From: Drancourtella massiliensis
GTDB taxonomy: Bacteria > Bacillota > Clostridia > Lachnospirales > Lachnospiraceae
Assembly (NCBI RefSeq): GCF_016900655.1
Contig: NZ_JACJKH010000015.1
Coordinates: 1 to 64,000, forward strand
Reading direction: 5' to 3'
Length of the DNA: 64,000 nucleotides
The notes under the pieces are model-generated. The model searched no databases. It worked only from the letters and a program-made list of their open reading frames with translations, and was not told the DNA's origin. The position numbers were made by a program, and so were the translations under genes. Positions 1-64,000 of this stretch are shown here, one piece after another. Each line of letters opens with the position of its first letter. Position 1 is the stretch's first letter.

Positions 1-78
1 AGATATTGCTTTTTCTTCAGATAGTTTTTCTTCCTCATGACTACACTCCCATTTCCAAAGAGGATATCTCCCCCTTGT

Positions 79-609
79 TTATCCCTTTCTCATTTCTTTT
101 TGATTTTCTATCGCCATCCCGCAGGGTATCCTCTCTCCCTCCGGAATTCTGCTTCCTTTTATAATTGCTCCACAGTCCAGATGGACACCGTCTTCCAGCA
201 CGCAGTCATGATCGGTCAGGCTTCCGATCGAAAGAATACATACCTTTCCAATCGTCGCTTCCGTATGGACGACCGCTTTAGGAAGAATCACCGTTCCTTC
301 TCCGATCGTTGCCGACGGACTGACATATGCTTCTGGATGAATCAAAACTGGAACTGTAAATCCAAAGCGTTTCGCTCTTGAATACAGTTCCAGTCGTTTT
401 TGATACACCCCCACTGACGGGAATGCATCCTGATATTCTTTTTTAAATACCGGCAGGTCGTTGATTTTCCCAACTGCTCCCGGTTTCAAATCGTCCAGAA
501 AGTCAATCTTGTCATATACCGGATTGCCTTCTGTATCCCGCATAGCTCTGGCTGTTTCAGCTACTACACGACCATGTCCTCCTGCACCTAAAATCAGCAG
601 GTTTTTCAT
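79..609 (-). CDS. NeuD-like sugar O-acyltransferase
   Basis: A 176-residue protein with the N-terminal nucleotide/PglD-type motif GAGGHG (residues 8-13) followed by a left-handed beta-helix of hexapeptide repeats (for example ATIGEGTVI and ATIGKVCIL). This matches the NeuD/PglD family, which acetylates sugars or nucleotide-sugars during capsule, sialic acid or glycan synthesis in the cytoplasm. I chose the ATG at 609 because it has a GGGAGGAGAG ribosome site and starts the glycine-rich motif; the reading frame extends further upstream only into the preceding gene. It overlaps the stop of the NusG-like gene at 606 by 4 bases, so it is translationally coupled and is the first structural gene of a polysaccharide operon that continues off the left edge. 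Family is confident; substrate is unknown. Confidence 0.85.
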   Translation of the reverse strand: MKNLLILGAGGHGRVVAETARAMRDTEGNPVYDKIDFLDDLKPGAVGKINDLPVFKKEYQDAFPSVGVYQKRLELYSRAKRFGFTVPVLIHPEAYVSPSATIGEGTVILPKAVVHTEATIGKVCILSIGSLTDHDCVLEDGVHLDCGAIIKGSRIPEGERIPCGMAIENQKEMRKG

Positions 610-1130
610 TGCTTTCTCTCCTCCCTCGTCCGGATCCCAATCAGTATCTTCCTCTTCTGTCCGAACAGTTCTTTTTCTATCATTACATAGCAAAGACGTA
701 TCTTTTTCTTTACGATATTTCCAACATAATGTTTCAGCGGTCCTTCTGCCGAAAGAATCTTCTTCTCGTCATCCAGCTTTACATCCGACAGCCGGACAAT
801 CTTTTCCTTGTCTCCATCAATCAGATTCTCAAGAAATTCCTGTTCTTCTGATGAAACCGCAAGAAAGATGTCTTCCTCGGCCCGCAGTAATTTCGTAAGT
901 CCGGGGATGTGTTTTAGTTCCCAGTACAGGGCTTCCGGATCTTTTGTTGTGACAAAGAGATACCCCGGAAACATGGTTTCCACATGGCAGATCTTCTGTC
1001 CTTCCAGACACCAGATCCTCTCTCTTCTTATGTAAAAGCAGTCTTCATAGAGATCTCTGTGAAGCTTGCTTTCGATGATCGTTTTCATTTCCTCTTCTTT
1101 TCCGGTCATCACCTGTATCACGTACCACAT
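606..1130 (-). CDS. NusG/LoaP-like antiterminator (third of three)
   Basis: A 174-residue NusG-family protein. The NGN domain begins right at the start (WYVIQVMTGKEEE) and has the signature MFPGYLFV near residue 55; a KOW-type segment (GPLKHYVGNIVKKKIR) lies near the C terminus. It is more divergent than housekeeping NusG and resembles LoaP/UpxY specialised paralogues, which bind RNA polymerase and let it read through terminators in long polysaccharide or metabolite operons. It lies directly upstream of, and overlaps, the NeuD-like gene, and follows two other NusG-like genes. Operon-specific antitermination is inferred from family and context. Confidence 0.85.
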   Translation of the reverse strand: MWYVIQVMTGKEEEMKTIIESKLHRDLYEDCFYIRRERIWCLEGQKICHVETMFPGYLFVTTKDPEALYWELKHIPGLTKLLRAEEDIFLAVSSEEQEFLENLIDGDKEKIVRLSDVKLDDEKKILSAEGPLKHYVGNIVKKKIRLCYVMIEKELFGQKRKILIGIRTREERKQ

Positions 1131-1223
1131 AGTCCCTCCTGAAAAAGGGCGTGCTTCGCCATTTCACGGCCTGCGCCCCGAACTCATTCCCTTTTCTTAC
1201 GGCAGTTCTTTTCCCGGCAGTCT

Positions 1224-1793
1224 TTACTGTCGTGAAAATGTTTGCTGCTGTATTTTTCTATCATTCTGCCAGATCTGATCCCCTGGAAGGCGGATTCCAA
1301 ACAGAATCGTTTCCTGTCTTCCAAAAAGTCCTACTTCTGCCAGTACATAACGTTTTCTCAGACGTTTCCTGACAATCTGCCCGGAATATGGTTTGAGAAT
1401 TCCACCGACCCGGATCAGATTTCCCTCGTCATCCGCTTCGACTTCCGATAGTCCCATTGGAACATCCAGCCGTTTTCCACAGACTTGTTGAAGAAAGTGC
1501 AGATCTTCCTCTTCAATCCGGACTGGACATTCTTTTCCTCCGACAGGCTGTGGGTATTCTCTCGATCTTTCCAGAACTTCTGCCAGTTCTCCCATCTGAT
1601 CTGTTTTTACAAAAATAAATCCCGGAAACATCAGTTCCGTATCCAGAATCAGCTTTCCATCTGCCCGGAACAGTTTTTGCTTTTTCAATACGCTGCAGAC
1701 ATCCCACAGTGCAGGATCTACTGTCTGGCGTAACAGCTCTGCCGCTGCTTCTTCTTTTCCGGGTACAGTCCTGAGTGCATACCAGTTTTCCAT
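1224..1793 (-). CDS. NusG/LoaP-like antiterminator (second of three)
   Basis: A 189-residue NusG paralogue: NGN domain from residue 2 (NWYALRTVPGKEEAA), signature MFPGFIFVKT, and a C-terminal KOW segment (GGILKPYSGQIVRKRL). The frame also has a GTG nine bases upstream, but the ATG at 1793 sits about 8 bases after GAGAGG and puts WY at the usual place, so I use it. It starts 12 bases after the first NusG-like gene ends and is followed by a 93-base gap before the third. The three proteins are clearly different in sequence, so this is not a recent duplication. Role in antitermination of the polysaccharide operon is inferred. Confidence 0.82.
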   Translation of the reverse strand: MENWYALRTVPGKEEAAAELLRQTVDPALWDVCSVLKKQKLFRADGKLILDTELMFPGFIFVKTDQMGELAEVLERSREYPQPVGGKECPVRIEEEDLHFLQQVCGKRLDVPMGLSEVEADDEGNLIRVGGILKPYSGQIVRKRLRKRYVLAEVGLFGRQETILFGIRLPGDQIWQNDRKIQQQTFSRQ

Positions 1794-1805
1794 GCTCCAC
1801 ACCTC

Positions 1806-2267
1806 TCAGCTTTTTGACGTAATCTCAAGACCGGTCCAGAATCCTTCATTCTGCCAGAGTTCTGACGGTCCTTCGATTTTTGCAAGACGCCGATGCCGGT
1901 CAATTTTCCTGATTCTTGCTTCGTTTCCAACAAGAGGGCCTTCTGTCACTATCGTCACACCGTCCCGGATAATGCCTCTGGACATGGGAACAAAATGATC
2001 CGCTCCACCAAGTCTGCGCAGAAATGCTTCTGTCTCTTCATCCACCGGAACTGCTTCCTGATCCCTTGGAACGCAGTCTGTTTCACTTTCCAGAAAGAAC
2101 ATGCCCGGAAACAGCGGTGCATGGAGAGAATGCCAGCTTCCCTCATACCGTTTCATCCGCTCAAAGGTAAACAGAAAGGCTTGTGCCCTGGCAGTGGAAT
2201 CCTGCTGTTTCCAGTTCTGTACGGCCTCTGCTTCCTGTCCCTTTCCGCAATGCAGCATATACCAGAT
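1806..2267 (-). CDS. NusG/LoaP-like antiterminator (first of three), possible ATC start
   Basis: Most divergent of three tandem NusG-like proteins (about 153 residues). It keeps the NGN opening WYMLHCGKGQEAEAV, the LFPGMFFLES signature and a KOW-like end (GPLVGNEARIRKIDRHRR). The open frame extends upstream to 2456 but that part looks non-coding. The codon that aligns with the NusG initiator methionine is ATC at 2267, placed 8 bases after GGGGG, an ideal ribosome site. The nearest in-frame ATG (2258) is inside the conserved WYM motif and 17 bases from the ribosome site. So translation either begins at a rare ATC or at a poorly served internal ATG. First gene of the polysaccharide operon. Confidence 0.7.
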   Translation of the reverse strand: MWYMLHCGKGQEAEAVQNWKQQDSTARAQAFLFTFERMKRYEGSWHSLHAPLFPGMFFLESETDCVPRDQEAVPVDEETEAFLRRLGGADHFVPMSRGIIRDGVTIVTEGPLVGNEARIRKIDRHRRLAKIEGPSELWQNEGFWTGLEITSKS

Positions 2268-2561
2268 GGCTGCTTCCCCCTTTTCGTAAAGTTTTTTACT
2301 CTGCGAAAGGGCAGAGGCCGTATGGAGACACCGCCTGTTTTTTTGGAGGAGACTCTGTCTGACGTTTTTTATTGACGGGAAATGAAAAGACTTGGAAATA
2401 GAAAAATAATCATGAATTTCTTGTTTGATCACGGGAAACAAATACTGGACAGACAAGGATTTTGACGGGGAATAGATCTTTATTATGTTTGAAATTTGTA
2501 AAGGACAGCATTGTGGACAGATAAAATCAACTGTTTTCTGCCTTCGCAGTAGATAATCTCG

Positions 2562-2589
2562 TTGCTTTTTTTACTTATTGTGCTATAAT
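2562..2589 (+). promoter_or_regulatory. Sigma-A-type promoter facing away from the operon
   Basis: TTGCTT (2562-2567), 16-base spacer, extended -10 TGCTATAAT (TATAAT at 2584-2589). It points rightwards, where there is no plus-strand gene, only two hairpins and then the 3' end of the ATPase operon. On the minus strand between here and the first NusG-like gene I find no comparably good promoter. The 2268-2750 stretch is otherwise empty of genes. Confidence 0.55.
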
Positions 2590-2646
2590 AATTGAGGGTA
2601 ACAGAAGAAAATATTATCTCTATTTATAATGAAATAAAAAATATTT

Positions 2647-2668
2647 CACAGAGTAAAAAACTCTGTGA
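2647..2668. terminator. Hairpin, possible bidirectional terminator
   Basis: TCACAGAGT, a 4-base A loop region, and ACTCTGTGA form a perfect 9-bp stem. On the minus strand it is followed by an AT-rich tract with a run of T; on the plus strand by ATTTT. It would stop transcription from the 2562-2589 promoter or read-through from the ATPase operon. Confidence 0.5.
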
Positions 2669-2681
2669 ATTTTCCCATTAG

Positions 2682-2736
2682 AAAAGTACTGCTGTCCTGT
2701 AATGATATCTGATCATTCATGGACAGCAGTACTTTT
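2682..2736 (-). terminator. Terminator of the mgtA-like operon
   Basis: AAAAGTACTGCTGTCC and its exact complement form a 16-bp stem around a 23-base loop, 15 bases beyond the stop of the small membrane protein gene. The long A/T-flanked stem fits an intrinsic terminator usable in both directions. Confidence 0.6.
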
Positions 2737-2750
2737 CCTGTTTACAATTA

Positions 2751-2912
2751 TCACTTTTCACTTCCATCTTTTTTTGGTTTCATCCCCCAGAATACAAGAT
2801 TCATTGCCAGTACAATCAGAAGAACTGCAGATATAGATACCCAGAATCCCATATCCACTCCAAACAGACTGGTAGTTCCAAATAGTTTTATCCAGATTGT
2901 TGACCATTTCAT
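2751..2912 (-). CDS. Small membrane protein following the MgtA-like ATPase
   Basis: A 53-residue protein starting MKWSTIWIKLFG, with one hydrophobic segment at about residues 22-43 (VSISAVLLIVLAMNLVFWG) and a lysine-rich tail (KPKKDGSEK), so a single-span membrane peptide with a charged C terminus. The ATG at 2912 is preceded by AAGGAGG at 9 bases. It begins 14 bases after the MgtA-like ATPase gene stops and ends the operon. Known P-type and Kdp ATPases often have such small partners (KdpF, MgtR), so a regulatory or stabilising role for the ATPase is plausible, but I do not recognise the family. Confidence 0.7.
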   Translation of the reverse strand: MKWSTIWIKLFGTTSLFGVDMGFWVSISAVLLIVLAMNLVFWGMKPKKDGSEK

Positions 2913-2926
2913 TGTTCGCGCCCTCC

Positions 2927-5641
2927 TTATAATAATTCTCCATAATGCCTTACATATGCTTTTTTCAGACTGGTAGCCAGTGCCATATAAAGCAGAATAC
3001 ACGGGATCAGAAAAGCAAAATAGCTTAATGGCAGAGGTGCAAATCCAAGTATTGTGCCAAGCGGGGTAAACGGAATCAGGGTAAGCACGGTTATTCCTGC
3101 ACAAGTCAGGAGCGTCAAAGGTGCAGACGCATGGCTCTGCACAAAAGGCAGTTTTGGTGTGCGGATCATATGGATAACCAGTGTCTGGCTCCACATGGAT
3201 TCTATGAACCATCCCGCCTGAAACATGGCTGTATACATGGACTGCAGCCGGATAAGTTCTTCCCCCTGAAAATGTGACGGCAGATCATTATAAAGAATGC
3301 CTCCCGAGACGAAGACCGGGCAGAACATAAAATACAGGAAAATGTAAGTTAGAAAATCAAAAACAGAACTTGTAGGACCAATCCAAATCATAAAGTTTCC
3401 AACGGACGATGCATCCCATCGCCTTGGTTCAAGCAGAAATTCTTCGTCAACATTGTCCCAGGGAATTGCCGTGCATGAAAGGTCGTAAATCAGATTCAGA
3501 AAAATCAGCTGTACACTCATCATTGGCAGAAACGGAAGCAATGCTGATGCCGCCAGTACTGAAAACATGTTCCCGAAATTGGAGGAAGCGGTCATTTTAA
3601 TATATTTAAGCATGTTGGCATAGGTTTTTCTTCCTTCAATAATGCCTTCTTCCAATACCATCAGATCTTTTTCCAGAAGAATAATATCTGCGGATTCCTT
3701 TGCAACATCAACAGCGGTATCCACCGAAATTCCGATATCCGCCGCCTTCATTGCGGCTGCATCGTTGACGCCGTCTCCCATAAATCCTACCGTATGGCCT
3801 TTTTCGCGCAGTACCCTGACTACCCTGACTTTCTGCTCCGGTGTCAGCTTTGCGAATACATCTGTGTATTCAGCCTCTTCCGCCAGTTTTTCATCAGTCA
3901 TAGTTTCCAGATCTGTTCCTAAAAGCATTCCCCGGACTTTCAGTCCTACCTGTCTGCATATTGTGCGTGTTACTTTCTCGTTGTCACCTGTCAGTATTTT
4001 TGTGGCAACCCCGTACCGTTTTAGTGCCTGAATCGCTTCCATCGTAGACTCTTTCGGCGGATCCAGGAAGGCCAGATACCCCATCATGACCATATCGCAT
4101 TCGTCCTGTGCCCCAAAAACTCCAACCGGAGACGGATTGCTTTTCTGAGAAACCACCAGAACACGAAATCCTTTTTCATTTAATCCATCTACCGTGTTTA
4201 TTATTTTCTCCCTGATTTCTCCTGTCAGCGGCACTACTTCTCCGTCATATTCTGCATAAGCACAGATGGAAAGCATTTCTTCCACTGCTCCTTTAGTTAC
4301 CATCTGTATTTTCCCGTTTTTGTCCTGTACCAGCGTAGATAACCTTCGTCTTGTAAAATCAAACGGGATTTCATCTACTTTAATATAGTTTTCAGACAAA
4401 TCTGTCAGCTGCGGATTTTCTGCCTCTCCCTGCTCGGTTTTATGGATAATCGCCAGATCCATCAGATTTTTATACCCTGTCTGAAAATAACTGTTCAGAT
4501 ATGCGTGCCGCAATACGCGCATGTCTTCTTTTCCGCTGACATTCAGGTGATATTCCAGCACGACTTTATCCTGTGTCAATGTTCCGGTTTTATCTGTACA
4601 AAGGATGTCCACAGCGCCGAAATTCTGAATCGAATTCAGGTTTTTAACAATGGTTTTCTTTTTGCTCATGGAGACTGCTCCTTTGGCAAGACATGTCGTT
4701 ACAATCATCGGAAGCATTTCCGGTGTCAGCCCGACTGCAATGGAAATCCCGAAAAGGAAAGCTTCCAGCCAGTCCCCTTTTGTAACTCCGTTAAAAATAA
4801 AGACAAGCGGAACCATAATGAGCATGAATCGGATCAAGACCCACGAAACTGCATTTACGCCTTTCGTAAAGCTTGTCTCGGCCGGCTCTTCGGCCATGGA
4901 AGCCGCCATGGATCCAAACAGCGTATGGTCCCCGGTACAGATCACAACCGCGGTTCCGCTTCCTGACACTACATTGCTTCCCATAAATGCTATATTACTG
5001 TACTCTGTGACTGCGGTTTCTCCAGCCTGAACTGCGGCTGCCAGCTTTTCAACCGGCTCACTTTCTCCGGTCAGTCCGGACTGGCTGACAAAAAGATCTT
5101 TTGCGTCAAGTATCCGGACATCTGCCGGAACCATGTCTCCTACTGATAAATGTACGATATCTCCCACTACAAGATCGTCCATCGGTATTTCTTCTGTTCC
5201 GTTTTCTTTTCGTGTCACCGTACAGGTAGTTGTAATCATTTCCAGAAGTTTTTCTGCTGCATTCCCGCTTCTTGATTCCTGTACAAACCGGAGTGTGCCT
5301 GATACAGCTACCATAACAAGAATGATAGCGACAGTAAGGCAGTCAAAATCCTCCGGAGTATGGCCAAGTATGGAAAAATACGGCAGTATCATGTCCGTCA
5401 CCGTGGATACGGCCGCAAGACAGAGCAAAATTGCGGTAAACGGGTTGATGAATGCCCCGGCCATCCGTTTCAGCAATGATTTTTTCTTTTCATGAGTGAC
5501 TTTATTTGTTCCATAGCGTGAACGGTTTTCCATGACCGTTTCCGGATCAAGCCCGCGCAGGCTTGTATTCAGTTCTTTCATAATAACTTTTACCGGGCCC
5601 TCCGCAGCTGTCCGGACAGTCAGTTTTCTTTCTTTGAGCAT
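2927..5641 (-). CDS. mgtA: MgtA-type P-type ATPase (magnesium import)
   Basis: A 904-residue P-type ATPase of the P3B (MgtA/MgtB) class, which imports Mg2+ into the cytoplasm using ATP. Visible motifs: TGES (residues 181-184, actuator), PEML in membrane helix 4 (near 297), phosphorylation motif DKTGTLT with Asp340, and hinge GDGVND near residue 640, then the C-terminal membrane helices. Length is typical of MgtA. ATG at 5641 has AAGGAGAT. The gene has its own promoter with a direct-repeat operator (5697-5751) shared with the second ATPase gene, and is followed by a small membrane protein. Class is confident; the exact ion is inferred. Confidence 0.88.
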
Positions 5642-5696
5642 GTTTTTATCTCCTTCCTTTTCATTTGTTCAACGGCAGATACCTCCTTTCATTTTG

Positions 5697-5751
5697 AGTA
5701 TAGAAAAAACGCAGAAAAAATCACATGGTTAAATCCTTGCGATTTTCTTGC
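5697..5751 (-). promoter_or_regulatory. mgtA promoter with 11-bp direct-repeat operator
   Basis: On the minus strand, GCAAGAAAATC is followed directly by GCAAGGATTTA (5731-5751), two half-sites 11 bases apart as OmpR/PhoB-type regulators bind. A -10 TATACT lies at 5697-5702, 31 bases after GCAAGGA, with no convincing -35, as expected for an activated promoter. The same arrangement precedes the second ATPase gene. Confidence 0.72.
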
Positions 5752-5761
5752 GTTTACAGTA

Positions 5762-5811
5762 AGAAACACCCTTTCCGGCCGAATGATCTTCAGCCGTGAA
5801 AGGGTGTTTCT
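5762..5811 (-). terminator. Hairpin after the winged-helix regulator
   Basis: AGAAACACCCTTTC and its exact complement form a 14-bp stem just 4 bases beyond the stop of the regulator gene. The T-tract is short. It probably separates the ATPase-regulator transcript from the mgtA promoter downstream. Confidence 0.6.
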
Positions 5812-5815
5812 GCAG

Positions 5816-6316
5816 TTATATCCGGTCATTAAATTTATATCCGATTCCCCAGATGGTCAGAATATATTCCGGTGCATCCGGATTTGGCTCGATTTTTTTC
5901 CTCAGTTTCCTTATGAACGCCATGATGTTGCTGTCATCCAGCATATATTCTCCTTCCCACACTGCCTTGTAAATCTGCTCTTTTGTAAATATTTCTCCCC
6001 TGTTGCGGGCCAGAAACCAGAGAATATCAAATTCTTTCGGGGTAAGCGGGATTTCCGCCCCTTCCCGGATGACTTTCCGAAATCTTGGATCAATGGAGAG
6101 TGCGCCGCAGACGAGTAAATGGTTTGACTGTAAAACCGGTGTTTCTGTTTCATCCAGCTCCAGCATAAGAGAATCAACGGCACCATTTAGCAGATCCTCC
6201 AGTCCTTCCTGAAAATCCTGAGCTGCCATTCCTCCTTGCGAGGATATGCGTAACTTTTCATAAATCCATTTTGCAGTGGAGGAATCCAGACTGATTAAAC
6301 CGATTTTCTTTTTCAT
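5816..6316 (-). CDS. Orphan OmpR-type winged-helix regulator
   Basis: A 166-residue protein whose last ~95 residues are an OmpR/PhoB winged-helix domain (LTPKEFDILWFLARNRGEIFTKEQIYKAVW ... IMAFIRKLRKKIEP ... GYKF). The first ~70 residues look like a shrunken receiver (strand-like IGLISLD and SLMLELDE) lacking the phosphoacceptor pocket, and there is no kinase gene nearby. ATG at 6316 has AAAGGAGG. It sits between two MgtA-type ATPase genes, 14 bases after the upstream one, and the shared 11-bp repeats at both ATPase promoters make it their likely activator. How it senses ions is unknown. Confidence 0.8.
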   Translation of the reverse strand: MKKKIGLISLDSSTAKWIYEKLRISSQGGMAAQDFQEGLEDLLNGAVDSLMLELDETETPVLQSNHLLVCGALSIDPRFRKVIREGAEIPLTPKEFDILWFLARNRGEIFTKEQIYKAVWEGEYMLDDSNIMAFIRKLRKKIEPNPDAPEYILTIWGIGYKFNDRI

Positions 6317-6330
6317 TCTGCTTCCTCCTT

Positions 6331-8985
6331 TTAAAATAATTCTTTATATTTGCGGACATAAATCCCTTTGGCAACAGTTACAACAAAAAGATATAAAATC
6401 ACAACCCCGACCAGAAAGCCAAAATAGGAAACCGGCATCGCCATCATTCCAATTATCTTTCCAAGCGGTGTGAAAGTTAAAACAGTAAAGAAGAGAATTC
6501 CAACTGTTGTAACGAACATCACCGGGCCGGAAGGCCTGCTCTGCAGCATCGGTATTCTTCTTGTCCGGAGCAGATGAAGAATCAGCACCTGAGTCCACAT
6601 GGATTCCAGAAACCATCCGGTCTGGAAAAGCATAATAAACTGTGTCTGTGCCGCAGTTTCCGTAAGCTGCGCAAATTCTCCCCCGCACAGGGCCGGACAA
6701 AAAATGAAATACAGGAACAAAAATGTAATCACATCAAAGAAGGAACTGACCGGGCCGAAAAATTTCATAAATCGTCCCAGCGTCCGTCCTGACCATTCCA
6801 GTGGCCTGGAGCATGCATCCTGGTCGACGTGATCCCATGGAAGGACAAGGCACAGTGTATCATACAGCAGATTCAGCAAAAGGAGCTGCACAGATGTAAT
6901 CGGCAGAAACGGAAGTACAACGCTTGCAATTACTATTGAAAAAATATTTCCGAAATTGGATGAGGCTGTAATCCGTATGTATTTGGTCATATTGGAAAAG
7001 GCTTTTCTTCCTTCCAGTATCCCTTCCTCCAGCACGTTGAGATCCTTTTTCAGAAGAATGACATCCGCGCCTTCTTTTACCGCCTCTGCTGCCGTATCCA
7101 CCGAAATTCCCACATCGGATTCCACCATGGCAGGCAGATCATTCATTCCATCTCCTAAATATCCTACTGTATGCCCGTTTGCCTGCAGTGTTTCAACAAT
7201 CTCCGCTTTCTGTTTTGGAGACAGCTCCGCAAAAACCATTGTGTTCTCAATCTGCATGATCTGTTTTTCTTCACTCATAGCGTCCAGCTCTGCTCCGGTA
7301 AGTATCTGACTTGTGTCAATTCCCAGACGATGACAGACTGATGCCGCAACGCTTTTTTGATCTCCTGTTAATACACGGATTCCGACCTGAAGGGCTTTCA
7401 GCTTCCCGATCGCATCCGCCGCCGTCTTCTTCGGAGCATCAAAAAAGGCAAGATAGCCGATCAGTATCAGGTCTGTTTCATCTTCTTTTGTCAGATTATT
7501 CTTTTTCACAGGCTTGTAGGCTACTGCCAGAACTTTCATCCCGTCTTCGAGTATCTCATCTACAACCGCATGGACATCGGAACTATTTTCGGGTTTCTTT
7601 TCTCTTTTTTCTCCTTTATACTCCACATATCTGCAGCGTCTGCACACTTCTTCAATACTGCCTTTTACAATCAGGAGGTTGTTTTCTTCTCCGCCTACCA
7701 GAATACTTGCGATCTTCCGCTCATAGTCGAACGGAATCTCATCCAGTTTGGCTTTCTGCTCTGCAGCCCTGCCGAGTTGTTCACCAAGCCCCGGCATTTC
7801 TCTGTATTTCAAAACCGCCGTGTCAAGGTGATTCCGGACTCCTGTATGATAAAGGCTGTTCAGATAGGAAAGTTCCAGTACCCGTTCACTTTCATTCCCA
7901 AGGATATCCATATAGTATTCCAGCAAAATTATATCTCCCGTCAACGTTCCGGTTTTATCGACGCAAAGTACGTCCATGCTTCCAAAGCCCTGCATGGCAT
8001 TAATGTTTTTTACTACTGTCTGCTTTTTCCCCATAGAAGCACTCCCTTTTGCAAGGCAGGCATTAATAACCATGGGAAGCATTTCCGGGGTAAGACCTAC
8101 TGCTACGGACAGAGCGAACAGAAATGCAGCCGCCCAGTTTCCTTTTGTAAGGCCGCATGCAACAAATACAATTGGAATGAGGACTCCCATAAACCGAAGC
8201 AGTACCCGGGCAATAGAAGCAGCTCCCTGGTCAAACTTGTTTTTCCGCTGCGATATCATTCCCGAAAAGCCGCCGTACACTGTATCCGGCCCGACAGCCA
8301 GCACAATCCCTTCTCCGGATCCGCCCATTACCGCCGAGCCCATCCATGCAATATTTTTATAATCGCTGTAAGTGCAGCTGTCCTGTATACTGATTTTCCC
8401 CGATGTTTTTTCCAGCACGGCACTTTCTCCTGTAATGACAGACTGTGAAAGAAACAAGTCTGCTGTTTTTGTGAGACGGATGTCTGCCGGAATCCGGTCT
8501 CCGGCGAAAATGCGTACCTGATCTCCAACTGTCAGCTCGGAGGATGAAAGTTCTGTCCATTTTCCTTCTCTAAGCACAGTCACGGTAGAATGCAGAAGGC
8601 TGACCAGGTGATCCGCCACCTTTTTTGATTTCATTTCCTGAATAAAACGTATCATTCCACTGACAACAAGCATGCAGAAAATAATCGGTGAAGCTGTCAC
8701 ATTGCGGCTGAAGCTTTCGACCTGCAGCATATCTGTAATAAACGATACTACTGCAAGTGCCAGCAGTACCGTTGTAAACGGATTGATAAACGCCCTGCGC
8801 AGGCGGTAGAATATCGTGTCGGACGCGCGGCCGGAAATCAGGTTGCTTCCGTACTTTTCTCTGCTTTTCTCTGCCTGCCTTTCCGTATAACCTGTGTCCT
8901 TGATGTTCAGATCACAATAAAGCACTTCTTTTTCCTGTTGTGCGTAATACATTACTCTTTTATGGATCGAACCGCCATGCTTCAT
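6331..8985 (-). CDS. Second MgtA-type P-type ATPase
   Basis: An 884-residue P3B-class ATPase paralogous to the 2927-5641 protein. Motifs: TGES (185-188), PEML in helix 4 (300-303), DKTGTLT with Asp343, and a variant hinge GDGMND instead of GDGVND. The C-terminal membrane part is similar to its paralogue (LPITSVQLLLLNLLYD against [16 protein letters not shown]). It begins with a strong AGGAGGTG site at 8985 and is followed by the winged-helix regulator gene 14 bases later, so they share a transcript. Likely imports Mg2+ or a related divalent cation; having two ATPases suggests different affinities or conditions. Confidence 0.83.
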   Translation of the reverse strand: MKHGGSIHKRVMYYAQQEKEVLYCDLNIKDTGYTERQAEKSREKYGSNLISGRASDTIFYRLRRAFINPFTTVLLALAVVSFITDMLQVESFSRNVTASPIIFCMLVVSGMIRFIQEMKSKKVADHLVSLLHSTVTVLREGKWTELSSSELTVGDQVRIFAGDRIPADIRLTKTADLFLSQSVITGESAVLEKTSGKISIQDSCTYSDYKNIAWMGSAVMGGSGEGIVLAVGPDTVYGGFSGMISQRKNKFDQGAASIARVLLRFMGVLIPIVFVACGLTKGNWAAAFLFALSVAVGLTPEMLPMVINACLAKGSASMGKKQTVVKNINAMQGFGSMDVLCVDKTGTLTGDIILLEYYMDILGNESERVLELSYLNSLYHTGVRNHLDTAVLKYREMPGLGEQLGRAAEQKAKLDEIPFDYERKIASILVGGEENNLLIVKGSIEEVCRRCRYVEYKGEKREKKPENSSDVHAVVDEILEDGMKVLAVAYKPVKKNNLTKEDETDLILIGYLAFFDAPKKTAADAIGKLKALQVGIRVLTGDQKSVAASVCHRLGIDTSQILTGAELDAMSEEKQIMQIENTMVFAELSPKQKAEIVETLQANGHTVGYLGDGMNDLPAMVESDVGISVDTAAEAVKEGADVILLKKDLNVLEEGILEGRKAFSNMTKYIRITASSNFGNIFSIVIASVVLPFLPITSVQLLLLNLLYDTLCLVLPWDHVDQDACSRPLEWSGRTLGRFMKFFGPVSSFFDVITFLFLYFIFCPALCGGEFAQLTETAAQTQFIMLFQTGWFLESMWTQVLILHLLRTRRIPMLQSRPSGPVMFVTTVGILFFTVLTFTPLGKIIGMMAMPVSYFGFLVGVVILYLFVVTVAKGIYVRKYKELF

Positions 8986-9011
8986 CTTTTCACCTCCTGA
9001 GAATTTCTTCC

Positions 9012-9066
9012 ATTATATCATGCAGTCTTCTCTATATGTATGTGGAAATCCTTGCTTTTTTCTTGC
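9012..9066 (-). promoter_or_regulatory. Second ATPase promoter with matching direct-repeat operator
   Basis: GCAAGAAAAAA then GCAAGGATTTC (9046-9066, minus strand) match the mgtA operator at 19 of 21 bases. TATAAT lies at 9012-9017, again exactly 31 bases after GCAAGGA. The two promoters share little sequence outside the operator and -10 region. Confidence 0.75.
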
Positions 9067-9086
9067 TTCTGTTTCACTCTTTTCTC

Positions 9087-9145
9087 AAAAAGAACTCCTT
9101 TCACGATCAGCCTTTCTCATGCCTCTCATGAAAGGAGTTCTTTTT
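9087..9145 (-). terminator. Terminator of the ABC permease gene
   Basis: AAAAAGAACTCCTTTCA and its complement form a ~17-bp stem followed by T-rich sequence on the minus strand. The stem starts within the stop region of the permease gene and ends before the ATPase promoter. Confidence 0.75.
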
Positions 9146-12100
9146 ATTCCACACTCTTCAGTGATTCCACCATATCGATCTTCTTCAGTTTATAATACAT
9201 TACCCAGTTGACAAACAGGGAGAATACTGTGGTGAGCAGGGCACTTAAGAGGTAACTCTGCCAGTTGACCACTCTTCCGAACATGACTGCGTCCACCTCC
9301 ACAGTCGTAATGACAAACCGGTGAAGCAGTGCCCCGAGTACAATGCCGACTGCGATGCTGAATATCGTCAGCATAATATTCTCCCGGTAAACATAGGAGC
9401 TGACTTCCGTATCGTAAAATCCGAGTACTTTCAGGGTTGCAAGCTCCCGCCGCCGTTCTGTGATATTGATGTTGTTCAGATTGTACAGTACTACAAATGC
9501 AAGCAGTCCTGCTGAAACAATCAGTACCACAATAACCAGGTTCAGGCTCTGCAGCATCGTATTTAACTGATCCTCAATGCTGTTTGTGTAAGTAACATTC
9601 ATTACGCCGTCATACTTTAACAGTTCTTCTCCTGTCTGTGACAGTTCCTGTGCGGATGCGTCTTTCAGATCGAAGAGAATGCTGTTATATTCCGGTTCTT
9701 CTCCATACAATTCACGATAAAGTTCCGGCGACATATAGACGTAGTGCTCCATATAGTTTTCGCAGACCGCCGTAACGGTTACTTCTTTTTCCGATCCGTC
9801 CGCGCCGAGATAGATGGTATCTCCGCTGGAAACATCCAGTGTATTGGCCATTTTTTCTGTCAGAATAACACCTTCATCCTGAATATGGTAGACCTCTCCT
9901 GTCGTCCGGCTTCGGAAGTTCATAAAGTCTTCGATCGCGTCTTTGTCCTCCGGTACGCACAGGTAAACGTCCTCTGTGCTTCCGTCAATGGATACGGACA
10001 CCGGTTCTCTGGTCATCTCCATCTCAATGTAACGGTCCATCTTATCCATTCCATCCATGGCATCCTGGATCTGCTGAATCTGATCCTCTGTCACACTGCT
10101 GCTCAGATAAATCATGCCATCATAGACCTGAATCTCCTGATACTGGATGGTTCCAATGCACATGATGGAATCCCGGATACCGAATCCGACTACCATCAGC
10201 GCCATACAGCCGCCGATTCCGGCGATTGTCATGAAAAACCGCTTCTTATAACGGAAGAGATTCCGGATTGCGGATTTCCATGTAAAGTTCAAATGTTTCC
10301 AGATCAAAGTCACTCGTTCCAGAAGAATCCGCTTTCCTTCTTTCGGAGAAGGCGGCCTCATCAGTTCCGCCGGCTGTGCCGCCAGTTCTTTATAACATGC
10401 ATAGAACGTGGCAAGCAGCGTACATGCCAGTGCCGCTCCCGTTGCCATCACCGCATAGCTCCACTGATAAGGGATCACAATGTGCGGCAGATGGGTATAC
10501 ATAATCTGGTATGAATAAAGAATGACATATGGAAATAGTTTTTCTCCGATCAGTACTCCGAATATACTGCCGCCCATCGTCGCAAGAAATGCGTACATCA
10601 TGTATTTTCCTGCAATGGCTCCTTTTCCGTACCCAAGCGCTTTTAATGTACCGATCTGGGTTCGTTCTTCCTCCACCATCCTTGTCATAGTTGTCAGACT
10701 GATCAGAGCCGCCACAAGGAAGAAGAGTTCCGGGAACACTTCTCCGATAGCACGCATCCGGTCTGCGTTTTCGCCGTAGCTTGTGTATTCTGCCAGAACG
10801 TCTCTGTCATTGACATACCATTCCTGATCTTCGATCTCATCTACCTCTGCTTTCGCATCGTCGATCTTTATCTGAGCATCCGCCAGTTCTTTCTCGGCGT
10901 CTGCTTTCTGTGTTTCGTATTCTTTCCGACCGGACTCCAGTTCGGCCCGTCCGTCTGCAAGTTCGGCTTCTGCCTGTGCCAGACTTGTCTCCTGCTCCGT
11001 AATCGTATTTTTTGCAGCCTCAATCCGGGATCTTCCGCTTGCAATCTGAGATGCCGCCGAAGAAAGTTCGGACTCGGAAGCACGGATCTTTGCTTCGGCA
11101 GCGGCAATCTGCTCATCTCCTGACGCAAACCTGGCCTCTGTCGCCTGCTTTGCACTTGCAAGTGCCGCTTTTCCTTCTTCCAGCGCCTTTACGCCGGCTT
11201 CCCACTGAGCCTTCCGTGTAGACAGCTCCTCTCTTGCTGCGGCTGCCTGTTCCTGAAAGACTGCTTCCTGTTCCGAAAGGGTCTGATCCGCCTGTTCCAG
11301 TTCGCTCTGTGACGCCGCAAGATCTGTCCGCTGTGTCTCGATCTCCTGCAGCGCTTCCTGCGCTTGAGCTTTCTTTGCCTCCAGCTCAGTTCTTGCATTC
11401 GCAAGGACACTGTTTCCGCTTTCCCACTGGCCTTTCAGTTCCGAAAGCTTTGCCTTCATCTCTTCTGTAACAGAGTCCGGATCCGATGCTATCGTCGCTT
11501 CCAGTTCGTCGATCTGTGCCTGCAGTGCATCCAGCTCCTGCTGTTTCTGACTGATCTCCTGCTCCGCCTGAGCAAGTCCGGAGTTGATTTCCTCTTCCTG
11601 CTGATTCAATGCCTCAAGTCCGGCTGCAAGCTCTGCTTTTTTCTGATCCATCTCTTCTCTTGCCGAAGTCAGCTCTGCTTCCTGAGCGGCAAGTTCCTGC
11701 TCGGCCGCATCGATCTGCTGTTTGGCCGAATCCAGCTGGCCCTGGGAATTTGCAATCTCTTCCTCCTGCTTTGCGAACTCTGCCTGAGCCTGACTTTTTC
11801 CGGATGCAAGAGCTTCCTTCTGACTTGCCAGTGCAGTTTTTCCGGACTGTAACTCAGCCGCTCCGCTCTGATACTGAGCCTCGGCATTCTGCAGGGTCTT
11901 CTCCTGACTGCTGATCTCTGCCTTGCCGGATTCCAGTGCTGCCTTGCCATCGTCAATCTGCTTCTGTCCGTCCGTAATCTGCTGCTCGGCATCCTGTAAT
12001 TCCTGTTCTGCCTTTGCGAGCTCCTCATCTGCTTCTTTTTTCGCATCATCCAGCTCACTCTGGGAATCCGCGATTTCCTGAAGTGCCTCCGCTTTGATCT

Positions 12101-12863
12101 CCTCCGTCCTGCGGACGCACTCCACATCAGCAATATCTTCCACCCGCTTTTTGACTTCCGCGATCAGATCATCGTACCCGTCTGTGTAGCAGGTTTCGGC
12201 TTCTGCTCCGTCTACAAGAAGATAAATTTCCGTATATACATCCAGTACGAAAGCCTCCGGTGCCACCACCGCAAAGGCGGAGACTTCACCGTTTCCGATC
12301 AGGGAGCTTCCTCTTTCAATGGAGATGTATTCCGGGCTGCTGCCTGCTCCCACTATCGTAAGATCTTCCTTTTTCAGACTGTCTGTCAGCGGATCTTCCG
12401 TGCCGGAAGAGAGTTCAATCGTATCCCCGATCTCATAGCCGTTCGCCTCCATAAAGTCTTCATCAAGAACACACTCGGAATCCCCTTTTGGCATTCTTCC
12501 TTCGGATACTGTCGTCTGATTGACCGTGTCATAGGAAGATGCAATATGTATGACTTCTTCATTTTCACCCACTTTGCAAAGGGCATCAACACTGTATCCG
12601 CCCTCCGCCGACCGGATTCCCTCTACTTCGGACAGCGCCTTCACATCGTCATCCGTAAGCCCCAGGCTCCCCTGTACTTTCAGATCCATAAGGTTTGTCT
12701 CATCGTAATATCTGTCTCCGGAAACCCGCATATCCGGTTCCGAGGCACGGATTCCGGAAAAGAACGAAACTCCCAGAGCGACAATCAGAAAGATCGAAAG
12801 GAAACGGCCCGGACTTTTTCTGATCGACATCCAGAACTCTTTTCTTAATGCCGTCTTTTTCAT
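9144..12863 (-). CDS. ABC transporter permease with long coiled coil (FtsX/MacB type)
   Basis: A 1239-residue membrane protein. It has an N-terminal transmembrane segment (residues ~15-36, FLSIFLIVALGVSFFSGI), an extracellular domain, a very long Glu/Ala/Gln/Lys-rich coiled coil (about 260-690), then an FtsX domain (ISLTTMTRMVEEERTQIGTLKALGYGKGAI), a second transmembrane segment and extracellular domain, and a final FtsX domain ending near residue 1230. This is the large Firmicute variant of lipoprotein/peptide exporter-like permeases. Its cognate ATPase is the gene at 16198-16902; the two are separated by an AT-rich island. Ribosome site is GGCGGTGAT before the ATG at 12863. Substrate unknown. 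Confidence 0.85.
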   Translation of the reverse strand: MKKTALRKEFWMSIRKSPGRFLSIFLIVALGVSFFSGIRASEPDMRVSGDRYYDETNLMDLKVQGSLGLTDDDVKALSEVEGIRSAEGGYSVDALCKVGENEEVIHIASSYDTVNQTTVSEGRMPKGDSECVLDEDFMEANGYEIGDTIELSSGTEDPLTDSLKKEDLTIVGAGSSPEYISIERGSSLIGNGEVSAFAVVAPEAFVLDVYTEIYLLVDGAEAETCYTDGYDDLIAEVKKRVEDIADVECVRRTEEIKAEALQEIADSQSELDDAKKEADEELAKAEQELQDAEQQITDGQKQIDDGKAALESGKAEISSQEKTLQNAEAQYQSGAAELQSGKTALASQKEALASGKSQAQAEFAKQEEEIANSQGQLDSAKQQIDAAEQELAAQEAELTSAREEMDQKKAELAAGLEALNQQEEEINSGLAQAEQEISQKQQELDALQAQIDELEATIASDPDSVTEEMKAKLSELKGQWESGNSVLANARTELEAKKAQAQEALQEIETQRTDLAASQSELEQADQTLSEQEAVFQEQAAAAREELSTRKAQWEAGVKALEEGKAALASAKQATEARFASGDEQIAAAEAKIRASESELSSAASQIASGRSRIEAAKNTITEQETSLAQAEAELADGRAELESGRKEYETQKADAEKELADAQIKIDDAKAEVDEIEDQEWYVNDRDVLAEYTSYGENADRMRAIGEVFPELFFLVAALISLTTMTRMVEEERTQIGTLKALGYGKGAIAGKYMMYAFLATMGGSIFGVLIGEKLFPYVILYSYQIMYTHLPHIVIPYQWSYAVMATGAALACTLLATFYACYKELAAQPAELMRPPSPKEGKRILLERVTLIWKHLNFTWKSAIRNLFRYKKRFFMTIAGIGGCMALMVVGFGIRDSIMCIGTIQYQEIQVYDGMIYLSSSVTEDQIQQIQDAMDGMDKMDRYIEMEMTREPVSVSIDGSTEDVYLCVPEDKDAIEDFMNFRSRTTGEVYHIQDEGVILTEKMANTLDVSSGDTIYLGADGSEKEVTVTAVCENYMEHYVYMSPELYRELYGEEPEYNSILFDLKDASAQELSQTGEELLKYDGVMNVTYTNSIEDQLNTMLQSLNLVIVVLIVSAGLLAFVVLYNLNNINITERRRELATLKVLGFYDTEVSSYVYRENIMLTIFSIAVGIVLGALLHRFVITTVEVDAVMFGRVVNWQSYLLSALLTTVFSLFVNWVMYYKLKKIDMVESLKSVE

Positions 12864-12896
12864 ATTATCACCGCCATTCGAACTCGATTCGTTAAA

Positions 12897-13262
12897 TTAT
12901 ATTACTTTCCAATGTCCAAAACGCTTTCCACCTTCACGAACAATCTTCCCCTGTTCAGAAAGCTTCTTCATTGCTCGCTGTACGGATGCTATGGATCGAC
13001 CTGTTTTTGCAGCTATTTGCTTTTGGCTCAGCCTGTTATTCTCGGTCAAAAATTGGATTATCTGATTTTGCAAAACATCTTTTAAAACATCATTCAAAAC
13101 ATCATTTTGATGTTTTGGATTTTTTTCATCCTTATTATTCTGCTCATCTTTCCATGTCTCCCGGAGATTCCTGTAAAACACAACGACAAAATCGTCTTTT
13201 GAATAGTAAAGGACTCCTGTAAACGCTTTTTTCTTTAAATTTCTTGTAGAAACTATTATCAT
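12897..13262 (-). CDS. Winged-helix protein, probably a C-terminal remnant of an AlbA_2-type regulator
   Basis: A 121-residue product. The N-terminal part (GVLYYSKDDFVVVFYRNL) and the Asn-Asp-Val repeats (NDVLNDVLKDVL) match the region before the end of AlbA_2/ATP-binding transcriptional regulators, and the C terminus is their winged helix (QKQIAAKTGRSIASVQRAMKKLSEQGKIVREGGKRFGHWKVI is one continuous domain, residues 79-121). The large N-terminal AlbA_2 domain is missing. Its ATG overlaps the stop of the RES gene by 4 bases (ATGA), so it may still be translated by coupling. Either a decayed remnant at the island edge or a small autonomous DNA-binding protein. Confidence 0.55.
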   Translation of the reverse strand: MIIVSTRNLKKKAFTGVLYYSKDDFVVVFYRNLRETWKDEQNNKDEKNPKHQNDVLNDVLKDVLQNQIIQFLTENNRLSQKQIAAKTGRSIASVQRAMKKLSEQGKIVREGGKRFGHWKVI

Positions 13263-14350
13263 ATAACATGTTTGCGATAATCAATCATATCTATTCTATA
13301 AATCTGCGTATCGACACATTCACATAAATCAGGATCAAATAAGGCAAGATTATACCCATCACTATGCATTACACTTTTATACTCTATACCAGCATATTCA
13401 GCAGCACCATCATTACGAATAATACTCTTGACAAAATCGGTAATATATTGCGTTGGAACATAGTCCAAAGCACTATCACTTCTCCTCATAATTTTACCCA
13501 TTTCGTCATTTATCTTATTTAAATGCTCCTTATTAATCGCATACTCTAAACAATCTATCCCTTCTATAAATGGACTGATTTGATTAATTTCCTTTAAATC
13601 AACAACAATAATGTCCTTCTTTAATTTAAATGTACCAACCGTTACATAATCATACGCTCCAGCTCTCGTCTCATGGATCGTAGTTTCAGGACTATCGCCT
13701 AAGTACAAACACCTGATTCCTCTTGCATTTGCCCTACCATCCGTAGTTAATTTTTTTGGAGGCGCCCCCATTTCATTAGACGGAATCCCTTCTTCCGTCG
13801 ATATCCTGCATCTATAAAACAACTCACCTGCCTTATAGGGTTTACGAATGTATGAACAAAATCTTTCCAACAGATTTAAATCCACATAATGAGTGTGAAA
13901 ACGATTCTTTGTTTTTATCGCATTTACAAAATCATCCCAAGAATTAGTAACTAAAAGAGAATGTTTTGATAAATAGTCTTGGTCATATAATTCCTGAATA
14001 CCAACTGGATGATCAAATAGTTCTGCGTTATACTTATATTTTTCCTTGCATATCGCTGTTATTATATTATACACATCAGACTCGCTCTTTTTATTAAAAA
14101 TATTCCAGTTATTAATTAAATCACTCTTTAATAAACGAGTATCTGATTTTGGATATGACTCTGGCAGCAAAGAAACTGGTGTATATATACTTATCAATTC
14201 ATCAAACATCATACTCAGATCTTCATATTTATCCGTATCATATATATGTACATTTTTACATTTACACAGTGGGCAGTCCCCAATCTCTGCTTTGTTCCGG
14301 ATAACAGAAATAACTTCTGTATCGCAAAAACATTTTTCGCAAATTATCAT
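13259..14350 (-). CDS. HEPN/RES-type protein with N-terminal zinc finger
   Basis: A 363-residue protein. An N-terminal zinc-binding pair of cysteines (CEKC at 4-7, CPLC at 26-29) precedes a helical region, then a RES domain: FYRCR (about 178-182), a central segment RANARGIRCLYLGDS and HETR (226-229). RES domains in toxins such as MbcT and ParT act on NAD+ or transfer ADP-ribose; the architecture with an N-terminal HEPN-like region is a known RES subclass. It is followed by the winged-helix fragment with a 4-base overlap and preceded by the sce7725-like gene 3 bases away. No separate small antitoxin is obvious. Toxin or defence role is inferred. Confidence 0.75.
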   Translation of the reverse strand: MIICEKCFCDTEVISVIRNKAEIGDCPLCKCKNVHIYDTDKYEDLSMMFDELISIYTPVSLLPESYPKSDTRLLKSDLINNWNIFNKKSESDVYNIITAICKEKYKYNAELFDHPVGIQELYDQDYLSKHSLLVTNSWDDFVNAIKTKNRFHTHYVDLNLLERFCSYIRKPYKAGELFYRCRISTEEGIPSNEMGAPPKKLTTDGRANARGIRCLYLGDSPETTIHETRAGAYDYVTVGTFKLKKDIIVVDLKEINQISPFIEGIDCLEYAINKEHLNKINDEMGKIMRRSDSALDYVPTQYITDFVKSIIRNDGAAEYAGIEYKSVMHSDGYNLALFDPDLCECVDTQIYRIDMIDYRKHVI

Positions 14351-14353
14351 AAG

Positions 14354-15277
14354 CTACTCCTTATCCAAATATCTTCCTATTAGTTCCAAATGATGCATAA
14401 TAGATAATTTTTTCACTGTTCCTAATCCCGGATAAGCCTCTCGACGATATAAATCTTCGAATTCTTTCATTGCCGCAGTATCAAGTTGCTCTTCTTCGTT
14501 CCATACCACTAATTTCGACAATGCTTCTTGAAATTTCCCAGCTGGGTCACTTATATCATCATTCGAATCAGACACAAAATGTCTTACACGTAAACTATTA
14601 TCTGAATCAAAATATACGATATGTATTGCAACTGCATAAGGTGCAAATCCAGTTTCATTATATTCCTTGCCAACCACAGAATAATCTGCAAAACCAATAT
14701 ACCCATCTTCTAAATAGTATAAATGATCTTCCGAAAAAGGCTCATCATCAACTTCAATATAATCATTATTTCTGGGCATCTTATTGAATCTATCCGCCAA
14801 AATCACTCTGTTTTTTCTTATTTTTCTTCTAAATCCACTTTCATCCGGTATTAAATTATACTTAACATCTGCTAAAGCAAAGTATTCTTCATAAGTAGAA
14901 ATTGCATCTTTATCGTCACAAATCGTTCCCATATTGTTTGAATATTTATCAATAAATTTGTCGGGTTTTGAATTTGGCCTTAATAAATTCATAAAAAGAA
15001 TATTGCTATTTTCTGTTAAACATGCAGACAAACTTTCTTTTAACTGCTGATTTTTCTTTTCTTCAGCATCAATAATAAAGCTGCCCACCTTAGGGTTAGT
15101 AATAATGGCTAACTGCTTATTATTCTCCTTATATGTTTCTATAGTTTTGACTAGCGTAGAAGATAACTTTACAGGTTCAATAATTGGCGTTATTTTACTG
15201 CTCAAAACATCTTTCTCTACCAGTTCACGCAATGCGATTAATTCAAATTGTCGTCCTCTCAAATAAGGGAAATACAT
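14354..15277 (-). CDS. sce7725 family protein
   Basis: A 307-residue protein beginning MYFPYLRGRQFELIALREL, the recognisable opening of the sce7725 family, followed by KITPIIEPVK. No transmembrane segment or catalytic motif is apparent. I use the ATG at 15277 because it lies 8 bases after GGAGG; an ATG at 15292 is within the upstream gene. It starts 2 bases before the end of the sce7726-like gene is cleared, so the two are coupled; these two families are known to occur together. Function is not established; pairing with a nuclease-fold partner and a RES protein points to a defence or toxin module. Confidence 0.75.
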   Translation of the reverse strand: MYFPYLRGRQFELIALRELVEKDVLSSKITPIIEPVKLSSTLVKTIETYKENNKQLAIITNPKVGSFIIDAEEKKNQQLKESLSACLTENSNILFMNLLRPNSKPDKFIDKYSNNMGTICDDKDAISTYEEYFALADVKYNLIPDESGFRRKIRKNRVILADRFNKMPRNNDYIEVDDEPFSEDHLYYLEDGYIGFADYSVVGKEYNETGFAPYAVAIHIVYFDSDNSLRVRHFVSDSNDDISDPAGKFQEALSKLVVWNEEEQLDTAAMKEFEDLYRREAYPGLGTVKKLSIMHHLELIGRYLDKE

Positions 15278-15278
15278 A

Positions 15279-16142
15279 CTACGCACCTCCATATTGACGT
15301 TCTAAGAAAATTTCAAGTTTCTGATAATCATCATATGTAAATTCCATAAAATACACCAAAAACTTTAATTCATAAGGGATCTTAACAAATTCCTCTTTTT
15401 CTAGTTGCATTCTCTTTTTCAATATTCGCAAAACTTGTAAATATGACTCTTCTATGGGTATCTGCAAAAACATTTTTTTACAAGTAGAATAATATTGGAA
15501 CTGTGTAACTTCTGGCAAATAACCATATTGCTGTGCAATTATATATTCATATTCACTTTTTCTTAATAACTTAAAAATAATTTCCTTGTCCAAATCACCT
15601 GTGTATTTTTGAGGCTTTCGAACTGTACCTAACTTTCCATTTTTTCTTAATACATAAATACCTACCGGTCTATCAATATTATCCAATACTTTTTTCAACT
15701 GTTTCAGATTCTTTTCATAAGTGACCACAGCCACATGCTCAAACGCTTTATAATAGTCATCTATCTGAGACTCTAATCTTTCCAGATTATCCAATTCCGT
15801 TTTTATCTCATATACAACGGCTTTCCCATTTATTAATATAAAATCTGCTTTAGATTTTGCAATGGCAATTTCCGTTAAGGCTGTTGTCGTATTAACACTG
15901 TGCACACCTAAAAGTAATTTGTTCAACAAAGTATTCTTATAAAAATATTCATTCCGATAATTATTTTGTAATTCACAATATATTTCACTTATTAGTTCCC
16001 GGTTGTTTTTTTGGTCGGCATTACTTATATAACGTCTTACTACTGACGAATAGGCATTATCTACTTTTCCTTCTATAAAGTGGCGAAGCATATTGCGGGT
16101 AAATATTCTATTCAAATTACTTATTTTATTTGTGTTCATCAT
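15279..16142 (-). CDS. sce7726 family protein with PD-(D/E)XK nuclease-like motif
   Basis: A 287-residue protein of the sce7726 family. Residues ~97-115 read KADFILINGKAVVYEIKTE: Asp100, Glu112 and Lys114 fit the D-x(n)-E-x-K core of PD-(D/E)XK nucleases. The rest is helical, with no membrane segment. It opens with two ATGs (16142, 16139) after GGAGGCG. First gene of the four-gene AT-rich island and coupled to the sce7725-like gene. A nuclease-based role against foreign DNA is inferred, not shown. Confidence 0.75.
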   Translation of the reverse strand: MMNTNKISNLNRIFTRNMLRHFIEGKVDNAYSSVVRRYISNADQKNNRELISEIYCELQNNYRNEYFYKNTLLNKLLLGVHSVNTTTALTEIAIAKSKADFILINGKAVVYEIKTELDNLERLESQIDDYYKAFEHVAVVTYEKNLKQLKKVLDNIDRPVGIYVLRKNGKLGTVRKPQKYTGDLDKEIIFKLLRKSEYEYIIAQQYGYLPEVTQFQYYSTCKKMFLQIPIEESYLQVLRILKKRMQLEKEEFVKIPYELKFLVYFMEFTYDDYQKLEIFLERQYGGA

Positions 16143-16197
16143 CTTCGCCTCCTTTCATATCTCGTCTTTATGATTTTCCTAAGATTTAAATTTACAT

Positions 16198-16902
16198 CTA
16201 CCACTCAATCGTCTCCACAGGAACCGGATGTTCGTTCCTGATCATCTTTGATACTTTTCCATTTTTAATATGAATGACCCTGTCCGCCATCGGCGCAATG
16301 GCCGAGTTGTGCGTAATCAGGATCACAGTCACACCCTTCTCCCGGCAGGTATCCTGCAAAAGTTTTAAAATTGCTTTCCCTGTATTATAGTCAAGCGCTC
16401 CCGTCGGCTCATCGCAGAGCAGAATCTTCGGATTCTTCGCCAGCGCTCTTGCAATGGAGACTCGCTGCTGCTCACCCCCTGAAAGCTGCGCCGGGAAATT
16501 CTTCATGCGGTCGCCCAGTCCGACTTCCCGCAGCACTTCCGCAGCGTCCAGCGGATCCTTGCAGATCTGAAGCGCAAGTTCTACATTTTCCAGTGCGGTC
16601 AGGTTCTGAATGAGGTTGTAAAACTGAAATACAAATCCGATATCATCCCTCCGGTAGCCGGTCAGCCGCCGGGCTTTAAATTTCGTGATGTCCGTCCCGT
16701 CAATCCACACTTCCCCGCTGGTGGCCGTATCCATCCCGCCCAGAATGTTGAGAACAGTCGTCTTTCCGGCGCCGCTCGGCCCTACAATTACGGCAAACTC
16801 GCCCTTTTCAATCTCGAAATCGATCCCGTCCACGGCGCGGATTTCCACTTCTCCCATTTTATAAATTTTGCGTACATCTTTCAATGTTACAAAGCTTGTC
16901 AT
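16198..16902 (-). CDS. ABC transporter ATP-binding protein (MacB/LolD type)
   Basis: A 234-residue ATPase: Walker [11 protein letters not shown]-loop region FQFYNL, signature [15 protein letters not shown], Walker [14 protein letters not shown]-loop ITHN. It is of the MacB/LolD/FtsE group that partners FtsX-type permeases. The frame extends upstream to 17298, but the ATG at 16902 starts the domain ([17 protein letters not shown]) and has AGAGGTGA upstream. Its permease partner is at 9144-12863; the intervening island must now be transcribed through or the permease transcribed from the island. Divergent from the GNAT gene. Confidence 0.88.
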
Positions 16903-17001
16903 GTGCTGTCTGTCACCTCTAATTTTATCTTGCATCAAATTCTTACTATCTTTATAATAACAGATAAGGGATTGAAAAAACAGTCCGAAGGAGGAATTTT
17001 T

Positions 17002-17499
17002 ATGGGAACATTCAGAATGGAACAGGCTGTGACCGATGTCGCTCTGGACAAGATCGCGGCGCTTGCAAATGAAATCTGGCACGAGCATTTTGTCCCAATC
17101 ATCGGCCTTGAGCAGGTCAACTACATGGTCGGCAGGTTCCAGTCTTATCCGGCCCTGAAAGACCAGGTGAAAGACGGATATGAATATTATCGGATCTTCT
17201 GTGATGATGCGTTTGCAGGCTATGCGGGGATTCATCCGGAGAAAGATGCTCTGTTTCTGAGCAAGCTTTATCTTCACAAGGATTTCCGGGGACAGCATCT
17301 TGCCACACAGGCTGTGGATTTCTTAAAGAACTACTGCCGTGAGAAAGGGTTTAAAAAGATCTGGCTGACCTGCAACAAGTACAACAGCCATACACTGGAC
17401 GTTTATCATCATCTTGGTTTTCACGATGTCCGCTCTGAGGTAACCGACATCGGAAACGGTTTTGTGATGGATGATTATATTCTGGAAATGGAAATTTAA
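17002..17499 (+). CDS. GNAT family N-acetyltransferase
   Basis: A 165-residue acetyl-CoA-dependent acetyltransferase. Motif A is seen as LSKLYLHKDFRGQHLATQAVDFL (a longer stretch at about residues 85-108, with the Q/RxxGxA-type pyrophosphate loop RGQHLA), followed by motif B (GFKKIWLTCNKYNSHTLDVY) and the typical YHHLGFH end. The ATG at 17002 has AAGGAGGAA upstream. It is transcribed alone or with the DUF362 gene 37 bases downstream. Substrate cannot be told. Confidence 0.85.
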   Translation: MGTFRMEQAVTDVALDKIAALANEIWHEHFVPIIGLEQVNYMVGRFQSYPALKDQVKDGYEYYRIFCDDAFAGYAGIHPEKDALFLSKLYLHKDFRGQHLATQAVDFLKNYCREKGFKKIWLTCNKYNSHTLDVYHHLGFHDVRSEVTDIGNGFVMDDYILEMEI

Positions 17500-17536
17500 T
17501 TTGAGAGGAAACTATATTTTGGAGGGATACAAAAAC

Positions 17537-18664
17537 ATGGAAAAAGCAAAAGTATATTTTTCAGATCTCCGGGCTCTTCCTGGAACAAATCTTCCGGGCA
17601 AGCTGAAAAAACTGATCAGAAAAGCCGGCATCGGGGAGATTGATTTTGAGAAGAAAATGACAGCCATCAAGATCCACTTTGGCGAGCCGGGCAATCTTTC
17701 CTACCTTCGTCCGAACTGGGCAAAAGCTGTTGCTGATGTCGTAAAGGAGCTTGGCGGACGTCCATTTCTGACAGACTGCAACACCTTATACGTAGGACGC
17801 AGAAAAGATGCTCTGGAGCATATCGAAAGTGCCTACGAAAATGGATTTACCCCGTTTTCTACCGGATGTCAGGTCATCATCGCCGACGGACTGAAAGGTA
17901 CGGACGAGACCTATGTACCTGTGGAGGGCGGTGAGCTTGTGAAAGATGCGAAGATCGGAACTGCCATTATGGATGCGGACGTCTTCATTTCTCTGAATCA
18001 TTTCAAGGGACATGAGGCAACCGGATTTGGCGGTGCCCTCAAAAATATCGGAATGGGATGCGGTTCCCGTGCCGGAAAGATGGAGATGCACAACAGCGGG
18101 AAACCTTCTGTCGATCAGGAACGCTGTGTAGGCTGCCGGACCTGTGCAAAGAACTGTGCCCACGGAGCGATTTCTTTTGATGAAAACCGTCGTGCCTCCA
18201 TTGACCACAGCAGATGTGTCGGATGCGGCCGTTGCCTCGGATCCTGCAATTTTGATGCCATCTACAACGAGAATTCTTCCGCGGTGAAGGAACTTGATAT
18301 GAAAATCGCCGAGTATTCCAAGGCGGTTCTGGATGGGCGCCCGAATTTCCATATCAATCTGGTGATCGACATTTCCCCGTACTGCGACTGCCACGGTGAA
18401 AACGATGTGCCGATCCTTCCGGATATCGGAATGTTCGCAAGCTTCGACCCGGTTGCGCTGGATCAGGCCTGCGTGGACGCATGCAATGCACAGAATCCGC
18501 TTCCTGGAAGCCTTCTTGATGACCGTATGCATGAGGATGGCTTCTGTGACCACCACGATCATTTCGTCAACACAACCCCGGAAGCCGGATGGGAAGATTG
18601 TCTCTCCCACGCTGAGAAAATCGGCCTCGGCACCAGATCCTATGAATTGATCACAGTAAAATAA
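17537..18664 (+). CDS. DUF362 protein with two 4Fe-4S clusters
   Basis: A 375-residue protein: an N-terminal DUF362 domain (KVYFSDLRALPG ... KIHFGEPGN ... DTNTLYVG-like segment) followed near residues 190-245 by two ferredoxin-type motifs, CVGCRTCAKNC and CVGCGRCLGSC, each with the CxxCxxCxxxC pattern for a 4Fe-4S cluster. These proteins are common in anaerobes and are thought to be redox proteins; the substrate is unknown. ATG at 17537 follows GGAGGG. The gene ends before a terminator shared with the convergent slipin operon. Confidence 0.83.
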   Translation: MEKAKVYFSDLRALPGTNLPGKLKKLIRKAGIGEIDFEKKMTAIKIHFGEPGNLSYLRPNWAKAVADVVKELGGRPFLTDCNTLYVGRRKDALEHIESAYENGFTPFSTGCQVIIADGLKGTDETYVPVEGGELVKDAKIGTAIMDADVFISLNHFKGHEATGFGGALKNIGMGCGSRAGKMEMHNSGKPSVDQERCVGCRTCAKNCAHGAISFDENRRASIDHSRCVGCGRCLGSCNFDAIYNENSSAVKELDMKIAEYSKAVLDGRPNFHINLVIDISPYCDCHGENDVPILPDIGMFASFDPVALDQACVDACNAQNPLPGSLLDDRMHEDGFCDHHDHFVNTTPEAGWEDCLSHAEKIGLGTRSYELITVK

Positions 18665-18684
18665 AATAACTTCAGAAAGCAAAT

Positions 18685-18712
18685 CAGAGGCCCGGAGTTT
18701 TTCCGGACCTCT
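18685..18712. terminator. Bidirectional terminator
   Basis: CAGAGGCCCGGA and TCCGGACCTCTG form a GC-rich stem (one mismatch) with T-rich flank on the plus side, between the convergent DUF362 and slipin genes. Confidence 0.75.
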
Positions 18713-18759
18713 GTTTCATTTCTACTTTCTATTCTACTCTGCCAGTGCCGGCTTCTCGA

Positions 18760-19716
18760 TTACTCGCCGACTGTTTTCTCTGTCTCCCCGACTTCTACAA
18801 GGGATTTCACCAGACCTGCCACTCCCTGGATTTCGGACGGAATGATGATCTTTGTCGCTCTGCCGTCCGCCGCCTTTTCAAATGCTTCCAGACTCTTTAA
18901 GGTCAGGACTGCCTCATCGACGCCGGCTTCCTTCAGGAAACGGAGACCATCTGCGTTAGCCTTCTGGACTTTCAGGATCGCTTCCGCTTCACCTTCTGCC
19001 TCTTTGATCATCTTCTCTTTTTCTGCCTCTGCATGAAGGATAGCCGCCTGCTTATCCGCCTCCGCGTTTAAGATTGCGGACTCCTTATTTCCTTCTGCCA
19101 CAAGAATCGTAGATTTCTTCTCACCCTCTGCACGAAGGATGGCCTCTCTTCTTTCACGTTCCGCTTTCATCTGCTTTTCCATCGCATCCCGGATCGCTGC
19201 CGGAGGAATGATATTTTTCAGTTCCACACGGTTCACCTTGATTCCCCACGGGTCTGTGGCGAGGTCAAGCTCCGAGCGCATTTTCGTGTTGATCGTCTCT
19301 CTGGATGTCAATGTCTGGTCCAGCTCCAGATCTCCGATGATATTTCGAAGCGTCGTAGCAGTCAGATTTTCAATCGCCATGATCGGATTTGCCACTCCGT
19401 AGCAGAACAGCTTCGGATCCGTGATCTGATAAAAGACAACCGTATCAATCTGCATGGTAACGTTATCTTTCGTGATTACCGCCTGCGGCTCAAAATCAAC
19501 CACCTGTTCTTTTAAATCAATCCGTCTTGCCACACGCTCAATGATCGGAATCTTAAAATGAATTCCAACGCCCCAGGTCGCCTGATATGCGCCGAGACGT
19601 TCGACCACAAGTGCCTGTGCCTGATGTACGATCTTAATGCAGGAGATCAGAATCAGTACAATCAGAATCAGTAAAATAATCCCAAGAATACTCATAATCG
19701 TGGATGCATTCATCAT
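18760..19716 (-). CDS. Slipin/SPFH-domain membrane protein (QmcA-like)
   Basis: A 318-residue SPFH (stomatin/prohibitin) protein: N-terminal membrane anchor (ILGIILLILIVLILISCIKIV), SPFH domain (LVVERLGAYQATWGVGIHFKIP, DFEPQAVITKDNV), and an Ala/Glu/Lys-rich coiled-coil tail (about 190-270). Such proteins form large membrane rings associated with FtsH or lipid microdomains. AGGAGG precedes ATG at 19716. It follows the NfeD-like gene by one base, the classical NfeD-slipin pair. Confidence 0.88.
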   Translation of the reverse strand: MMNASTIMSILGIILLILIVLILISCIKIVHQAQALVVERLGAYQATWGVGIHFKIPIIERVARRIDLKEQVVDFEPQAVITKDNVTMQIDTVVFYQITDPKLFCYGVANPIMAIENLTATTLRNIIGDLELDQTLTSRETINTKMRSELDLATDPWGIKVNRVELKNIIPPAAIRDAMEKQMKAERERREAILRAEGEKKSTILVAEGNKESAILNAEADKQAAILHAEAEKEKMIKEAEGEAEAILKVQKANADGLRFLKEAGVDEAVLTLKSLEAFEKAADGRATKIIIPSEIQGVAGLVKSLVEVGETEKTVGE

Positions 19717-19717
19717 A

Positions 19718-20176
19718 TTACTTTTCCTCCTTTTCCCTCACAATCAGCTTCACGCCCTCGATCTTCTCGACAACCGCATACTTTCCAGCTTCAATTGTCC
19801 CGTCATCTTTCACGCTTCTTGCGGTCCACTCCTGTCCGTCATAGACCGCTGCCCCCGTCTGGTCTGTGTTGCTGATACGCTGTGTCACTTTGACTGTTTT
19901 CCCAATCAGACTTTCGTAGTTGGTCTTTTCCCGGTTTCTGTTGACATACCTGAGGGCCCACGGCCTTGTAAAAATCAGCAGGACGATGGAAACGGCCAGA
20001 AATATGCCAGTCTGCCATCCGATCCCGGCACCTGTCAAAGACAGGAGAAATGCCGCCGCCGATCCCGCCGCAAACCAGATTGTCGTCAGTCCCACGGTAA
20101 TCAGTTCGATCACCAGAAGAATCACAACAAGCAAAAGCCAAATAATCCTCATTGTTTCCGGTGTCAGAGCGTCCAC
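19718..20176 (-). CDS. NfeD-like membrane protein
   Basis: A 152-residue short-form NfeD: two or three transmembrane helices at residues ~8-75 (IIWLLLVVILLVIELITVGL, AAFLLSLTGAGIGW) and a C-terminal OB-fold (GKTVKVTQRISNTDQTGAAVYDGQEWTARS). NfeD proteins partner with SPFH proteins in membrane quality control. Initiation is at GTG (20176), 8-9 bases after AAGGAGG; an ATG two bases upstream is in another frame and closes after four codons, so frame decides the start. First gene of the pair. Confidence 0.85.
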   Translation of the reverse strand: MDALTPETMRIIWLLLVVILLVIELITVGLTTIWFAAGSAAAFLLSLTGAGIGWQTGIFLAVSIVLLIFTRPWALRYVNRNREKTNYESLIGKTVKVTQRISNTDQTGAAVYDGQEWTARSVKDDGTIEAGKYAVVEKIEGVKLIVREKEEK

Positions 20177-20289
20177 ATGTCACACCTCCTTACGTCAGAT
20201 ATCCTTCCGGATCCGGAAAGACAGAGATGGTTCTTTTTCAAAACTTTCTCCTCTTTTTCTGATTTTTTAAACTGTTTCAATTTATTATC

Positions 20290-20318
20290 AGTTTACTAGA
20301 GTTCCTGCTGTTTTGCAA
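20290..20318 (-). promoter_or_regulatory. Promoter of the nfeD-slipin pair
   Basis: TTGCAA, a 17-base spacer and TAAACT on the minus strand, placed about 110 bases upstream of the GTG start in the gap after the MATE gene. Confidence 0.5.
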
Positions 20319-20329
20319 CCAGAAACAGA

Positions 20330-21688
20330 TCATTCTCCTCTTTTTCCCAGTTTTCTGTAGACAGTCACATACATGGTGGCGAAACATGCCACACCTCCGA
20401 TCAGATTGGAAACCGGCTCTGCAAGGAATACACCGTTTACACCAAGCCCTCCGATCATCGGGAGGCAGATGGTAAGCGGAATGACAATAATCGCCTTTCT
20501 GAGCAGGGAAAAGAACACCGCCTGCTTCGATTTTCCAAGTGCCACAAAGGTAGACTGGCCGGTAAACTGAAGTGCCATCAGAAAGATTCCGAAAAAATAT
20601 ATCCGAAACGCGCCCACCCCTGCTTCAAGCAGCTCCGGTTCACTGTTGAACAGATGAATAAAAAACTGCGGTACGGCAAACAGAACCGCCCAGACCGCGC
20701 AGGTAAATACGATACAGCTCGTACCCATAAAACGGATGGCTTTCTTTACTCTTTCGTATTCCCCCGCTCCATAGTTGAATCCGATCACCGGCTGTGCGCC
20801 GTTGGTCAGGCCGTTCACCGGCATGGTAATAATTTCCCGGACAGAATTGATTACCGTCATGACTCCGACGTACAGATCCCCTCCATACCGGGAGAGCATG
20901 GCATTGCAGACGATCTGTACCGAACCGTTCGTCACCGACATGACAAACCCGGAAAGTCCAAGTCCTGTAATTTCCCGGATCAGTTTCCCCTCCAGTCTCA
21001 TATCTTTTTTATTCAGCCGGAAAAGAACATGATTCCCTCTCAGAAACCAGAACACGTAGGCTGCCGACACTCCCTGGGAAATTACGGTCGCCGCCGCCGC
21101 TCCGTATACGCCCATATGAAATCCGAAAATAAAAACCGGATCCAGCACGATATTCAGGACTGCACCGATCAAAACAGTGAGCATTCCCATCTTTCCAAAG
21201 CCCTGGGCGTTGATAAAGTTGTTCATACCAAGACTGATCATCACAAACAGTGTCCCTGTCAGATAAACGGAAAGATACGCCTGTGCATACGGATAGGTCT
21301 GGTCGCTGGCACCGAAAAGGTAAAGCATCGGTCTCATGGTGAGATAGCAGAACGCCATCAGGATCACGCCTGTCATCAAAAGCAGCGTAAAGGAATTCCC
21401 CATAATTTTCTCAGCCCGTTTTACGTCTCCCGCTCCTCTTGCAATCGAACAAAGCGGAGCACCTCCCATGCCGAACAGATTGGAAAATGCTGTAATCATC
21501 GTAATAACCGGAAGCGCAAGCCCGATCCCGGTCAGCGCCTCTGTCGACGCATCCGGAAGATGTCCGATATAAATCCTGTCTACCACACTGTAAAGCACGT
21601 TGACAAGCTGGGCCACTGTCATAGGGACAGCCAGACTCCATATATTCTTTGCCACGCTTCCTTTACTGAAATCATTTTTTGTATCCAA
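20330..21688 (-). CDS. MATE family efflux transporter
   Basis: A 452-residue protein with about 12 hydrophobic segments and the MATE layout: opening NIWSLAVPMTVAQLVNVLYSVVDRIYIGHL, repeated in the second half (REIITMPVNGLTNGAQPVIGFNYGAGEY). These export drugs or metabolites by Na+ or H+ antiport. Initiation appears to be TTG at 21688, about 9 bases after AGAGG; the nearby ATG is out of frame. It follows the ClC gene by 15 bases and is probably cotranscribed. Substrate unknown. Confidence 0.86.
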   Translation of the reverse strand: MDTKNDFSKGSVAKNIWSLAVPMTVAQLVNVLYSVVDRIYIGHLPDASTEALTGIGLALPVITMITAFSNLFGMGGAPLCSIARGAGDVKRAEKIMGNSFTLLLMTGVILMAFCYLTMRPMLYLFGASDQTYPYAQAYLSVYLTGTLFVMISLGMNNFINAQGFGKMGMLTVLIGAVLNIVLDPVFIFGFHMGVYGAAAATVISQGVSAAYVFWFLRGNHVLFRLNKKDMRLEGKLIREITGLGLSGFVMSVTNGSVQIVCNAMLSRYGGDLYVGVMTVINSVREIITMPVNGLTNGAQPVIGFNYGAGEYERVKKAIRFMGTSCIVFTCAVWAVLFAVPQFFIHLFNSEPELLEAGVGAFRIYFFGIFLMALQFTGQSTFVALGKSKQAVFFSLLRKAIIVIPLTICLPMIGGLGVNGVFLAEPVSNLIGGVACFATMYVTVYRKLGKRGE

Positions 21689-21703
21689 ATTTCATCGCCT
21701 CTT

Positions 21704-23281
21704 TTACTCGTTTCTGCACAACTGCTTCATCTGGTCACACACTTCGCCGTTGTGCGCTTCGTCGGTCATTGTGATAATAACATCCCCGGTCTGAATCTTT
21801 GTTTTTCCTTTCGGGATCAGTTCTTTCTCACCCCGCCGGATCGATACAAGCAGGCACGCTTTTGGCCAGCTGACCTCTTTTACCATGCATCCGGCAACAG
21901 GAGAACCTTCTGCCACCGCATAATAATCCAGTACCTTTTCTCCTCCTTCTTCCGGCATCTGCCCGTTTTGCCCTTTCAGAAGTCCTGCAAGAAGACTTTC
22001 ATAAATCGGCTCTGACTTTAACATCATGGCCGTTATGTATGCAATGACCGTGACAACAGACAGGGAAAGCATCTGGCTCAACGATCCTGTCAGCTCAAAA
22101 ATCAGAATGATTCCGGTCATCGGGGCGCGTACCACCGCCGTAAAAAATCCCGCCATTGCAAGCAGAATGAAATTGTTGATATATTCTGCCGGAACGCCGA
22201 ACATTTCATTGCATACTGTCCCGAAAACGCATCCTGCAAACGCGCCGAGCACCAGCATCGGGAAAAAGATCCCGCCCGGGACCCCGGAGCCGAAACTGAC
22301 TGCTGAAAATAAAAACCTTAAAACGAACAGCACAATCAACGTCTGCAGCACCATTCTCTCATGCGTCATCGTATCGATCAGGCTGTGTCCGTTTCCCAGA
22401 ATCTCCGGTACCGTAAATCCGAGAATCCCGGCAGCCAGGAACGGGAACACTGCTTTCCCGACCGGTCCCAGAAACGCAGCCTTCTTATAGAGGCTCTGGA
22501 CTTTCAAAGTAAACCAGTTATAAAACACACCGAAGACTCCTAAGACCAGTCCCATGACAATGAGCAGTCCGTAATATCTCTGAGGCAGATTCCCTGCAAT
22601 GTCAAACTGAAACACCGGATCCATCCCCAGAACATGAGATGTCATATAGTCGGCAACAACCGCCGAGGTCATGGCAGAAATAAACACCGGCGCCGTGAAG
22701 TTTTTATGAATCTCTTCCATGGTAAACATGACGCCTGCAAGAGGAGCCTGAAATGCCGCCGCCATTCCCGCACTGGCGCCGCAGGTCAAAAGGAATTTTT
22801 CCTCCGTCTTTCCACGTTTTAAAACACGGGAGATCCCTTTTCCCGCCATAGCTCCAAGCTGAATGGACGGGCCCTCCCGACCAAGGGCAAGTCCGCCGAA
22901 CATTCCCAGAAAGCCGCCCAGAAATTTCGCCGGAAGAATCCGGTACCACCGCTGTTCCAGCTTTCCTTCCATCTCACCTTTTAACTGCGGGATACCGCTG
23001 CCCGAAATCATCGGCTCCCACCGGACAAGAAGGCCGGTCACAACCGCCATCAGAAGAAGCACTCCGATCCAAAGCGCCGACCGGAGCGGATCTCCTTTGC
23101 ACATCTCCAGGATCTGACGCATCCATGTCCCCGCATAGTTCAGGCAGATCCGGTACAAAAGCACAATGCCTCCGGCAACGGCTCCCACCAGAATTCCTTC
23201 CCCGATCATAATAACCGGGAAATCCGCAGATCTGCGAATCGTATAAGATATATCTTTCTTTTCTCTCATCGTTTCACCCAT
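21704..23281 (-). CDS. ClC-type H+/Cl- antiporter with RCK C-terminal domain
   Basis: A 525-residue ClC protein. Chloride selectivity motifs are intact: GSGIPQ (helix D), GREGP (helix F, with the gating Glu) and GVPGGIFFP (helix N). The gating glutamate suggests proton-coupled exchange rather than a channel. Residues ~450-520 form a TrkA_C/RCK-like domain (GSPVAGCMVKEVSWPKACLLVSIRRGEKELIPKG... TGDVIITM). Start is 23281, or possibly the ATG at 23269 since neither has a perfect ribosome site. Upstream of the MATE gene in one transcript. Confidence 0.87.
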   Translation of the reverse strand: MGETMREKKDISYTIRRSADFPVIMIGEGILVGAVAGGIVLLYRICLNYAGTWMRQILEMCKGDPLRSALWIGVLLLMAVVTGLLVRWEPMISGSGIPQLKGEMEGKLEQRWYRILPAKFLGGFLGMFGGLALGREGPSIQLGAMAGKGISRVLKRGKTEEKFLLTCGASAGMAAAFQAPLAGVMFTMEEIHKNFTAPVFISAMTSAVVADYMTSHVLGMDPVFQFDIAGNLPQRYYGLLIVMGLVLGVFGVFYNWFTLKVQSLYKKAAFLGPVGKAVFPFLAAGILGFTVPEILGNGHSLIDTMTHERMVLQTLIVLFVLRFLFSAVSFGSGVPGGIFFPMLVLGAFAGCVFGTVCNEMFGVPAEYINNFILLAMAGFFTAVVRAPMTGIILIFELTGSLSQMLSLSVVTVIAYITAMMLKSEPIYESLLAGLLKGQNGQMPEEGGEKVLDYYAVAEGSPVAGCMVKEVSWPKACLLVSIRRGEKELIPKGKTKIQTGDVIITMTDEAHNGEVCDQMKQLCRNE

Positions 23282-23330
23282 TTCTTTAGATTAATTCTCT
23301 CACAGTTTTCAGTATAGCACAAAAGCAGGG

Positions 23331-23358
23331 AAGCCGGTCATTTGATTTTGACCGGCTT
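23331..23358 (-). terminator. Terminator after the M16 protease operon
   Basis: AAGCCGGTCA and its complement form a 9-bp stem with an AT loop, about 75 bases beyond the protease stop and upstream of the ClC gene. The T-tract is weak. Confidence 0.5.
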
Positions 23359-23432
23359 CTTCCATGATTCGGTGAATTTCTCCCAGATATTCTTATTCTC
23401 CTTCTCCATCTTTATCATTTCTCTATTAAGAT

Positions 23433-26210
23433 TTACTCCATCAGTACTGTTACATTGTCAAATTGGTCGGCTGTCTCTTCAATCTTCGTTCTGTTTCCAA
23501 GAACACAGACAATTCCCTCTTTGGCAAAGCTCTCCATCGTCTGATACCTGTTTTTCAAATCTTCTTCCGATGCTTTTAACACCCCTTCTCTGATCTTTGC
23601 TCTGGTCTGTGGCTCTTCCTGCCTCAGATACCAGGAATCCATTCGTTTTGCCTGTACATATGTTTTAGAAGTCCGGTCATATCCGGCAACTGCACCAATC
23701 TTATAATTCAGAAGTTCCTGCTCTCCTAATTCAAGATTTTTCAACCACCCTGAAGCGCTTTGGAAGACTTCTATCGTCCTTTTTACGTTCGGATCTCGAT
23801 AGGAGCTCATAATCCAGCTTTGATTTGGGAGTACAGACATCCGGCATCCGTAGGCCCCTCCTTCAGCGCGGATTTTGGCCCACAGATAATCAAAGCTCAC
23901 CATTCTGCCAAGAAGATAATCCTCACCGGTATATTCCCCGATTCCTCCAAGCGCAACATAGGATACCTCCGACGGAATAATGAATGCCTCTGATTTCCCG
24001 GGAAGCAATTTATCCTGATACCACCCGGGATCCCCTTTTCTTTCACTACCGACGAACCTCGAAGCTGCTATCAACTTACGGAAACCGGTATAAGATTTCT
24101 CTGTGCCTGTAAAGCTCATCACCAGATTAGACTTACTGCAAAGCTTCTTCTGAATTTTCTTAAGCTCCCGGATAATCTGCCCCTGATCCACGTCAAAGTT
24201 CTTTAGAAGTTTTCCCAAGAACTGATAATAGCGAATTCCGTTATAACGTTCCCTTGCCGCTCCTTCCGGCATATAGTGTGCTGCCACGCGGCCAGATGCA
24301 TAACTGTCTCCGCTGGTAACAAATCCCCTCTCCAGTTCCATCCGGCTCTGCCTGATCCTTTTCAGAATAATCTCCGGATGCTCCAGAATGGTGTCATACA
24401 GCAACTCTTCTCCCAGTTTTACCGCTCTTGGAAGATTCTGTTCCAGACAGCTTACATCCATCACAAATTTAAGCCTGACATGCCGGATATCATCTGCATT
24501 GGTGTACGCTTCCAGATAAGTCCTTACATTTCCAAGCCACATATTTTTCTCAATCACTAATTCTTCCAGACTGTGTATTCTTGTAGGAAGACTTCCCAGA
24601 AGTTCGGAAAACAGCTTGGCATAAGGAACTTCCTCCGGTTCCAGCTCACTGATATCAAAATAGCAGCTTTGATATGCCACTCCTTTTGAAGGGATCTCCT
24701 GCTTCAGATATGTAACCCCCTCCTCTTCCTCTACCCTTGTAAGCGGCTCCTCTTTCTTTTGAAACAGGTCATCCACAGACAGCGCCGGCAGATCTTCTGT
24801 CTCTTCTTTTTGCTTCTTCTCTTCGACCTTTTCAAGAGGTTCCAGAAAAACCTCTGCCTCATAATCATTTTCCAGGAAGGTTTCTCTTAGAAGTGCTTCA
24901 AAGTATCTTTCCTTTACAAGGGTCCTCATCTTTCTGTATGTTTCTTCAAATTCTATCATCTCGCAAGGTCCGGTTCCCTGTGCCCATCCTCCGGCAATAT
25001 CCAGTACACATTCTATTCCCTCCGGCTGGTTTCCGCCTTTTTCCCTCATCCAAAATTCCAGACGGTTAATTGCCGAAATCAATACTTCTTCTTTGATTCC
25101 TTCTCTGCAAAGTCTGTCCGCCTGTTCCTTGATAACCGTTTTCAACTGGCCGGCAGTTTCTTTGTCCGTATTCTTTATTTTAATGGCAAGATAGGGTTGT
25201 CTGATACCATCCATAATAAAATACTGAATTTCCGGGATTCCAAGACTCTGAATAAGCCCTTTTTTCATCGGTGCTTCGTCTTCCCCCATAATCGCCTGCA
25301 TAAGAATATAGACTGCATTCATACGTTCCCGGTTGTCAAAATCTCCCAGACTATAGGTGCATGACGCAAACACCCCCTGATCACCGAACTTATCCTTGTC
25401 ATACAGCTTTTTTCGGATTCCCTTTACAGGTTTCTGTCTCATGACCGGCTTCGCAGGTTCTGAGCGTTTCATTTTTCCCAGATAAGCTTTATCAATATAC
25501 TCAAACAGTTGTTCCGTATTCATTCTTCCATATAGAACAATACAGCAGTTGGACGCATTATAAAACGTCCTGTAATATTCCAGAAATTCCTCATAAGATA
25601 GAGCAGGAATCGTATCCGGAAATCCTCCGGATACAAAACGGTAAGCCGTTTCCGGAAACATTGCTTTAGATATTTCATCCTCTAATATGCTGTCCAGGGA
25701 TGAAAAGACACCTTTCATCTCATTATAAACAACGCCATTAATCTCCGGAGTTTTTCCGTCTTCGCACTGAAAATGCCAGCCCTCCTGTTCAAAGATCTCT
25801 TTATCCGTAAGAACATTCGGACAAAATACCGCGTTTAAATAAACATCCGCCAGATTCATAAAATCCTTTTCATTCTCTGTACAAAAGGGATATACTGTAT
25901 GATCCGGATACGTAATTGCATTTACGAATTCTGCCATGGAATGTTTCATCAGATTGACGAACGTATCTTTATCCGGATATTTGCGGGAACCGTTCAGCAC
26001 AGAATGCTCCAGAATATGAAAAACTCCCGTGCTGTCCTTTGGTATGGTCCGAAATCCAATCAAAAAGCTCTTTTTAACGTCCTGATTGTCTATGACGATA
26101 ACCTGCGCCCCGGTTGACAGGTGCTCCATCTGAATAATATCTCCCTCAACCTCCCGCACATACTTCTTTTCTTTAACTTCAAATCCATAGATTTTTTCCC
26201 CGATTTCCAT
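23433..26210 (-). CDS. M16C zinc metalloprotease (insulinase/PreP-like)
   Basis: A 925-residue peptidase with the inverted zinc motif HxxEH as HILEH (residues 65-69) and a distal Glu in GVVYNEMKGVFS, so catalytically intact. The arrangement is that of the presequence-protease (M16C) group: two halves joined by an acidic linker (EETYRKM ... EKVEEKKQKEETEDLP). It is somewhat shorter than the usual ~970 residues. Such enzymes degrade or process peptides of tens of residues in a closed chamber. Of two start ATGs, 26210 has better spacing from AGAGGG than 26216. Last gene of an eight-gene locus with ABC exporters, thioredoxin and a trigger-factor-like protein, which suggests peptide maturation or destruction. 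Confidence 0.87.
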   Translation of the reverse strand: MEIGEKIYGFEVKEKKYVREVEGDIIQMEHLSTGAQVIVIDNQDVKKSFLIGFRTIPKDSTGVFHILEHSVLNGSRKYPDKDTFVNLMKHSMAEFVNAITYPDHTVYPFCTENEKDFMNLADVYLNAVFCPNVLTDKEIFEQEGWHFQCEDGKTPEINGVVYNEMKGVFSSLDSILEDEISKAMFPETAYRFVSGGFPDTIPALSYEEFLEYYRTFYNASNCCIVLYGRMNTEQLFEYIDKAYLGKMKRSEPAKPVMRQKPVKGIRKKLYDKDKFGDQGVFASCTYSLGDFDNRERMNAVYILMQAIMGEDEAPMKKGLIQSLGIPEIQYFIMDGIRQPYLAIKIKNTDKETAGQLKTVIKEQADRLCREGIKEEVLISAINRLEFWMREKGGNQPEGIECVLDIAGGWAQGTGPCEMIEFEETYRKMRTLVKERYFEALLRETFLENDYEAEVFLEPLEKVEEKKQKEETEDLPALSVDDLFQKKEEPLTRVEEEEGVTYLKQEIPSKGVAYQSCYFDISELEPEEVPYAKLFSELLGSLPTRIHSLEELVIEKNMWLGNVRTYLEAYTNADDIRHVRLKFVMDVSCLEQNLPRAVKLGEELLYDTILEHPEIILKRIRQSRMELERGFVTSGDSYASGRVAAHYMPEGAARERYNGIRYYQFLGKLLKNFDVDQGQIIRELKKIQKKLCSKSNLVMSFTGTEKSYTGFRKLIAASRFVGSERKGDPGWYQDKLLPGKSEAFIIPSEVSYVALGGIGEYTGEDYLLGRMVSFDYLWAKIRAEGGAYGCRMSVLPNQSWIMSSYRDPNVKRTIEVFQSASGWLKNLELGEQELLNYKIGAVAGYDRTSKTYVQAKRMDSWYLRQEEPQTRAKIREGVLKASEEDLKNRYQTMESFAKEGIVCVLGNRTKIEETADQFDNVTVLME

Positions 26211-26222
26211 ATCCATTCCCTC

Positions 26223-26537
26223 TTAATACATGAATTCTGTGATCTTCTTTTTTATCTCTTCCACTTCCATCACACCTACGTTTTCATACTTCTTTTCACC
26301 GTCTTTGTAGAATTGAACGGTTGGAACACCAAAAATACGATTCTCTTTGGCAAGCTTCGGATAATCTGTAGTATTCACTTTGACGATATGGATAAACGGA
26401 AGTTCCGCGTCTAACTCTTCTAAAATACGTGAAAAGGCTTTACAGGGTACGCACGTTGTGGAAAAGAAATCCACGATCACAAATCCTTCCTTAATCTGTT
26501 CCTTAAAACTCTCATCATCCGCATATTGAATTGCCAT
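26223..26537 (-). CDS. Thioredoxin-like protein with CVPC active site
   Basis: A 104-residue thioredoxin fold: DFFSTTCVPCKAF with Cys29 and Cys32 (CVPC in place of the usual WCGPC), and the cis-proline loop FGVPTVQFY. No signal peptide, so cytoplasmic. AAGGAGGAAAAG precedes ATG at 26537. It sits between the trigger-factor-like and M16 protease genes with 12- and 0-base gaps. The altered redox motif suggests a dedicated partner rather than general thioredoxin. Confidence 0.87.
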   Translation of the reverse strand: MAIQYADDESFKEQIKEGFVIVDFFSTTCVPCKAFSRILEELDAELPFIHIVKVNTTDYPKLAKENRIFGVPTVQFYKDGEKKYENVGVMEVEEIKKKITEFMY

Positions 26538-27473
26538 CTACTTTTCCTCCTTAAAAAAATTCTCTGTCACATATTCTTTTACCTTATTGTAATAATAATT
26601 TACATAAAATAAAATTTCCGAATATTCATAAGTATTGATTTTTTCTGCATTTTCTTTCGTTTCATGCCAGAATTTCACGTACTCATCTATATCGTCCCGG
26701 TATTGCTCCATCGTATATCCAACGCCGCTTTTTTCTGCGTATTCCCGCCCCAGAAGGTAGCCGCAGAGTCTGTCCCATGAATCGTTCTGCACGCTTGCGA
26801 ATAATTCATAATAGCTTGAGAACGGCATCTTTCCTTCAAATTCCTCTGGCGTCATGGTTTCCAGATTCAACCCCTGTTCTTTGGAAATTGTCTTCAATCT
26901 CTTAATTTCATGATCTGTCATTTCTTTCCAGTCCGCCTTCTTAAGATCAAACGTACTGGCCTCAAAAACTTTGTCTATCACATATTGGACTGCTTCGTAT
27001 CCCTCGTTTTTTGCAATCTTCTTTTTCTGTTCCCGGATCAGACGAGCCTCATATTGTTCTATATTGCTCACTCCTTCAATTCCAAGAGCTTCTATCATCC
27101 CGTCCGTGATCACAGGAATCTTTTTTTGCTGAATGGAACGAACCGTTACAGTCACTTTCTCTCCGTCGATGTCCAGCTCACTGGCCGTCCCTTTTTTCAG
27201 CCCGATGCACATCGTTTCCAGCTTCTTGTGAAAGAACCCCTGTCCTACCATAATTTTCACGTTCTCTCTGTTAAAAAACGGATTTGCCGATTCCATATCG
27301 CATACAATAAGTGCTCCGTCCGTAACTTCCCCCGCTTCTTCCCATGTGCTGTTCTTGTTTTTTATAAAATCTATTTCTTTCTTGTACGCCTTCTCATCAA
27401 GCTTGAATACTTTCTTGTACATACTGATATCCACCTGATCATATTCGACAAACGATAAAACTTTTGACTTCAT
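26538..27473 (-). CDS. Trigger-factor-like protein (degenerate PPIase)
   Basis: A 311-residue protein. Residues ~45-130 resemble the FKBP-type domain of trigger factor (GEVTDGALIVCDM, VKIMVGQGFFHKKLETMCIGLKKGT, DGEKVTVTVRSIQQKKIPVITD) and the following part resembles its helical C-terminal arm (IEQYEARLIREQKKKIAKNEGYEAVQYVIDKV). The N-terminal ribosome-binding domain of true trigger factor is absent and the FKBP signature is eroded. ATG at 27473 has GGAGGAG. It follows the LytTR gene by 10 bases. A peptide chaperone or holdase role in this locus is inferred; similarity is partial. Confidence 0.65.
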   Translation of the reverse strand: MKSKVLSFVEYDQVDISMYKKVFKLDEKAYKKEIDFIKNKNSTWEEAGEVTDGALIVCDMESANPFFNRENVKIMVGQGFFHKKLETMCIGLKKGTASELDIDGEKVTVTVRSIQQKKIPVITDGMIEALGIEGVSNIEQYEARLIREQKKKIAKNEGYEAVQYVIDKVFEASTFDLKKADWKEMTDHEIKRLKTISKEQGLNLETMTPEEFEGKMPFSSYYELFASVQNDSWDRLCGYLLGREYAEKSGVGYTMEQYRDDIDEYVKFWHETKENAEKINTYEYSEILFYVNYYYNKVKEYVTENFFKEEK

Positions 27474-27483
27474 CTTTCTCCTC

Positions 27484-28248
27484 CTAAAGCGTAAGCTTCG
27501 CATATTTACTTTTTAGCAGTTGGAGTACTTCCTTATATTTCTCGCGACTCACCATAACTTCCCCTGCATATCCATCGAAAATCAGCGCAAAATTTTTCGA
27601 TTCATTATCCGCCCGAACATAAGATACTTTGGAAAGATTCACGATAAATGACTGATAGCACCGGTAAAAATTATAACCTTCCAGAATCTGTTCCAATTCA
27701 TTCATGGAATATCCGGCAAGGACCATCTCTTTTCCGTCCACCATCACCATCTTGTTCTTTCGGTCCGTCCGTTCGATAAAAAGAACCTTATCAATATTCA
27801 CGAGCTGATATCCGTTTCTCGTCTTGATCATCATAGAACGGTTCACAGATAACCGTTTGTATTGGAGCAGCTCAAACAAATACTGCAGCCGCTTAACCAC
27901 ACGCTGAAGCACACGGTTATCGAACGGAAGCCGAAAATATTCATCGCAGCAGCAGTCAAATACCTGCCCTGCCTCTAACTTTTCTTCTGAATACAACACC
28001 ACCAAGACATCCGGCTTTATCTGGGACAGATTGTATGCCAGAAAGGAGCCGTCCCCGCTATATCTTGGATTTCCTGTTTTTATGTTGATAAACACCGCGT
28101 CCACATCGTTCAGACAGATATATTTATTGGCTTCATTGATTCCGTCAAAGGTATGCACAATGTCAAATACATTATAAAACGCCAGTAATTCTTTCAGTTC
28201 TGTACACAATGTTTCATCACTTTCTACCAAAACAAGCTTCATTTTCAT
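27484..28248 (-). CDS. LytTR response regulator with non-canonical receiver
   Basis: A 254-residue protein: N-terminal receiver-like domain, C-terminal LytTR DNA-binding domain (about 140-245: MIKTRNGYQLVNIDKVLFIERTDRKNKMVMVDG ... FYRCYQSFIVNLSKVSYV). In the receiver the phosphoacceptor position reads AVFINIK, with Asn55 where Asp is expected, so control by phosphorylation is doubtful; no histidine kinase gene is adjacent. The ATG at 28248 is 9 bases after GGAG; TTG just upstream is less likely. It follows the anchored lipoprotein paralogue and precedes the trigger-factor-like gene, so it probably regulates this locus. Confidence 0.85.
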   Translation of the reverse strand: MKMKLVLVESDETLCTELKELLAFYNVFDIVHTFDGINEANKYICLNDVDAVFINIKTGNPRYSGDGSFLAYNLSQIKPDVLVVLYSEEKLEAGQVFDCCCDEYFRLPFDNRVLQRVVKRLQYLFELLQYKRLSVNRSMMIKTRNGYQLVNIDKVLFIERTDRKNKMVMVDGKEMVLAGYSMNELEQILEGYNFYRCYQSFIVNLSKVSYVRADNESKNFALIFDGYAGEVMVSREKYKEVLQLLKSKYAKLTL

Positions 28249-28251
28249 CAA

Positions 28252-28737
28252 TCAATTCTCCTGACCAAATTCTTCAAACGCTTTTTCTAATGCCTCCACA
28301 TCACCTTCATAATAGGTTGATAAAAGTGCAAAAGGACCATTTTTCTTCGGCATAATAATCGTACCGGCTCCATATAAATTGATTTCGCCTTTTGTCCTGA
28401 GACTCTCATATGCCTGATACTCGTCAGATTCCGGATCCAGATTTTCCAGATCCCACCAGTATATTTCGGCTCCGTCATATTTTAGTGCGAGCGTACACAG
28501 GCCTTCCGCACTGAGCGTCACTTTCGTGTCCGCATGGATCAGCCCCTTCTCCTCCAGAAATGAGACAAGTTCATCCACTGTCTTATTCCAGACAGGTATT
28601 TCTTTATCCTCTTCTTCAGGCACAGCCGCTTCTTCCTCTTTTGGAGGCATAAAGTCTTTAGACGACGCCACATATCCTACCATCCCACAAAACAGTAATA
28701 CGAAAAGCAGGGAAGACACAATCGTAAATTTTTTCAT
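28252..28737 (-). CDS. Membrane-anchored paralogue of the locus lipoprotein
   Basis: A 161-residue protein with an N-terminal hydrophobic anchor or signal (MKKFTIVSSLLFVLLFCGMVGYVASS; a Cys is present but not in a good lipobox), an acidic-proline linker (PPKEEEAAVPEEEDKEIP) and an extracellular domain containing YDGAEIYWWDLENLDP. The domain is homologous to that of the 32275-32766 lipoprotein (shared YDG, WWD-x-EN, YES, GTI, EALE/DAVK core). I place the start at 28737, spaced 6-7 bases from AAGGA; ATG at 28743 is too close. Family not recognised. Likely works on the outside of the membrane with the ABC exporter. Confidence 0.75.
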   Translation of the reverse strand: MKKFTIVSSLLFVLLFCGMVGYVASSKDFMPPKEEEAAVPEEEDKEIPVWNKTVDELVSFLEEKGLIHADTKVTLSAEGLCTLALKYDGAEIYWWDLENLDPESDEYQAYESLRTKGEINLYGAGTIIMPKKNGPFALLSTYYEGDVEALEKAFEEFGQEN

Positions 28738-28755
28738 AATCATTCCTTCTTTCTT

Positions 28756-30474
28756 TTAAGATGCCTCCGCAGACTGCAGATATTCCTGATAAGTCCTGCT
28801 TACGGCAAGTACTTCTTCATGGGTTCCGCAAGCTTCAAGGCGTCCGTGACGCATAACAACCAGATAGTCTGCTTCTGCAATCTCGCGCATATCATGGGCA
28901 ATGAAAACAATCGTATTGCCTTCCATCTTTTTCCCGATACTATGAAAGATTTTCATATACGTGTCATGATCCAGACTCGCCCCTGCCTCGTCAAGAATCA
29001 GATAATCCGGCTTCGCAATCAATGCCCTGGCAATGGCTATTCTCTGTTTCTGACCGCTTGACAAACGGTTTCCTGCCTCTCCAAGAGTTGTATCATATCC
29101 GTTGGGAAGCGCATCTATAAAAGAATCCGCTCTGGCTTCTTCCGCTGCTTTTTTCATCTCTTTCTCCGTCGTTTCTCCCTCTGCACCATACAGAATGTTA
29201 TCCCGGATTGTACCTGACATCAGCGGATTGTTCTGGAGTACATAGCCAAATTTTTTATGACATTCCCGGGGACTCGTTTCGCTTATTTTGTTTCCTCCAA
29301 CCCATATTTCTCCCGAATCAGGTTGGTAGAATCCCTGTATCAGTTTCATGACTGTAGATTTTCCGGAACCATTATCGCCGATCACTGCCGTTGTCTTTCC
29401 TCCCGGAATGCAAACGGAAAAGTCATGAAGGATTTCTTTTTCGTTCCCGTATCCAAAGTTCACGTTTTTGAATACAATATCTTTGTTCCCTGATTCTGTC
29501 CAGGAATTACCTTTTTCTGTATGTTCCTCTTCCATATCAAGAATATCCCCGACATGGACAAGTGCGCCTTTTGAGCCCATCACGTTCTGCCACACCGTCA
29601 AAAGCTCCGCCATATAAAGATTCACCTGCGTCATATAGGTGCTGAACATATTAATCCCTGTTGATTCCATTTTCCCGGCGTTAATCAATCTGGAACCGCC
29701 CACTGCCATTACAACAGTCGTAAGAAGCGAATAAAGGGAATTGGCCAGAACCTGAATCTGCTCCATGAAAGCATAGTATATATCTGCCTTATACCGTGAA
29801 TCGATTGCCGCATATCCGCTTTCCAGCTCTTTTTCTTCCATTACCTGCGCTTTTACATATTTCCCGGCCGACAGGTGTTCGGAGAAAAATGTGGTCATTT
29901 CATTCAACGCCGCATAGCGCTTTTTCATTATAGTAAACTGCAGCCTGCCGACGATGATAAACATTGCCACCGCAACCGGTATGCAGATCAAAAGGTATGC
30001 TGTGAGAGGCGAATTGTATTGATACAAGATCATACAGGCGCGGACAAATCCGAATAACGACGCAGCTCCTGAGAATATTCCGCTGATCACCAGAGTTGCC
30101 TGAGTTACGTCGTTCGTAACGGCCGACACCAGCGAGGACGGCTGTTCCTTTTCGAACTGATCCATCGGAAGATGCAGGATCTTCCTCCACATCGAAAGCC
30201 TTACCCGCAGGATCACTTTTTGATTGGCATACTCTTGCACAAGCGGCCGCAAAAATCCCAGCAACGCATTAAAAATCGTAAAAAACACATAGCCTAAAAT
30301 AACAGAATTATATAGTTCCCCCTTGTTCACACGGACCAGATACTCCGATACTCTCATTCCGATCTCGGCATAAACCACGCCGCTTCCGAATGCAATCAGG
30401 TAGAGCCACCAGGGGATCGAAAGCCTTCTGTAAAAGTTCAGAAAAAACGATATTACATGTTTGTTGTTTTTCAT
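28756..30474 (-). CDS. ABC exporter half-transporter (TMD-NBD), partner B
   Basis: A 572-residue half-transporter. Six transmembrane helices (to ~310) are followed by an ATPase: Walker A GDNGSGKST, signature LSSGQKQRIAIARAL, Walker B LILDEAGASLD, H-loop IAHD. Catalytic residues are all present. No N-terminal C39 peptidase domain. Its start overlaps the stop of the other half by 4 bases, so the two are made together and form a heterodimer. It is the exporter type used for peptides, lipids or drugs; substrate unknown. Confidence 0.86.
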   Translation of the reverse strand: MKNNKHVISFFLNFYRRLSIPWWLYLIAFGSGVVYAEIGMRVSEYLVRVNKGELYNSVILGYVFFTIFNALLGFLRPLVQEYANQKVILRVRLSMWRKILHLPMDQFEKEQPSSLVSAVTNDVTQATLVISGIFSGAASLFGFVRACMILYQYNSPLTAYLLICIPVAVAMFIIVGRLQFTIMKKRYAALNEMTTFFSEHLSAGKYVKAQVMEEKELESGYAAIDSRYKADIYYAFMEQIQVLANSLYSLLTTVVMAVGGSRLINAGKMESTGINMFSTYMTQVNLYMAELLTVWQNVMGSKGALVHVGDILDMEEEHTEKGNSWTESGNKDIVFKNVNFGYGNEKEILHDFSVCIPGGKTTAVIGDNGSGKSTVMKLIQGFYQPDSGEIWVGGNKISETSPRECHKKFGYVLQNNPLMSGTIRDNILYGAEGETTEKEMKKAAEEARADSFIDALPNGYDTTLGEAGNRLSSGQKQRIAIARALIAKPDYLILDEAGASLDHDTYMKIFHSIGKKMEGNTIVFIAHDMREIAEADYLVVMRHGRLEACGTHEEVLAVSRTYQEYLQSAEAS

Positions 30475-32201
30475 CTGCCCTGTCCCTCACTTCCTATTAA
30501 TTCTCGGTAATATGTATTCTCGGCATATACTTCCTCCGGTTCTCCCTGACAGATAATCCTTCCGTTATGCATTACTATGATATAATCTGCTTTCTGTACG
30601 GTCTGTCTGTCGTGGGCAACCATAAGCACGGTTTTACCTTCCATATGCCGTTTCACACTCTTCCATACCTGATCTTTTCCCCGGATGTCCATAGCCGCGG
30701 TCGCCTCATCCATAAACAGATAATCCGATTGTTTTAGAAGCGCCCTCGCAAAAGCAATCCGCTGTTTCTGTCCGCCGGAAAGTTTGTCGCCCTGCTCGCC
30801 TACATCCGTCTGGAAGCCCTCCGGCTGTTCCCTGATAAAATCCATGATTTCTGCGTCCGTACATGCTTTTTCCAGTTCTTCATCCGTCACCTCTCTTTTA
30901 ATGCCGAACAGGATATTGTCGCGGATCGTTCCCGCAAACAATGTACTTTCCTGTGTTATGTATGAAATCTCGCTTCGGAAGCTCTTGAGCGAATACCGTG
31001 CGGTATCTTTGCCCCCAAATAAAATCTTGCCTCCCGAAACCGGATACATACGTTCCACCAGATTCAGAAGGGTCGTCTTTCCGCTTCCTGACGGTCCGAT
31101 AAGCGCCGTCACGCGCCCTGCAGGGATCTTCAGATTGAGTTTATCGAATATAAGTTTCTCTTCATAAGAAAAATCAACCTCTTTTAATTCAATATCGCCG
31201 CTGAGACGTTCCACATGCTCGCCGGCTTCTACGTCTTCTTCCATTTCTTCCATAATCTGAGCTACTCTTCTGGTCGCTCCCTGGGAACCCTTGAAGGTTG
31301 TCCAATATACACAGTACGTGCTGAGCTGATTAACGATATTCACCGCGAATCCATAATAGGCAATCCATTGGGTAAGAGTCAATGCGCCGGATGAATAAAA
31401 GCTTCGGCCTACCATCACGATCACAATAAACTGCATAGCTCCCACCAATGCATACATCGGAGTTGCGAATCCCAGCCACGCATTCAGAATCGAACTTTTA
31501 TAGAACCCGTTCATCTTCTCCCGCCCTGTCTGAAGTTCTTTTTCTTCTTTTCCGTAAGATTTGACGAGAAGAAGATTATTGGTTTTTTCTGCAATCGTCT
31601 GTGTCAGCTCTGCATTTTTTTGATTTACCAGATCCAGCACTCCGAACTTCATCTTTCCCATGACGAATGCAATGACTAAATTCAGCGGAAGAACCGCGAT
31701 CAGAGCAATCATCAGCTTCTGGTCGTAGGATCCGATTTTTCCCAGCGTAATGACCAGCGTATATGCGGAAGTGAGAATCGCAACAAATACTTGCATGATT
31801 AACTGACTGATTGCCGTGATATCCGTTGTAATACGGGAAATCATTTCTTTGGGCTTATTTTTTTCGTAATATCGAAGCGGCAGCCTGACGGTCTTACTCC
31901 AGATCATTTTCCTGATATTACGGTCAATTCGCGCAACACACAAGTTACTCATAATCTTGCTGACCGAATTGATCAGCTGGGATAGTAATGTAAAAGCCAA
32001 AAACGGAAGAATCACGGTACCAAAATTCACATTCCCGGCAAATAATTCGGCCGTGTATTCCGTTACGCTGATTCCTACATTGCTAAGAAGAGCTGTAATG
32101 GCAATATATGCAAGAATCCACAGATAAGGAAGTCTTGCCTTCTGCAGCATGCGGAAGAAGCGTCCCATGCTGCCCCTGTCTTTTCCAAAAACCCGTTCCA
32201 T
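30471..32201 (-). CDS. ABC exporter half-transporter (TMD-NBD), partner A
   Basis: A 576-residue half-transporter with an N-terminal six-helix domain and an ATPase: Walker A GPSGSGKTT, signature LSGGQKQRIAFARAL, Walker B LFMDEATAAMD, H-loop VAHD. Both this and its partner keep the catalytic Glu and His, so neither is a dead site. AGGTAGGG lies before the ATG at 32201. It follows the lipoprotein gene by 73 bases and is coupled to partner B (ATGA overlap). Confidence 0.87.
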   Translation of the reverse strand: MERVFGKDRGSMGRFFRMLQKARLPYLWILAYIAITALLSNVGISVTEYTAELFAGNVNFGTVILPFLAFTLLSQLINSVSKIMSNLCVARIDRNIRKMIWSKTVRLPLRYYEKNKPKEMISRITTDITAISQLIMQVFVAILTSAYTLVITLGKIGSYDQKLMIALIAVLPLNLVIAFVMGKMKFGVLDLVNQKNAELTQTIAEKTNNLLLVKSYGKEEKELQTGREKMNGFYKSSILNAWLGFATPMYALVGAMQFIVIVMVGRSFYSSGALTLTQWIAYYGFAVNIVNQLSTYCVYWTTFKGSQGATRRVAQIMEEMEEDVEAGEHVERLSGDIELKEVDFSYEEKLIFDKLNLKIPAGRVTALIGPSGSGKTTLLNLVERMYPVSGGKILFGGKDTARYSLKSFRSEISYITQESTLFAGTIRDNILFGIKREVTDEELEKACTDAEIMDFIREQPEGFQTDVGEQGDKLSGGQKQRIAFARALLKQSDYLFMDEATAAMDIRGKDQVWKSVKRHMEGKTVLMVAHDRQTVQKADYIIVMHNGRIICQGEPEEVYAENTYYRELIGSEGQGR

Positions 32202-32274
32202 ATTGTTTCCCTACCTTTTCTTAATTTCAGAGCATTGGTACTAGAATATAAATAGTGCAAATCACATTGAACTG

Positions 32275-32766
32275 TTATTCGTTTTCTATCATTTCAAACA
32301 CTTTAACCGCATCCTGTTTCTTTTCATAATCCTCTGAAAATGCAATTGCGTAAGTTCCGTTTACCGCTTCCGTCTCAAGGACCGCAGCGCCTCCGGCAAG
32401 GACTATCGTTCCTTGGTTGGCAGCCATAGACTCATAGTTTTCATATAGATCCGTCTTGTTTTCCGGATCCCACCAGAACAGCCAGAGTCCATCATAATCA
32501 TATGCTTTATCCGCCACTTTCGTCTCAGTAAACTGTCCATTCGTATTGTCTGTGAGATATCCTGGTGTTTCATTGATATCTACCGGTTCGCAGTCCTCCA
32601 AAATGAGTCCTTCCTGCTCAAAATAATCCACCATATCTTCGTATGGAGAAGTGGACGCATTCACTTCAATTTTTTCTTCTTTCGACGTACATCCCGCCAT
32701 CATTCCGCATACAGTTGCTGTTACAATGGCAGCTGCCACAATCTTCTTCATCCTTTTTGTGCTCAT
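32275..32766 (-). CDS. Secreted lipoprotein with WWDPEN motif
   Basis: A 163-residue protein with a lipoprotein signal peptide ending MAGC (Cys26), then a small extracellular domain with YDGLWLFWWDPEN, YENYESMAANQGTIVLAG and a C-terminal DAVKVFEMI. The same domain recurs in the 28252-28737 protein of this locus; the two are paralogous but clearly diverged. ATG at 32766 follows GGAG at 9 bases. First gene of the locus. Likely substrate-receptor, immunity or sensing protein for the ABC exporter; family not recognised. Confidence 0.8.
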   Translation of the reverse strand: MSTKRMKKIVAAAIVTATVCGMMAGCTSKEEKIEVNASTSPYEDMVDYFEQEGLILEDCEPVDINETPGYLTDNTNGQFTETKVADKAYDYDGLWLFWWDPENKTDLYENYESMAANQGTIVLAGGAAVLETEAVNGTYAIAFSEDYEKKQDAVKVFEMIENE

Positions 32767-32811
32767 CTCATCAATCTCCTTTTATAAAAATTTTACAATC
32801 AAGTTTCTTTA

Positions 32812-32840
32812 TTTTTACAATAAAATCAGCAGTTTAACAA
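32812..32840 (-). promoter_or_regulatory. Possible promoter of the eight-gene locus
   Basis: TTGTTA, 17-base spacer, TAAAAA on the minus strand, about 45 bases before the lipoprotein ATG. The -10 is imperfect and other AT-rich hexamers nearby compete. Further upstream (32846-32910) two tiny overlapping reading frames occur. The rest of 32767-33170 shows no gene. Confidence 0.35.
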
Positions 32841-32969
32841 GAAGGTTATCCTATTTTGTCCTTCATTTCGCTCATAGTGTCTTTTTATCTCTCATCTCAG
32901 TTATTTTCACTTCCGCCTCCTGCTCTGTCTGATAAGCTCTTTTAGGAGATCTTTAAAAAGTCATTCATC

Positions 32970-33010
32970 AAAAAACTCCCCTGCCCGTCTACAGGCAAAG
33001 GGAGTTTTTT
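32970..33010. terminator. Strong bidirectional terminator
   Basis: AAAAAACTCCC and GGGAGTTTTTT form an 11-bp stem with an inner CTGCC/GGCA arm and T-runs on both sides. It insulates the eight-gene locus from the tRNA cluster. Confidence 0.8.
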
Positions 33011-33170
33011 AACTGGCGCCGCATTGATTTAAGAACCGTACTATACTCATGCCAGAGCCACGAGTACGGACCGGATGCAGCCCTTTCCGACTGGATCATT
33101 CTTTTTAAAAATTACTTCATTGGATAAGTATTGACAAAACCTTTTTAGAAATTCAGTTATATTTTCGCAA

Positions 33171-33213
33171 AAAATAAAAACACCGTAAAACCCTGATATT
33201 AAGGCTTTACGGT
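33171..33213 (-). terminator. Terminator of the tRNA cluster
   Basis: ACCGTAAAGCC and the near-complementary GGGTTTTACGGT form a hairpin followed by a long T-rich run on the minus strand, just after the last tRNA. Confidence 0.75.
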
Positions 33214-33227
33214 ATCTAATAAAAAAA

Positions 33228-33301
<74 letters not shown>

Positions 33302-33305
33302 AAAG

Positions 33306-33376
33306 CTACGGATAGAGGACTCGAACCTCTACTAACAGAGTCAGAGTCTGCTGTGCTGCCATTACACCAATCCGCA
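33306..33376 (-). tRNA. tRNA-Gln(CTG), copy 2
   Basis: 71 bases. Acceptor arms TGCGGAT and ATCCGTA with the U1-A72 pair usual for tRNA-Gln; anticodon loop CTCTGAC gives CTG (reads CAG); T-arm GGTTCGAGTCC. No encoded CCA. Confidence 0.92.
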
Positions 33377-33450
33377 TCGCTGCTTTCTGTCTTTCAAAGC
33401 GTTTTTAATATATGTTGTTTTCATCGGCAAAAATTGAGTTTTTCCGGTGA

Positions 33451-33524
<74 letters not shown>

Positions 33525-33528
33525 ATAA

Positions 33529-33599
33529 CTACGGATAGAGGACTCGAACCTCTACTAACAGAGTCAGAGTCTGCTGTGCTGCCATTACACCAATCCGCA
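33529..33599 (-). tRNA. tRNA-Gln(CTG), copy 1
   Basis: Identical to the 33306-33376 gene over its full length. First tRNA of the transcript, about 40 bases downstream of the promoter at 33641-33668. Confidence 0.92.
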
Positions 33600-33640
33600 T
33601 CAGCATTTGCCGTGTCACTGTTTTATCAGCGAACAAGACT

Positions 33641-33668
33641 ATTATATCAAAAAAATTTTGATTGTCAA
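33641..33668 (-). promoter_or_regulatory. tRNA cluster promoter
   Basis: TTGACA, 16-base spacer and TATAAT, both hexamers perfect, directed at the four tRNA genes; a strong constitutive promoter as expected for stable RNA. Confidence 0.82.
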
Positions 33669-33687
33669 CACTTTTTTTCATTTTCTC

Positions 33688-33716
33688 TTCCACCTTCTTC
33701 CAAACCCTGATATAAT
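33688..33716 (+). promoter_or_regulatory. Promoter of the MerR-type gene
   Basis: TATAAT at 33711-33716 with a weak -35 TTCCAC at a 17-base spacing, about 30 bases before the start codon. Confidence 0.45.
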
Positions 33717-33747
33717 ACGAACAACAATGGTTTTTCAGGAGGCGCTT

Positions 33748-34539
33748 ATGAAACAGTATTTTAAAATCGGAGAAATCTCAAAGCTGTATCAGATCAGTGT
33801 GGACACACTGCGTTACTATGAGGAGCTTGGTCTCCTGACACCGAAGCGCGGTGAAAACGGATACCGCCTCTATCGTCTCAATGATATCTGGCGTCTGAAT
33901 GTGATCCGGGATCTTAGGGGGCTTGGATTTCCCATGGAGCGGATCCGGGAATATTTAAATGACCGGAGTATTCATACGACGGAACAGCTGCTCCGGGATG
34001 AGCTGGATGCGATCCGCCTGAAAATCACAGACCTTACGAAGCTTCAGTCTAATGTGCAGGAGCGCCTTGCAACGATCCGGAAGGCGGAGGATCAGCCTCT
34101 TGAGACCGTCACGGAAAAATGGCTTCCGGCGCGGTCCTGCCATATTCTTCACTCTGGTTATCAGAAGGACGAAGAGATGGATGTACTGATGAAACAGCTG
34201 TTTAACCAGTCCCAGGACACTCTCTATATTATCGGCAGCAATCATATCGGTTCTTTGCTGCCTGCCGCATCTGCCAGGGAAGGAAATTACACTGGCTACG
34301 AGGGAGTATTTCTCATTGCCGAGGACGGTCCGGATACCTTGCCGGAAGGACGTTATCTTTCCTACAGCTACCATGGAAGCACCGTCCACAATGCCGAAGG
34401 CATCCCGAAACTGCTCTCCTACGCCCAGGAGCATGGACTTACGGCCGGGCCATGGTTTCTTGAGCTGCTCTGGGTTGATATCCATCAGTCTGCGGACCCG
34501 GATGAACACATCACAGAACTTCAGCTTCTTGTCACCTGA
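33748..34539 (+). CDS. MerR family transcriptional regulator
   Basis: A 263-residue regulator: N-terminal MerR winged helix (FKIGEISKLYQISVDTLRYYEELGLLTPKRGENGYRLY), dimerising coiled coil (about 75-115) and a C-terminal ligand-binding domain of the GyrI-like/SOUL type that would sense a small molecule. The ATG at 33748 has AGGAGGCG; the frame upstream is not coding. No adjacent transporter or enzyme on the same strand, so the target may be itself or elsewhere. Ends directly at a terminator. Confidence 0.85.
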   Translation: MKQYFKIGEISKLYQISVDTLRYYEELGLLTPKRGENGYRLYRLNDIWRLNVIRDLRGLGFPMERIREYLNDRSIHTTEQLLRDELDAIRLKITDLTKLQSNVQERLATIRKAEDQPLETVTEKWLPARSCHILHSGYQKDEEMDVLMKQLFNQSQDTLYIIGSNHIGSLLPAASAREGNYTGYEGVFLIAEDGPDTLPEGRYLSYSYHGSTVHNAEGIPKLLSYAQEHGLTAGPWFLELLWVDIHQSADPDEHITELQLLVT

Positions 34540-34574
34540 AAGGACATCCCCGTTTTTCGGAGATGTCCTTTTTT
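34539..34574 (+). terminator. Terminator of the MerR-type gene
   Basis: AAAGGACATC, loop, GATGTCCTTTTTT: a perfect stem with T-run right after the stop codon. Confidence 0.85.
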
Positions 34575-34631
34575 GATGCTTTTATTTTTCACCTGATTCT
34601 TTCGGCCTGCTTTTTCGCTTTCCGGAGCGTC

Positions 34632-35846
34632 CTACAGATTTTTGATCCTCTCTACTGCCGCCTTTGTATTTTCGTAAGTACCGAATGCAGTCAGACGGAA
34701 ATATCCTTCTCCGCTTGGTCCGAATCCGGATCCCGGTGTTCCTACAACGCCTGCCTGTGCAAGCAGATAATCAAAGAACTCCCAGGACGTCATGTTGTCC
34801 GGTGTCTTCAGCCAGATATACGGCGAATTTACGCCTCCGGATACAGTATAGCCTGCGTCTTTCAGCCCGTCATAGATTGTCTTTGCGTTTCTCATGTAGT
34901 AGGCAATCTGCTCTTTTAACTGTGCTTTTCCTGCCTCGGAATACACTGCTTCTCCTGCTTTCTGTACGATGTACGGAGCCCCGTTGTACTTGGTTCCGTG
35001 ACGTCTTGCCCAAAGGGAGTGAAGCATCACGTCGCCGCATTTGAGATCCTTCGGGATCACTGTTGCGCCGAGACGCACTCCTGTAAATCCGGCATTTTTG
35101 GAAAAGCTGCGAAGCTCGATGGCACAGGTTCTTGCGCCTTCACACTCGTAAATCGTGTGCGGTACGTTTTCCTCGGAAATATATGCCTCGTATGCTGCAT
35201 CATAAATGATGACGGATCCGTTTTTATTTGCGTAATCTACCCACACCTGAAGCTGGTCTTTTGTGATGGCAGATCCTGTCGGATTGTTCGGGAAGCACAG
35301 ATAAATCAGATCCGGCACTTCCTTTGGAAGCTCCGGCACAAATCCGTTTTCTGCCGTACACGGCATGTAGATCACATCGCTCCAGATTTCGGACTTCGGA
35401 TCATAGGTACCGGTACGTCCTGCCATGACGTTCGTATCCACATATACCGGGTATACCGGATCGCAGACAGCGATTTTATTGTCCTGGTCAAAGATCTCCT
35501 GAATGTTTCCGGAATCTCCCTTTGCTCCGTCGGAGATAAAGATTTCGTCTGCGTAGATCTCACAGCCTCTTGCCTCATAATCATTCTTTGCCATTGCACT
35601 TCTCAGGAACTCGTATCCAAGATCCGGGGCATATCCGTGGAATGTCTCTGCGTGCGCCATTTCATCCACCGCGCTGTGAAGCGCATCGATAATCGCCGGT
35701 GCCAGCGGCTGTGTCACGTCACCGATTCCAAGCCGAATGATAGATTTGTCCGGATTTGCTTCGGTATATGCCGCTACCTTTTTTGCAATATTTGAAAAGA
35801 GATAGCTTCCTGGAAGTTTCAGATAATTTTCATTAATTTTAAACAT
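34632..35846 (-). CDS. dapL: LL-diaminopimelate aminotransferase
   Basis: A 404-residue PLP aminotransferase of class I/II. It opens with the DapL-type MFKINENYLKLPGSYLFSNIAKKVAAY, has IRLGIGDVTQPL, FPNNPTGSAIT and the PLP-lysine segment SFSKNAGFTGVRLG. DapL converts tetrahydrodipicolinate to LL-diaminopimelate in one step, using glutamate, and bypasses the succinylase/acetylase routes of lysine and peptidoglycan synthesis. AAGGAGA precedes ATG at 35846. Follows dapF by 131 bases on the same strand, the next enzyme in the pathway. Confidence 0.93.
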   Translation of the reverse strand: MFKINENYLKLPGSYLFSNIAKKVAAYTEANPDKSIIRLGIGDVTQPLAPAIIDALHSAVDEMAHAETFHGYAPDLGYEFLRSAMAKNDYEARGCEIYADEIFISDGAKGDSGNIQEIFDQDNKIAVCDPVYPVYVDTNVMAGRTGTYDPKSEIWSDVIYMPCTAENGFVPELPKEVPDLIYLCFPNNPTGSAITKDQLQVWVDYANKNGSVIIYDAAYEAYISEENVPHTIYECEGARTCAIELRSFSKNAGFTGVRLGATVIPKDLKCGDVMLHSLWARRHGTKYNGAPYIVQKAGEAVYSEAGKAQLKEQIAYYMRNAKTIYDGLKDAGYTVSGGVNSPYIWLKTPDNMTSWEFFDYLLAQAGVVGTPGSGFGPSGEGYFRLTAFGTYENTKAAVERIKNL

Positions 35847-35943
35847 ACCCTGTCTCCTTCTCTTTATTTCTTTAGTGTATTAAACTCATGCCGCGTCTAT
35901 CATAACACATTTCACGAAACACGTAAAGGAGATTTTTCAGATC

Positions 35944-35965
35944 CGTAGTACAATTTCGTACTACG
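35944..35965. terminator. Hairpin between dapF and dapL
   Basis: CGTAGTAC and GTACTACG form an 8-bp stem. T-rich sequence follows on the plus side, not on the minus side, so it is a weak terminator or a processing/regulatory hairpin for the dapF-dapL transcript. Confidence 0.4.
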
Positions 35966-35977
35966 CTTATTTTTTAT

Positions 35978-36781
35978 CTATCCGACACTTCCGGGGTACT
36001 CCCCTTCACATACAAAACGGCATCCTCCCGTCAGATACATCTGCCCGTCACTGTCCCATTCCACTTCCATCATACCTCCCGGCATTTCAATATTCACTTT
36101 CTGTTTTGTTCTTCCGCTCCGGATGGCCGCCGCTGCCGCGGCACAGGCTCCGCTTCCGCAGGAAAGGGTCTCCTTACTTCCTCTCTCCCATACGCGGATT
36201 TTCATACCGGTCTCGGAATATACCTGCACCAGCTCTACATTAATCCCGTCCGGAAAGTCCGAATGGGTACTGACAGCTTCCGCCTTTTTCATATTCCATG
36301 TTTTCCAGCTTCCCTCCTCCGGCTCCATGAAAATGACTGCATGGGGATTTCCCATGGAGACAATCATCATCTCCGTCTTCTGTCCTTCCATCGAGATCAC
36401 GTAAGGCTCCTCCTCAATAACCGGGGTGCCCATGGCCACTGTAGCCTTTCCGGAATCTTCCAGAATCCGGACCGTATGGATTCCACTGTCGGTCTCTACC
36501 GCAATCTCCTCTTTTCGTATCTTTTTATAATCATAGAGATATTTTGCCACACAGCGGACACCGTTTCCACACATTTTCCCTCTGGACCCATCCGCATTAT
36601 ACATTTCCATCCGGCAGTCTGCCATATCGGACGGACAGATCAGAATCATTCCGTCCGCTCCAACGCCAAAATGGCGGTCACTGATTTTTCTCGCCAGGGT
36701 CTGCGGATTTACGATCTGCTCTTTTTCCTGATCCACGTAGATATAATCATTGCCGCATCCCTCCATTTTTACAAAATGCAT
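35978..36781 (-). CDS. dapF: Diaminopimelate epimerase
   Basis: A 267-residue epimerase that converts LL- to meso-diaminopimelate. Both catalytic cysteines are visible: MCGNGVRC in the first half and SCGSGACAAA in the second; the opening is FVKMEGCGNDYIYVD. The family-typical start MHFVKM is ATG at 36781; a GTG at 36787 two codons upstream is closer to GGAGG and could be used instead. It works with dapL just downstream to supply lysine and peptidoglycan precursor. Confidence 0.92.
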   Translation of the reverse strand: MHFVKMEGCGNDYIYVDQEKEQIVNPQTLARKISDRHFGVGADGMILICPSDMADCRMEMYNADGSRGKMCGNGVRCVAKYLYDYKKIRKEEIAVETDSGIHTVRILEDSGKATVAMGTPVIEEEPYVISMEGQKTEMMIVSMGNPHAVIFMEPEEGSWKTWNMKKAEAVSTHSDFPDGINVELVQVYSETGMKIRVWERGSKETLSCGSGACAAAAAAIRSGRTKQKVNIEMPGGMMEVEWDSDGQMYLTGGCRFVCEGEYPGSVG

Positions 36782-36834
36782 CTGCACAAATTCCTCCTGT
36801 TGTTTTCTGGTATTGTATGAAGAAAAGCGGCATT

Positions 36835-37605
36835 TTATGTCATCCTTGGGATCTGTCTTCCTTTTACATCCATGTGATAATTGTCTCTTAGTATCATCTC
36901 CGAAACCGGAACAATCTCATATGACTTTTCCTCTATGTTTTCGATCAGTTCTTTTAATGCATCTTTTGTAAATTTTGCTTCGCTGTTCAGACGGATAATG
37001 GCTCCATTCCGGAGCTCTTCACTTTCGACCACTTCCTTGATCAGACTTCTTTTCCCATAGTTTTTCCAGTCCCGGGAATCGATTGACCAGCAGATCGTAA
37101 AAAACCCTTCCTCCGCGGCAGTCCGGATCAGTGTGTCGCTGTATCGTCCATAGGGAGGGCGGAAAAGTTCCATGGAAATCCCTTCCTCTTTAGCGGTATG
37201 TTCTGCTTCCTGCAGTTCTGCCCTGATTTCCGCGGATGTCTGTTCCGACAGATTTTCATGGCTGACTCCCATCGTTCCGATGTCATGTCCTTCCGCTTTC
37301 ATTCTTCCGACCAGATCCGGATGCTCCCGCATCCATCCGGCAGTCACAAAAAAGGTGGCGCGTATCTTCTCTTCTTTTAATATGTCCAGGATCTCCCCGG
37401 TCTTTTTGTCTCCCCAGGCTGTCTCAAAGGTCAGGGCCGCCTGTTTTTCATCCGTCTCCACAGAACAGACCGGCATTTCATGACCGTTTACGCTGTTTCC
37501 GACAGTGGTGTATTCTTTTACATACCAGATTCCGCCCGACAGCAGGAAACAGGCTGCCGCGGCAAAAAGGATGTATTTCTTCCATGCTTTTTTCTGAAAA
37601 GACAT
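36835..37605 (-). CDS. Polysaccharide deacetylase-like protein with eroded active site
   Basis: A 256-residue protein with an N-terminal transmembrane anchor (residues ~10-29) and a NodB fold (ALTFETAWGD, ATFFVTAGWMREHP, FRPPYGRYSD, ICWSIDSRDW). It is close to sporulation PdaB-like deacetylases. Key positions differ: the catalytic Asp of TFDD is Glu61 here, and the first His of the H-x3-H metal motif is Met112 (TMGVSH). It may therefore be inactive or metal-independent. ATG at 37605 has GGAG at 7 bases. Follows the YeiH gene on the same strand with a short gap. Confidence 0.8.
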   Translation of the reverse strand: MSFQKKAWKKYILFAAAACFLLSGGIWYVKEYTTVGNSVNGHEMPVCSVETDEKQAALTFETAWGDKKTGEILDILKEEKIRATFFVTAGWMREHPDLVGRMKAEGHDIGTMGVSHENLSEQTSAEIRAELQEAEHTAKEEGISMELFRPPYGRYSDTLIRTAAEEGFFTICWSIDSRDWKNYGKRSLIKEVVESEELRNGAIIRLNSEAKFTKDALKELIENIEEKSYEIVPVSEMILRDNYHMDVKGRQIPRMT

Positions 37606-37667
37606 AAAAAAACTCCGGAGCATCTATTGTTCTTATAGTATATGCTCCGAAGTTTTCTTTTACGCAT

Positions 37668-38684
37668 TTACCAGATTCCCAGAAAATGCTGTATCAGAAG
37701 GCTCACTCCCGCTATTCCGATCCAGCAGCAAAGTCCCATGAAAATCGGTTTCCCGCCTGTCTTGACCAGCTTCACCAGATTCGTATTAAACCCGATGGCC
37801 GCCATTGCCATAATAATAAAGAACTTACTCAGCTCTTTAATCGGTGCAGTCACTGTCACCGGAAGGGAAAATACTGTTGTAATGATAGAAGCGAGCACGA
37901 AAAACAGGATAAAAAACGGAAAGATCTTTTTCAGATCAAAGGTTCCGCCTGCCTGCTCTCCGTTTTTCTTTGCCTTTCGCATCTGCCAGATGGAGAGAAC
38001 CAGTGTGATTGGAATGATCGCAAGAGTCCTTGTCAATTTGACAATCGTCGCCGCATCCAGCGTATTGCTGCCGTGAATTCCATCCCATGCCGCTGCCGCC
38101 GCCGTCACGGAAGAGGTGTCATTGACCGCCGTTCCGGCAAAAAGACCGAACCCCTCATTGCTCAGTCCCAGAACGGCTCCGAGTTTCGGAAAGATCAGCG
38201 CCGCGATCACATTGAAGAGAAAAATAACAGAGATCGACTGGGCAATCTCCTCATCGTCCGCATCAATGACCGGTGCCGTCGCCGCAATGGCCGAACCGCC
38301 GCAGATACTGGACCCCACCCCGACCAGCGTCGAGATTTTGGATGGAATCCGCATGACCTTGTGAAGCACAAAGGCAATCACAAGTGAGGTGGAGATCGTC
38401 GCAATGATAATTGGAAGAGACTGGCGTCCTTTCTCCAGAATATCCGTCAGATTCATGCCGAATCCAAGCAGAATCACCGCGTACTGTAAAATCTTTTTGG
38501 ATGTAAATTTGATCCCCGGCTGAAGGGGCTCGCTCCTTTTCACTATCAGGGCAAGACACATCCCGATCAGAATCGCAAACACCGGCCCGCCGACTACCTC
38601 AAACTGTTTTCCAAGCAAAAACGCCGGAATGGAGATCAGCAGACAGAACAAAATACCTTTATAAGTTTCCTGAATTGTTTTCAT
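37668..38684 (-). CDS. YeiH family putative sulfate exporter
   Basis: A 338-residue membrane protein with about ten helices and the conserved family signature [19 protein letters not shown], followed by [13 protein letters not shown]. The YeiH/UPF0324 family is linked to sulfur metabolism and regulated by CysL-type LysR proteins in Bacillus; function as a sulfate or sulfite exporter is proposed. ATG at 38684 has GGAGATA. Divergent from a LysR regulator 119 bases away, which likely controls it. Confidence 0.85.
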
Positions 38685-38758
38685 GGTTATCTCCTCTCTT
38701 TTTATTTCTGGAAGTATCATATCAAAGGAAATGAATCATGAAAAATTATATATATTTA

Positions 38759-38770
38759 TTTATGCATAAA
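38759..38770. promoter_or_regulatory. Palindrome in the yeiH-lysR intergenic region
   Basis: TTTATGCATAAA is a perfect 12-bp palindrome between the divergent genes, 34 bases from the lysR start; it fits the T-N11-A core of LysR binding sites. The site is AT-rich and could serve both promoters. Confidence 0.5.
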
Positions 38771-38803
38771 CATATGTTATGATTAGGAAAAGGAGGCATT
38801 CTT

Positions 38804-39688
38804 ATGCTAGATTTTCGTATTTATACATTTTTGGAAGTCTGTAAATACATGAATTTTACAAAAGCCGCCGAGGCGCTTCATATCACGCAGCCTGCCGTCT
38901 CGCAGCATATCCGCTATATTGAGGAATACTATCAGACCCGTCTTTTTACATTTCAGGGAAAAAAGCCGGTTCTGACCGAGGCCGGGGAATATCTGCTCCA
39001 CGCCTTTACGACATTGAGCCATGACCAGGTCTATCTGAAAGAGCAGCTCCTTTCCATGCAGAAAAAAAAGCCGGCCCTGATCTTTGGCGCGACTCTTACA
39101 ATCGGTGAATATGTCATGCCGCGTTTTCTGATCGAATACCAGACACGGCATCCGGATACTGTCCTGACCATGATCACGGCAAACACTCACGAACTCCTCG
39201 ACCGCATCTCGGACGGAGAGATTGATTTTGCGATCGTAGAAGGCTATTTTGACAAGACCCAGTATGACTATCTGACGTTTTCCTCGGAACCGTATATTGC
39301 CGTTGCAGGAACCCCGCTTTTTGAAGACTTCCGTCCCCGCTCTCTTTCGGAGCTTCTTGATCAGAAGCTGATTGTCCGGGAGCCCGGATCCGGTACAAGG
39401 GAGATCCTTGAAAAACATCTGGAAGCCCGTAATCTTTCCATTCACGATTTTTCCGGTGTTTCCGAAATCGGGAATATTCCGGCATTGAAAGCGGTTGTCT
39501 CAGCCGGTCTTGGCATTACATTTTTGTACCGTTCCGCTGCTGAAGAAGAGCTGAAAAACGGCATACTGTTTGACGTCACGCCGGAAAATTTCTCTATCAC
39601 ACATGATTTTACTCTCATATGGCAAAAGGGAAGTATGTTTGCTTCCCGCTACCGTACTATTTTTGAAGAATGGAAGAAAAAGTTATGA
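38804..39688 (+). CDS. LysR family transcriptional regulator (CysL-like)
   Basis: A 294-residue regulator: winged-helix at 1-60 (FLEVCKYMNFTKAAEALHITQPAVSQHIRYIEEYYQTRLF) and a LysR substrate domain (about 90-290). AAGGAGGC precedes ATG at 38804. Divergent to the YeiH gene, so likely its activator, responding to a sulfur metabolite. Its stop overlaps the start of a broken YitT-like gene by 4 bases (ATGA). Confidence 0.88.
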   Translation: MLDFRIYTFLEVCKYMNFTKAAEALHITQPAVSQHIRYIEEYYQTRLFTFQGKKPVLTEAGEYLLHAFTTLSHDQVYLKEQLLSMQKKKPALIFGATLTIGEYVMPRFLIEYQTRHPDTVLTMITANTHELLDRISDGEIDFAIVEGYFDKTQYDYLTFSSEPYIAVAGTPLFEDFRPRSLSELLDQKLIVREPGSGTREILEKHLEARNLSIHDFSGVSEIGNIPALKAVVSAGLGITFLYRSAAEEELKNGILFDVTPENFSITHDFTLIWQKGSMFASRYRTIFEEWKKKL

Positions 39689-40018
39689 AACTGTCAGTTA
39701 CACGTCAAAGCATAGCACGCTGTCTGAAAATCATTCTGGGCAATTTTCTGATTACCGGAGCATATGCCTTTATTACCGTACCAAACGAGATCGTAAACGG
39801 GGGCGTTACAAGTTTTTCCATGATTCTTGGCAATTGGAAAGAAATTTTTCACAGGAACCGGATTCAGCTGTTTCTGTTATCTCATCCTGTTTTCCGTCCT
39901 GCACGGTCTGGGATATGCAATCCTGGTTCATCCGGTCATCGGCATGGTTCTGGCCGGGATCGGCTTTACTGCTCTTCAGTCGCTGACGCTGAATTGCCTT
40001 TTGAAAAGGAAAGAGTAA
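39685..40018 (+). pseudogene. Broken YitT-like membrane protein gene
   Basis: The first frame (39685 on) reads LGNFLITGAYAFITVPNEIVNGGVTSF, the N terminus of a YitT family membrane protein, and then breaks near 39835. A second frame continues with GFSCFCYLILFSVLHGLGYAIL and HPVIGMVLAGIGFTAL, the later membrane helices, ending at 40018. The size is far below the usual ~200-290 residues, so an internal deletion plus frameshift is likely. It is coupled to the LysR stop and its end overlaps the convergent phoR 3' end. Confidence 0.7.
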
Positions 40019-41312
40019 TCGCGGTTCCTTTTCCAACCTCACTGTCAGTCCGGATTTGAATGTTATGGATGACCGCTCCATGCTTGACGATGGACAGGCC
40101 AAGTCCTGTACCTCCCGTCTCCTTGGAGTGGCTCTTATCCACACGGTAGAAGCGTTCGAAGATCCGTTCCTGTTCTTCTTTCGGAATTCCGATTCCGGTA
40201 TCTTTCACAATAATCTTCGGGCCGCTTAATGTATTGCCGACCCAGACATGTACATGTCCGCCCGGCTTATTATATTTGACTGCATTTTCACACAGATTCC
40301 AGACCATCTCATCCAGAACCCGGTAAACTCCTTCATATTCCACTTTCTCCCCGCTCAGTTCCATCGAAACATGATGACGTTTGGCCATATTTTCCAGACG
40401 GATCAGAACGTCCTCGCAGATACTGTAGAGATCGACTTTTTCTTTTTCCAGTCCCACACCGCCTTCATCCAGTTTGGAAAGCTTGATGATATCCTCCACA
40501 AGCACAATCAGACGGCTTGCCTCTTTATAAATGCGTTCGGCAAATCCCGGCACATCCTCCTGCTTTACAAGCCCGCTTTTCATAATCTCCGCATAACCTG
40601 ATATGGATGTCAGCGGAGTTTTCAGCTCATGGGAAACATTGGCCGAAAACTCTTTACGCATCTGCTCATTTTTCTCTTTTTCTTTCTTCTGGTTTTCCAT
40701 GCTGAGCAGAAGCGGCGTCAGCTCTTCGTATACATCGTTATCGATCGGATGTTCCAGATCCAGCTCATTAATCGGCTGAACGAGCCGGTTTGCCACCCAC
40801 TTGGAAAGTCTCCACGCAACAATCACAAGGATCAGACCGATGCCGAACATGTAAGGAAGAATCCTTACTGCCGTACTGCTTACGCCGTCCATGGACTTCG
40901 CGACACGAAGAACCGTCCCGTCATCGAGAAGCGTGGCATAATAAAACAGCTCCTGCCCTACCGTCTCTGAGACCCTTTTGTCCTGTCCTGTTCCATTCTC
41001 AAGTGCTTCCATGACTTCTTTTCGCCGGGCATGATTCTCGTCCTTGCTGTCAATTCCGTGGGAATCATACAGTACTTTCCCGTTCTGGTCGATCTGTGTT
41101 ACCCTCGTGTCGCTATTGACATCATCCATTTCCTGCAGATAATCACTTCCCAGCAGATTGATGGCTTCCTTGATGTAGGAAGCCTCCTGCCTTGCGTCCT
41201 GCTGCATGATCCGGTATGTCTGGTTGTAGACAATCCCGATAATAAATGCATATGATGTCAGGAGCGTCAGAACAATGACAAACACCATATTTCTCTGGAT
41301 CTTGTTTCTCAT
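39966..41312 (-). CDS. phoR: Phosphate sensor histidine kinase PhoR
   Basis: A 448-residue membrane kinase: TM1 (residues ~10-30), extracellular sensor, TM2 (~150-170), then H-box VSHELKTPLTSISGYAEIM, N-box NLCENAVKYN and G boxes DTGIGIPKEEQ and GTGLGLSIV. It follows phoP by a 4-base overlap as the last gene of the phosphate regulon, so it is the PhoR of this system. Its end overlaps the broken YitT gene on the other strand. Confidence 0.88.
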   Translation of the reverse strand: MRNKIQRNMVFVIVLTLLTSYAFIIGIVYNQTYRIMQQDARQEASYIKEAINLLGSDYLQEMDDVNSDTRVTQIDQNGKVLYDSHGIDSKDENHARRKEVMEALENGTGQDKRVSETVGQELFYYATLLDDGTVLRVAKSMDGVSSTAVRILPYMFGIGLILVIVAWRLSKWVANRLVQPINELDLEHPIDNDVYEELTPLLLSMENQKKEKEKNEQMRKEFSANVSHELKTPLTSISGYAEIMKSGLVKQEDVPGFAERIYKEASRLIVLVEDIIKLSKLDEGGVGLEKEKVDLYSICEDVLIRLENMAKRHHVSMELSGEKVEYEGVYRVLDEMVWNLCENAVKYNKPGGHVHVWVGNTLSGPKIIVKDTGIGIPKEEQERIFERFYRVDKSHSKETGGTGLGLSIVKHGAVIHNIQIRTDSEVGKGTAITLSFSKGNSASATEEQ

Positions 41313-41992
41313 ACTTCCTCCTGGTCCTCCGTGATCCGGTAACCGACACCGCGTACAGTCTCGATTTCCTCTCCCGCTTTTCCAAGCTTCTGGCGCAGCG
41401 TCCGGATATGTACGTCAACTGTACGTGTCTCGCCGTCGAAATCATATCCCCAGATTTCCTCAAGAAGCCGGTCCCGTGTAAGGACAATTCCTTTATTGTG
41501 CATCAGTCTCTTGAGCATCTCGTATTCTTTCAGCGTCAGGCTGACATGTGCTCCGTCTACAAGGACCTCATGCTTCTTTTCATTCAGTACAATCGGGCCT
41601 GCCTTGAGTACTTCGATCTCTTCTTTTTTCTTCGTGCGCCGCAGGACCGCCTTGATTCTGGAAACAAGTTCCATCATTCCAAACGGTTTTGTCACATAAT
41701 CATCCGCACCGGCGTCAAGCCCTGAAACCTTGTCGTACTCTGTTCCTTTCGCCGTCACCATGATGACCGGAATGTCTTTCGTCTTTTTATTGTTTTTCAG
41801 CTTTTTGAGAATGGCCATGCCATCCTCTCCCGGCAGCATAATATCAAGTAAAATAAGCTCTGGCAGCCGTTCTGCCAAAGCTTTAAAAAACACTTCGCCG
41901 TCTTCAAATCCTTCCGCTTCCATGCCTGTACTTGATAATGTGTATACTACCAGTTCTCTAATATTCCTGTCGTCTTCTACACAAAAAATCAT
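41309..41992 (-). CDS. phoP: Phosphate response regulator PhoP/PhoB
   Basis: A 227-residue OmpR-family regulator: receiver with acidic pair (VEDD) and phosphoacceptor LLDIMLPGEDG, and C-terminal winged helix (LTLKEYEMLKRLMHNKGIVLTRDRLLEEIWGYDFDGETRTVDVHIRTLR, residues ~150-200). It binds 11-bp-spaced pho boxes; such repeats are seen before pstS. Overlaps phoU by 4 bases and phoR by 4 bases. Confidence 0.92.
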   Translation of the reverse strand: MIFCVEDDRNIRELVVYTLSSTGMEAEGFEDGEVFFKALAERLPELILLDIMLPGEDGMAILKKLKNNKKTKDIPVIMVTAKGTEYDKVSGLDAGADDYVTKPFGMMELVSRIKAVLRRTKKKEEIEVLKAGPIVLNEKKHEVLVDGAHVSLTLKEYEMLKRLMHNKGIVLTRDRLLEEIWGYDFDGETRTVDVHIRTLRQKLGKAGEEIETVRGVGYRITEDQEEV

Positions 41993-42675
41993 TTCGTTTC
42001 TCCTGAATTTCTGTTTTCATGAACTTCTGTGGCAATGCGGTGATTTCCGGTGATGGAAAACTCTACCCATTCTGCAATATTGGTTGCATGGTCTCCGATT
42101 CTTTCCAGATATTTTGCAACCATGATAAGATCTACTGCTGCTTCGCCTCCATCGCCGCCTTCTTTGGCAATATAATCGATGATTTCCTGTCTGATCTTGT
42201 CAAAAAGTCTGTCTACTTCATCATCCGCGGTCATAACCTTTTTGGCCAGCATCATATTCTGTTCTACGTATGCACGAACACTTTCTCTGACCATTTTAGC
42301 CGCTGCCTGTGCCATCACGCCAATGTCTTTATTGTTTTTTTCCACTTTCAGATCTGTGGAAAGCAGAATCTCTGCGATATCGGAAGCCTGATCTCCGATA
42401 CGTTCCATATCCGTAATCATCTTCAGAGCCGCTGAAATCTGGCGTAGATCCTTCGCCACCGGCTGCTGCTGAAGGAGCAGTCTCAGACAAAGTCTCTCAA
42501 TGTCTTTTTCCGCCTGGTCGATCTCCTCGTCAGCCAGAATCACTTCTCTGGCCTGCTCTTCTTTTCCTTCCAGAATCGCTTCTGTCGCTTTTGTGATTGC
42601 GACCTCGCAGAGCTCGCCCATTGTTGTGAGCTGCTCTTTTAATGAGTCAAGCTGCATATCGAATTTGTTTCTCAT
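41989..42675 (-). CDS. phoU: Phosphate transport regulator PhoU
   Basis: A 228-residue protein of two PhoU repeats, all helical (FDMQLDSLKEQLTTMGELCEVAITKATEAI; DMERIGDQASDIAEI; LERIGDHATNIAEW), each with the conserved ERIGD metal motif. PhoU links the Pst transporter to PhoR to keep the regulon off when phosphate is plentiful. Between pstB (2-base gap) and phoP (4-base overlap). Confidence 0.95.
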   Translation of the reverse strand: MRNKFDMQLDSLKEQLTTMGELCEVAITKATEAILEGKEEQAREVILADEEIDQAEKDIERLCLRLLLQQQPVAKDLRQISAALKMITDMERIGDQASDIAEILLSTDLKVEKNNKDIGVMAQAAAKMVRESVRAYVEQNMMLAKKVMTADDEVDRLFDKIRQEIIDYIAKEGGDGGEAAVDLIMVAKYLERIGDHATNIAEWVEFSITGNHRIATEVHENRNSGETK

Positions 42676-42677
42676 AT

Positions 42678-43430
42678 TTAGCCGAACCTCCCTGTGATAT
42701 AATCTTCTGTTCTCTTATCTGATGGTATAGAGAATAATTTTTCCGTATTATTGTACTCAATCATTTCTCCAAGCAGGAAAAATGCTGTATTATCGGAAAT
42801 TCGTACTGCCTGCTGCATGTTATGTGTTACCATAACAATAGTATAATCTTTTTTCAGATCTGCTGCAAGGTCTTCAATCTTGGAAGTAGAAATCGGGTCC
42901 AGCGCGGAGGTCGGTTCATCCATCAGAAGCACTTCCGGTTCTACTGCCAGCGCTCTTGCGATACAAAGTCTCTGCTGCTGTCCTCCGGACATGCCAAGGG
43001 CGCTTTTTTTCAGTCTGTCTTTTACTTCATCCCAGATTGCCGCGTTTCTTAAAGAACGCTCTACAATCTCATCCAGTTTTGCTTTGGAACGGATTCCGTG
43101 TGTACGTGGTCCGTAAGCCACGTTATCATAGATGCTCATCGGGAACGGGTTCGGTTTCTGGAATACCATTCCGACACGCTTCCGAAGTGTGTTGACATCC
43201 ATTGATTTTGCGTAAATATCCTGTCCATCCAGAAGAATTTTTCCGTCAATCCGACATCCTTCTACCAGATCGTTCATTCTGTTCAAGGACTTCAGAAGTG
43301 TGGATTTTCCACATCCACTAGGTCCGATGAACGCTGTAATCTTATTCGGCTCAATTTCCAGGTTGACGTTTTTCAGCGCCTGGAAAGAACCGTAAAACAA
43401 GTCCATATCTTTAATATCTATTTTACCCAT
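42678..43430 (-). CDS. pstB: Phosphate ABC transporter ATP-binding protein
   Basis: A 250-residue ATPase: Walker [10 protein letters not shown], signature [15 protein letters not shown], Walker [14 protein letters not shown]-loop VTHN, and the PstB-typical start [20 protein letters not shown]. Energises high-affinity phosphate import. Starts 1 base from pstA end. Confidence 0.96.
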
Positions 43431-44263
43431 TACCGTGTCCCCTTTGTAAGTTTTCTGGCCGCAAATGCAGATAATGCATTCATTGCTACTACCACTACCA
43501 ATAAGATAACTGCCGTCGCGTATGCCTGATCCATGTAAAGACCTTCACTTGACAGGTTGTACATGTGAACAGCCAGCGTACGTCCGGAAGACATCGGTGT
43601 TGCCGCAATATCCGGTACCGTTCCTGCCGTGTACATGAGCGCCGCAGTTTCTCCCATAATTCTTCCGATTGCCAGGATCACTCCTGCCATGATTCCAGGA
43701 ACCGCTGCCGGAAGTACAATTCTGAAAATTGTACGGAGCTTTCCTGCACCAAGTCCAAAGCTTCCTTCCCTGTATGTATCAGGTACTGCTTTTAATGCTT
43801 CTTCTGTCGTTCTCATAATCAGAGGCAGGATCATGATGGACATGGTGAACGCACCTGCCAGAATGGAATATCCCCATCCGAGAGCCGTAACGAAAAACAG
43901 CATACCGAAAAGTCCGTATACGATGGATGGAATTCCCTGTAATGTCTCGGTTGTCAGACGGATGATTCCGACAAACCTGTTTCCTTTTTTCGCATATTCC
44001 ACCAGGAAAATCGCGGAAAAGATTCCAAACGGAATCGCGATCACCAGTGACAGCAACGTCATGATGACAGTATTGATCAGGGCCGGCATCAAAGATGCAT
44101 TTTCCGTATTATATTCCAGTGAAAACAGTGACGGCTTCAGATTCGGAACTCCGTTGATCAGAATATACGCAAGGAGGAACAAAAGTACTGCAAATGTGAC
44201 CGCGGCTGCTGCATAAATCAGTACCCGCAATATGATACTTTCTATTTTTCTGCCTTTAGTCAT
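43430..44263 (-). CDS. pstA: Phosphate ABC transporter permease PstA
   Basis: A 277-residue permease with six hydrophobic segments and the inner-membrane loop motif [33 protein letters not shown]. Overlaps pstC by 8 bases. Forms the membrane channel with PstC. Confidence 0.94.
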
Positions 44264-45125
44264 TTTCGCTCCTCCTGTTCAATAATGATACACATGCGTT
44301 AATGATGAGAATGAATACAAACAGCACAACTGCTGTCGCAATCAGTGCTTCTCTGTGAAGATCTGCTGCATATCCCATCTCCATTACGATGTTTGTTGTC
44401 ATTGTACGCACACCTTCCAGAATACCCTGCGGCATTCTCGGCTGGTTTCCTGCTACCATGATAACCGCCATCGTCTCACCGATCGCACGTCCGATACCGA
44501 GGACAATACCGGCGATCACACCGGATTTGGCAGCCGGGATTACGATACGGAAGATCGTTCTCTCCTTTGTTGCTCCAAGCGCGAGAGATCCCTCATAATA
44601 CTGATCCGGCACACTTCTCATCGCGGATTCTGTAACCCCGATGATGGTCGGCAGAATCATAATTCCAAGAATAATGGATGCTGTCAGCATCGTCTGTCCG
44701 TTTCCGCCTATTCCCTGTGCTGCAGTATAATTTCTGATCATCGGTACGATCACAACCAGACCAAAGAAACCGTATACAACAGACGGAATTCCTGCCAGAA
44801 GCTCTGTCGCTGATTTTAAAAACGGATAAATCTTTTTCGGACAGTAATGTGCCATAAATACGGATGTAAAAATACCAATCGGCACACCAATCACGATGGC
44901 TCCCGCTGTTACATAAATACTTCCCATGATCATCGGAAGAATGCCGTAAATATTATTGCTCGGTCTCCACTCTTCCCCAAGCAGGAAATCAAAGATTCCG
45001 ATCTCTGACATGGCCGGGATACCATTTGCGAACAAGAAAATACAAATCAGTGCTACCGCTAAAACGGAAGCACAGGCAGCAAGGAAGAATACTCCCTGCA
45101 TGCCTTTTTCCTTCCAATCTTTCAT
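44256..45125 (-). CDS. pstC: Phosphate ABC transporter permease PstC
   Basis: A 289-residue permease with six transmembrane segments, GIPSVVYGFFGL and the loop motif SAMRSVPDQYYEGSLALGATKERTIFRIVIPAA. Follows pstS directly (2-base gap). Channel subunit with PstA. Confidence 0.94.
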   Translation of the reverse strand: MKDWKEKGMQGVFFLAACASVLAVALICIFLFANGIPAMSEIGIFDFLLGEEWRPSNNIYGILPMIMGSIYVTAGAIVIGVPIGIFTSVFMAHYCPKKIYPFLKSATELLAGIPSVVYGFFGLVVIVPMIRNYTAAQGIGGNGQTMLTASIILGIMILPTIIGVTESAMRSVPDQYYEGSLALGATKERTIFRIVIPAAKSGVIAGIVLGIGRAIGETMAVIMVAGNQPRMPQGILEGVRTMTTNIVMEMGYAADLHREALIATAVVLFVFILIINACVSLLNRRSEND

Positions 45126-45127
45126 AA

Positions 45128-46027
45128 TTACTCTGTTACCTCATCCCAAGAAGTGATTTCACCTGTGAAAATCTGTTTTACCTGATCTGTTGTAAGCTCA
45201 TCTACGCTGTTGTCGTTGCTTACGATGACTGCGATACCATCTGTTGCGATAACTGTTGCTGTTACACCCTGAGATGTTTCAGAATCTTTCAGTTCACGGG
45301 ATGCCATACCGATATCGCTGATTCCTTCTACCGCATTGGATACACCTGTTGTAGAGTCACTTGTCTGAAGTTCAACTTTAACATCTGCATTCAGTTCCTG
45401 ATATGCTTCAGAAAGTTTTTCCATTACCGGAGATACGGAAGAAGATCCGGATACTGTAACTGTTCCGCTTAATCCGGAAGCTGTGTACTCTGTCGTTGTA
45501 TCTACCGGAATATATCCTTCATCAGCAACCACTTCCTGTCCCTGTGTACTCATGATGAAGTTGATGAAATCCTGTGCCACATCACTGAGACCGTCTTTTG
45601 TTACAATGTTGAACGGACGGGATACTTTGTAAGTACCATTTTCAATGTTTTCTGCTGTAGCTTCTGCTCCGTCGATCTTCACTGCTTTTACATCATCGCT
45701 CAGAGATCCAAGAGAAACATAGCCGATTGCGTTTGGATCCTGTGCTACTGTAGAAAGCATTACAGATGTATTGTTTGTTACTGTTGCATCTGTTGTTGTA
45801 TTGTCAACTTTCTCTCCGTCTACTTCTTCTTCTACACCGAAGAGTTCTACAAAGGCTCCTCTTGTTCCGGAACCGTCCTCACGGGAAATAACGTTGATAC
45901 TTCCGCCTGAAGAAGATCCGCCGTCTCCGCCGTCGCTGCTTCCTCCGTCATTGCTGCTTCCGCATGCTGCAAGAGACATCATCATAACTGCTGCTCCAAT
46001 AATTGCTGTAACTTTTCTGAATTTCAT
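45128..46027 (-). CDS. pstS: Circularly permuted phosphate-binding lipoprotein PstS
   Basis: A 299-residue lipoprotein (LAAC, Cys22; Gly/Ser linker to residue 43). Order of the phosphate-binding segments is swapped: the half that is normally C-terminal comes first (INVISREDGSGTRGAF at 44-59, DPNAIGYVSLGSL, EGYIPV at 170-175), and the half that is normally N-terminal comes last (SGSSSVSPVMEKLSEAY from 193, DIGMASREL, IFTGEITSWDEV at the very end). The original termini are joined by a short linker (about 176-190). The fold and phosphate-binding residues are otherwise complete. ATG at 46027 follows GGGAGAG. First gene of the pst operon, behind a pho box. Confidence 0.92.
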   Translation of the reverse strand: MKFRKVTAIIGAAVMMMSLAACGSSNDGGSSDGGDGGSSSGGSINVISREDGSGTRGAFVELFGVEEEVDGEKVDNTTTDATVTNNTSVMLSTVAQDPNAIGYVSLGSLSDDVKAVKIDGAEATAENIENGTYKVSRPFNIVTKDGLSDVAQDFINFIMSTQGQEVVADEGYIPVDTTTEYTASGLSGTVTVSGSSSVSPVMEKLSEAYQELNADVKVELQTSDSTTGVSNAVEGISDIGMASRELKDSETSQGVTATVIATDGIAVIVSNDNSVDELTTDQVKQIFTGEITSWDEVTE

Positions 46028-46088
46028 ATTTTTTCTCTCCCTGATTTCATATTTTACATTTTTTCTTGTTTCCTTGTCGACAGTGCCT

Positions 46089-46147
46089 ATCATAAAGCAC
46101 GAATGTTAAATCTGTTAAAAATAAATGGTTAAATCTATGTAAAATAT
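46089..46147 (-). promoter_or_regulatory. Pho box and promoter of the pst operon
   Basis: On the minus strand, TTTTACATAGA, TTTAACCATTT, then two more TTTAACA-like elements occur at about 11-base spacing (46102-46147), followed by -10 TATGAT at 46089-46094. This fits PhoP-activated promoters of Firmicutes; only the exact phase of the later repeats is loose. Confidence 0.7.
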
Positions 46148-46379
46148 CTTCCCTCTTTCTTGATTTTTCATTCCAGAAACGGAAAATTAGTTTTTTATAT
46201 GAAGAAATTGTAAAATCATTTTTCTTCCATCCGAGAATTTTACATGAATTTTATTGTTATATTTCAAACAATACTTGCCACTCCGATTACAGAATGATAG
46301 AATGAGTGCAAAATGTACTGAACCATTTCTTTATTATAGAAGGAATGTGGATTTTATATCAGTAGGAAGGGGAAAAGAA

Positions 46380-47258
46380 ATGTCAGTAAAATCAGATCAG
46401 AAAAAACAGATCACAGGCCTGCTTTACTCCGTATGCGGCGGGGTGCTTTTCGCAGCCGGTGTCAATCTGTTTATTACACCGCTTGACTTGTACAACGGCG
46501 GTTTCATGGGAATTGCTCAGTTGATTCGTACCTTTTTAACTTCGGCTCTGCATCTTTCTTTCGGCCAGACCGATATCGCAGGTATCATTTATTTTATCGT
46601 AAACCTGCCTCTTCTGTATCTGGCGTGGAGCAAAATGGGACGCGGATTCTTTTTCCGTACCGTTGTCACCGTCATTGTAGAAACCGCAGCCCTTACTTTT
46701 ATCCCGGTTCCGGAACGCTCTCTCATCGATGACCGTCTGACTTCCTGTGTCATCGGAGGTCTGGTGGCCGGATTTGGAACCGGGCTGGTACTGCGCGGCG
46801 GCAGTTCCGGCGGCGGCCAGGACATCCTTGGCCTTTATTTTACAAAGAAGTTTCGCAATTTCAGTGTCGGCAAGATGGCAACTATTATCAATGTCTTTGT
46901 GTACGGGATCTGTCTTCTGATGTTCAATCTGGAAACCGTGATCTATTCCCTGATCTACGGAGTCATTTCTTCCGTAGCATGTGACCGGATCCATATCCAG
47001 AACATCAATATGAGCGTCATGATCTTCACGAAAAAGCTTGGGATTTCCAAGGCGATCATGGAAGAGACGGGCCGCGGCGTCACCAACTGGGAGGGGGCCG
47101 GTGCCTACACGAACGAAACATCCTATATTCTCTTCGTCATGATTTCCAAATACGAAGTGAATCAGATCCGCCGGATTGTCCAGGGCATTGACCCGAACGC
47201 CTTTATGATCTTTACCGAAGGCTGTTCGGTGGAAGGAAACTTCGAAAAACGGTTATAA
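46380..47258 (+). CDS. YitT family membrane protein
   Basis: A 292-residue protein: five N-terminal transmembrane helices (FITPLDLYNGGFMGIAQLI, LRGGSSGGGQDILGLY) and a C-terminal DUF2179 domain (VMIFTKKLGISKAIMEETGRGVTNWEGAGAYT). Function of the family is unknown. ATG at 46380 follows GGAAGGGG; the frame upstream is not coding. Divergent from pstS. A second, broken YitT-like gene lies at 39685. Confidence 0.85.
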   Translation: MSVKSDQKKQITGLLYSVCGGVLFAAGVNLFITPLDLYNGGFMGIAQLIRTFLTSALHLSFGQTDIAGIIYFIVNLPLLYLAWSKMGRGFFFRTVVTVIVETAALTFIPVPERSLIDDRLTSCVIGGLVAGFGTGLVLRGGSSGGGQDILGLYFTKKFRNFSVGKMATIINVFVYGICLLMFNLETVIYSLIYGVISSVACDRIHIQNINMSVMIFTKKLGISKAIMEETGRGVTNWEGAGAYTNETSYILFVMISKYEVNQIRRIVQGIDPNAFMIFTEGCSVEGNFEKRL

Positions 47259-47273
47259 AAGGACACAAAAAAC

Positions 47274-47314
47274 GAGCTCCGAAAAATTATTAACATTTTT
47301 CAGAGCTCTTTTTC
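47274..47314 (+). terminator. Terminator of the YitT gene
   Basis: GAGCTC with CGAAAAAT and ATTTTTC inner arms, a stem of about 14 bp, then TTTTTC. Works in both directions for the convergent hypothetical gene at 47323. Confidence 0.75.
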
Positions 47315-47322
47315 TTTCTATT

Positions 47323-47709
47323 TTACGCCGGACGTTCCTCCGCAAACAGCTTTTCTATTTCGTGATGAAGCCAGGATCTTTTCTGAATCTCTATGCCGCC
47401 GATCTCAATGGATCCATCGCTTCTCTGTACCGCTTTCCCGACTTCAGGAATCCAGCATGAGAGCACTCCTGTCCTTTCAATTCGGACTCTTCTTTTTCGT
47501 CCTTTTGTATCCAGGGCTTCCTGAACCAGTTCTTTAATCTGCTCTTTATTATAGTAGGAATCGTTCACGATAACGCCGTCCCCTGTCACAATAATCATAT
47601 CTATCTCATCCGGATCGCGTCCGTTCGGATCCTGCTCAAAATGTTTGTGCAGTCTATCCAGTAATGCTCCAATCCCAAAACCGGCCTTCGTTCCCAGAGT
47701 TCTTTTCAT
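47323..47709 (-). CDS. Hypothetical protein, 128 residues
   Basis: Starts MKRTLGTKAGFGIGALLDRLHKHFEQDPNG; has IDMIIVTGDGVIVNDSYY and a basic stretch RKRRVRIER, no membrane segment or signal. I do not recognise the family. The ATG at 47709 has AAGGAGGG; the upstream extension of the frame is not coding. Single gene between the YitT gene and ald, ending at a shared terminator. Confidence 0.6.
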   Translation of the reverse strand: MKRTLGTKAGFGIGALLDRLHKHFEQDPNGRDPDEIDMIIVTGDGVIVNDSYYNKEQIKELVQEALDTKGRKRRVRIERTGVLSCWIPEVGKAVQRSDGSIEIGGIEIQKRSWLHHEIEKLFAEERPA

Positions 47710-47845
47710 AAATATCCCTCCTTCGTTCTGGTATGAGGTAATTTTAGCACTGTCCTCATATTTCTTCAACGAAAGATATTCTTTAGAAACTGAAGATATT
47801 CTGAAGGTCCGAAAGCCGGCATTCATTCTTTTTTAATATTTTCTT

Positions 47846-48958
47846 TTACAGAAGACTTTCCAGATCCGTATATTCCATCCGGAAACTGTCTGCTACATTT
47901 TTACAGGTCAGTTTTCCGTCATAGGTATTGACACCTGATATCATAACCGGATTCTTTCTGCACGCTTCTTCCAGTCCGTGTTCCGCAATCGCAAGTCCAT
48001 AGCGCAGTGTCGCATTTGTCAAAGCAATGGTAGATGTTCTTGGTACCGCCCCCGGCATATTTCCGACACAGTAATGGATGATTCCGTCCACTTCATAGAT
48101 CGGATCGTCATGGTATGTAACCTTCGTCGTTTCGCAGCATCCGCCCTGGTCTACCGCAACGTCCACAATCACGCTGCCCGGCTTCATCTCTTTTAAATAA
48201 GCTTTCTTCATCAGCTTCGGCGCCGCTTTCCCCGGGATCAGTACGCTTCCGATCACGAGATCCGCTTCCTTGACTGCATTTTCAATATTGGTGTCCGTGC
48301 TTACCAGTGTCTGGATCCTTGCGCCGAAAATATCATCCAGGTACGCAAGTCTTGGAAGGCTGATATCAAGAATCGTCACATTGGCGCCCATTCCGACCGC
48401 AATCTTGCAGGCGTTGGTTCCCACGGATCCGCCTCCGATAATGACGATATTGGCCTTTGGTGTTCCAGGAACACCGGATAAAAGAACTCCGGATCCTCCG
48501 AATGTCTTTTCCAGGTACTTTGCTCCCTCCTGGATGCTGAGTCTTCCGGCAATCTGGCTCATCGGCGCCAGAAGCGGAATACTTCCGTCCCGTTCGATCA
48601 GTGTCTCATAGGCAAATCCTTTCATGCCGGATGCAAGCATCGCATCAGTCAGTGGTTTGTCTGCCGCCAGATGGAGATAGGTGAATAAAACGAGATCTTT
48701 TCTGAAATAGCCGTACTCTTCCGGAAGAGGCTCTTTGACCTTAACCATCATATCCACGCCGTCCCATACTTCTTTTGCTGTATCTACAAGCTTTGCTCCG
48801 GCTTTTTCATATTCCGCATCCGTAAAACCGGATCCAAGTCCTGCTCCTTTTTCAATCCATACTTCATGTCCTGCGTTTACATAGCTTTTTGCATTGTCCG
48901 GAATAAGTCCTACACGGTACTCTCTGTTCTTGATTTCCTTCACACATCCGATTTTCAT
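47846..48958 (-). CDS. ald: Alanine dehydrogenase
   Basis: A 370-residue NAD-dependent enzyme that interconverts alanine with pyruvate and ammonia. It has the Ald opening MKIGCVKEIKNREYRVGLIP, and the NAD-binding glycine motif IIGGGSVGTNACKIAVGMGA. AAGGAGGG precedes ATG at 48958. Divergent from an RpiR-type regulator with a palindromic operator between them, so induction by alanine or a related effector is plausible. Confidence 0.93.
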   Translation of the reverse strand: MKIGCVKEIKNREYRVGLIPDNAKSYVNAGHEVWIEKGAGLGSGFTDAEYEKAGAKLVDTAKEVWDGVDMMVKVKEPLPEEYGYFRKDLVLFTYLHLAADKPLTDAMLASGMKGFAYETLIERDGSIPLLAPMSQIAGRLSIQEGAKYLEKTFGGSGVLLSGVPGTPKANIVIIGGGSVGTNACKIAVGMGANVTILDISLPRLAYLDDIFGARIQTLVSTDTNIENAVKEADLVIGSVLIPGKAAPKLMKKAYLKEMKPGSVIVDVAVDQGGCCETTKVTYHDDPIYEVDGIIHYCVGNMPGAVPRTSTIALTNATLRYGLAIAEHGLEEACRKNPVMISGVNTYDGKLTCKNVADSFRMEYTDLESLL

Positions 48959-48985
48959 CGTTTGCCCTCCTTCATTTCATTTTGT

Positions 48986-49009
48986 AGAATCGCCTAATTT
49001 TTCGATTCT
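48986..49009 (-). other. Hairpin in the ald leader
   Basis: AGAATCG and CGATTCT form a perfect 7-bp stem with a 10-base loop, 28 bases before ald. No T-tract follows, so not a plain terminator; it may be part of the ald leader or a protein site. Confidence 0.35.
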
Positions 49010-49065
49010 CTTTGTATCGTTTTCTACATTTCTCTAAATTCATGATACAACATCGGAATTGCATT

Positions 49066-49096
49066 TGCAATAATTGTTAATTTTTAAATTATTGCA
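49066..49096. promoter_or_regulatory. Palindromic operator between ald and the RpiR regulator
   Basis: TGCAATAATT (49066-49075) and AATTATTGCA (49087-49096) are perfect 10-bp inverted arms separated by 11 bases, about 77 bases before the regulator start and 108 before ald. Likely target of the adjacent RpiR regulator. Confidence 0.65.
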
Positions 49097-49172
49097 TATT
49101 TCTCCCTCATGCTTGCCTTTTGCAGATATTTGTGATTAAATCAAGCTATATCAAACAGAAAAGAGGATCTCT

Positions 49173-50036
49173 ATGAAAGCAATCCAGAATTTCATTCAAA
49201 ACCAAAAATTAACGCGGGTGCAGTCGGCCCTCGCATCATTCGTATTAGACCATGCAGTAGAGGTCTGTTTTATGAGTTCCACCAAGCTGGCGGAAAAACT
49301 TGGCATCAGTGAGCCTTCTGTGATCCGGTTCTGCCGGGCTCTTGGCTTTTCCGGCTACACCGATTTTCAAAACGCGCTGCGGAAAGAATACCACGGTGAT
49401 CTCTTCCGGATCTCGGACCGGCTCCCTGTCCCTTCCGACCGTGCCGCCGCCCTTTCCCGGCTTGATCTTCCGTCCGATATTCTTGCAAATGAATATCAGA
49501 ATACATTAGGCAATCTGGAGCAGGCCCTTGCCTCCAACCGTCCGGAGACGCTGGATGCAGCTGCGGATCTGATTCTTGCTTCCGGCCGGAAATACATTGT
49601 TGCTTCCCGCGGGAATGCCTGTCTTGGTGTCTATCTGAATCTGTATCTTCACCACATGACCGATCACGTCATCCATACCGCCTCCGCATCGGTCAGTCCT
49701 TTTGACCTGATGGCGGACATTTCGTCCGACGACTGCGTGATCGTTTTCAGTTTCCCGCGCTACTCCTCCATAGACGAACTGGCCCTGAAACTTGCTAAAT
49801 CCGCAGGCGCAAAAGTGATTCTCTTTACCGACAAGCCAAGCGCCCTGTTAAGTGAATATGCCGACATTCTGTTTACCATTCCGGTCAACAGCACTTCTTT
49901 CTTTAATTCTCTAAGTGCCGCCCAGTTTCTGACAGAGGTGCTTTTAAATACCATCAGCAGGAAATGCAAAGGCCGATCCATCGAGCGCAAGCTCAAAAAG
50001 ATCGACCTCTATCTGGACGAGTTCGGTACTTACTGA
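49173..50036 (+). CDS. RpiR/MurR family regulator
   Basis: A 287-residue protein: N-terminal HTH_6 (SSTKLAEKLGISEPSVIRFCRALGFSGYTDFQNALR) and C-terminal SIS domain (about 125-260, DLILASGRKYIVASRGNACLG ... VFSFPRYSSIDELALKLAKSAGAKVILFTD), which usually binds phosphosugars. Divergent to ald, separated by a perfect palindrome. It could sense an amino-sugar or other effector and regulate alanine catabolism. Confidence 0.87.
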   Translation: MKAIQNFIQNQKLTRVQSALASFVLDHAVEVCFMSSTKLAEKLGISEPSVIRFCRALGFSGYTDFQNALRKEYHGDLFRISDRLPVPSDRAAALSRLDLPSDILANEYQNTLGNLEQALASNRPETLDAAADLILASGRKYIVASRGNACLGVYLNLYLHHMTDHVIHTASASVSPFDLMADISSDDCVIVFSFPRYSSIDELALKLAKSAGAKVILFTDKPSALLSEYADILFTIPVNSTSFFNSLSAAQFLTEVLLNTISRKCKGRSIERKLKKIDLYLDEFGTY

Positions 50037-50056
50037 AACGTCCGTTCCTGTTCGGT

Positions 50057-52186
50057 TTATTCTATCTTCATCTTTGCCAGAGCTTCCGCAAACGCGTTGT
50101 TCAGCGGCTGCTCTGCTTCTTTTTGCTGCTGTTTCATGTAACGTCTGACATCCTGTCTGCTGACATCTTTTCCTTCCCGCTTTCTTCTTGCCTCAAAGGC
50201 CGCCATCTTTTCTTTATGGCCGCAGGCACAGACAAAAGTCTGGTCCTCTCCTTTTCCGACAAGCTCCATCCGTTTATGGCAGACCGGACATCTGGCATTG
50301 GTTGTCCGCGAAACCGTCTCACGATATCCGCACTCCCTGTCCTGGCAGACGAGCAGTTTACTGTTCTTTCCATTGACTGCCAGCATCCGTTTTCCGCACC
50401 GCGGACATTTCCGGTTTGTCAGATTGTCATGCCGGAAGGTCGCTTCGCTTGTACGGATGTCCTGCATCACATTGTTGGTATACTGCTCAATCTCTTTCAT
50501 GAACGTCTTTTCTTTTTGCCTGCCGTCCGAAATTTTCTGCAGTTCCTTCTCCCATCTGGCTGTCAGCTCCGGCTTTTTCAGATCTGACGGAACAAGTTCC
50601 AGAAGCTGACGGCCCTTGGAGGTAATCAGAAGATCGTTCCCTTTTTTCTCCATATAAAAAGTATTGAACAGCTTTTCAATGATATCCGCCCTTGTGGCAA
50701 CGGTTCCAAGCCCGCCTTTTTCCATGGAGGTAAGAAGAGTTGCCTCGGTATAGTGTGCCGGAGGTTTTGTCTTTCCTTCCGTCACTTCCAGCTTTTTGAC
50801 AGGCAGGCTCTGCCCTTTCTTCAGTTCCGGCAGAATCTGATTTTTCAGGCTGTCATCTTCGTCTTCTTCTTCGATATCACTGTCATATACGGCTCTCCAT
50901 CCGGCTTCCCGGATCGTCTCGCCTTTTGCCGCAAAGTGTTCTCCTTTGACCGACGCCTTGACGCTGATCTGCTCAAATTCAGCCGGCGGATAGAGCACCG
51001 CCAGAAATCTGCGTACGACAAGATCATAGATCTTACGCTCCTCCGAAGTCATATGGGTCAGATCCACGTACTGTTCTGTCGGGATAATCGCGTGATGGTC
51101 ACTGACTTTGCTGTCATCCACAAACCGCTTGTCCGCTGTAAACTGCTTTCCATGAAGAACACGTGCCAGCGCCCGGTACGACCCGGTCTGGCATGCCTCG
51201 ATTCGTTCTTTTAAGGTCGGAACGATGTCTGAACTCAGATATCTGGAGTCTGTCCGCGGATAGGTCAGCACTTTGTGGTGCTCATATAATCTCTGCATAA
51301 TATTGAGAGTCTCTTTGGCAGAATATCCGAAACGACGGTTCGCCTCTCTTTGAAGCTCCGTCAGATCATAAAGGCCCGGTGCATACGTCTTTCTGGATTT
51401 TTTCTCCACACTGTCCAGCACCAGCCGTTCTCCCCGGATCTCTTCGGAAATCCGACGGATCCGCTCCGGATCAAAGAATCTCGTACTGCCGGACTTTCCA
51501 TCCTGCCAGGTAAAGCAGATCCCGTCCGCATAAACTTTCAGTCCATAATACGGCTTCGGCCGGAAAGAACGAATCTCATCCTCCCTGTTTGCGATCAGCG
51601 CAAGGGTCGGTGTCTGCACCCGCCCGCAGGTCAGCTTTGCGTTATATTTGCATGTCAGCGCCCGGGTCGCATTGATTCCTACAAGCCAGTCCGCCTTTGC
51701 GCGGGACCGGGCAGCATCATAGAGATTCTGATAGTCTCTTCCGTCACGGAGACGTCCAAATCCTTCCCGGATGGCCCGGTCCGTCACGGAGGAAATCCAG
51801 AGCCGCTTCACCGGTTTCTGATTTCCTGCCTTTTCAAGAATCCATCTTGCCACCAGCTCTCCTTCCCTTCCTGCGTCCGTGGCAATAATGATCTCTCCGA
51901 CATCCTTTCTGTGTATCTGGCTCTTTACCGCATTGTACTGCTTTGCTGTCTGGCGGATCACGGAAAGCTTCCATGTCTTCGGCATCATCGGAAGCACATC
52001 CATCTTCCACTCTTTCCATTCCGGCTTATATTCTTCCGGATCAGCAAGTGTCACAAGATGGCCAAGCCCCCAGGTGACAATATACCGTTCTCCCTCGATG
52101 GTTCCCTGTCCGTTTTTCTTACATTTCAGCACCCTGGCAATGTCTCTTGCCACAGATGGCTTTTCTGCGATTACTAATGATTTCAT
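50057..52186 (-). CDS. topB: DNA topoisomerase III
   Basis: A 709-residue type IA topoisomerase. Toprim domain at the start (LVIAEKPSVARDIARVLKC), catalytic tyrosine in TYPRTDSRYLS, and two C-terminal zinc-ribbon-like repeats (CPRCGKRM, CPVCHKRM). Relaxes and decatenates DNA, often associated with plasmid or conjugative machinery but here chromosomal. It follows the alarmone synthetase by 9 bases. ATG at 52186. Confidence 0.92.
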   Translation of the reverse strand: MKSLVIAEKPSVARDIARVLKCKKNGQGTIEGERYIVTWGLGHLVTLADPEEYKPEWKEWKMDVLPMMPKTWKLSVIRQTAKQYNAVKSQIHRKDVGEIIIATDAGREGELVARWILEKAGNQKPVKRLWISSVTDRAIREGFGRLRDGRDYQNLYDAARSRAKADWLVGINATRALTCKYNAKLTCGRVQTPTLALIANREDEIRSFRPKPYYGLKVYADGICFTWQDGKSGSTRFFDPERIRRISEEIRGERLVLDSVEKKSRKTYAPGLYDLTELQREANRRFGYSAKETLNIMQRLYEHHKVLTYPRTDSRYLSSDIVPTLKERIEACQTGSYRALARVLHGKQFTADKRFVDDSKVSDHHAIIPTEQYVDLTHMTSEERKIYDLVVRRFLAVLYPPAEFEQISVKASVKGEHFAAKGETIREAGWRAVYDSDIEEEDEDDSLKNQILPELKKGQSLPVKKLEVTEGKTKPPAHYTEATLLTSMEKGGLGTVATRADIIEKLFNTFYMEKKGNDLLITSKGRQLLELVPSDLKKPELTARWEKELQKISDGRQKEKTFMKEIEQYTNNVMQDIRTSEATFRHDNLTNRKCPRCGKRMLAVNGKNSKLLVCQDRECGYRETVSRTTNARCPVCHKRMELVGKGEDQTFVCACGHKEKMAAFEARRKREGKDVSRQDVRRYMKQQQKEAEQPLNNAFAEALAKMKIE

Positions 52187-52195
52187 AGTGTTCCT

Positions 52196-52891
52196 CTATT
52201 CATTCAAAATCGGATTCCCGTCCCGATCCGTTAAACGTTCAAGCTGCCTGCTTTCCTCTTCCGCCTGCTCGAGACATTTCAGAATCGCTTCATTCAGCGA
52301 GAGCATTTTATCGTCCAGTTCTGATACCATTTTTGCACATTCTTTCAGCTCTCTGCTGATATACTCCGGCGCATTTCCTTCAAACTTATAGTAAATCTTG
52401 TGCTCCAGACTGGCCCAGAAGTCCATGGCAATCGTCCGGATCTGGATCTCTACCTTCGTGTCTACCACACTGTCCGTCAGGAAAATCGGAACCGAGATCA
52501 GCATATGATAACTTTTGTATCCGCTTTCCTTCGGATGCTTGATATAATCCTTGATGGAAAGCACTTTCAGATCACTCTGATTGCCGATCATCTCAGCCAG
52601 ACGATAGATGTCCGAAGTGAACGAGCAGATCAGTCTGACTCCTGCAATGTCATTGATATACTTTACCATATTTTCAATGGAACTTTCATGTCCCTGTCTC
52701 TTCAGCTTCTTGACGATGCTCTCCGGTGTCTTGATTCTCTTTTTGATATGTTCAATCGGATTGTACCGATGTACATGCTGGAACTCATCATTTAAAATTT
52801 CCAGCTTTGTGCCTACTTCTTTTAATGCCGCGTTATATAGAAACATCATGGTTTTCCAGCTGTCTACATCTTCATAGTTTTTTACATTCAT
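52196..52891 (-). CDS. Small alarmone synthetase (RelQ/YjbM-type)
   Basis: A 231-residue RelA/SpoT-type synthetase domain without hydrolase or TGS domains. Visible: YNPIEHIKKRIKTPESIVKKLKRQG, YINDIAGVRLICSF, KDYIKHPKESGYKSYHM and EIQIRTIAMDFWASLEHKIYYK. Makes (p)ppGpp from ATP and GDP/GTP. Short C-terminal helices (~170-231) suggest tetramer formation as in RelQ. Cotranscribed with topB. Confidence 0.88.
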   Translation of the reverse strand: MNVKNYEDVDSWKTMMFLYNAALKEVGTKLEILNDEFQHVHRYNPIEHIKKRIKTPESIVKKLKRQGHESSIENMVKYINDIAGVRLICSFTSDIYRLAEMIGNQSDLKVLSIKDYIKHPKESGYKSYHMLISVPIFLTDSVVDTKVEIQIRTIAMDFWASLEHKIYYKFEGNAPEYISRELKECAKMVSELDDKMLSLNEAILKCLEQAEEESRQLERLTDRDGNPILNE

Positions 52892-53015
52892 CCTTTTCCA
52901 CCTTTCACGAAAAAGACTGCATTTTTATGCTTACCGCATTTACGCGCCATTTTACAGTATAACATATTGTTATATGTTTGTCATTTATTTCACATTTTCT
53001 ATATTATTTTCTCTA

Positions 53016-53531
53016 CTATATTAAAATCTGGCACATCTTCATTGTGCATAATGCCGATTCATGGCTTTCGGGTGTAACACCTGCGCAGCAGGCCGGATCA
53101 ACCCGGACCGGCAGCTCCGGCACATACGCTTTTGCCAGGAGGGCATTGGACACAACACAGATATCTGTGCAAAGACCGATCATCTCCACGGCATCAAATC
53201 CACCGTCCCGGATATACTCTGCAAGCGGAACGCTTCCGAATGTCGTCTTGTCAAAGACACTGCGGCCTTCCGAATACGGACGGATCTCCGGAATCAGCTC
53301 CCATCCTTTGTTTCCTTTGATACAGTGTTCCACCGGCAGGAGACGTCCCTCCTGAGTTTCCGGATACTGCTCTGTATGTGTATCTCTTGTAAAGACAATC
53401 TCCTGCCCTTTCTTTACATATTCCTCAATCTTGTTTTTGACATTGTCCACAATCCCGCAGGCCTCTTTCGTCCCAAGGCTTCCCGTCACAAAGTCATTCT
53501 GCATATCAATCACGACCAGAAGTTCTTTCAT
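53016..53531 (-). CDS. Cysteine hydrolase (isochorismatase/nicotinamidase-like)
   Basis: A 171-residue isochorismatase-fold enzyme: catalytic Asp in DMQNDFV, the Lys in FDKTTF and nucleophile Cys in GLCTDICVVSNALLAKA, with the cis-peptide segment MIGLCTD. Close to nicotinamidases, which recycle nicotinamide to nicotinate. GGAGGAAGAA precedes ATG at 53531. The exact substrate is not fixed by sequence. Confidence 0.82.
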   Translation of the reverse strand: MKELLVVIDMQNDFVTGSLGTKEACGIVDNVKNKIEEYVKKGQEIVFTRDTHTEQYPETQEGRLLPVEHCIKGNKGWELIPEIRPYSEGRSVFDKTTFGSVPLAEYIRDGGFDAVEMIGLCTDICVVSNALLAKAYVPELPVRVDPACCAGVTPESHESALCTMKMCQILI

Positions 53532-53661
53532 TTTCTTCCTCCTCCCTGCATGTTTTCTGTATTGTAACACGATTTCCAAAGTGCGTAAAGGAACCCTGGA
53601 CAGACTTTACATTTCTTTAATAGAATGGTATGATGATCAAACAGAGAAAGGAGTTTTCAGG

Positions 53662-53928
53662 ATGTTTCGATTGTGGGCAAAGACATGGAAGAACAACCGC
53701 ATGCTGTCAGATACGGTGATCTGTGACGACTCATCCGACACAAGAACACATAAAGTATTCCGGGCTTTGGAAGAGATCTGTTATCAGTTTGATTTAAGCC
53801 AGCCGATCTGGCTTGACAGCAATATCAATGAGTTCCGGCGTCATGCCAAAGCGCGGTTTTACCAGGACAGTTTTATTGACAGTATTGACTTTGACTTTCT
53901 GGAAATCCAGGTCATCGAAGAAGATTAA
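53662..53928 (+). CDS. Conserved hypothetical protein, 88 residues
   Basis: Starts MFRLWAKTWKNNRMLSDTVICDD and contains THKVFRALEEICYQFDLSQPIWLDSNINEFRRHAKARFYQDSFIDSIDFDFLEIQVIEED-type sequence (residues ~28-88), a compact acidic protein with no membrane segment. Ribosome site AAAGGAG; ends before a strong terminator. Short proteins of this kind are common in Lachnospiraceae; function unknown. Confidence 0.7.
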   Translation: MFRLWAKTWKNNRMLSDTVICDDSSDTRTHKVFRALEEICYQFDLSQPIWLDSNINEFRRHAKARFYQDSFIDSIDFDFLEIQVIEED

Positions 53929-53947
53929 GAGCGGCTGCATTATGTAA

Positions 53948-53975
53948 AACGGAGGGCTTCCCTCCGTTATTTTTT
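53948..53975. terminator. Bidirectional terminator
   Basis: AACGGAGGG, 3-base loop, CCCTCCGTT then ATTTTTT: perfect 9-bp GC-rich stem between convergent genes; the spoVAE stop lies inside it. Confidence 0.85.
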
Positions 53976-54323
53976 CATTTTCGGTTCAAAAATCCAGGAT
54001 GCAAGATATCCGAAGACCAGTGCCGCCGAGATTCCTGCCGCGCTTGCGGTAAATCCTCCTTCAAAGATCCCGATGAATCCGTCTTTCAGGACGGCCTCTT
54101 TGACTCCCTGAAACAGAGTGTTTCCAAACCCGAGAAGCGGAACGCCTGCTCCGCAGCCGACCATTTCAATCAGAGGATCATACACGCCCAGAAACCCCAG
54201 CACGGTTCCGGATGTCACCAGAAGTACCATGACTCTTCCCGGCATCAGTTTTGTCCTGTCCAGAAGGATCTGTACAAGCGCGCAGATCAGGCCTCCTGCC
54301 CAGAACGCGTTAAAATATTCCAT
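53967..54323 (-). CDS. spoVAE: Stage V sporulation protein AE
   Basis: A 118-residue membrane protein (MEYFNAFWAGGLICALVQILLDRTKLMPGRVMVLLVTSG) with about four hydrophobic segments and GVPLLGFGNTLFQGV. Part of the SpoVA channel that moves dipicolinate into and out of the spore core. ATG at 54323 has AAGGAGG. Last gene of the spoVA cluster; terminator follows. Confidence 0.9.
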   Translation of the reverse strand: MEYFNAFWAGGLICALVQILLDRTKLMPGRVMVLLVTSGTVLGFLGVYDPLIEMVGCGAGVPLLGFGNTLFQGVKEAVLKDGFIGIFEGGFTASAAGISAALVFGYLASWIFEPKMKK

Positions 54324-54339
54324 CGTTTCTCCTCCTTTG

Positions 54340-55365
54340 TCAACATGCACGTTCCAGCACAATGCCATGGGCAATGCCCGGAATGCTCTCGCCTTCATTG
54401 AAGCTGACCGTTGACATCAATGCACCGGTCGGAACAAAGAGTACTTTCTTCCACTCACCTTTTATGATTTTCGGAAGAACATAAGATCCCAGTGTCACTG
54501 CCGCGCACCCGCAGCCGCTGCCTCCGGCATGGGTATCCTGTGTCTTCTGATCGAAAATTTTCATCCCGCAGTCCATGTGTCTTTCCTCAATGTCCACTCC
54601 GTTTTTCTTCAGAAGTTCCAACAGGATCGTGCTTCCAATATATCCGAGATCTCCGGTGACGATCTGATCATACTCTTCCATCTCCCTGCCAAAATCTTTT
54701 CTGTTTGCCAGAATGGTGTCACATGCCGCCGGAGCCATGCATCCTCCCATATTCTGGGAATCTTTCAGCCCGTAGTCTACGATTTTCCCGACTGTCACTC
54801 CGGAAATCCGCACCTTCGATTTTTCCTTTCCGATGACAAAGGCTCCGCTTCCGGTTACCGTCCACTGTGCCGAGAGGGGCCTCTGGGAAGCGTATCCAAG
54901 CGGAAACCGGAATTCCTTTTCCGCGCTTCCAAAGTGGCTGGATGTGACCGCAAGAACGTAGTCCGCATATCCGGCTGCCACGCTCATCGCCCCAAGGGCA
55001 ATGGCCTCCCCTGATGTGGAACATGCTCCAAACAGTCCGAATAAAGGAATCTGGAGGCTTTCAATTCCAAGGGAGGTGGCCGTTCCCTGCCTTAGCAGGT
55101 CGCCGCCGAACAGAAAGCGGATCTTCTCCTGCGGAATCTGCGCCTTTTGTATGGCCCTCAGGCAGGCCCGTTTCTGCATTTCGCTTTCTGCCTCCTCCCA
55201 TGTTTCTTTCCCGAAAAGATTTTCCTTGTCTTCTCCATGCTCGTCGAACAGTTTTCCAAGCGGCCCCTGGCTTTCTTTCTGCCCGACAATCGTTCCCGCG
55301 CTCAGCAGGAAGGGCGCCTCTGCAAATCCGAGACTCTGCGCTCCTTTTGCCATTCCGCTTTTCAT
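54340..55365 (-). CDS. spoVAD: Stage V sporulation protein AD
   Basis: A 341-residue thiolase-fold protein: IPLFGLFGACSTSGEAIALGAMSVAAGYADYVLAVTSSH, GSGAFVIGKEK and GGSGCGCAAVTLGSYVLPKI. It binds dipicolinic acid in the SpoVA complex. I use ATG 55365 (KSGMAKGAQSLGF) which lies after AAAGGTGG; a GTG at 55377 is alternative. Between spoVAC and spoVAE. Confidence 0.93.
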   Translation of the reverse strand: MKSGMAKGAQSLGFAEAPFLLSAGTIVGQKESQGPLGKLFDEHGEDKENLFGKETWEEAESEMQKRACLRAIQKAQIPQEKIRFLFGGDLLRQGTATSLGIESLQIPLFGLFGACSTSGEAIALGAMSVAAGYADYVLAVTSSHFGSAEKEFRFPLGYASQRPLSAQWTVTGSGAFVIGKEKSKVRISGVTVGKIVDYGLKDSQNMGGCMAPAACDTILANRKDFGREMEEYDQIVTGDLGYIGSTILLELLKKNGVDIEERHMDCGMKIFDQKTQDTHAGGSGCGCAAVTLGSYVLPKIIKGEWKKVLFVPTGALMSTVSFNEGESIPGIAHGIVLERAC

Positions 55366-55383
55366 CTGCAATCCCACCTTTCT

Positions 55384-55863
55384 CTACCAGCTGATTCCCG
55401 CTTTCAGCAGGAAATAGTAAATCAGTCCAAACAGCCAGCTCGTGACGATTCCGTACAAAATGACCGGTCCGGCAATAGTAAAAATCTTACATCCGATTCC
55501 GAACACCTGGCCTTCTTTTTTATATTCGATTGCAGGCGCCGCCACAGAATTGGCAAATCCGGTGATCGGGACAAGCGCTCCTGCCCCGCCCCATTTCGCG
55601 ATTTTTGGATACAGTCCCAGTCCTGTCAAAACGACACTTAACAGAACAAGAATCATGGATGTATAACAGCTTGTCATCTCCTTGTCCATGCCGGTGCCGG
55701 ACACATAATTGGAAATGATCTGGCCAATCGTACAGATCGTTCCTCCTGTGATAAATGCACGGAACATGTTTTTCCAGACATTATGCACCGGTGTCTTCTG
55801 CTTTACATATTCTTCGTAGCTTTTCTGCTTTTTCGCCTGTTGTCTGTTAATCGGTTCTTTCAA
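55384..55863 (-). CDS. spoVAC: Stage V sporulation protein AC
   Basis: A 159-residue protein with several transmembrane helices and the SpoVAC motif VWKNMFRAFITGGTICTIGQIISNY. Mechanosensitive-like subunit of the dipicolinate channel. Initiates at TTG (55863) after AGGAGGGA; no ATG is suitable. Confidence 0.92.
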   Translation of the reverse strand: MKEPINRQQAKKQKSYEEYVKQKTPVHNVWKNMFRAFITGGTICTIGQIISNYVSGTGMDKEMTSCYTSMILVLLSVVLTGLGLYPKIAKWGGAGALVPITGFANSVAAPAIEYKKEGQVFGIGCKIFTIAGPVILYGIVTSWLFGLIYYFLLKAGISW

Positions 55864-55875
55864 ACAGATCCCTCC

Positions 55876-56298
55876 TTACACGCCCCATCTTCCCAGAAAA
55901 TAAACAAGCGCTCCCGCTGTTTTCCCAAGAGACAGGCCGATGATAATATATGGTATGGTTTTAATGATTTTCAGCCTCCGTATAAAGATCGGAAATACAT
56001 TGAGAATATCTGCAAGCGCCATGGCCCAGCAGCCCACAAAGATTCCGGAAAACAGACCGAACAGCGCCAGAAGGAAGCTGCCTGCCGGTATCTTTATCTG
56101 ATAGATAAAGAACAGATTGAACAGAATTCCGCCGAGGGCAATAGCATTTTCATACATCAAAATGTGTTTCCCGGTATGGGTCCTGTCCGCAAACACTGAA
56201 ATCAGCCCAAGCCCGATAAGAAAAGAAAACATTCCCCCTGCAATGACCGCGCCGGATGAAAATCCGATGATTCCAAGAACGATCTGCTCAACCCACAT
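55876..56298 (-). CDS. spoVAB: Stage V sporulation protein AB
   Basis: A 140-residue membrane protein (MWVEQIVLGIIGFSSGAVIAGGMFSFLIGLGLISVFADRT, then IPAGSFLLALFGLFSGIFVGC). ATG at 56298 after GAAGGAAG; overlaps the spoVAA end by 11 bases. SpoVAA and AB are absent from many clostridial spoVA clusters but present here. Confidence 0.85.
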   Translation of the reverse strand: MWVEQIVLGIIGFSSGAVIAGGMFSFLIGLGLISVFADRTHTGKHILMYENAIALGGILFNLFFIYQIKIPAGSFLLALFGLFSGIFVGCWAMALADILNVFPIFIRRLKIIKTIPYIIIGLSLGKTAGALVYFLGRWGV

Positions 56299-56917
56299 CT
56301 TTTTCTTCCTTCTTCCGTGAGTATTCATCGATCAGTGTCATCTCGATTTCCTCCTCGTACGTCCGCATTTCCACTTCCATCGGCGTCGGATCCACAGTAA
56401 AACGTCTTTTCCCAAAGTGATTGAAAAACAGCAGAATTCCCACGCTCATCCCGATACAGTATGTCAGTTCCAGAATTCCAAAGCCGTCCGACCGGTTTCC
56501 TGTCACAAGGAAATAGATCTGATTAAACAGTTTTGGTACATCCACGTCATTGTTAAACGACATGATGGAAAACCCGGCACCGATAAAGGTTACAAGAAGT
56601 ACAAACACACTTTTCAAAAACGGAATCACTTTCCCGTTCTTTTTCTGATCTTCGATGGTAATAATCAGATCTGTCTCGCCCATATTTTCCACGGTGAGAT
56701 TCGGATAAATCTCATGGATTCTGGAGATAACTTCCAGAATGGATATGACATACCGTTTCTTTAAAGAGCCACGGAGAAGTTTCACTGTCTTTAACCGGCT
56801 GACAACGGTCTGATCGGTACATTCCATCGAAAGCACATCCCCAAGAAGCACTTCTGTTTTTGCCAGTTCCTTATTTTTCTCCCCTTTGATATAGAGTGTA
56901 TGTCCGGATGTTCCCAT
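56288..56917 (-). CDS. spoVAA: Stage V sporulation protein AA
   Basis: A 209-residue protein: N-terminal soluble domain (LYIKGEKNKELAKTEVLLGDVLSMECTDQTVVSRLKTVKLL, ~90 residues), then two transmembrane segments (FLKSVFVLLVTFIGAGFSIMSF; ILELTYCIGMSVGILLFFN). Matches SpoVAA. ATG at 56917 follows AAGGAGGAAA. Confidence 0.88.
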   Translation of the reverse strand: MGTSGHTLYIKGEKNKELAKTEVLLGDVLSMECTDQTVVSRLKTVKLLRGSLKKRYVISILEVISRIHEIYPNLTVENMGETDLIITIEDQKKNGKVIPFLKSVFVLLVTFIGAGFSIMSFNNDVDVPKLFNQIYFLVTGNRSDGFGILELTYCIGMSVGILLFFNHFGKRRFTVDPTPMEVEMRTYEEEIEMTLIDEYSRKKEEKDVG

Positions 56918-57074
56918 CGTTTCCTCCTTCTTCCATGCTGACACTGACAAGCGTTCCGTTTTCTTCCGATACGGGCCGTTGCTGTGACATTACATAATAT
57001 AGAATTCCCAGGATAACAGCTGATGTGACAACGCAGATCAGGCATATCCGGATTCTTCTTTTTGCCTGTTCCAT
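56871..57074 (-). CDS. 67-residue membrane protein of the spoVA operon
   Basis: MEQAKRRIRICLICVVTSAVILGILYYVMSQQ: positive N terminus, one transmembrane helix (~10-29) and a polar tail. Not a recognised family. Its start has AAGGAG close by and its end overlaps spoVAA by 47 bases, so they are coupled. It lies between a sigma-G-type promoter and spoVAA, so forespore expression is expected. Confidence 0.65.
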   Translation of the reverse strand: MEQAKRRIRICLICVVTSAVILGILYYVMSQQRPVSEENGTLVSVSMEEGGNDGNIRTYTLYQRGEK

Positions 57075-57103
57075 TCTCCTTCACCTTTCCTTTCTTTCAA
57101 AGG

Positions 57104-57132
57104 TAGTATGTCTGTTCTGGCTTTTTTTATAC
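57104..57132 (-). promoter_or_regulatory. Sigma-G-type promoter of the spoVA operon
   Basis: GTATA, 17-base spacer, CATACTA on the minus strand: an exact match to the sigma-G consensus (GHATR, CATNNTA). It lies about 20 bases beyond the sigF stop and 30 bases before the 67-residue gene, so spoVA can be expressed in the forespore apart from spoIIA-sigF. Confidence 0.78.
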
Positions 57133-57152
57133 CGGATATGCCTGATTCTTTT

Positions 57153-57878
57153 TTACGCCGGCGGACTGCCGTATTCTTTCATCCGTTTCAGGATCTTCTT
57201 TTCCAGCCGCGAGACCTGCACCTGCGACATGCCAAGCATTTTCCCGGTCTCGGACTGGGTTTTGTTTTCAAAATATCTGAGATAAATCAGCTGCCGTTCC
57301 TCTTTTCCCAGCTTTTCCAGAAGGGAATATAGAAACATCTGGTCAATAATCTTTTCTTCTGTTTTTTCCTCCTTTTCCAGTTTTTCCAGAAGCTCCACCT
57401 CGCTTCCGTCTTTCTTGTAGACCGGCCGGTGCAAAGACTCCACTTCGGCAGATGCTTCCATAGCCTCTACCAGTTCTTCCTTTCCGATTCCGGAAATCTC
57501 CGACAGTTCCCGGATTGTCGGTTCCCGGTTGTACTTTTTCGTAAATTCTTCTTTCGCCTGACATGCTTTACAGGAAATTTCCTTGAGAGAACGGCTGACT
57601 TTGAGCATTCCGTCATCCCGGAGAAACCGTCTGATTTCCCCGGATATCATTGGTACCGCGTAGGTCGAAAAACGAACGTCGTATGTCAGATCAAACTTGT
57701 CAATCGCCTTTAACAGACCGATACTCCCGATCTGGAACAGGTCCTCTGCCTCGGTTCCCCGTCCACTGTATCTTCGAACAATGCACCAGACAAGCCCGAC
57801 GTTTTCTTCTACAAGAAGTGCTCTTGCATCCGCGTCACCCTGATGTGCCTTTTCAATCAGCTCTGCGGTATGATCCAT
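57153..57878 (-). CDS. sigF: Forespore sigma factor F
   Basis: A 241-residue sigma factor: region 2 (IVRRYSGRGTEAEDLFQIGSIGLLKAIDKFDLTYDVRFSTYAVPMISGEIRRFLRDD), region 3 and region 4 (YLRYFENKTQSETGKMLGMSQVQVSRLEKKILKRM). Overlaps spoIIAB by 22 bases. First compartment-specific sigma factor of the forespore, held by SpoIIAB until SpoIIAA releases it. Confidence 0.95.
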   Translation of the reverse strand: MDHTAELIEKAHQGDADARALLVEENVGLVWCIVRRYSGRGTEAEDLFQIGSIGLLKAIDKFDLTYDVRFSTYAVPMISGEIRRFLRDDGMLKVSRSLKEISCKACQAKEEFTKKYNREPTIRELSEISGIGKEELVEAMEASAEVESLHRPVYKKDGSEVELLEKLEKEEKTEEKIIDQMFLYSLLEKLGKEERQLIYLRYFENKTQSETGKMLGMSQVQVSRLEKKILKRMKEYGSPPA

Positions 57879-58315
57879 CCGTCACGTCCTTTGCCGATGA
57901 TTTTCTTCATACGGACGGTTGTCCCGCATCCGGGACTTGATTCCACCGCCAGCTCATCCATAAAGGCCTCCATAAAGGCAAATCCCATCCCGGAACGGTC
58001 CAGTTCCGGCCGTGTCGTAAACATCGGCTGCATTGCTTCTTCAATATTTTCAATTCCTTTTCCTTCGTCCCGTACTTCGATTTCCAGCGCATGTCCTGCT
58101 GTCACACATCGGATGTAGATTTTATGTATTTCCTGATTGTAGCCATGAATCACCGCATTGGTGACCGCCTCGGAGACAGCCGTCTTGACATCCGCCACTT
58201 CCTCCAGTGTCGGATTGAGCTGTGTCATGAACGATGCCACTGCCACCCTGGCAAACCCTTCGTTTTCCGAGCAGCTGTCAAATATAATCTCCATTTCATT
58301 CGTATCCTGTTTCAT
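57857..58315 (-). CDS. spoIIAB: Anti-sigma F factor and kinase SpoIIAB
   Basis: A 152-residue GHKL-fold kinase: N-box AVSEAVTNAVIHGY, G1 box RDEGKGIENIEEAMQPMFTT, and GMGFAFMEAFMDEL. Binds sigma-F and phosphorylates SpoIIAA. Start at 58315 overlaps spoIIAA by 4 bases. Confidence 0.96.
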   Translation of the reverse strand: MKQDTNEMEIIFDSCSENEGFARVAVASFMTQLNPTLEEVADVKTAVSEAVTNAVIHGYNQEIHKIYIRCVTAGHALEIEVRDEGKGIENIEEAMQPMFTTRPELDRSGMGFAFMEAFMDELAVESSPGCGTTVRMKKIIGKGRDGWIIPQS

Positions 58316-58626
58316 TGTCTTTCCTCCTCGTAAATTCGAATAATCTTTGCAGCTCCTGACATTTTCAGGATCTTTTTCATCCGGTCATTCAGATTCGCCG
58401 CCCAGACTTCTCCTCCGGTCAGGCTCAGTTTTCTGTATCTTCCCATCATCACCCCGATTCCGGAGCTGTCCATAAAGCTTGTCTCCCCAAAATCAAAAAT
58501 CACATATTTCACATGATTTCTTTCAATCTGCCGGTCTGCCTCCCTGCGGATTTCTTCCGTCTGATGATGGTCCAGCTCCTTTGGCAGAAAGATTGTCAGA
58601 CAGTTTTCTTCTATCTGATATTTCAT
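58312..58626 (-). CDS. spoIIAA: Anti-anti-sigma factor SpoIIAA
   Basis: A 104-residue STAS protein: MKYQIEENCLTIFLPKELDHHQTEEIRREAD and the phospho-serine loop FMDSSGIGVMMGRY. Slightly short for the family (about 117). ATG at 58626 follows AAGGGGAGAG; upstream extension is not coding. First gene of the spoIIA operon. I see no clear sigma-H promoter in the ~75 bases after the preceding terminator. Confidence 0.95.
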   Translation of the reverse strand: MKYQIEENCLTIFLPKELDHHQTEEIRREADRQIERNHVKYVIFDFGETSFMDSSGIGVMMGRYRKLSLTGGEVWAANLNDRMKKILKMSGAAKIIRIYEEERQ

Positions 58627-58700
58627 GCGGTCTCTCCCCTTTCCGTTGTTTCCTTTCCGGTTTTTCACGACACCGCCTTCCCGGGGTGTCCGCCGGAACA

Positions 58701-58737
58701 AAAAGAGGATGATGCACACTGTGCACCATCCTCTTTT
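58701..58737 (-). terminator. Terminator of the TPR gene
   Basis: AAAAGAGGATG and CATCCTCTTTT stem with inner TGCACA/TGTGCA palindrome, followed by TTTTTG on the minus strand, separating the TPR transcript from spoIIA. Confidence 0.85.
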
Positions 58738-58763
58738 GTAGTATCGGATCTTTTATCCGGCTG

Positions 58764-60107
58764 TTATTCTCCTGTATTTCCCGAACCGGCTGCATTCAGG
58801 CTCTCAAGAGCCGACTGCGCCTCCTCCGCCAGAGATGTACCGGAGAACTGCTCCGTTACTTTCTGATAATAGTTCTTTGCATTTTCCGTGTCGCCTGTCT
58901 CCTCATAAGCCTGAGCAAGAAGATACATGGCGTTTCCATCGTCATAAGTCTCGTCCATCCTGACAACTTTCGACAGATTCTCGATTGCCGCCTCGTAGTT
59001 TTCCACATCCGAGTTGGCCACTCCCCGGTTGTACTGTCTCCGGCAGGCTGACGGGTAAATGCTCTCTGTCAGTTCTGTAAACTGTTCTTTTCCCAGATCT
59101 CCAAGAGAATCCTGATTGATGGCCAGAAGCTCATCCGCCAGGTTTTCATTCGACTCCGAGCCGTTGCGGTATTTGGTCTGAATATCCATCAAAGACTCGT
59201 AGCTGCTCTTTGTAGACTCCGCGGTCTCTTTTGCCGTCTGTGCCTCATCACTCTGGGTCCGGTAGCTTTCCAGCTCCTTTTCCAGGGCGCTGATCTCAGA
59301 CTCCTGGGAAGCGATCTGGTCGCTTGCCTCCACAATGCTTTCATTCATCTGTCTTGCCTGAGACTCATTGACCGCCGGCATAATCAGAAACCACATCACT
59401 GCCGCTCCGACCACAAGACCGATGACAATATTGGCAATCGTAAACGCCATTCCTTTTTCCCGTTCTTTTGTTTCCACCGGCTGGATGATTGTTTCATTGC
59501 CGAGTTTATAGCTTACGGTCTGCTGTTCCTTCACATCCTTCTGTCCGGACGTACGTTTTCTGTGCATCCGGTTCAGCTCGTAAATATAGTTCAGCGTGAT
59601 CGGATCTGTCGTATCCAGCTTCTGTGCCTTTCTGAGCACCTGTCTCGCCTTCGCATACTGCTCCGTGTGCAGATACAACAGTGCCAGAAGCTGATATGCT
59701 TTCAGAAAATCAGGGTGTTCGGTTACGATCTTTTTCAGCTGGATGACAGCCAGATCTTCCCCTCCCTGTCTGCAGTACTGCAGGCACTGGTTGTACTTCT
59801 TCGCAGTCTGATCGACTGCTTCCAGATCACCCCTGGAAGATTTGAATTCATCGATATAGTCGGATGCGATATTGTCAGCAGGAACCAGCTTCAGGCTCAC
59901 TGTCCAGACAACAAGCGCACGCGTCACATCTCCTCTGCCATAATAGACAAGTCCCAGAAGATTCCTTGCATCCTTATTATATTTATCAAATTGAATACTT
60001 TTTTTCAGTGAGTTTTCTGCTCCTGTCAGGTCCCGTATTTTCGCTTTTCTCAATCCATCATTATACCAGTACAGGGACCGGTACCTCAGTTCTCCTCTGA
60101 TATCCAT
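58764..60107 (-). CDS. TPR-repeat protein with one transmembrane helix
   Basis: A 447-residue protein: TPR repeats in residues ~10-190 (ENSLKKSIQFDKYNKDARNLLGLVYYGRGDVTRALVVW; DFLKAYQLLALLYLHTEQYAKARQVLRKAQK), a transmembrane helix at about 228-248 (IANIVIGLVVGAAVMWFLIM), a coiled coil (SEISALEKELESYRTQ) and further TPRs at the C terminus (ENYEAAIENLSKVVRMDETY). So cytoplasmic and extracytoplasmic TPRs on one anchor. Function unknown; scaffolding for envelope assembly is plausible from neighbours. Follows a tiny acidic gene. Confidence 0.78.
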   Translation of the reverse strand: MDIRGELRYRSLYWYNDGLRKAKIRDLTGAENSLKKSIQFDKYNKDARNLLGLVYYGRGDVTRALVVWTVSLKLVPADNIASDYIDEFKSSRGDLEAVDQTAKKYNQCLQYCRQGGEDLAVIQLKKIVTEHPDFLKAYQLLALLYLHTEQYAKARQVLRKAQKLDTTDPITLNYIYELNRMHRKRTSGQKDVKEQQTVSYKLGNETIIQPVETKEREKGMAFTIANIVIGLVVGAAVMWFLIMPAVNESQARQMNESIVEASDQIASQESEISALEKELESYRTQSDEAQTAKETAESTKSSYESLMDIQTKYRNGSESNENLADELLAINQDSLGDLGKEQFTELTESIYPSACRRQYNRGVANSDVENYEAAIENLSKVVRMDETYDDGNAMYLLAQAYEETGDTENAKNYYQKVTEQFSGTSLAEEAQSALESLNAAGSGNTGE

Positions 60108-60125
60108 TTATATCTCCCCGTTCTG

Positions 60126-60260
60126 TTATCTCGTTGTTTCCAAGATATCTTTTAAAAGATCCGACAGATCCGTCAGATCCTCACTCAAGGCCTCTTCTTC
60201 GATTTCATCTACTTCCAGGCTTGGCTGAAATTTCTTCAGTTCTTCTTCAAAATTTAACAT
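60126..60260 (-). CDS. Small acidic protein, 44 residues
   Basis: MLNFEEELKKFQPSLEVDEIEEEALSEDLTDLSDLLKDILETTR-type sequence: strongly acidic (about one third Asp/Glu), probably helical. The ATG at 60260 overlaps the folC stop (ATGTTAA) and follows GGGAGG at 7-8 bases, so it is likely translated by coupling. Unrecognised; sits between folC and the TPR gene. Confidence 0.55.
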   Translation of the reverse strand: MLNFEEELKKFQPSLEVDEIEEEALSEDLTDLSDLLKDILETTR

Positions 60261-61561
60261 CTGGCTGCCTCCCTTAGTAATGTTTCCATTTCTCCTACAA
60301 GGTACAGGGAACCAAAACAGTATACCTGATCCTGTTCCCGTTTGCAGGCAGTGACATAGCTGCACGCCTCTTTTACCGTATCTTTGACTACCACGCGGCT
60401 GTCCGTCCATTGAGCAAAATCCTTCTGAAGCTCTCCGGGATTTACTCCCCGCTCATCCGGAATCTTTGTTACAACAATCAAATCTGCCGGAATTTCACGG
60501 CAGACAAAACGGATCATTTCATGATAGTCCTTTTCCTTCACCGCGGAAAACAATACGATCAGCTTTCCATCCGGACTGCGAAATTTCTCCTGCATCCGGA
60601 TACTTTTCGCAAGCGCTCTGACAGCCGGCATATTGTGTGCGCCGTCCAGTACGATCCCCGGAAACGCTTCCTCCATCCTTCCCTTCCAGGACGTCGTCTC
60701 CAGAATCTTCCTCCACGATGCCGTCGGCTCTTTGACCAGACGCTTCATTGCCTCCAGCGCGAGCACTGCATTCATCGGCTGATACGATGCTGTCGTCGGC
60801 AGTTTCCACATTGCAGTATCATCATACCGATTTGACGTTGAAAATTCAAGATCCTTTCCCGTAATTTTCATGATTTTGAACGCATTTTCCGAGATTTCTC
60901 TACATTCCGCGCCGGCATTTTCCGCCGTTTTTTTCAGGACACCAAGTGCCTTTTCCTCTGTCGCGTCGCAGATCAGCGGCACACCCGGTTTGATGATTCC
61001 CGCTTTTTCCGCAGCAATCTTTTCGATCGTATCTCCCAGAATCTCCGTATGATCCATTCCGATGGACGTGATCACGGTCAGGACCGGATGTTCAATGCTG
61101 TTTGTCGCATCCAGTCTTCCTCCGAGACCGGTCTCCAGAATGATATATTCCGCCTCTTCTTCGTCAAAGAATTTCATCGCCATTCCGAATAAAAACTCAA
61201 AATAAGTCGGGTGGCCAAGTCCTTCTTTTTCCATCTCTCCGGCGGCTTTTCGAACTTCCTCAAATATCCGGACAAATTGTTCTTCGGATATCATTTCTTC
61301 GCCGATACGGATCCGCTCCCGGATCGTAACAAGATGAGGGGAAGTAAACAGTCCCGTCTTCTTCCCCTCTCCGGTCAGAAGCGCCTGCAGATATCTGCAC
61401 ACGCTTCCTTTCCCGTTAGTCCCTGCCACATGGATGATCTTTTTCTCGCGCTGGGGCATACCCAGATACGATAAAAATACTCTCGTATGGTCCAGGGAAT
61501 GTTTTTTTGCAAACATCTGAAGCCTGTCAATATAGTTTACCGCTTCTTCATAATTCATCAT
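60254..61561 (-). CDS. folC: Folylpolyglutamate/dihydrofolate synthase
   Basis: A 435-residue Mur-ligase-type enzyme: P-loop HVAGTNGKGSVCRYLQ, omega loop and TSIGMDHTEILGDTIEKIAAEKAGIIKPGVP. Adds glutamate to folates and may also make dihydrofolate. I use ATG 61561 at the end of the LTA synthase gene (GAGG at 6 bases); 61558 is equally possible. The track frame upstream of this is inside the preceding gene. Confidence 0.9.
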   Translation of the reverse strand: MMNYEEAVNYIDRLQMFAKKHSLDHTRVFLSYLGMPQREKKIIHVAGTNGKGSVCRYLQALLTGEGKKTGLFTSPHLVTIRERIRIGEEMISEEQFVRIFEEVRKAAGEMEKEGLGHPTYFEFLFGMAMKFFDEEEAEYIILETGLGGRLDATNSIEHPVLTVITSIGMDHTEILGDTIEKIAAEKAGIIKPGVPLICDATEEKALGVLKKTAENAGAECREISENAFKIMKITGKDLEFSTSNRYDDTAMWKLPTTASYQPMNAVLALEAMKRLVKEPTASWRKILETTSWKGRMEEAFPGIVLDGAHNMPAVRALAKSIRMQEKFRSPDGKLIVLFSAVKEKDYHEMIRFVCREIPADLIVVTKIPDERGVNPGELQKDFAQWTDSRVVVKDTVKEACSYVTACKREQDQVYCFGSLYLVGEMETLLREAARC

Positions 61562-61562
61562 A

Positions 61563-63785
61563 TTATTCCTCATCGCTTGTGCCTTCAAACGCTTCCACCC
61601 AGTTCTTTGCCGGCTCATCCTGCTCCTCTTCCGGAGCCAGGGTGAGCGTTCCGTTCTGGTAGACATATTTCTGAGAGGTGGCAAATACCGTACTGCTGGA
61701 TCCCATCTGAATCACGGTAATGATATCGCCATCTTCTAACGCGCAGTCATTTAACACCACATGGGTGTTATTGAGGAACTTGCTTTCCTGCTGTTCCCCA
61801 TTGACAAAGATCTTACTGTTCCGCGTCATATTTTCTCCGTACAGACTGTAGGAATTTTCCTCTCCAGGCTGCGGCACAATATTATTCAGCGTCACATCCT
61901 TGACGCCCATTCTCATATGTCCTTCCGTGATCGGCGGGTTGCCATCGTACACGTACTGCTCTCCGTAGAGAATGTCATACTGCAGAAGTTCCAGATCTTT
62001 CAGATAATCTTCTGTCTGCCTTCTCTGCTGATGATAGTTGAACACCGTTCCCGAATGGATTCCCAGACGTTCAAACACATCTGCCATAATCTGGTAGGAC
62101 GGTATGTTTCTGTCCTCTTTCTCAAGTCCGATGTTGTCCCAGATCACGTAATTGGTATTGTAGAGATACCGGCTCTTCAGATCTTTCGCCTCCAGTCCCA
62201 TGGTCGGAAGGTGGTCTCCGTAAAACACGATGACGCTTGGCTCATCTCTTTTTTCCACCTCTTCCACAAGGTGCCGGGCGAACTGATCCATTTCATAGAT
62301 CTGGTTTACATAATATTCCCATGCATTCTGCTTCTCCTGGTCTTCCATTCCGGATACCGTAATTTCCGGATTCTCAATGACTTTCTCTGTCGGATAATCA
62401 CCATGCCCCTGCACACTGATAGTAAAGACAAAATCCTGCTGTTCATCATAATCCAGTGCGTCCATGATGTGTTCCACAAGAATATCATCCTTTGACCAGT
62501 TATTCGGTGTAGTCTGAAGGATATTCATAAATTCCTTGCTCGTAAACGTATCAAATCCGGTATTATTGTACACCCGCGCACGGCTGTAGAAATTTCCGCC
62601 GTTATTGTGTATTCCGTGAGTTCCGTATCCGAGGGCAGAAAGCGCTGTTGCCGCACTTTCGCAGACTTCCGTCTTTAATTTTGTCTTAAATGGATACTCG
62701 CCCGGTCCGAAATACCGCATGTTCATTCCGGTCAGCACCTCAAACTCGGTATTCGCAGTTCCCGCTCCGACAGACGGTACCTTGAAGTATCCGGTCGAAT
62801 ACTCATTAAACAATGACCTCAGGAACGGGATCGGATCCTTGGAGAGCTGATAGAATTCCACCTCCGTCGGATCAAAGAAGGATTCCAGCTGCACAAAAAT
62901 AATATTTGGCATCTCGCCTTCTTTCAGACTTGTTTCACTCTTTGTCAAAGTTCCGTCCTTGTTAATCTCATCGATCGTCTCTTCACTGTATCCGTTCGGT
63001 TTATCAATTCCCGTGTTGAACAGACTGGCAGAAAAGCAGTACGGAAGTCCATAATCTTCATATGCAAAAGCAATATTTCCAAAATAAGTCGATACCACAC
63101 GATGGTCAACCGCAAGATTTGTCAAAACCACATATGCTCCGCAGCAGATCCCGACACCGGCCAGCGCGAGCCATCTGTGCATCTTCCCCTGATACTGTCC
63201 GCCCCGGCGCCACATGGCAATCACCCATATGATCACCGCAACAACACCGACCGCCATAATGATCAGCTCATAGACAGCAAAATAATTGGTAAACAGGGAC
63301 AGTCCTTCGGTCAGTGCCTTCAGGTCCTGTGCATTAAACGGCGTGACCCTCTTTAAAAGCATCGCTCCGTTTACAACTCCAAGCATCAGCCAGAATACAC
63401 TGATCAAAATCCGAACAAACACCCTCCGCCGGAACAGATACACAATTGAAAATGTCACAAAAATCATAAACGCATTGTAAAGAAATACAAGCGGCGTTTC
63501 TACCATATAATTCCATGCCGCGAAAACAGAATGGCGTGAAATACTTTCAATGATCAGGTTGATGACCATTGCCCAAACCGCGTGAAGCGGAAGGGAAAAA
63601 ATATTCATCCACTTGTACACCGGCGCCATTTTTCTGGAAAAAGCGCTGTTTTTCCGCTCTTCCAGAATCCTCTGCCGGCGTTCTTTTCTTTTTTTCAAAT
63701 TGTTCTTAATATCCTCTCTGCTCAGGTGCCGCAGTCTCTCTATCTTTCCTTTGATATCCGGTTTCTTAAAATGGATTTTCTTCAT
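61563..63785 (-). CDS. LTA synthase family (sulfatase-type) membrane enzyme
   Basis: A 740-residue protein: about five N-terminal transmembrane helices (to ~230), then an extracellular sulfatase-fold domain with the nucleophile Thr in VPSVGAGTANTEFEVLTGMN and metal-binding DHLPTMG. Lipoteichoic acid synthases transfer glycerol-phosphate from phosphatidylglycerol; this subfamily also includes other phosphoglycerol transferases. The C-terminal ~150 residues (about 590-740) form an extra Ig-like domain. GGGGAAATC before ATG at 63785. Between valS and folC. Confidence 0.85.
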   Translation of the reverse strand: MKKIHFKKPDIKGKIERLRHLSREDIKNNLKKRKERRQRILEERKNSAFSRKMAPVYKWMNIFSLPLHAVWAMVINLIIESISRHSVFAAWNYMVETPLVFLYNAFMIFVTFSIVYLFRRRVFVRILISVFWLMLGVVNGAMLLKRVTPFNAQDLKALTEGLSLFTNYFAVYELIIMAVGVVAVIIWVIAMWRRGGQYQGKMHRWLALAGVGICCGAYVVLTNLAVDHRVVSTYFGNIAFAYEDYGLPYCFSASLFNTGIDKPNGYSEETIDEINKDGTLTKSETSLKEGEMPNIIFVQLESFFDPTEVEFYQLSKDPIPFLRSLFNEYSTGYFKVPSVGAGTANTEFEVLTGMNMRYFGPGEYPFKTKLKTEVCESAATALSALGYGTHGIHNNGGNFYSRARVYNNTGFDTFTSKEFMNILQTTPNNWSKDDILVEHIMDALDYDEQQDFVFTISVQGHGDYPTEKVIENPEITVSGMEDQEKQNAWEYYVNQIYEMDQFARHLVEEVEKRDEPSVIVFYGDHLPTMGLEAKDLKSRYLYNTNYVIWDNIGLEKEDRNIPSYQIMADVFERLGIHSGTVFNYHQQRRQTEDYLKDLELLQYDILYGEQYVYDGNPPITEGHMRMGVKDVTLNNIVPQPGEENSYSLYGENMTRNSKIFVNGEQQESKFLNNTHVVLNDCALEDGDIITVIQMGSSSTVFATSQKYVYQNGTLTLAPEEEQDEPAKNWVEAFEGTSDEE

Positions 63786-63801
63786 GATTTCCCCTTGTCT
63801 G

Positions 63802-64000
63802 CTACTTCATGATCGATGCAAGACGTTCCTGAACCTGTTCCATCATCTGTGTATATTTTTCCAGCTTGGCCCGCTCTTCATTGACCTTTGCCTCCGGCGC
63901 CTTACTCATGAATTTTTCATTGTTCAGCATACCGTTTACACGGGCAAGTTCTTTTTTCAGCTTTTCCTCTTCTTTTAAAAGTCGTTCCTTTTCCTGCTCG
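63802..64000 (-). CDS. valS: Valyl-tRNA synthetase, C-terminal 65 residues (partial)
   Basis: The last 65 residues of ValS, the coiled-coil tRNA-binding arm: KELARVNGMLNNEKFMSKAPEAKVNEERAKLEKYTQMMEQVQERLASIMK-type sequence, with the conserved L-NxxFxxKAPxxVxxxExxK pattern. The gene starts beyond the right edge. It precedes the LTA synthase gene by 16 bases, so the two and folC appear to share a transcript. Confidence 0.92.
   Translation of the reverse strand, partial: EQEKERLLKEEEKLKKELARVNGMLNNEKFMSKAPEAKVNEERAKLEKYTQMMEQVQERLASIMK

Follow-up and report, generated by a model that had tools for sequence, protein, structure and literature searches.

Organization of the locus

The window, by which we mean the whole 64,000-nucleotide stretch of Drancourtella massiliensis DNA analysed here, holds a run of eight ORFs at 23433-32766, all on the minus strand, in which the gaps between consecutive ORFs are 73, -4, 12, 0, -20, 0 and 6 nt. 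The eight genes in one direction that a first-pass annotation had described are borne out, and the families are backed by Pfam, which finds ABC_membrane with ABC_tran (twice), LytTR, thioredoxin and M16C/PreP domains in the window proteins. The annotation had also held that scattered genes, or genes with other partners, would speak against a single locus; the parts proved to be grouped at 19 loci in 17 clostridial genomes, with the gene order shuffled. Terminator-like hairpins on the minus strand lie on both sides of the operon, at 23330-23359 just downstream (11 pairs, 7 of them G-C, the first bases being shared with the M18 scar described below) and at 33001-32978 upstream, where a shorter hairpin is nested inside. 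The two remaining minus-strand hairpins are weaker and both fall within the M16C gene, and the hairpin scan is overall near chance (9 matches on both strands against 7.3 expected). In blastn comparisons homology to the genomes G001 and G301 begins with a conserved upstream region at 32767-32899 (minus strand), which we infer to be the promoter region.

The gene at 32275-32766 (minus strand) encodes a small acidic lipoprotein of 163 aa, lipoprotein A, recognised by its ORF, its net charge and the lipobox MAGC; it matches no Pfam or NCBIfam family above cut-off and is presumed to be an extracellular binding protein. The protein encoded at 28252-28743 (minus strand) is 32% identical to A, with a tblastn cross-match at E 4e-7. 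A standard lipobox was looked for in it and is absent, and it is probably an N-terminally anchored paralogue of A; the proposed pair of lipoproteins therefore stands for the first member and needs this amendment for the second. The structure model of the window lipoprotein is poor (pLDDT 51), while that of the homologue from locus L110 is good (pLDDT 81.5, core above 90), and a Foldseek search with the latter returned nothing at E <= 0.001. The best VIA-align match to the same model, S-adenosylmethionine decarboxylase (Z 4.4, rmsd 3.2 over 86 residues), was taken as meaningless. Across the loci there are three types of lipoprotein; the first choice of them relied on lipobox and gene position, and several served as query for themselves, so that a single family is not claimed. 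A relationship between type I and the window type is probable (hhalign 91%, owing in part to the signal peptide), the likeness of type III to type I is confined to the signal peptide, and type III resembles the window type weakly. Acidity was considered as a sign of cationic-peptide binding and dropped, other lipoproteins in these loci being similarly acidic. Locus L092 encodes a surface protein of 1049 aa in which a YDERYVLHGG-like segment, as found in type III lipoproteins, occurs about five times (counted by eye).

The two ABC half-transporters, assigned from Pfam and motifs, lie at 30471-32201 (ABC1; type IV, or exporter, fold with the canonical LSGGQ signature) and 28756-30474 (ABC2; altered signature LSSGQ), both on the minus strand with a 4-nt overlap. 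In the PDB, ABC1 matches ABCB-type exporters such as P-glycoprotein and BmrA at E <= 1e-60 (best 60 of 79 matches), and among the matches listed the nearest relatives of both proteins by sequence are exporters (ABCB/P-gp and BmrA, with MsbA for ABC1 and TM288 for ABC2). None of the exporter-fold importers IrtAB, YbtPQ and Rv1819c appears at E <= 1e-60 (ABC1, best 60 of 79 matches; ABC2, 57 of 57), and sequence gives no direction of transport. The C39 peptidase that marks PCAT transporters is absent among the 18 and 11 Pfam matches of the two window proteins. As for the thiol exporter CydDC, the CydD and CydC models score 228.7 and 208.7 bits with ABC1 and 215.3 and 179.3 bits with ABC2, below the equivalog cut-offs of 435 and 329. 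The best NCBIfam model for ABC2 is TAP2, at 313 bits a long way short of the cut-off of 875.

At 27484-28251 (minus strand) lies a LytTR DNA-binding regulator with a pseudo-receiver (Pfam LytTR 1.4e-16; Response_reg 0.0016, below cut-off). Its receiver reads VFINI instead of FLDIE, the phospho-Asp being replaced by Asn and the conserved Lys lost, and it is predicted to be incompetent for phosphorylation. By eye, the Asn is present and the Lys missing across the window clade (the window, L039, L084 and L085), and both Asp and Lys are kept in seven kinase-bearing loci (L040, L086, L088, L090, L092, L102 and L104). A regulator is found in 13 of the 19 loci and a sensor kinase in nine, the window locus having no sensor kinase; the window lineage has lost its kinase and retains a degenerate receiver. 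The pseudo-receiver also carries cysteines (CCC, or CGC in L085), which we considered as a redox switch.

Trigger factor, thioredoxin and peptidases

The trigger-factor-like gene (26538-27473, minus strand; identified by profile and alignments) encodes a PPIase domain and a C-terminal chaperone part. Its ORF opens at 27503, and the gene probably starts at 27473, behind a GGAGG. The profile built for this family (A3) matches a single PDB entry, trigger factor 1t11 (E 1.9e-4), and the L110 homologue matches positions 106-365 of the 410 in TIGR00115 (tig) at 57.6 bits, short of the tig equivalog cut-off of 180.2. The window protein does not match TIGR00115 at E 0.1, and in NCBIfam finds NF045969 (trigger factor-related chaperone) alone, at 29.5 bits. 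The earlier label of trigger-factor-like holds for the homology, with the corrections that the ribosome-binding domain is absent, the aligned proteins starting just before the PPIase domain, and that the start probably lies at 27473. The genome also has an ordinary tig (G000:C14).

Directly after this gene, here and in 18 of the 19 loci overall, comes that of a thioredoxin (26223-26537, minus strand; active site CVPC; Pfam 7.7e-19). Neither protein has a signal peptide by inspection, and the trigger-factor-like protein is considered cytoplasmic. A gene for a probable reductant of thioredoxin occurs in eight of the 19 loci and was not seen in the other 11, some of whose contigs are cut. Three encode a ferredoxin-thioredoxin reductase (FTR) catalytic chain with all six cysteines (CPC, C[IV]C, CHC; L040, L087 and L118); that of L040 matches PF02943 (FeThRed_B) at 23.9 bits against a cut-off of 22, and those of L087 and L118 are 71% and 64% identical to it. 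The other five encode a thioredoxin reductase (TrxR) with CATC, assigned by Pfam for L090, NCBIfam for L104 and L110, and blast for L103 and L119. TRX_reduct is the best NCBIfam match of the L110 and L104 proteins, at 198.8 and 196.5 bits; these scores are below the cut-off of 343.45, and the two, which have CATC, appear to be diverged relatives.

The last gene of the run (23433-26216, minus strand) encodes an M16C (PreP-like) metallopeptidase with the Pfam domains M16C_assoc and PreP_C and an intact HxxEH motif (HILEH). It is a second copy, 36% identical to the ordinary M16C of the genome (C132). M16C is found in nine of the 19 loci, with HxxEH in all seven of those nine examined, and was not seen in the other ten, where some contigs are cut. 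Behind it, blastn against the G001, G301 and G285 loci reveals a scar of an M18 aminopeptidase gene (57 nt at 23352-23408, minus strand), in which a 10-bp direct repeat (23383-23392) marks the junction between the gene start and a segment from about 1.1 kb further downstream. M18 aminopeptidase and CyuA (L-cysteine desulfidase) genes follow the run in three near relatives. The run of eight described in the first-pass annotation is thus real, and the comparison indicates that the ancestral run was longer and the window copy has been trimmed. M18 is present in the window clade and in L119, CyuA in the window clade (L039, L084 and L085) and, at a different place in the operon, in L110; L-cysteine desulfidase, M18 or both were added in three lineages. 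Neither was seen in 14 of the 19 loci (some contigs cut). The L084 CyuA matches Pfam SDH_alpha and is 51% identical to that of L110, and the operon CyuA proteins have no NCBIfam match. All four, from L084, L085, L110 and L039, contain MGCTEP, that is, the Cys-x-Glu pair (Cys23-x-Glu25) that, according to a published study (PMC12647591), marks true cysteine desulfidases and is missing in serine dehydratases. The window genome also encodes M18 and CyuA paralogues at other sites, and the copies that belonged to the operon have been given up in the window lineage.

Recurrence and horizontal transfer

Identity among the 19 loci falls to about 20% for the trigger factor and about 30% for the ABC proteins, and the spread of the operon is patchy. 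The hosts are anaerobic Clostridia, gut and rumen species among them. The operon has moved horizontally, because the window operon DNA is 93% identical to a copy in another genus whose tig protein is 73% identical. The trigger-factor profile searches give a count of at least 10 of 397; most of the weaker matches (frames mostly of 350-540 aa) are presumed, uninspected, to be ordinary tig genes or secreted trigger factors. The complete set is absent at six other trigger-factor-type loci (L041, L093, L094, L095, L105 and L106); the ABC ATPase genes that lie nearby at L041 and some others are unrelated. In tblastn searches with window queries, none of 12 other M16C loci has a thioredoxin, LytTR or trigger-factor match, a negative that is sound for the first two, as the search finds the thioredoxin and LytTR genes of L040 and misses its trigger factor. 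Likewise there is no ABC, thioredoxin or LytTR match at three further trigger-factor-type loci, of which one is an ordinary tig and two encode secreted forms. Viral contigs yielded no relatives of two trigger-factor-like queries, PADLOC no match for the six window proteins tested, and PHROGs two weak matches to families of unknown function.

Discussion

That the parts recur in several genera and families supports the earlier proposal of one functional locus acting on a peptide. Our best explanation, held at slightly less than even confidence, is a transferable, inducible operon by which disulfide-bonded peptides from outside the cell would be captured, taken up, reduced and digested. The peptide would be bound by the small lipoproteins at the surface and carried by the heterodimeric ABC transporter into the cytoplasm, where the ribosome-free trigger factor may hold and unfold the incoming chain and isomerise its prolines. 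The M16C peptidase is a closed chamber. The dedicated thioredoxin, recharged where present by the FTR catalytic chain or TrxR, would reduce the disulfides of the peptide so that M16C can cut it, and M18 and cysteine desulfidase, where present, would break the fragments down further, into amino acids, pyruvate, ammonia and sulfide. The GHKL sensor kinase and LytTR regulator would turn the operon on when peptide is outside. The benefit could be either food or protection from host or rival peptides. The disulfide-bonded substrate, the inward direction of transport and the binding role of the lipoproteins are what we infer from this combination of genes. Exporter-fold ABC importers do exist (PMC10967856), and in the Sap system of Haemophilus antimicrobial peptides are reported to be imported and then digested in the cytoplasm (PMC3207918). 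In favour of uptake we count these precedents, the set in 19 loci, the trigger factor-thioredoxin adjacency, the missing ribosome-binding domain of the trigger factor, the reductants, M16C, CyuA/M18, the L092 repeats and the lack of a recurring small ORF in the 16 loci scanned. Against it we count the exporter-like ABC proteins, the loci without reductant, M16C, M18 or CyuA, the lipoprotein model without clear structural relative, the unexceptional acidity of the lipoproteins and their three types, the M18/CyuA paralogues elsewhere and the loss of the operon copies from the window.

The first-pass annotation suggested production of a peptide, perhaps a signal or bacteriocin. Worked out further, this reading has a cysteine-containing peptide or small protein made and exported, with its precursor encoded elsewhere. 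Trigger factor and thioredoxin would then keep the product unfolded and reduced, the ABC pair would export it, the lipoproteins would fold it, hold it or give immunity, and M16C would remove leader or waste. The ABC pair is indeed most like exporters, peptide bacteriocins are usually controlled by a GHKL kinase together with a LytTR protein, and two-component system, ABC transporter and small lipoprotein together resemble lantibiotic loci. Its remark that no precursor is recognisable agrees with our scan of 16 of the 19 loci for ORFs of 15-110 aa with a Shine-Dalgarno sequence between or beside the genes, which gave 14 candidates, no two alike at E 1e-3, and no recurring small ORF; a precursor that is encoded at another site, overlaps a gene or has a poor ribosome site could escape such a scan. 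Nor was a modification enzyme noticed among the annotated proteins, or a lantibiotic precursor or LanB/C/M recognised among the neighbours read and the small ORFs, the family scans having covered part of the neighbours. Uptake and digestion are preferred over production because of this missing precursor, the reductants and the M18/CyuA genes in some loci: thioredoxin is accompanied by reductants, not oxidases, in eight of the 19 loci, the window ABC proteins lack C39, and CyuA and M18 have no obvious place in a synthetic pathway and fit consumption or disposal better. We therefore regard production as unlikely.

Self-protection by efflux, in which a BmrA/LanFEG-like pump removes a disulfide-bonded antimicrobial peptide from the membrane, the lipoproteins act as decoys and cytoplasmic enzymes clean up what enters, would suit the exporter-like ABC proteins, the frequent regulator and sensor kinase, the surface lipoproteins and the patchy, horizontally transferred distribution. 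A pump alone, however, would have no need of an operon that also supplies its own chaperone, thioredoxin, reductase and peptidase, and the cysteine desulfidase is left unexplained, which makes this explanation distinctly unlikely. The PreP-like M16C and the TAP2 match of ABC2 recall mitochondrial PreP with Mdl1/TAPL and thus intracellular quality control, with misfolded cytoplasmic proteins reduced, unfolded and passed to M16C for cutting, and the resulting pieces leaving the cell as waste or signal. M16 enzymes act on peptides, not folded proteins, and lipoproteins, surface repeats and an external sensor kinase would not be needed; we consider this very improbable. That every part save the small surface proteins comes from a common family might suggest chance neighbours or housekeeping synteny, an idea hardly credible for a set that recurs rearranged over several families, on independent contigs that make assembly artefacts very unlikely, and whose partners were not matched at the other M16C and trigger-factor-type loci searched.

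Literature searches gave no described counterpart of this operon, in line with the earlier annotation, which knew of no described system with exactly this set. Lantibiotic LanFEG/LanI/LanRK modules also combine two-component control, ABC transporter and a lipoprotein of about 165 aa, but here the ABC architecture differs, regulation is LytTR/GHKL rather than OmpR-type, no biosynthetic genes were seen, and cytoplasmic reduction and proteolysis are added. Mitochondrial and chloroplast PreP shares the single-chain M16C with HxxEH and PreP_C, in contrast to which the window enzyme has a bacterial operon context and is a second copy. Bacterial trigger factor is homologous in its PPIase and C-terminal chaperone domains, whereas the window protein lacks the ribosome-binding domain and is encoded beside thioredoxin and ABC genes. 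The parts of Sap are Dpp-like. Like Sap of non-typeable Haemophilus influenzae (PMC3207918), our inferred system would have an outside binding protein, an ABC transporter and a cytoplasmic peptidase; it differs in its exporter-fold heterodimer, for which import is proposed, and small unrelated lipoprotein, and operons of this kind add a chaperone and a thioredoxin of their own, reductase, M16C and two-component control. The Escherichia coli cyuA-cyuP cysteine fermentation operon (PMC9040844) also couples an uptake gene to the CyuA desulfidase, but imports free cysteine via CyuP, whereas the present operon is peptide-related and has CyuA as an accessory in two of its lineages.

In its boldest form our preferred reading of uptake and digestion becomes a self-contained mobile machine for disulfide-armoured peptides, whether host defensins or rival bacteriocins, with an exporter-fold ABC pair working inward and supplying the ribosome-free trigger factor and a dedicated series of thioredoxin, reductase and peptidase, and, in some lineages, the destruction of cysteine at its end; we offer this as a speculation that is rather unlikely to hold in full. 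If true, it would represent a novel form of peptide immunity or peptide feeding in bacteria. If the uptake reading is right, there would be a function for trigger factors without a ribosome-binding domain, another example of an ABC pair with exporter fold and possible inward transport, and, in the trigger factor-thioredoxin gene pair, a marker for finding such operons in metagenomes. Even if transport runs outward, the analysis has delimited a conserved system of several genes, so far without a name, and opened it to testing. Should uptake and digestion prove right, some commensal Clostridia would carry a transferable pathway for neutralising or eating disulfide-bonded peptides, such as host defensins and the bacteriocins of competitors, and defence peptides would be linked to bacterial sulfide production.

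Organization and recurrence of the gene set

A first-pass annotation placed eight genes on one strand at 23433-32766 and argued that they belong together. ORFs for all eight were found there on the minus strand, the gaps between them measuring 73, -4, 12, 0, -20, 0 and 6 nt, and when the same genes were sought elsewhere they occurred not scattered but as a set, in 19 loci from 17 genomes. Pfam recognizes two ABC half-transporters, a LytTR regulator, a thioredoxin and an M16C (PreP-like) peptidase; lipoprotein A, its paralogue (28252-28743) and the trigger-factor-like protein (26538-27473) match no family above cut-off in Pfam or NCBIfam. The trigger-factor-like gene probably starts at 27473, behind a GGAGG, 10 nt past the LytTR stop. 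Minus-strand terminator-like hairpins flank the operon upstream (33001-32978) and downstream (23359-23330), in a scan that as a whole was near chance level. A tRNA-Pro/tRNA-Gln pair in two near-identical 152-nt tandem copies (33227-33601) adjoins the upstream end, and a tRNA array lies at the corresponding place in the G301 locus (L084). Elsewhere in the window, 14001-16000 is strongly A+T-rich (GC 0.311 vs 0.41-0.52 in other 2-kb bins) and is possibly foreign DNA.

With a single window protein as query, 98 relatives gave one near-identical match (G001) and two remote ones. That in G007 (L041) is surrounded by unrelated genes; that in G014 (L040) is part of a gene series comprising sensor kinase, LytTR regulator, ABC1, ABC2, trigger factor, thioredoxin, lipoprotein, ferredoxin-thioredoxin reductase catalytic chain (FTRc) and M16C. 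Profiles derived from such pairs were run against genomes of the family (397), the order (295) and the class (341); in 84,980 named species genomes, a pattern scan yielded seven loci. Within the family, at least 10 of the 397 genomes carry the set: the window genome (G000), G001, G014, G114, G241, G254, G270, G285, G301 and G337. Other families of the order contribute three genomes (G438, G455, G484), and the class beyond that order one (G966); the remaining three loci are on named contigs (L108-L110). By their titles, the seven named records are MAGs assigned to Lachnospiraceae, Butyrivibrio, Eubacterium and Oscillospiraceae, and two come from roe deer rumen. G337 has three diverged copies on three contigs (L086, L087, L088), one with transposase-like ORFs upstream (L087, 28-2007), which we take to be of IS200/IS605 type.

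At 12 other M16C loci (L042-L053), picked as second or diverged M16C copies and not at random, tblastn with the window proteins gave no hit for thioredoxin, LytTR or trigger factor; this search detects the thioredoxin and LytTR of L040 and misses its trigger factor. Matching for ABC, thioredoxin and LytTR was likewise negative at three other trigger-factor-type loci: L095, an ordinary trigger factor (tig), and L093 and L094, secreted lipoprotein forms. A secreted trigger-factor-like lipoprotein also directly adjoins an M18 aminopeptidase gene in G360 (L105, 8575-11295) and G576 (L106, 6818-9538), where the rest of the system is absent.

Composition and protein structure

Counts over the 19 loci are lower bounds, some contigs being cut. 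The trigger factor is immediately followed by the thioredoxin in 18 (the exception is L088), and the ABC pair is present, at least in part, in 18 (the exception is L091). A LytTR regulator occurs in 13, a GHKL kinase in 9, M16C in 9, and M18 and the L-cysteine desulfidase CyuA in 4 each, both in two lineages. A likely thioredoxin reductant is found in 8, either FTRc with all six cysteines (3) or a diverged thioredoxin reductase (TrxR) with CATC (5). Small secreted proteins, at least one per locus, are encoded in 16 loci; each has a lipobox, except the window-type second copy, which lacks a standard one and has an N-terminal anchor. The lipoprotein of L091 matched only itself, none was seen in L102, and the L103 contig is cut. 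Beside the G966 copy, a divergent second lipoprotein-like ORF (L118, 14978-15649) resembles a system lipoprotein over the signal-peptide region only.

Of trigger factor, the trigger-factor-like proteins have just the PPIase domain and the C-terminal part; in L110 the tig model match begins at position 106 of 410. Trigger factor was the sole PDB match of their profile, and the full-length tig of the window genome sits elsewhere, at C14. Neither these proteins nor the thioredoxins of the loci, whose active-site motifs are CVPC, CIPC, CGPC, CNPC and CGAC, have a visible signal peptide. HxxEH is intact in all seven M16C examined, out of the nine. Of the two ABC proteins in the window, L040 and L110, one bears the canonical signature LSGGQ and its partner an altered one (LSSGQ or LSAGQ), by a pattern that missed variants in other loci. 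In G285, the ABC2 gene is broken into overlapping ORFs of 460 and 209 aa (L085, 2369-4377), a frameshift or assembly error, and the C-terminal half of its CyuA differs from that of L084, a mosaic or an assembly effect. G270 has one co-directional run of TrxR, M18, a YitT-like membrane protein, M16C, a surface protein, lipoprotein, ABC1, ABC2, trigger factor, thioredoxin, kinase and regulator. Its anchored surface protein of 1049 aa (L092, 8011-11160) has, by eye, about five YDERYVLHGG-like segments of the kind also present in type III lipoproteins, with Pro/Asn and Glu-rich linkers between them.

Trimming and horizontal transfer

In G001, G301 and G285 the operon runs on into M18 and CyuA. The window retains a 57-nt M18 remnant (23352-23408), in which blastn shows the gene start fused to a piece about 1.1 kb downstream at a 10-bp direct repeat; the first bases of the downstream hairpin are common to this scar. 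The missing genes were not detected at another site: the best M18 and CyuA that the window genome offers match those of L084 at 69% and 66% identity, against 98% for G001. No kinase gene lies next to the operon in the window clade (the window, G001, G301 and G285), and its regulator has Asn in place of the phospho-Asp and lacks the conserved Lys, both kept in the seven kinase-bearing loci compared. These losses and the degenerate receiver indicate that the window operon is a derived, trimmed form.

Over 9.5 kb, window DNA is 96.7% identical to G001, 93.1% to G301 and 90-93% to G285, and the eight operon proteins are 86-96% identical to those of G301. The ordinary tig proteins of these three genomes, in contrast, share 94%, 73% and 72-81% identity with that of the window genome, the last aligned in pieces. 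G002, whose tig is the closest (97%), gave no match to either of two operon proteins. Homology with G001 and G301 ends about 133 nt ahead of lipoprotein A, and neither window flank matches their available flanks. We infer from these comparisons that the operon has moved by recent horizontal transfer. It adjoins tRNA genes in the window and G301; no tRNA gene was found in the 6.4 kb upstream of the G001 operon.

Proposed function

The set that travels together combines small surface proteins and an ABC heterodimer with a ribosome-free chaperone-isomerase, an oligopeptidase and a thioredoxin, which is often accompanied by a reductant. The regulatory switch is of the kind employed for extracellular peptides. 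The main rival explanation, suggested in the first-pass annotation, is that the locus makes a peptide, such as a signal or bacteriocin. Both ABC proteins are most like exporters, which speaks against uptake, as does the lack of M18 and CyuA in 14 of the 19 loci. Production is weakened because no recurring precursor was found in the 16 loci scanned. The dedicated reductant argues for disulfide breakage in the cytoplasm, and M16C, M18 and CyuA argue for conversion of peptide to amino acids and of cysteine to sulfide.

Most simply, these features together suggest that the operon may take up disulfide-bonded peptides and dispose of them, either as food or for protection. Such peptides would be taken up by the cell, their disulfides broken in the cytoplasm by thioredoxin and its dedicated reductant, and the products degraded by M16C, M18 and CyuA where these are present. 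Exporter-fold ABC importers exist, according to PMC10967856, and Sap, by which antimicrobial peptides are imported and then degraded in the cytoplasm, as PMC3207918 describes, is a precedent. Literature searches for the gene combination, with full text from open-licence PMC papers, returned nothing relevant among the matches listed, and within that reach we consider the system undescribed. Judged by its gene content it fits none of the known systems tested; by mode of action it would be a variant of import-and-degrade or peptide-immunity systems.
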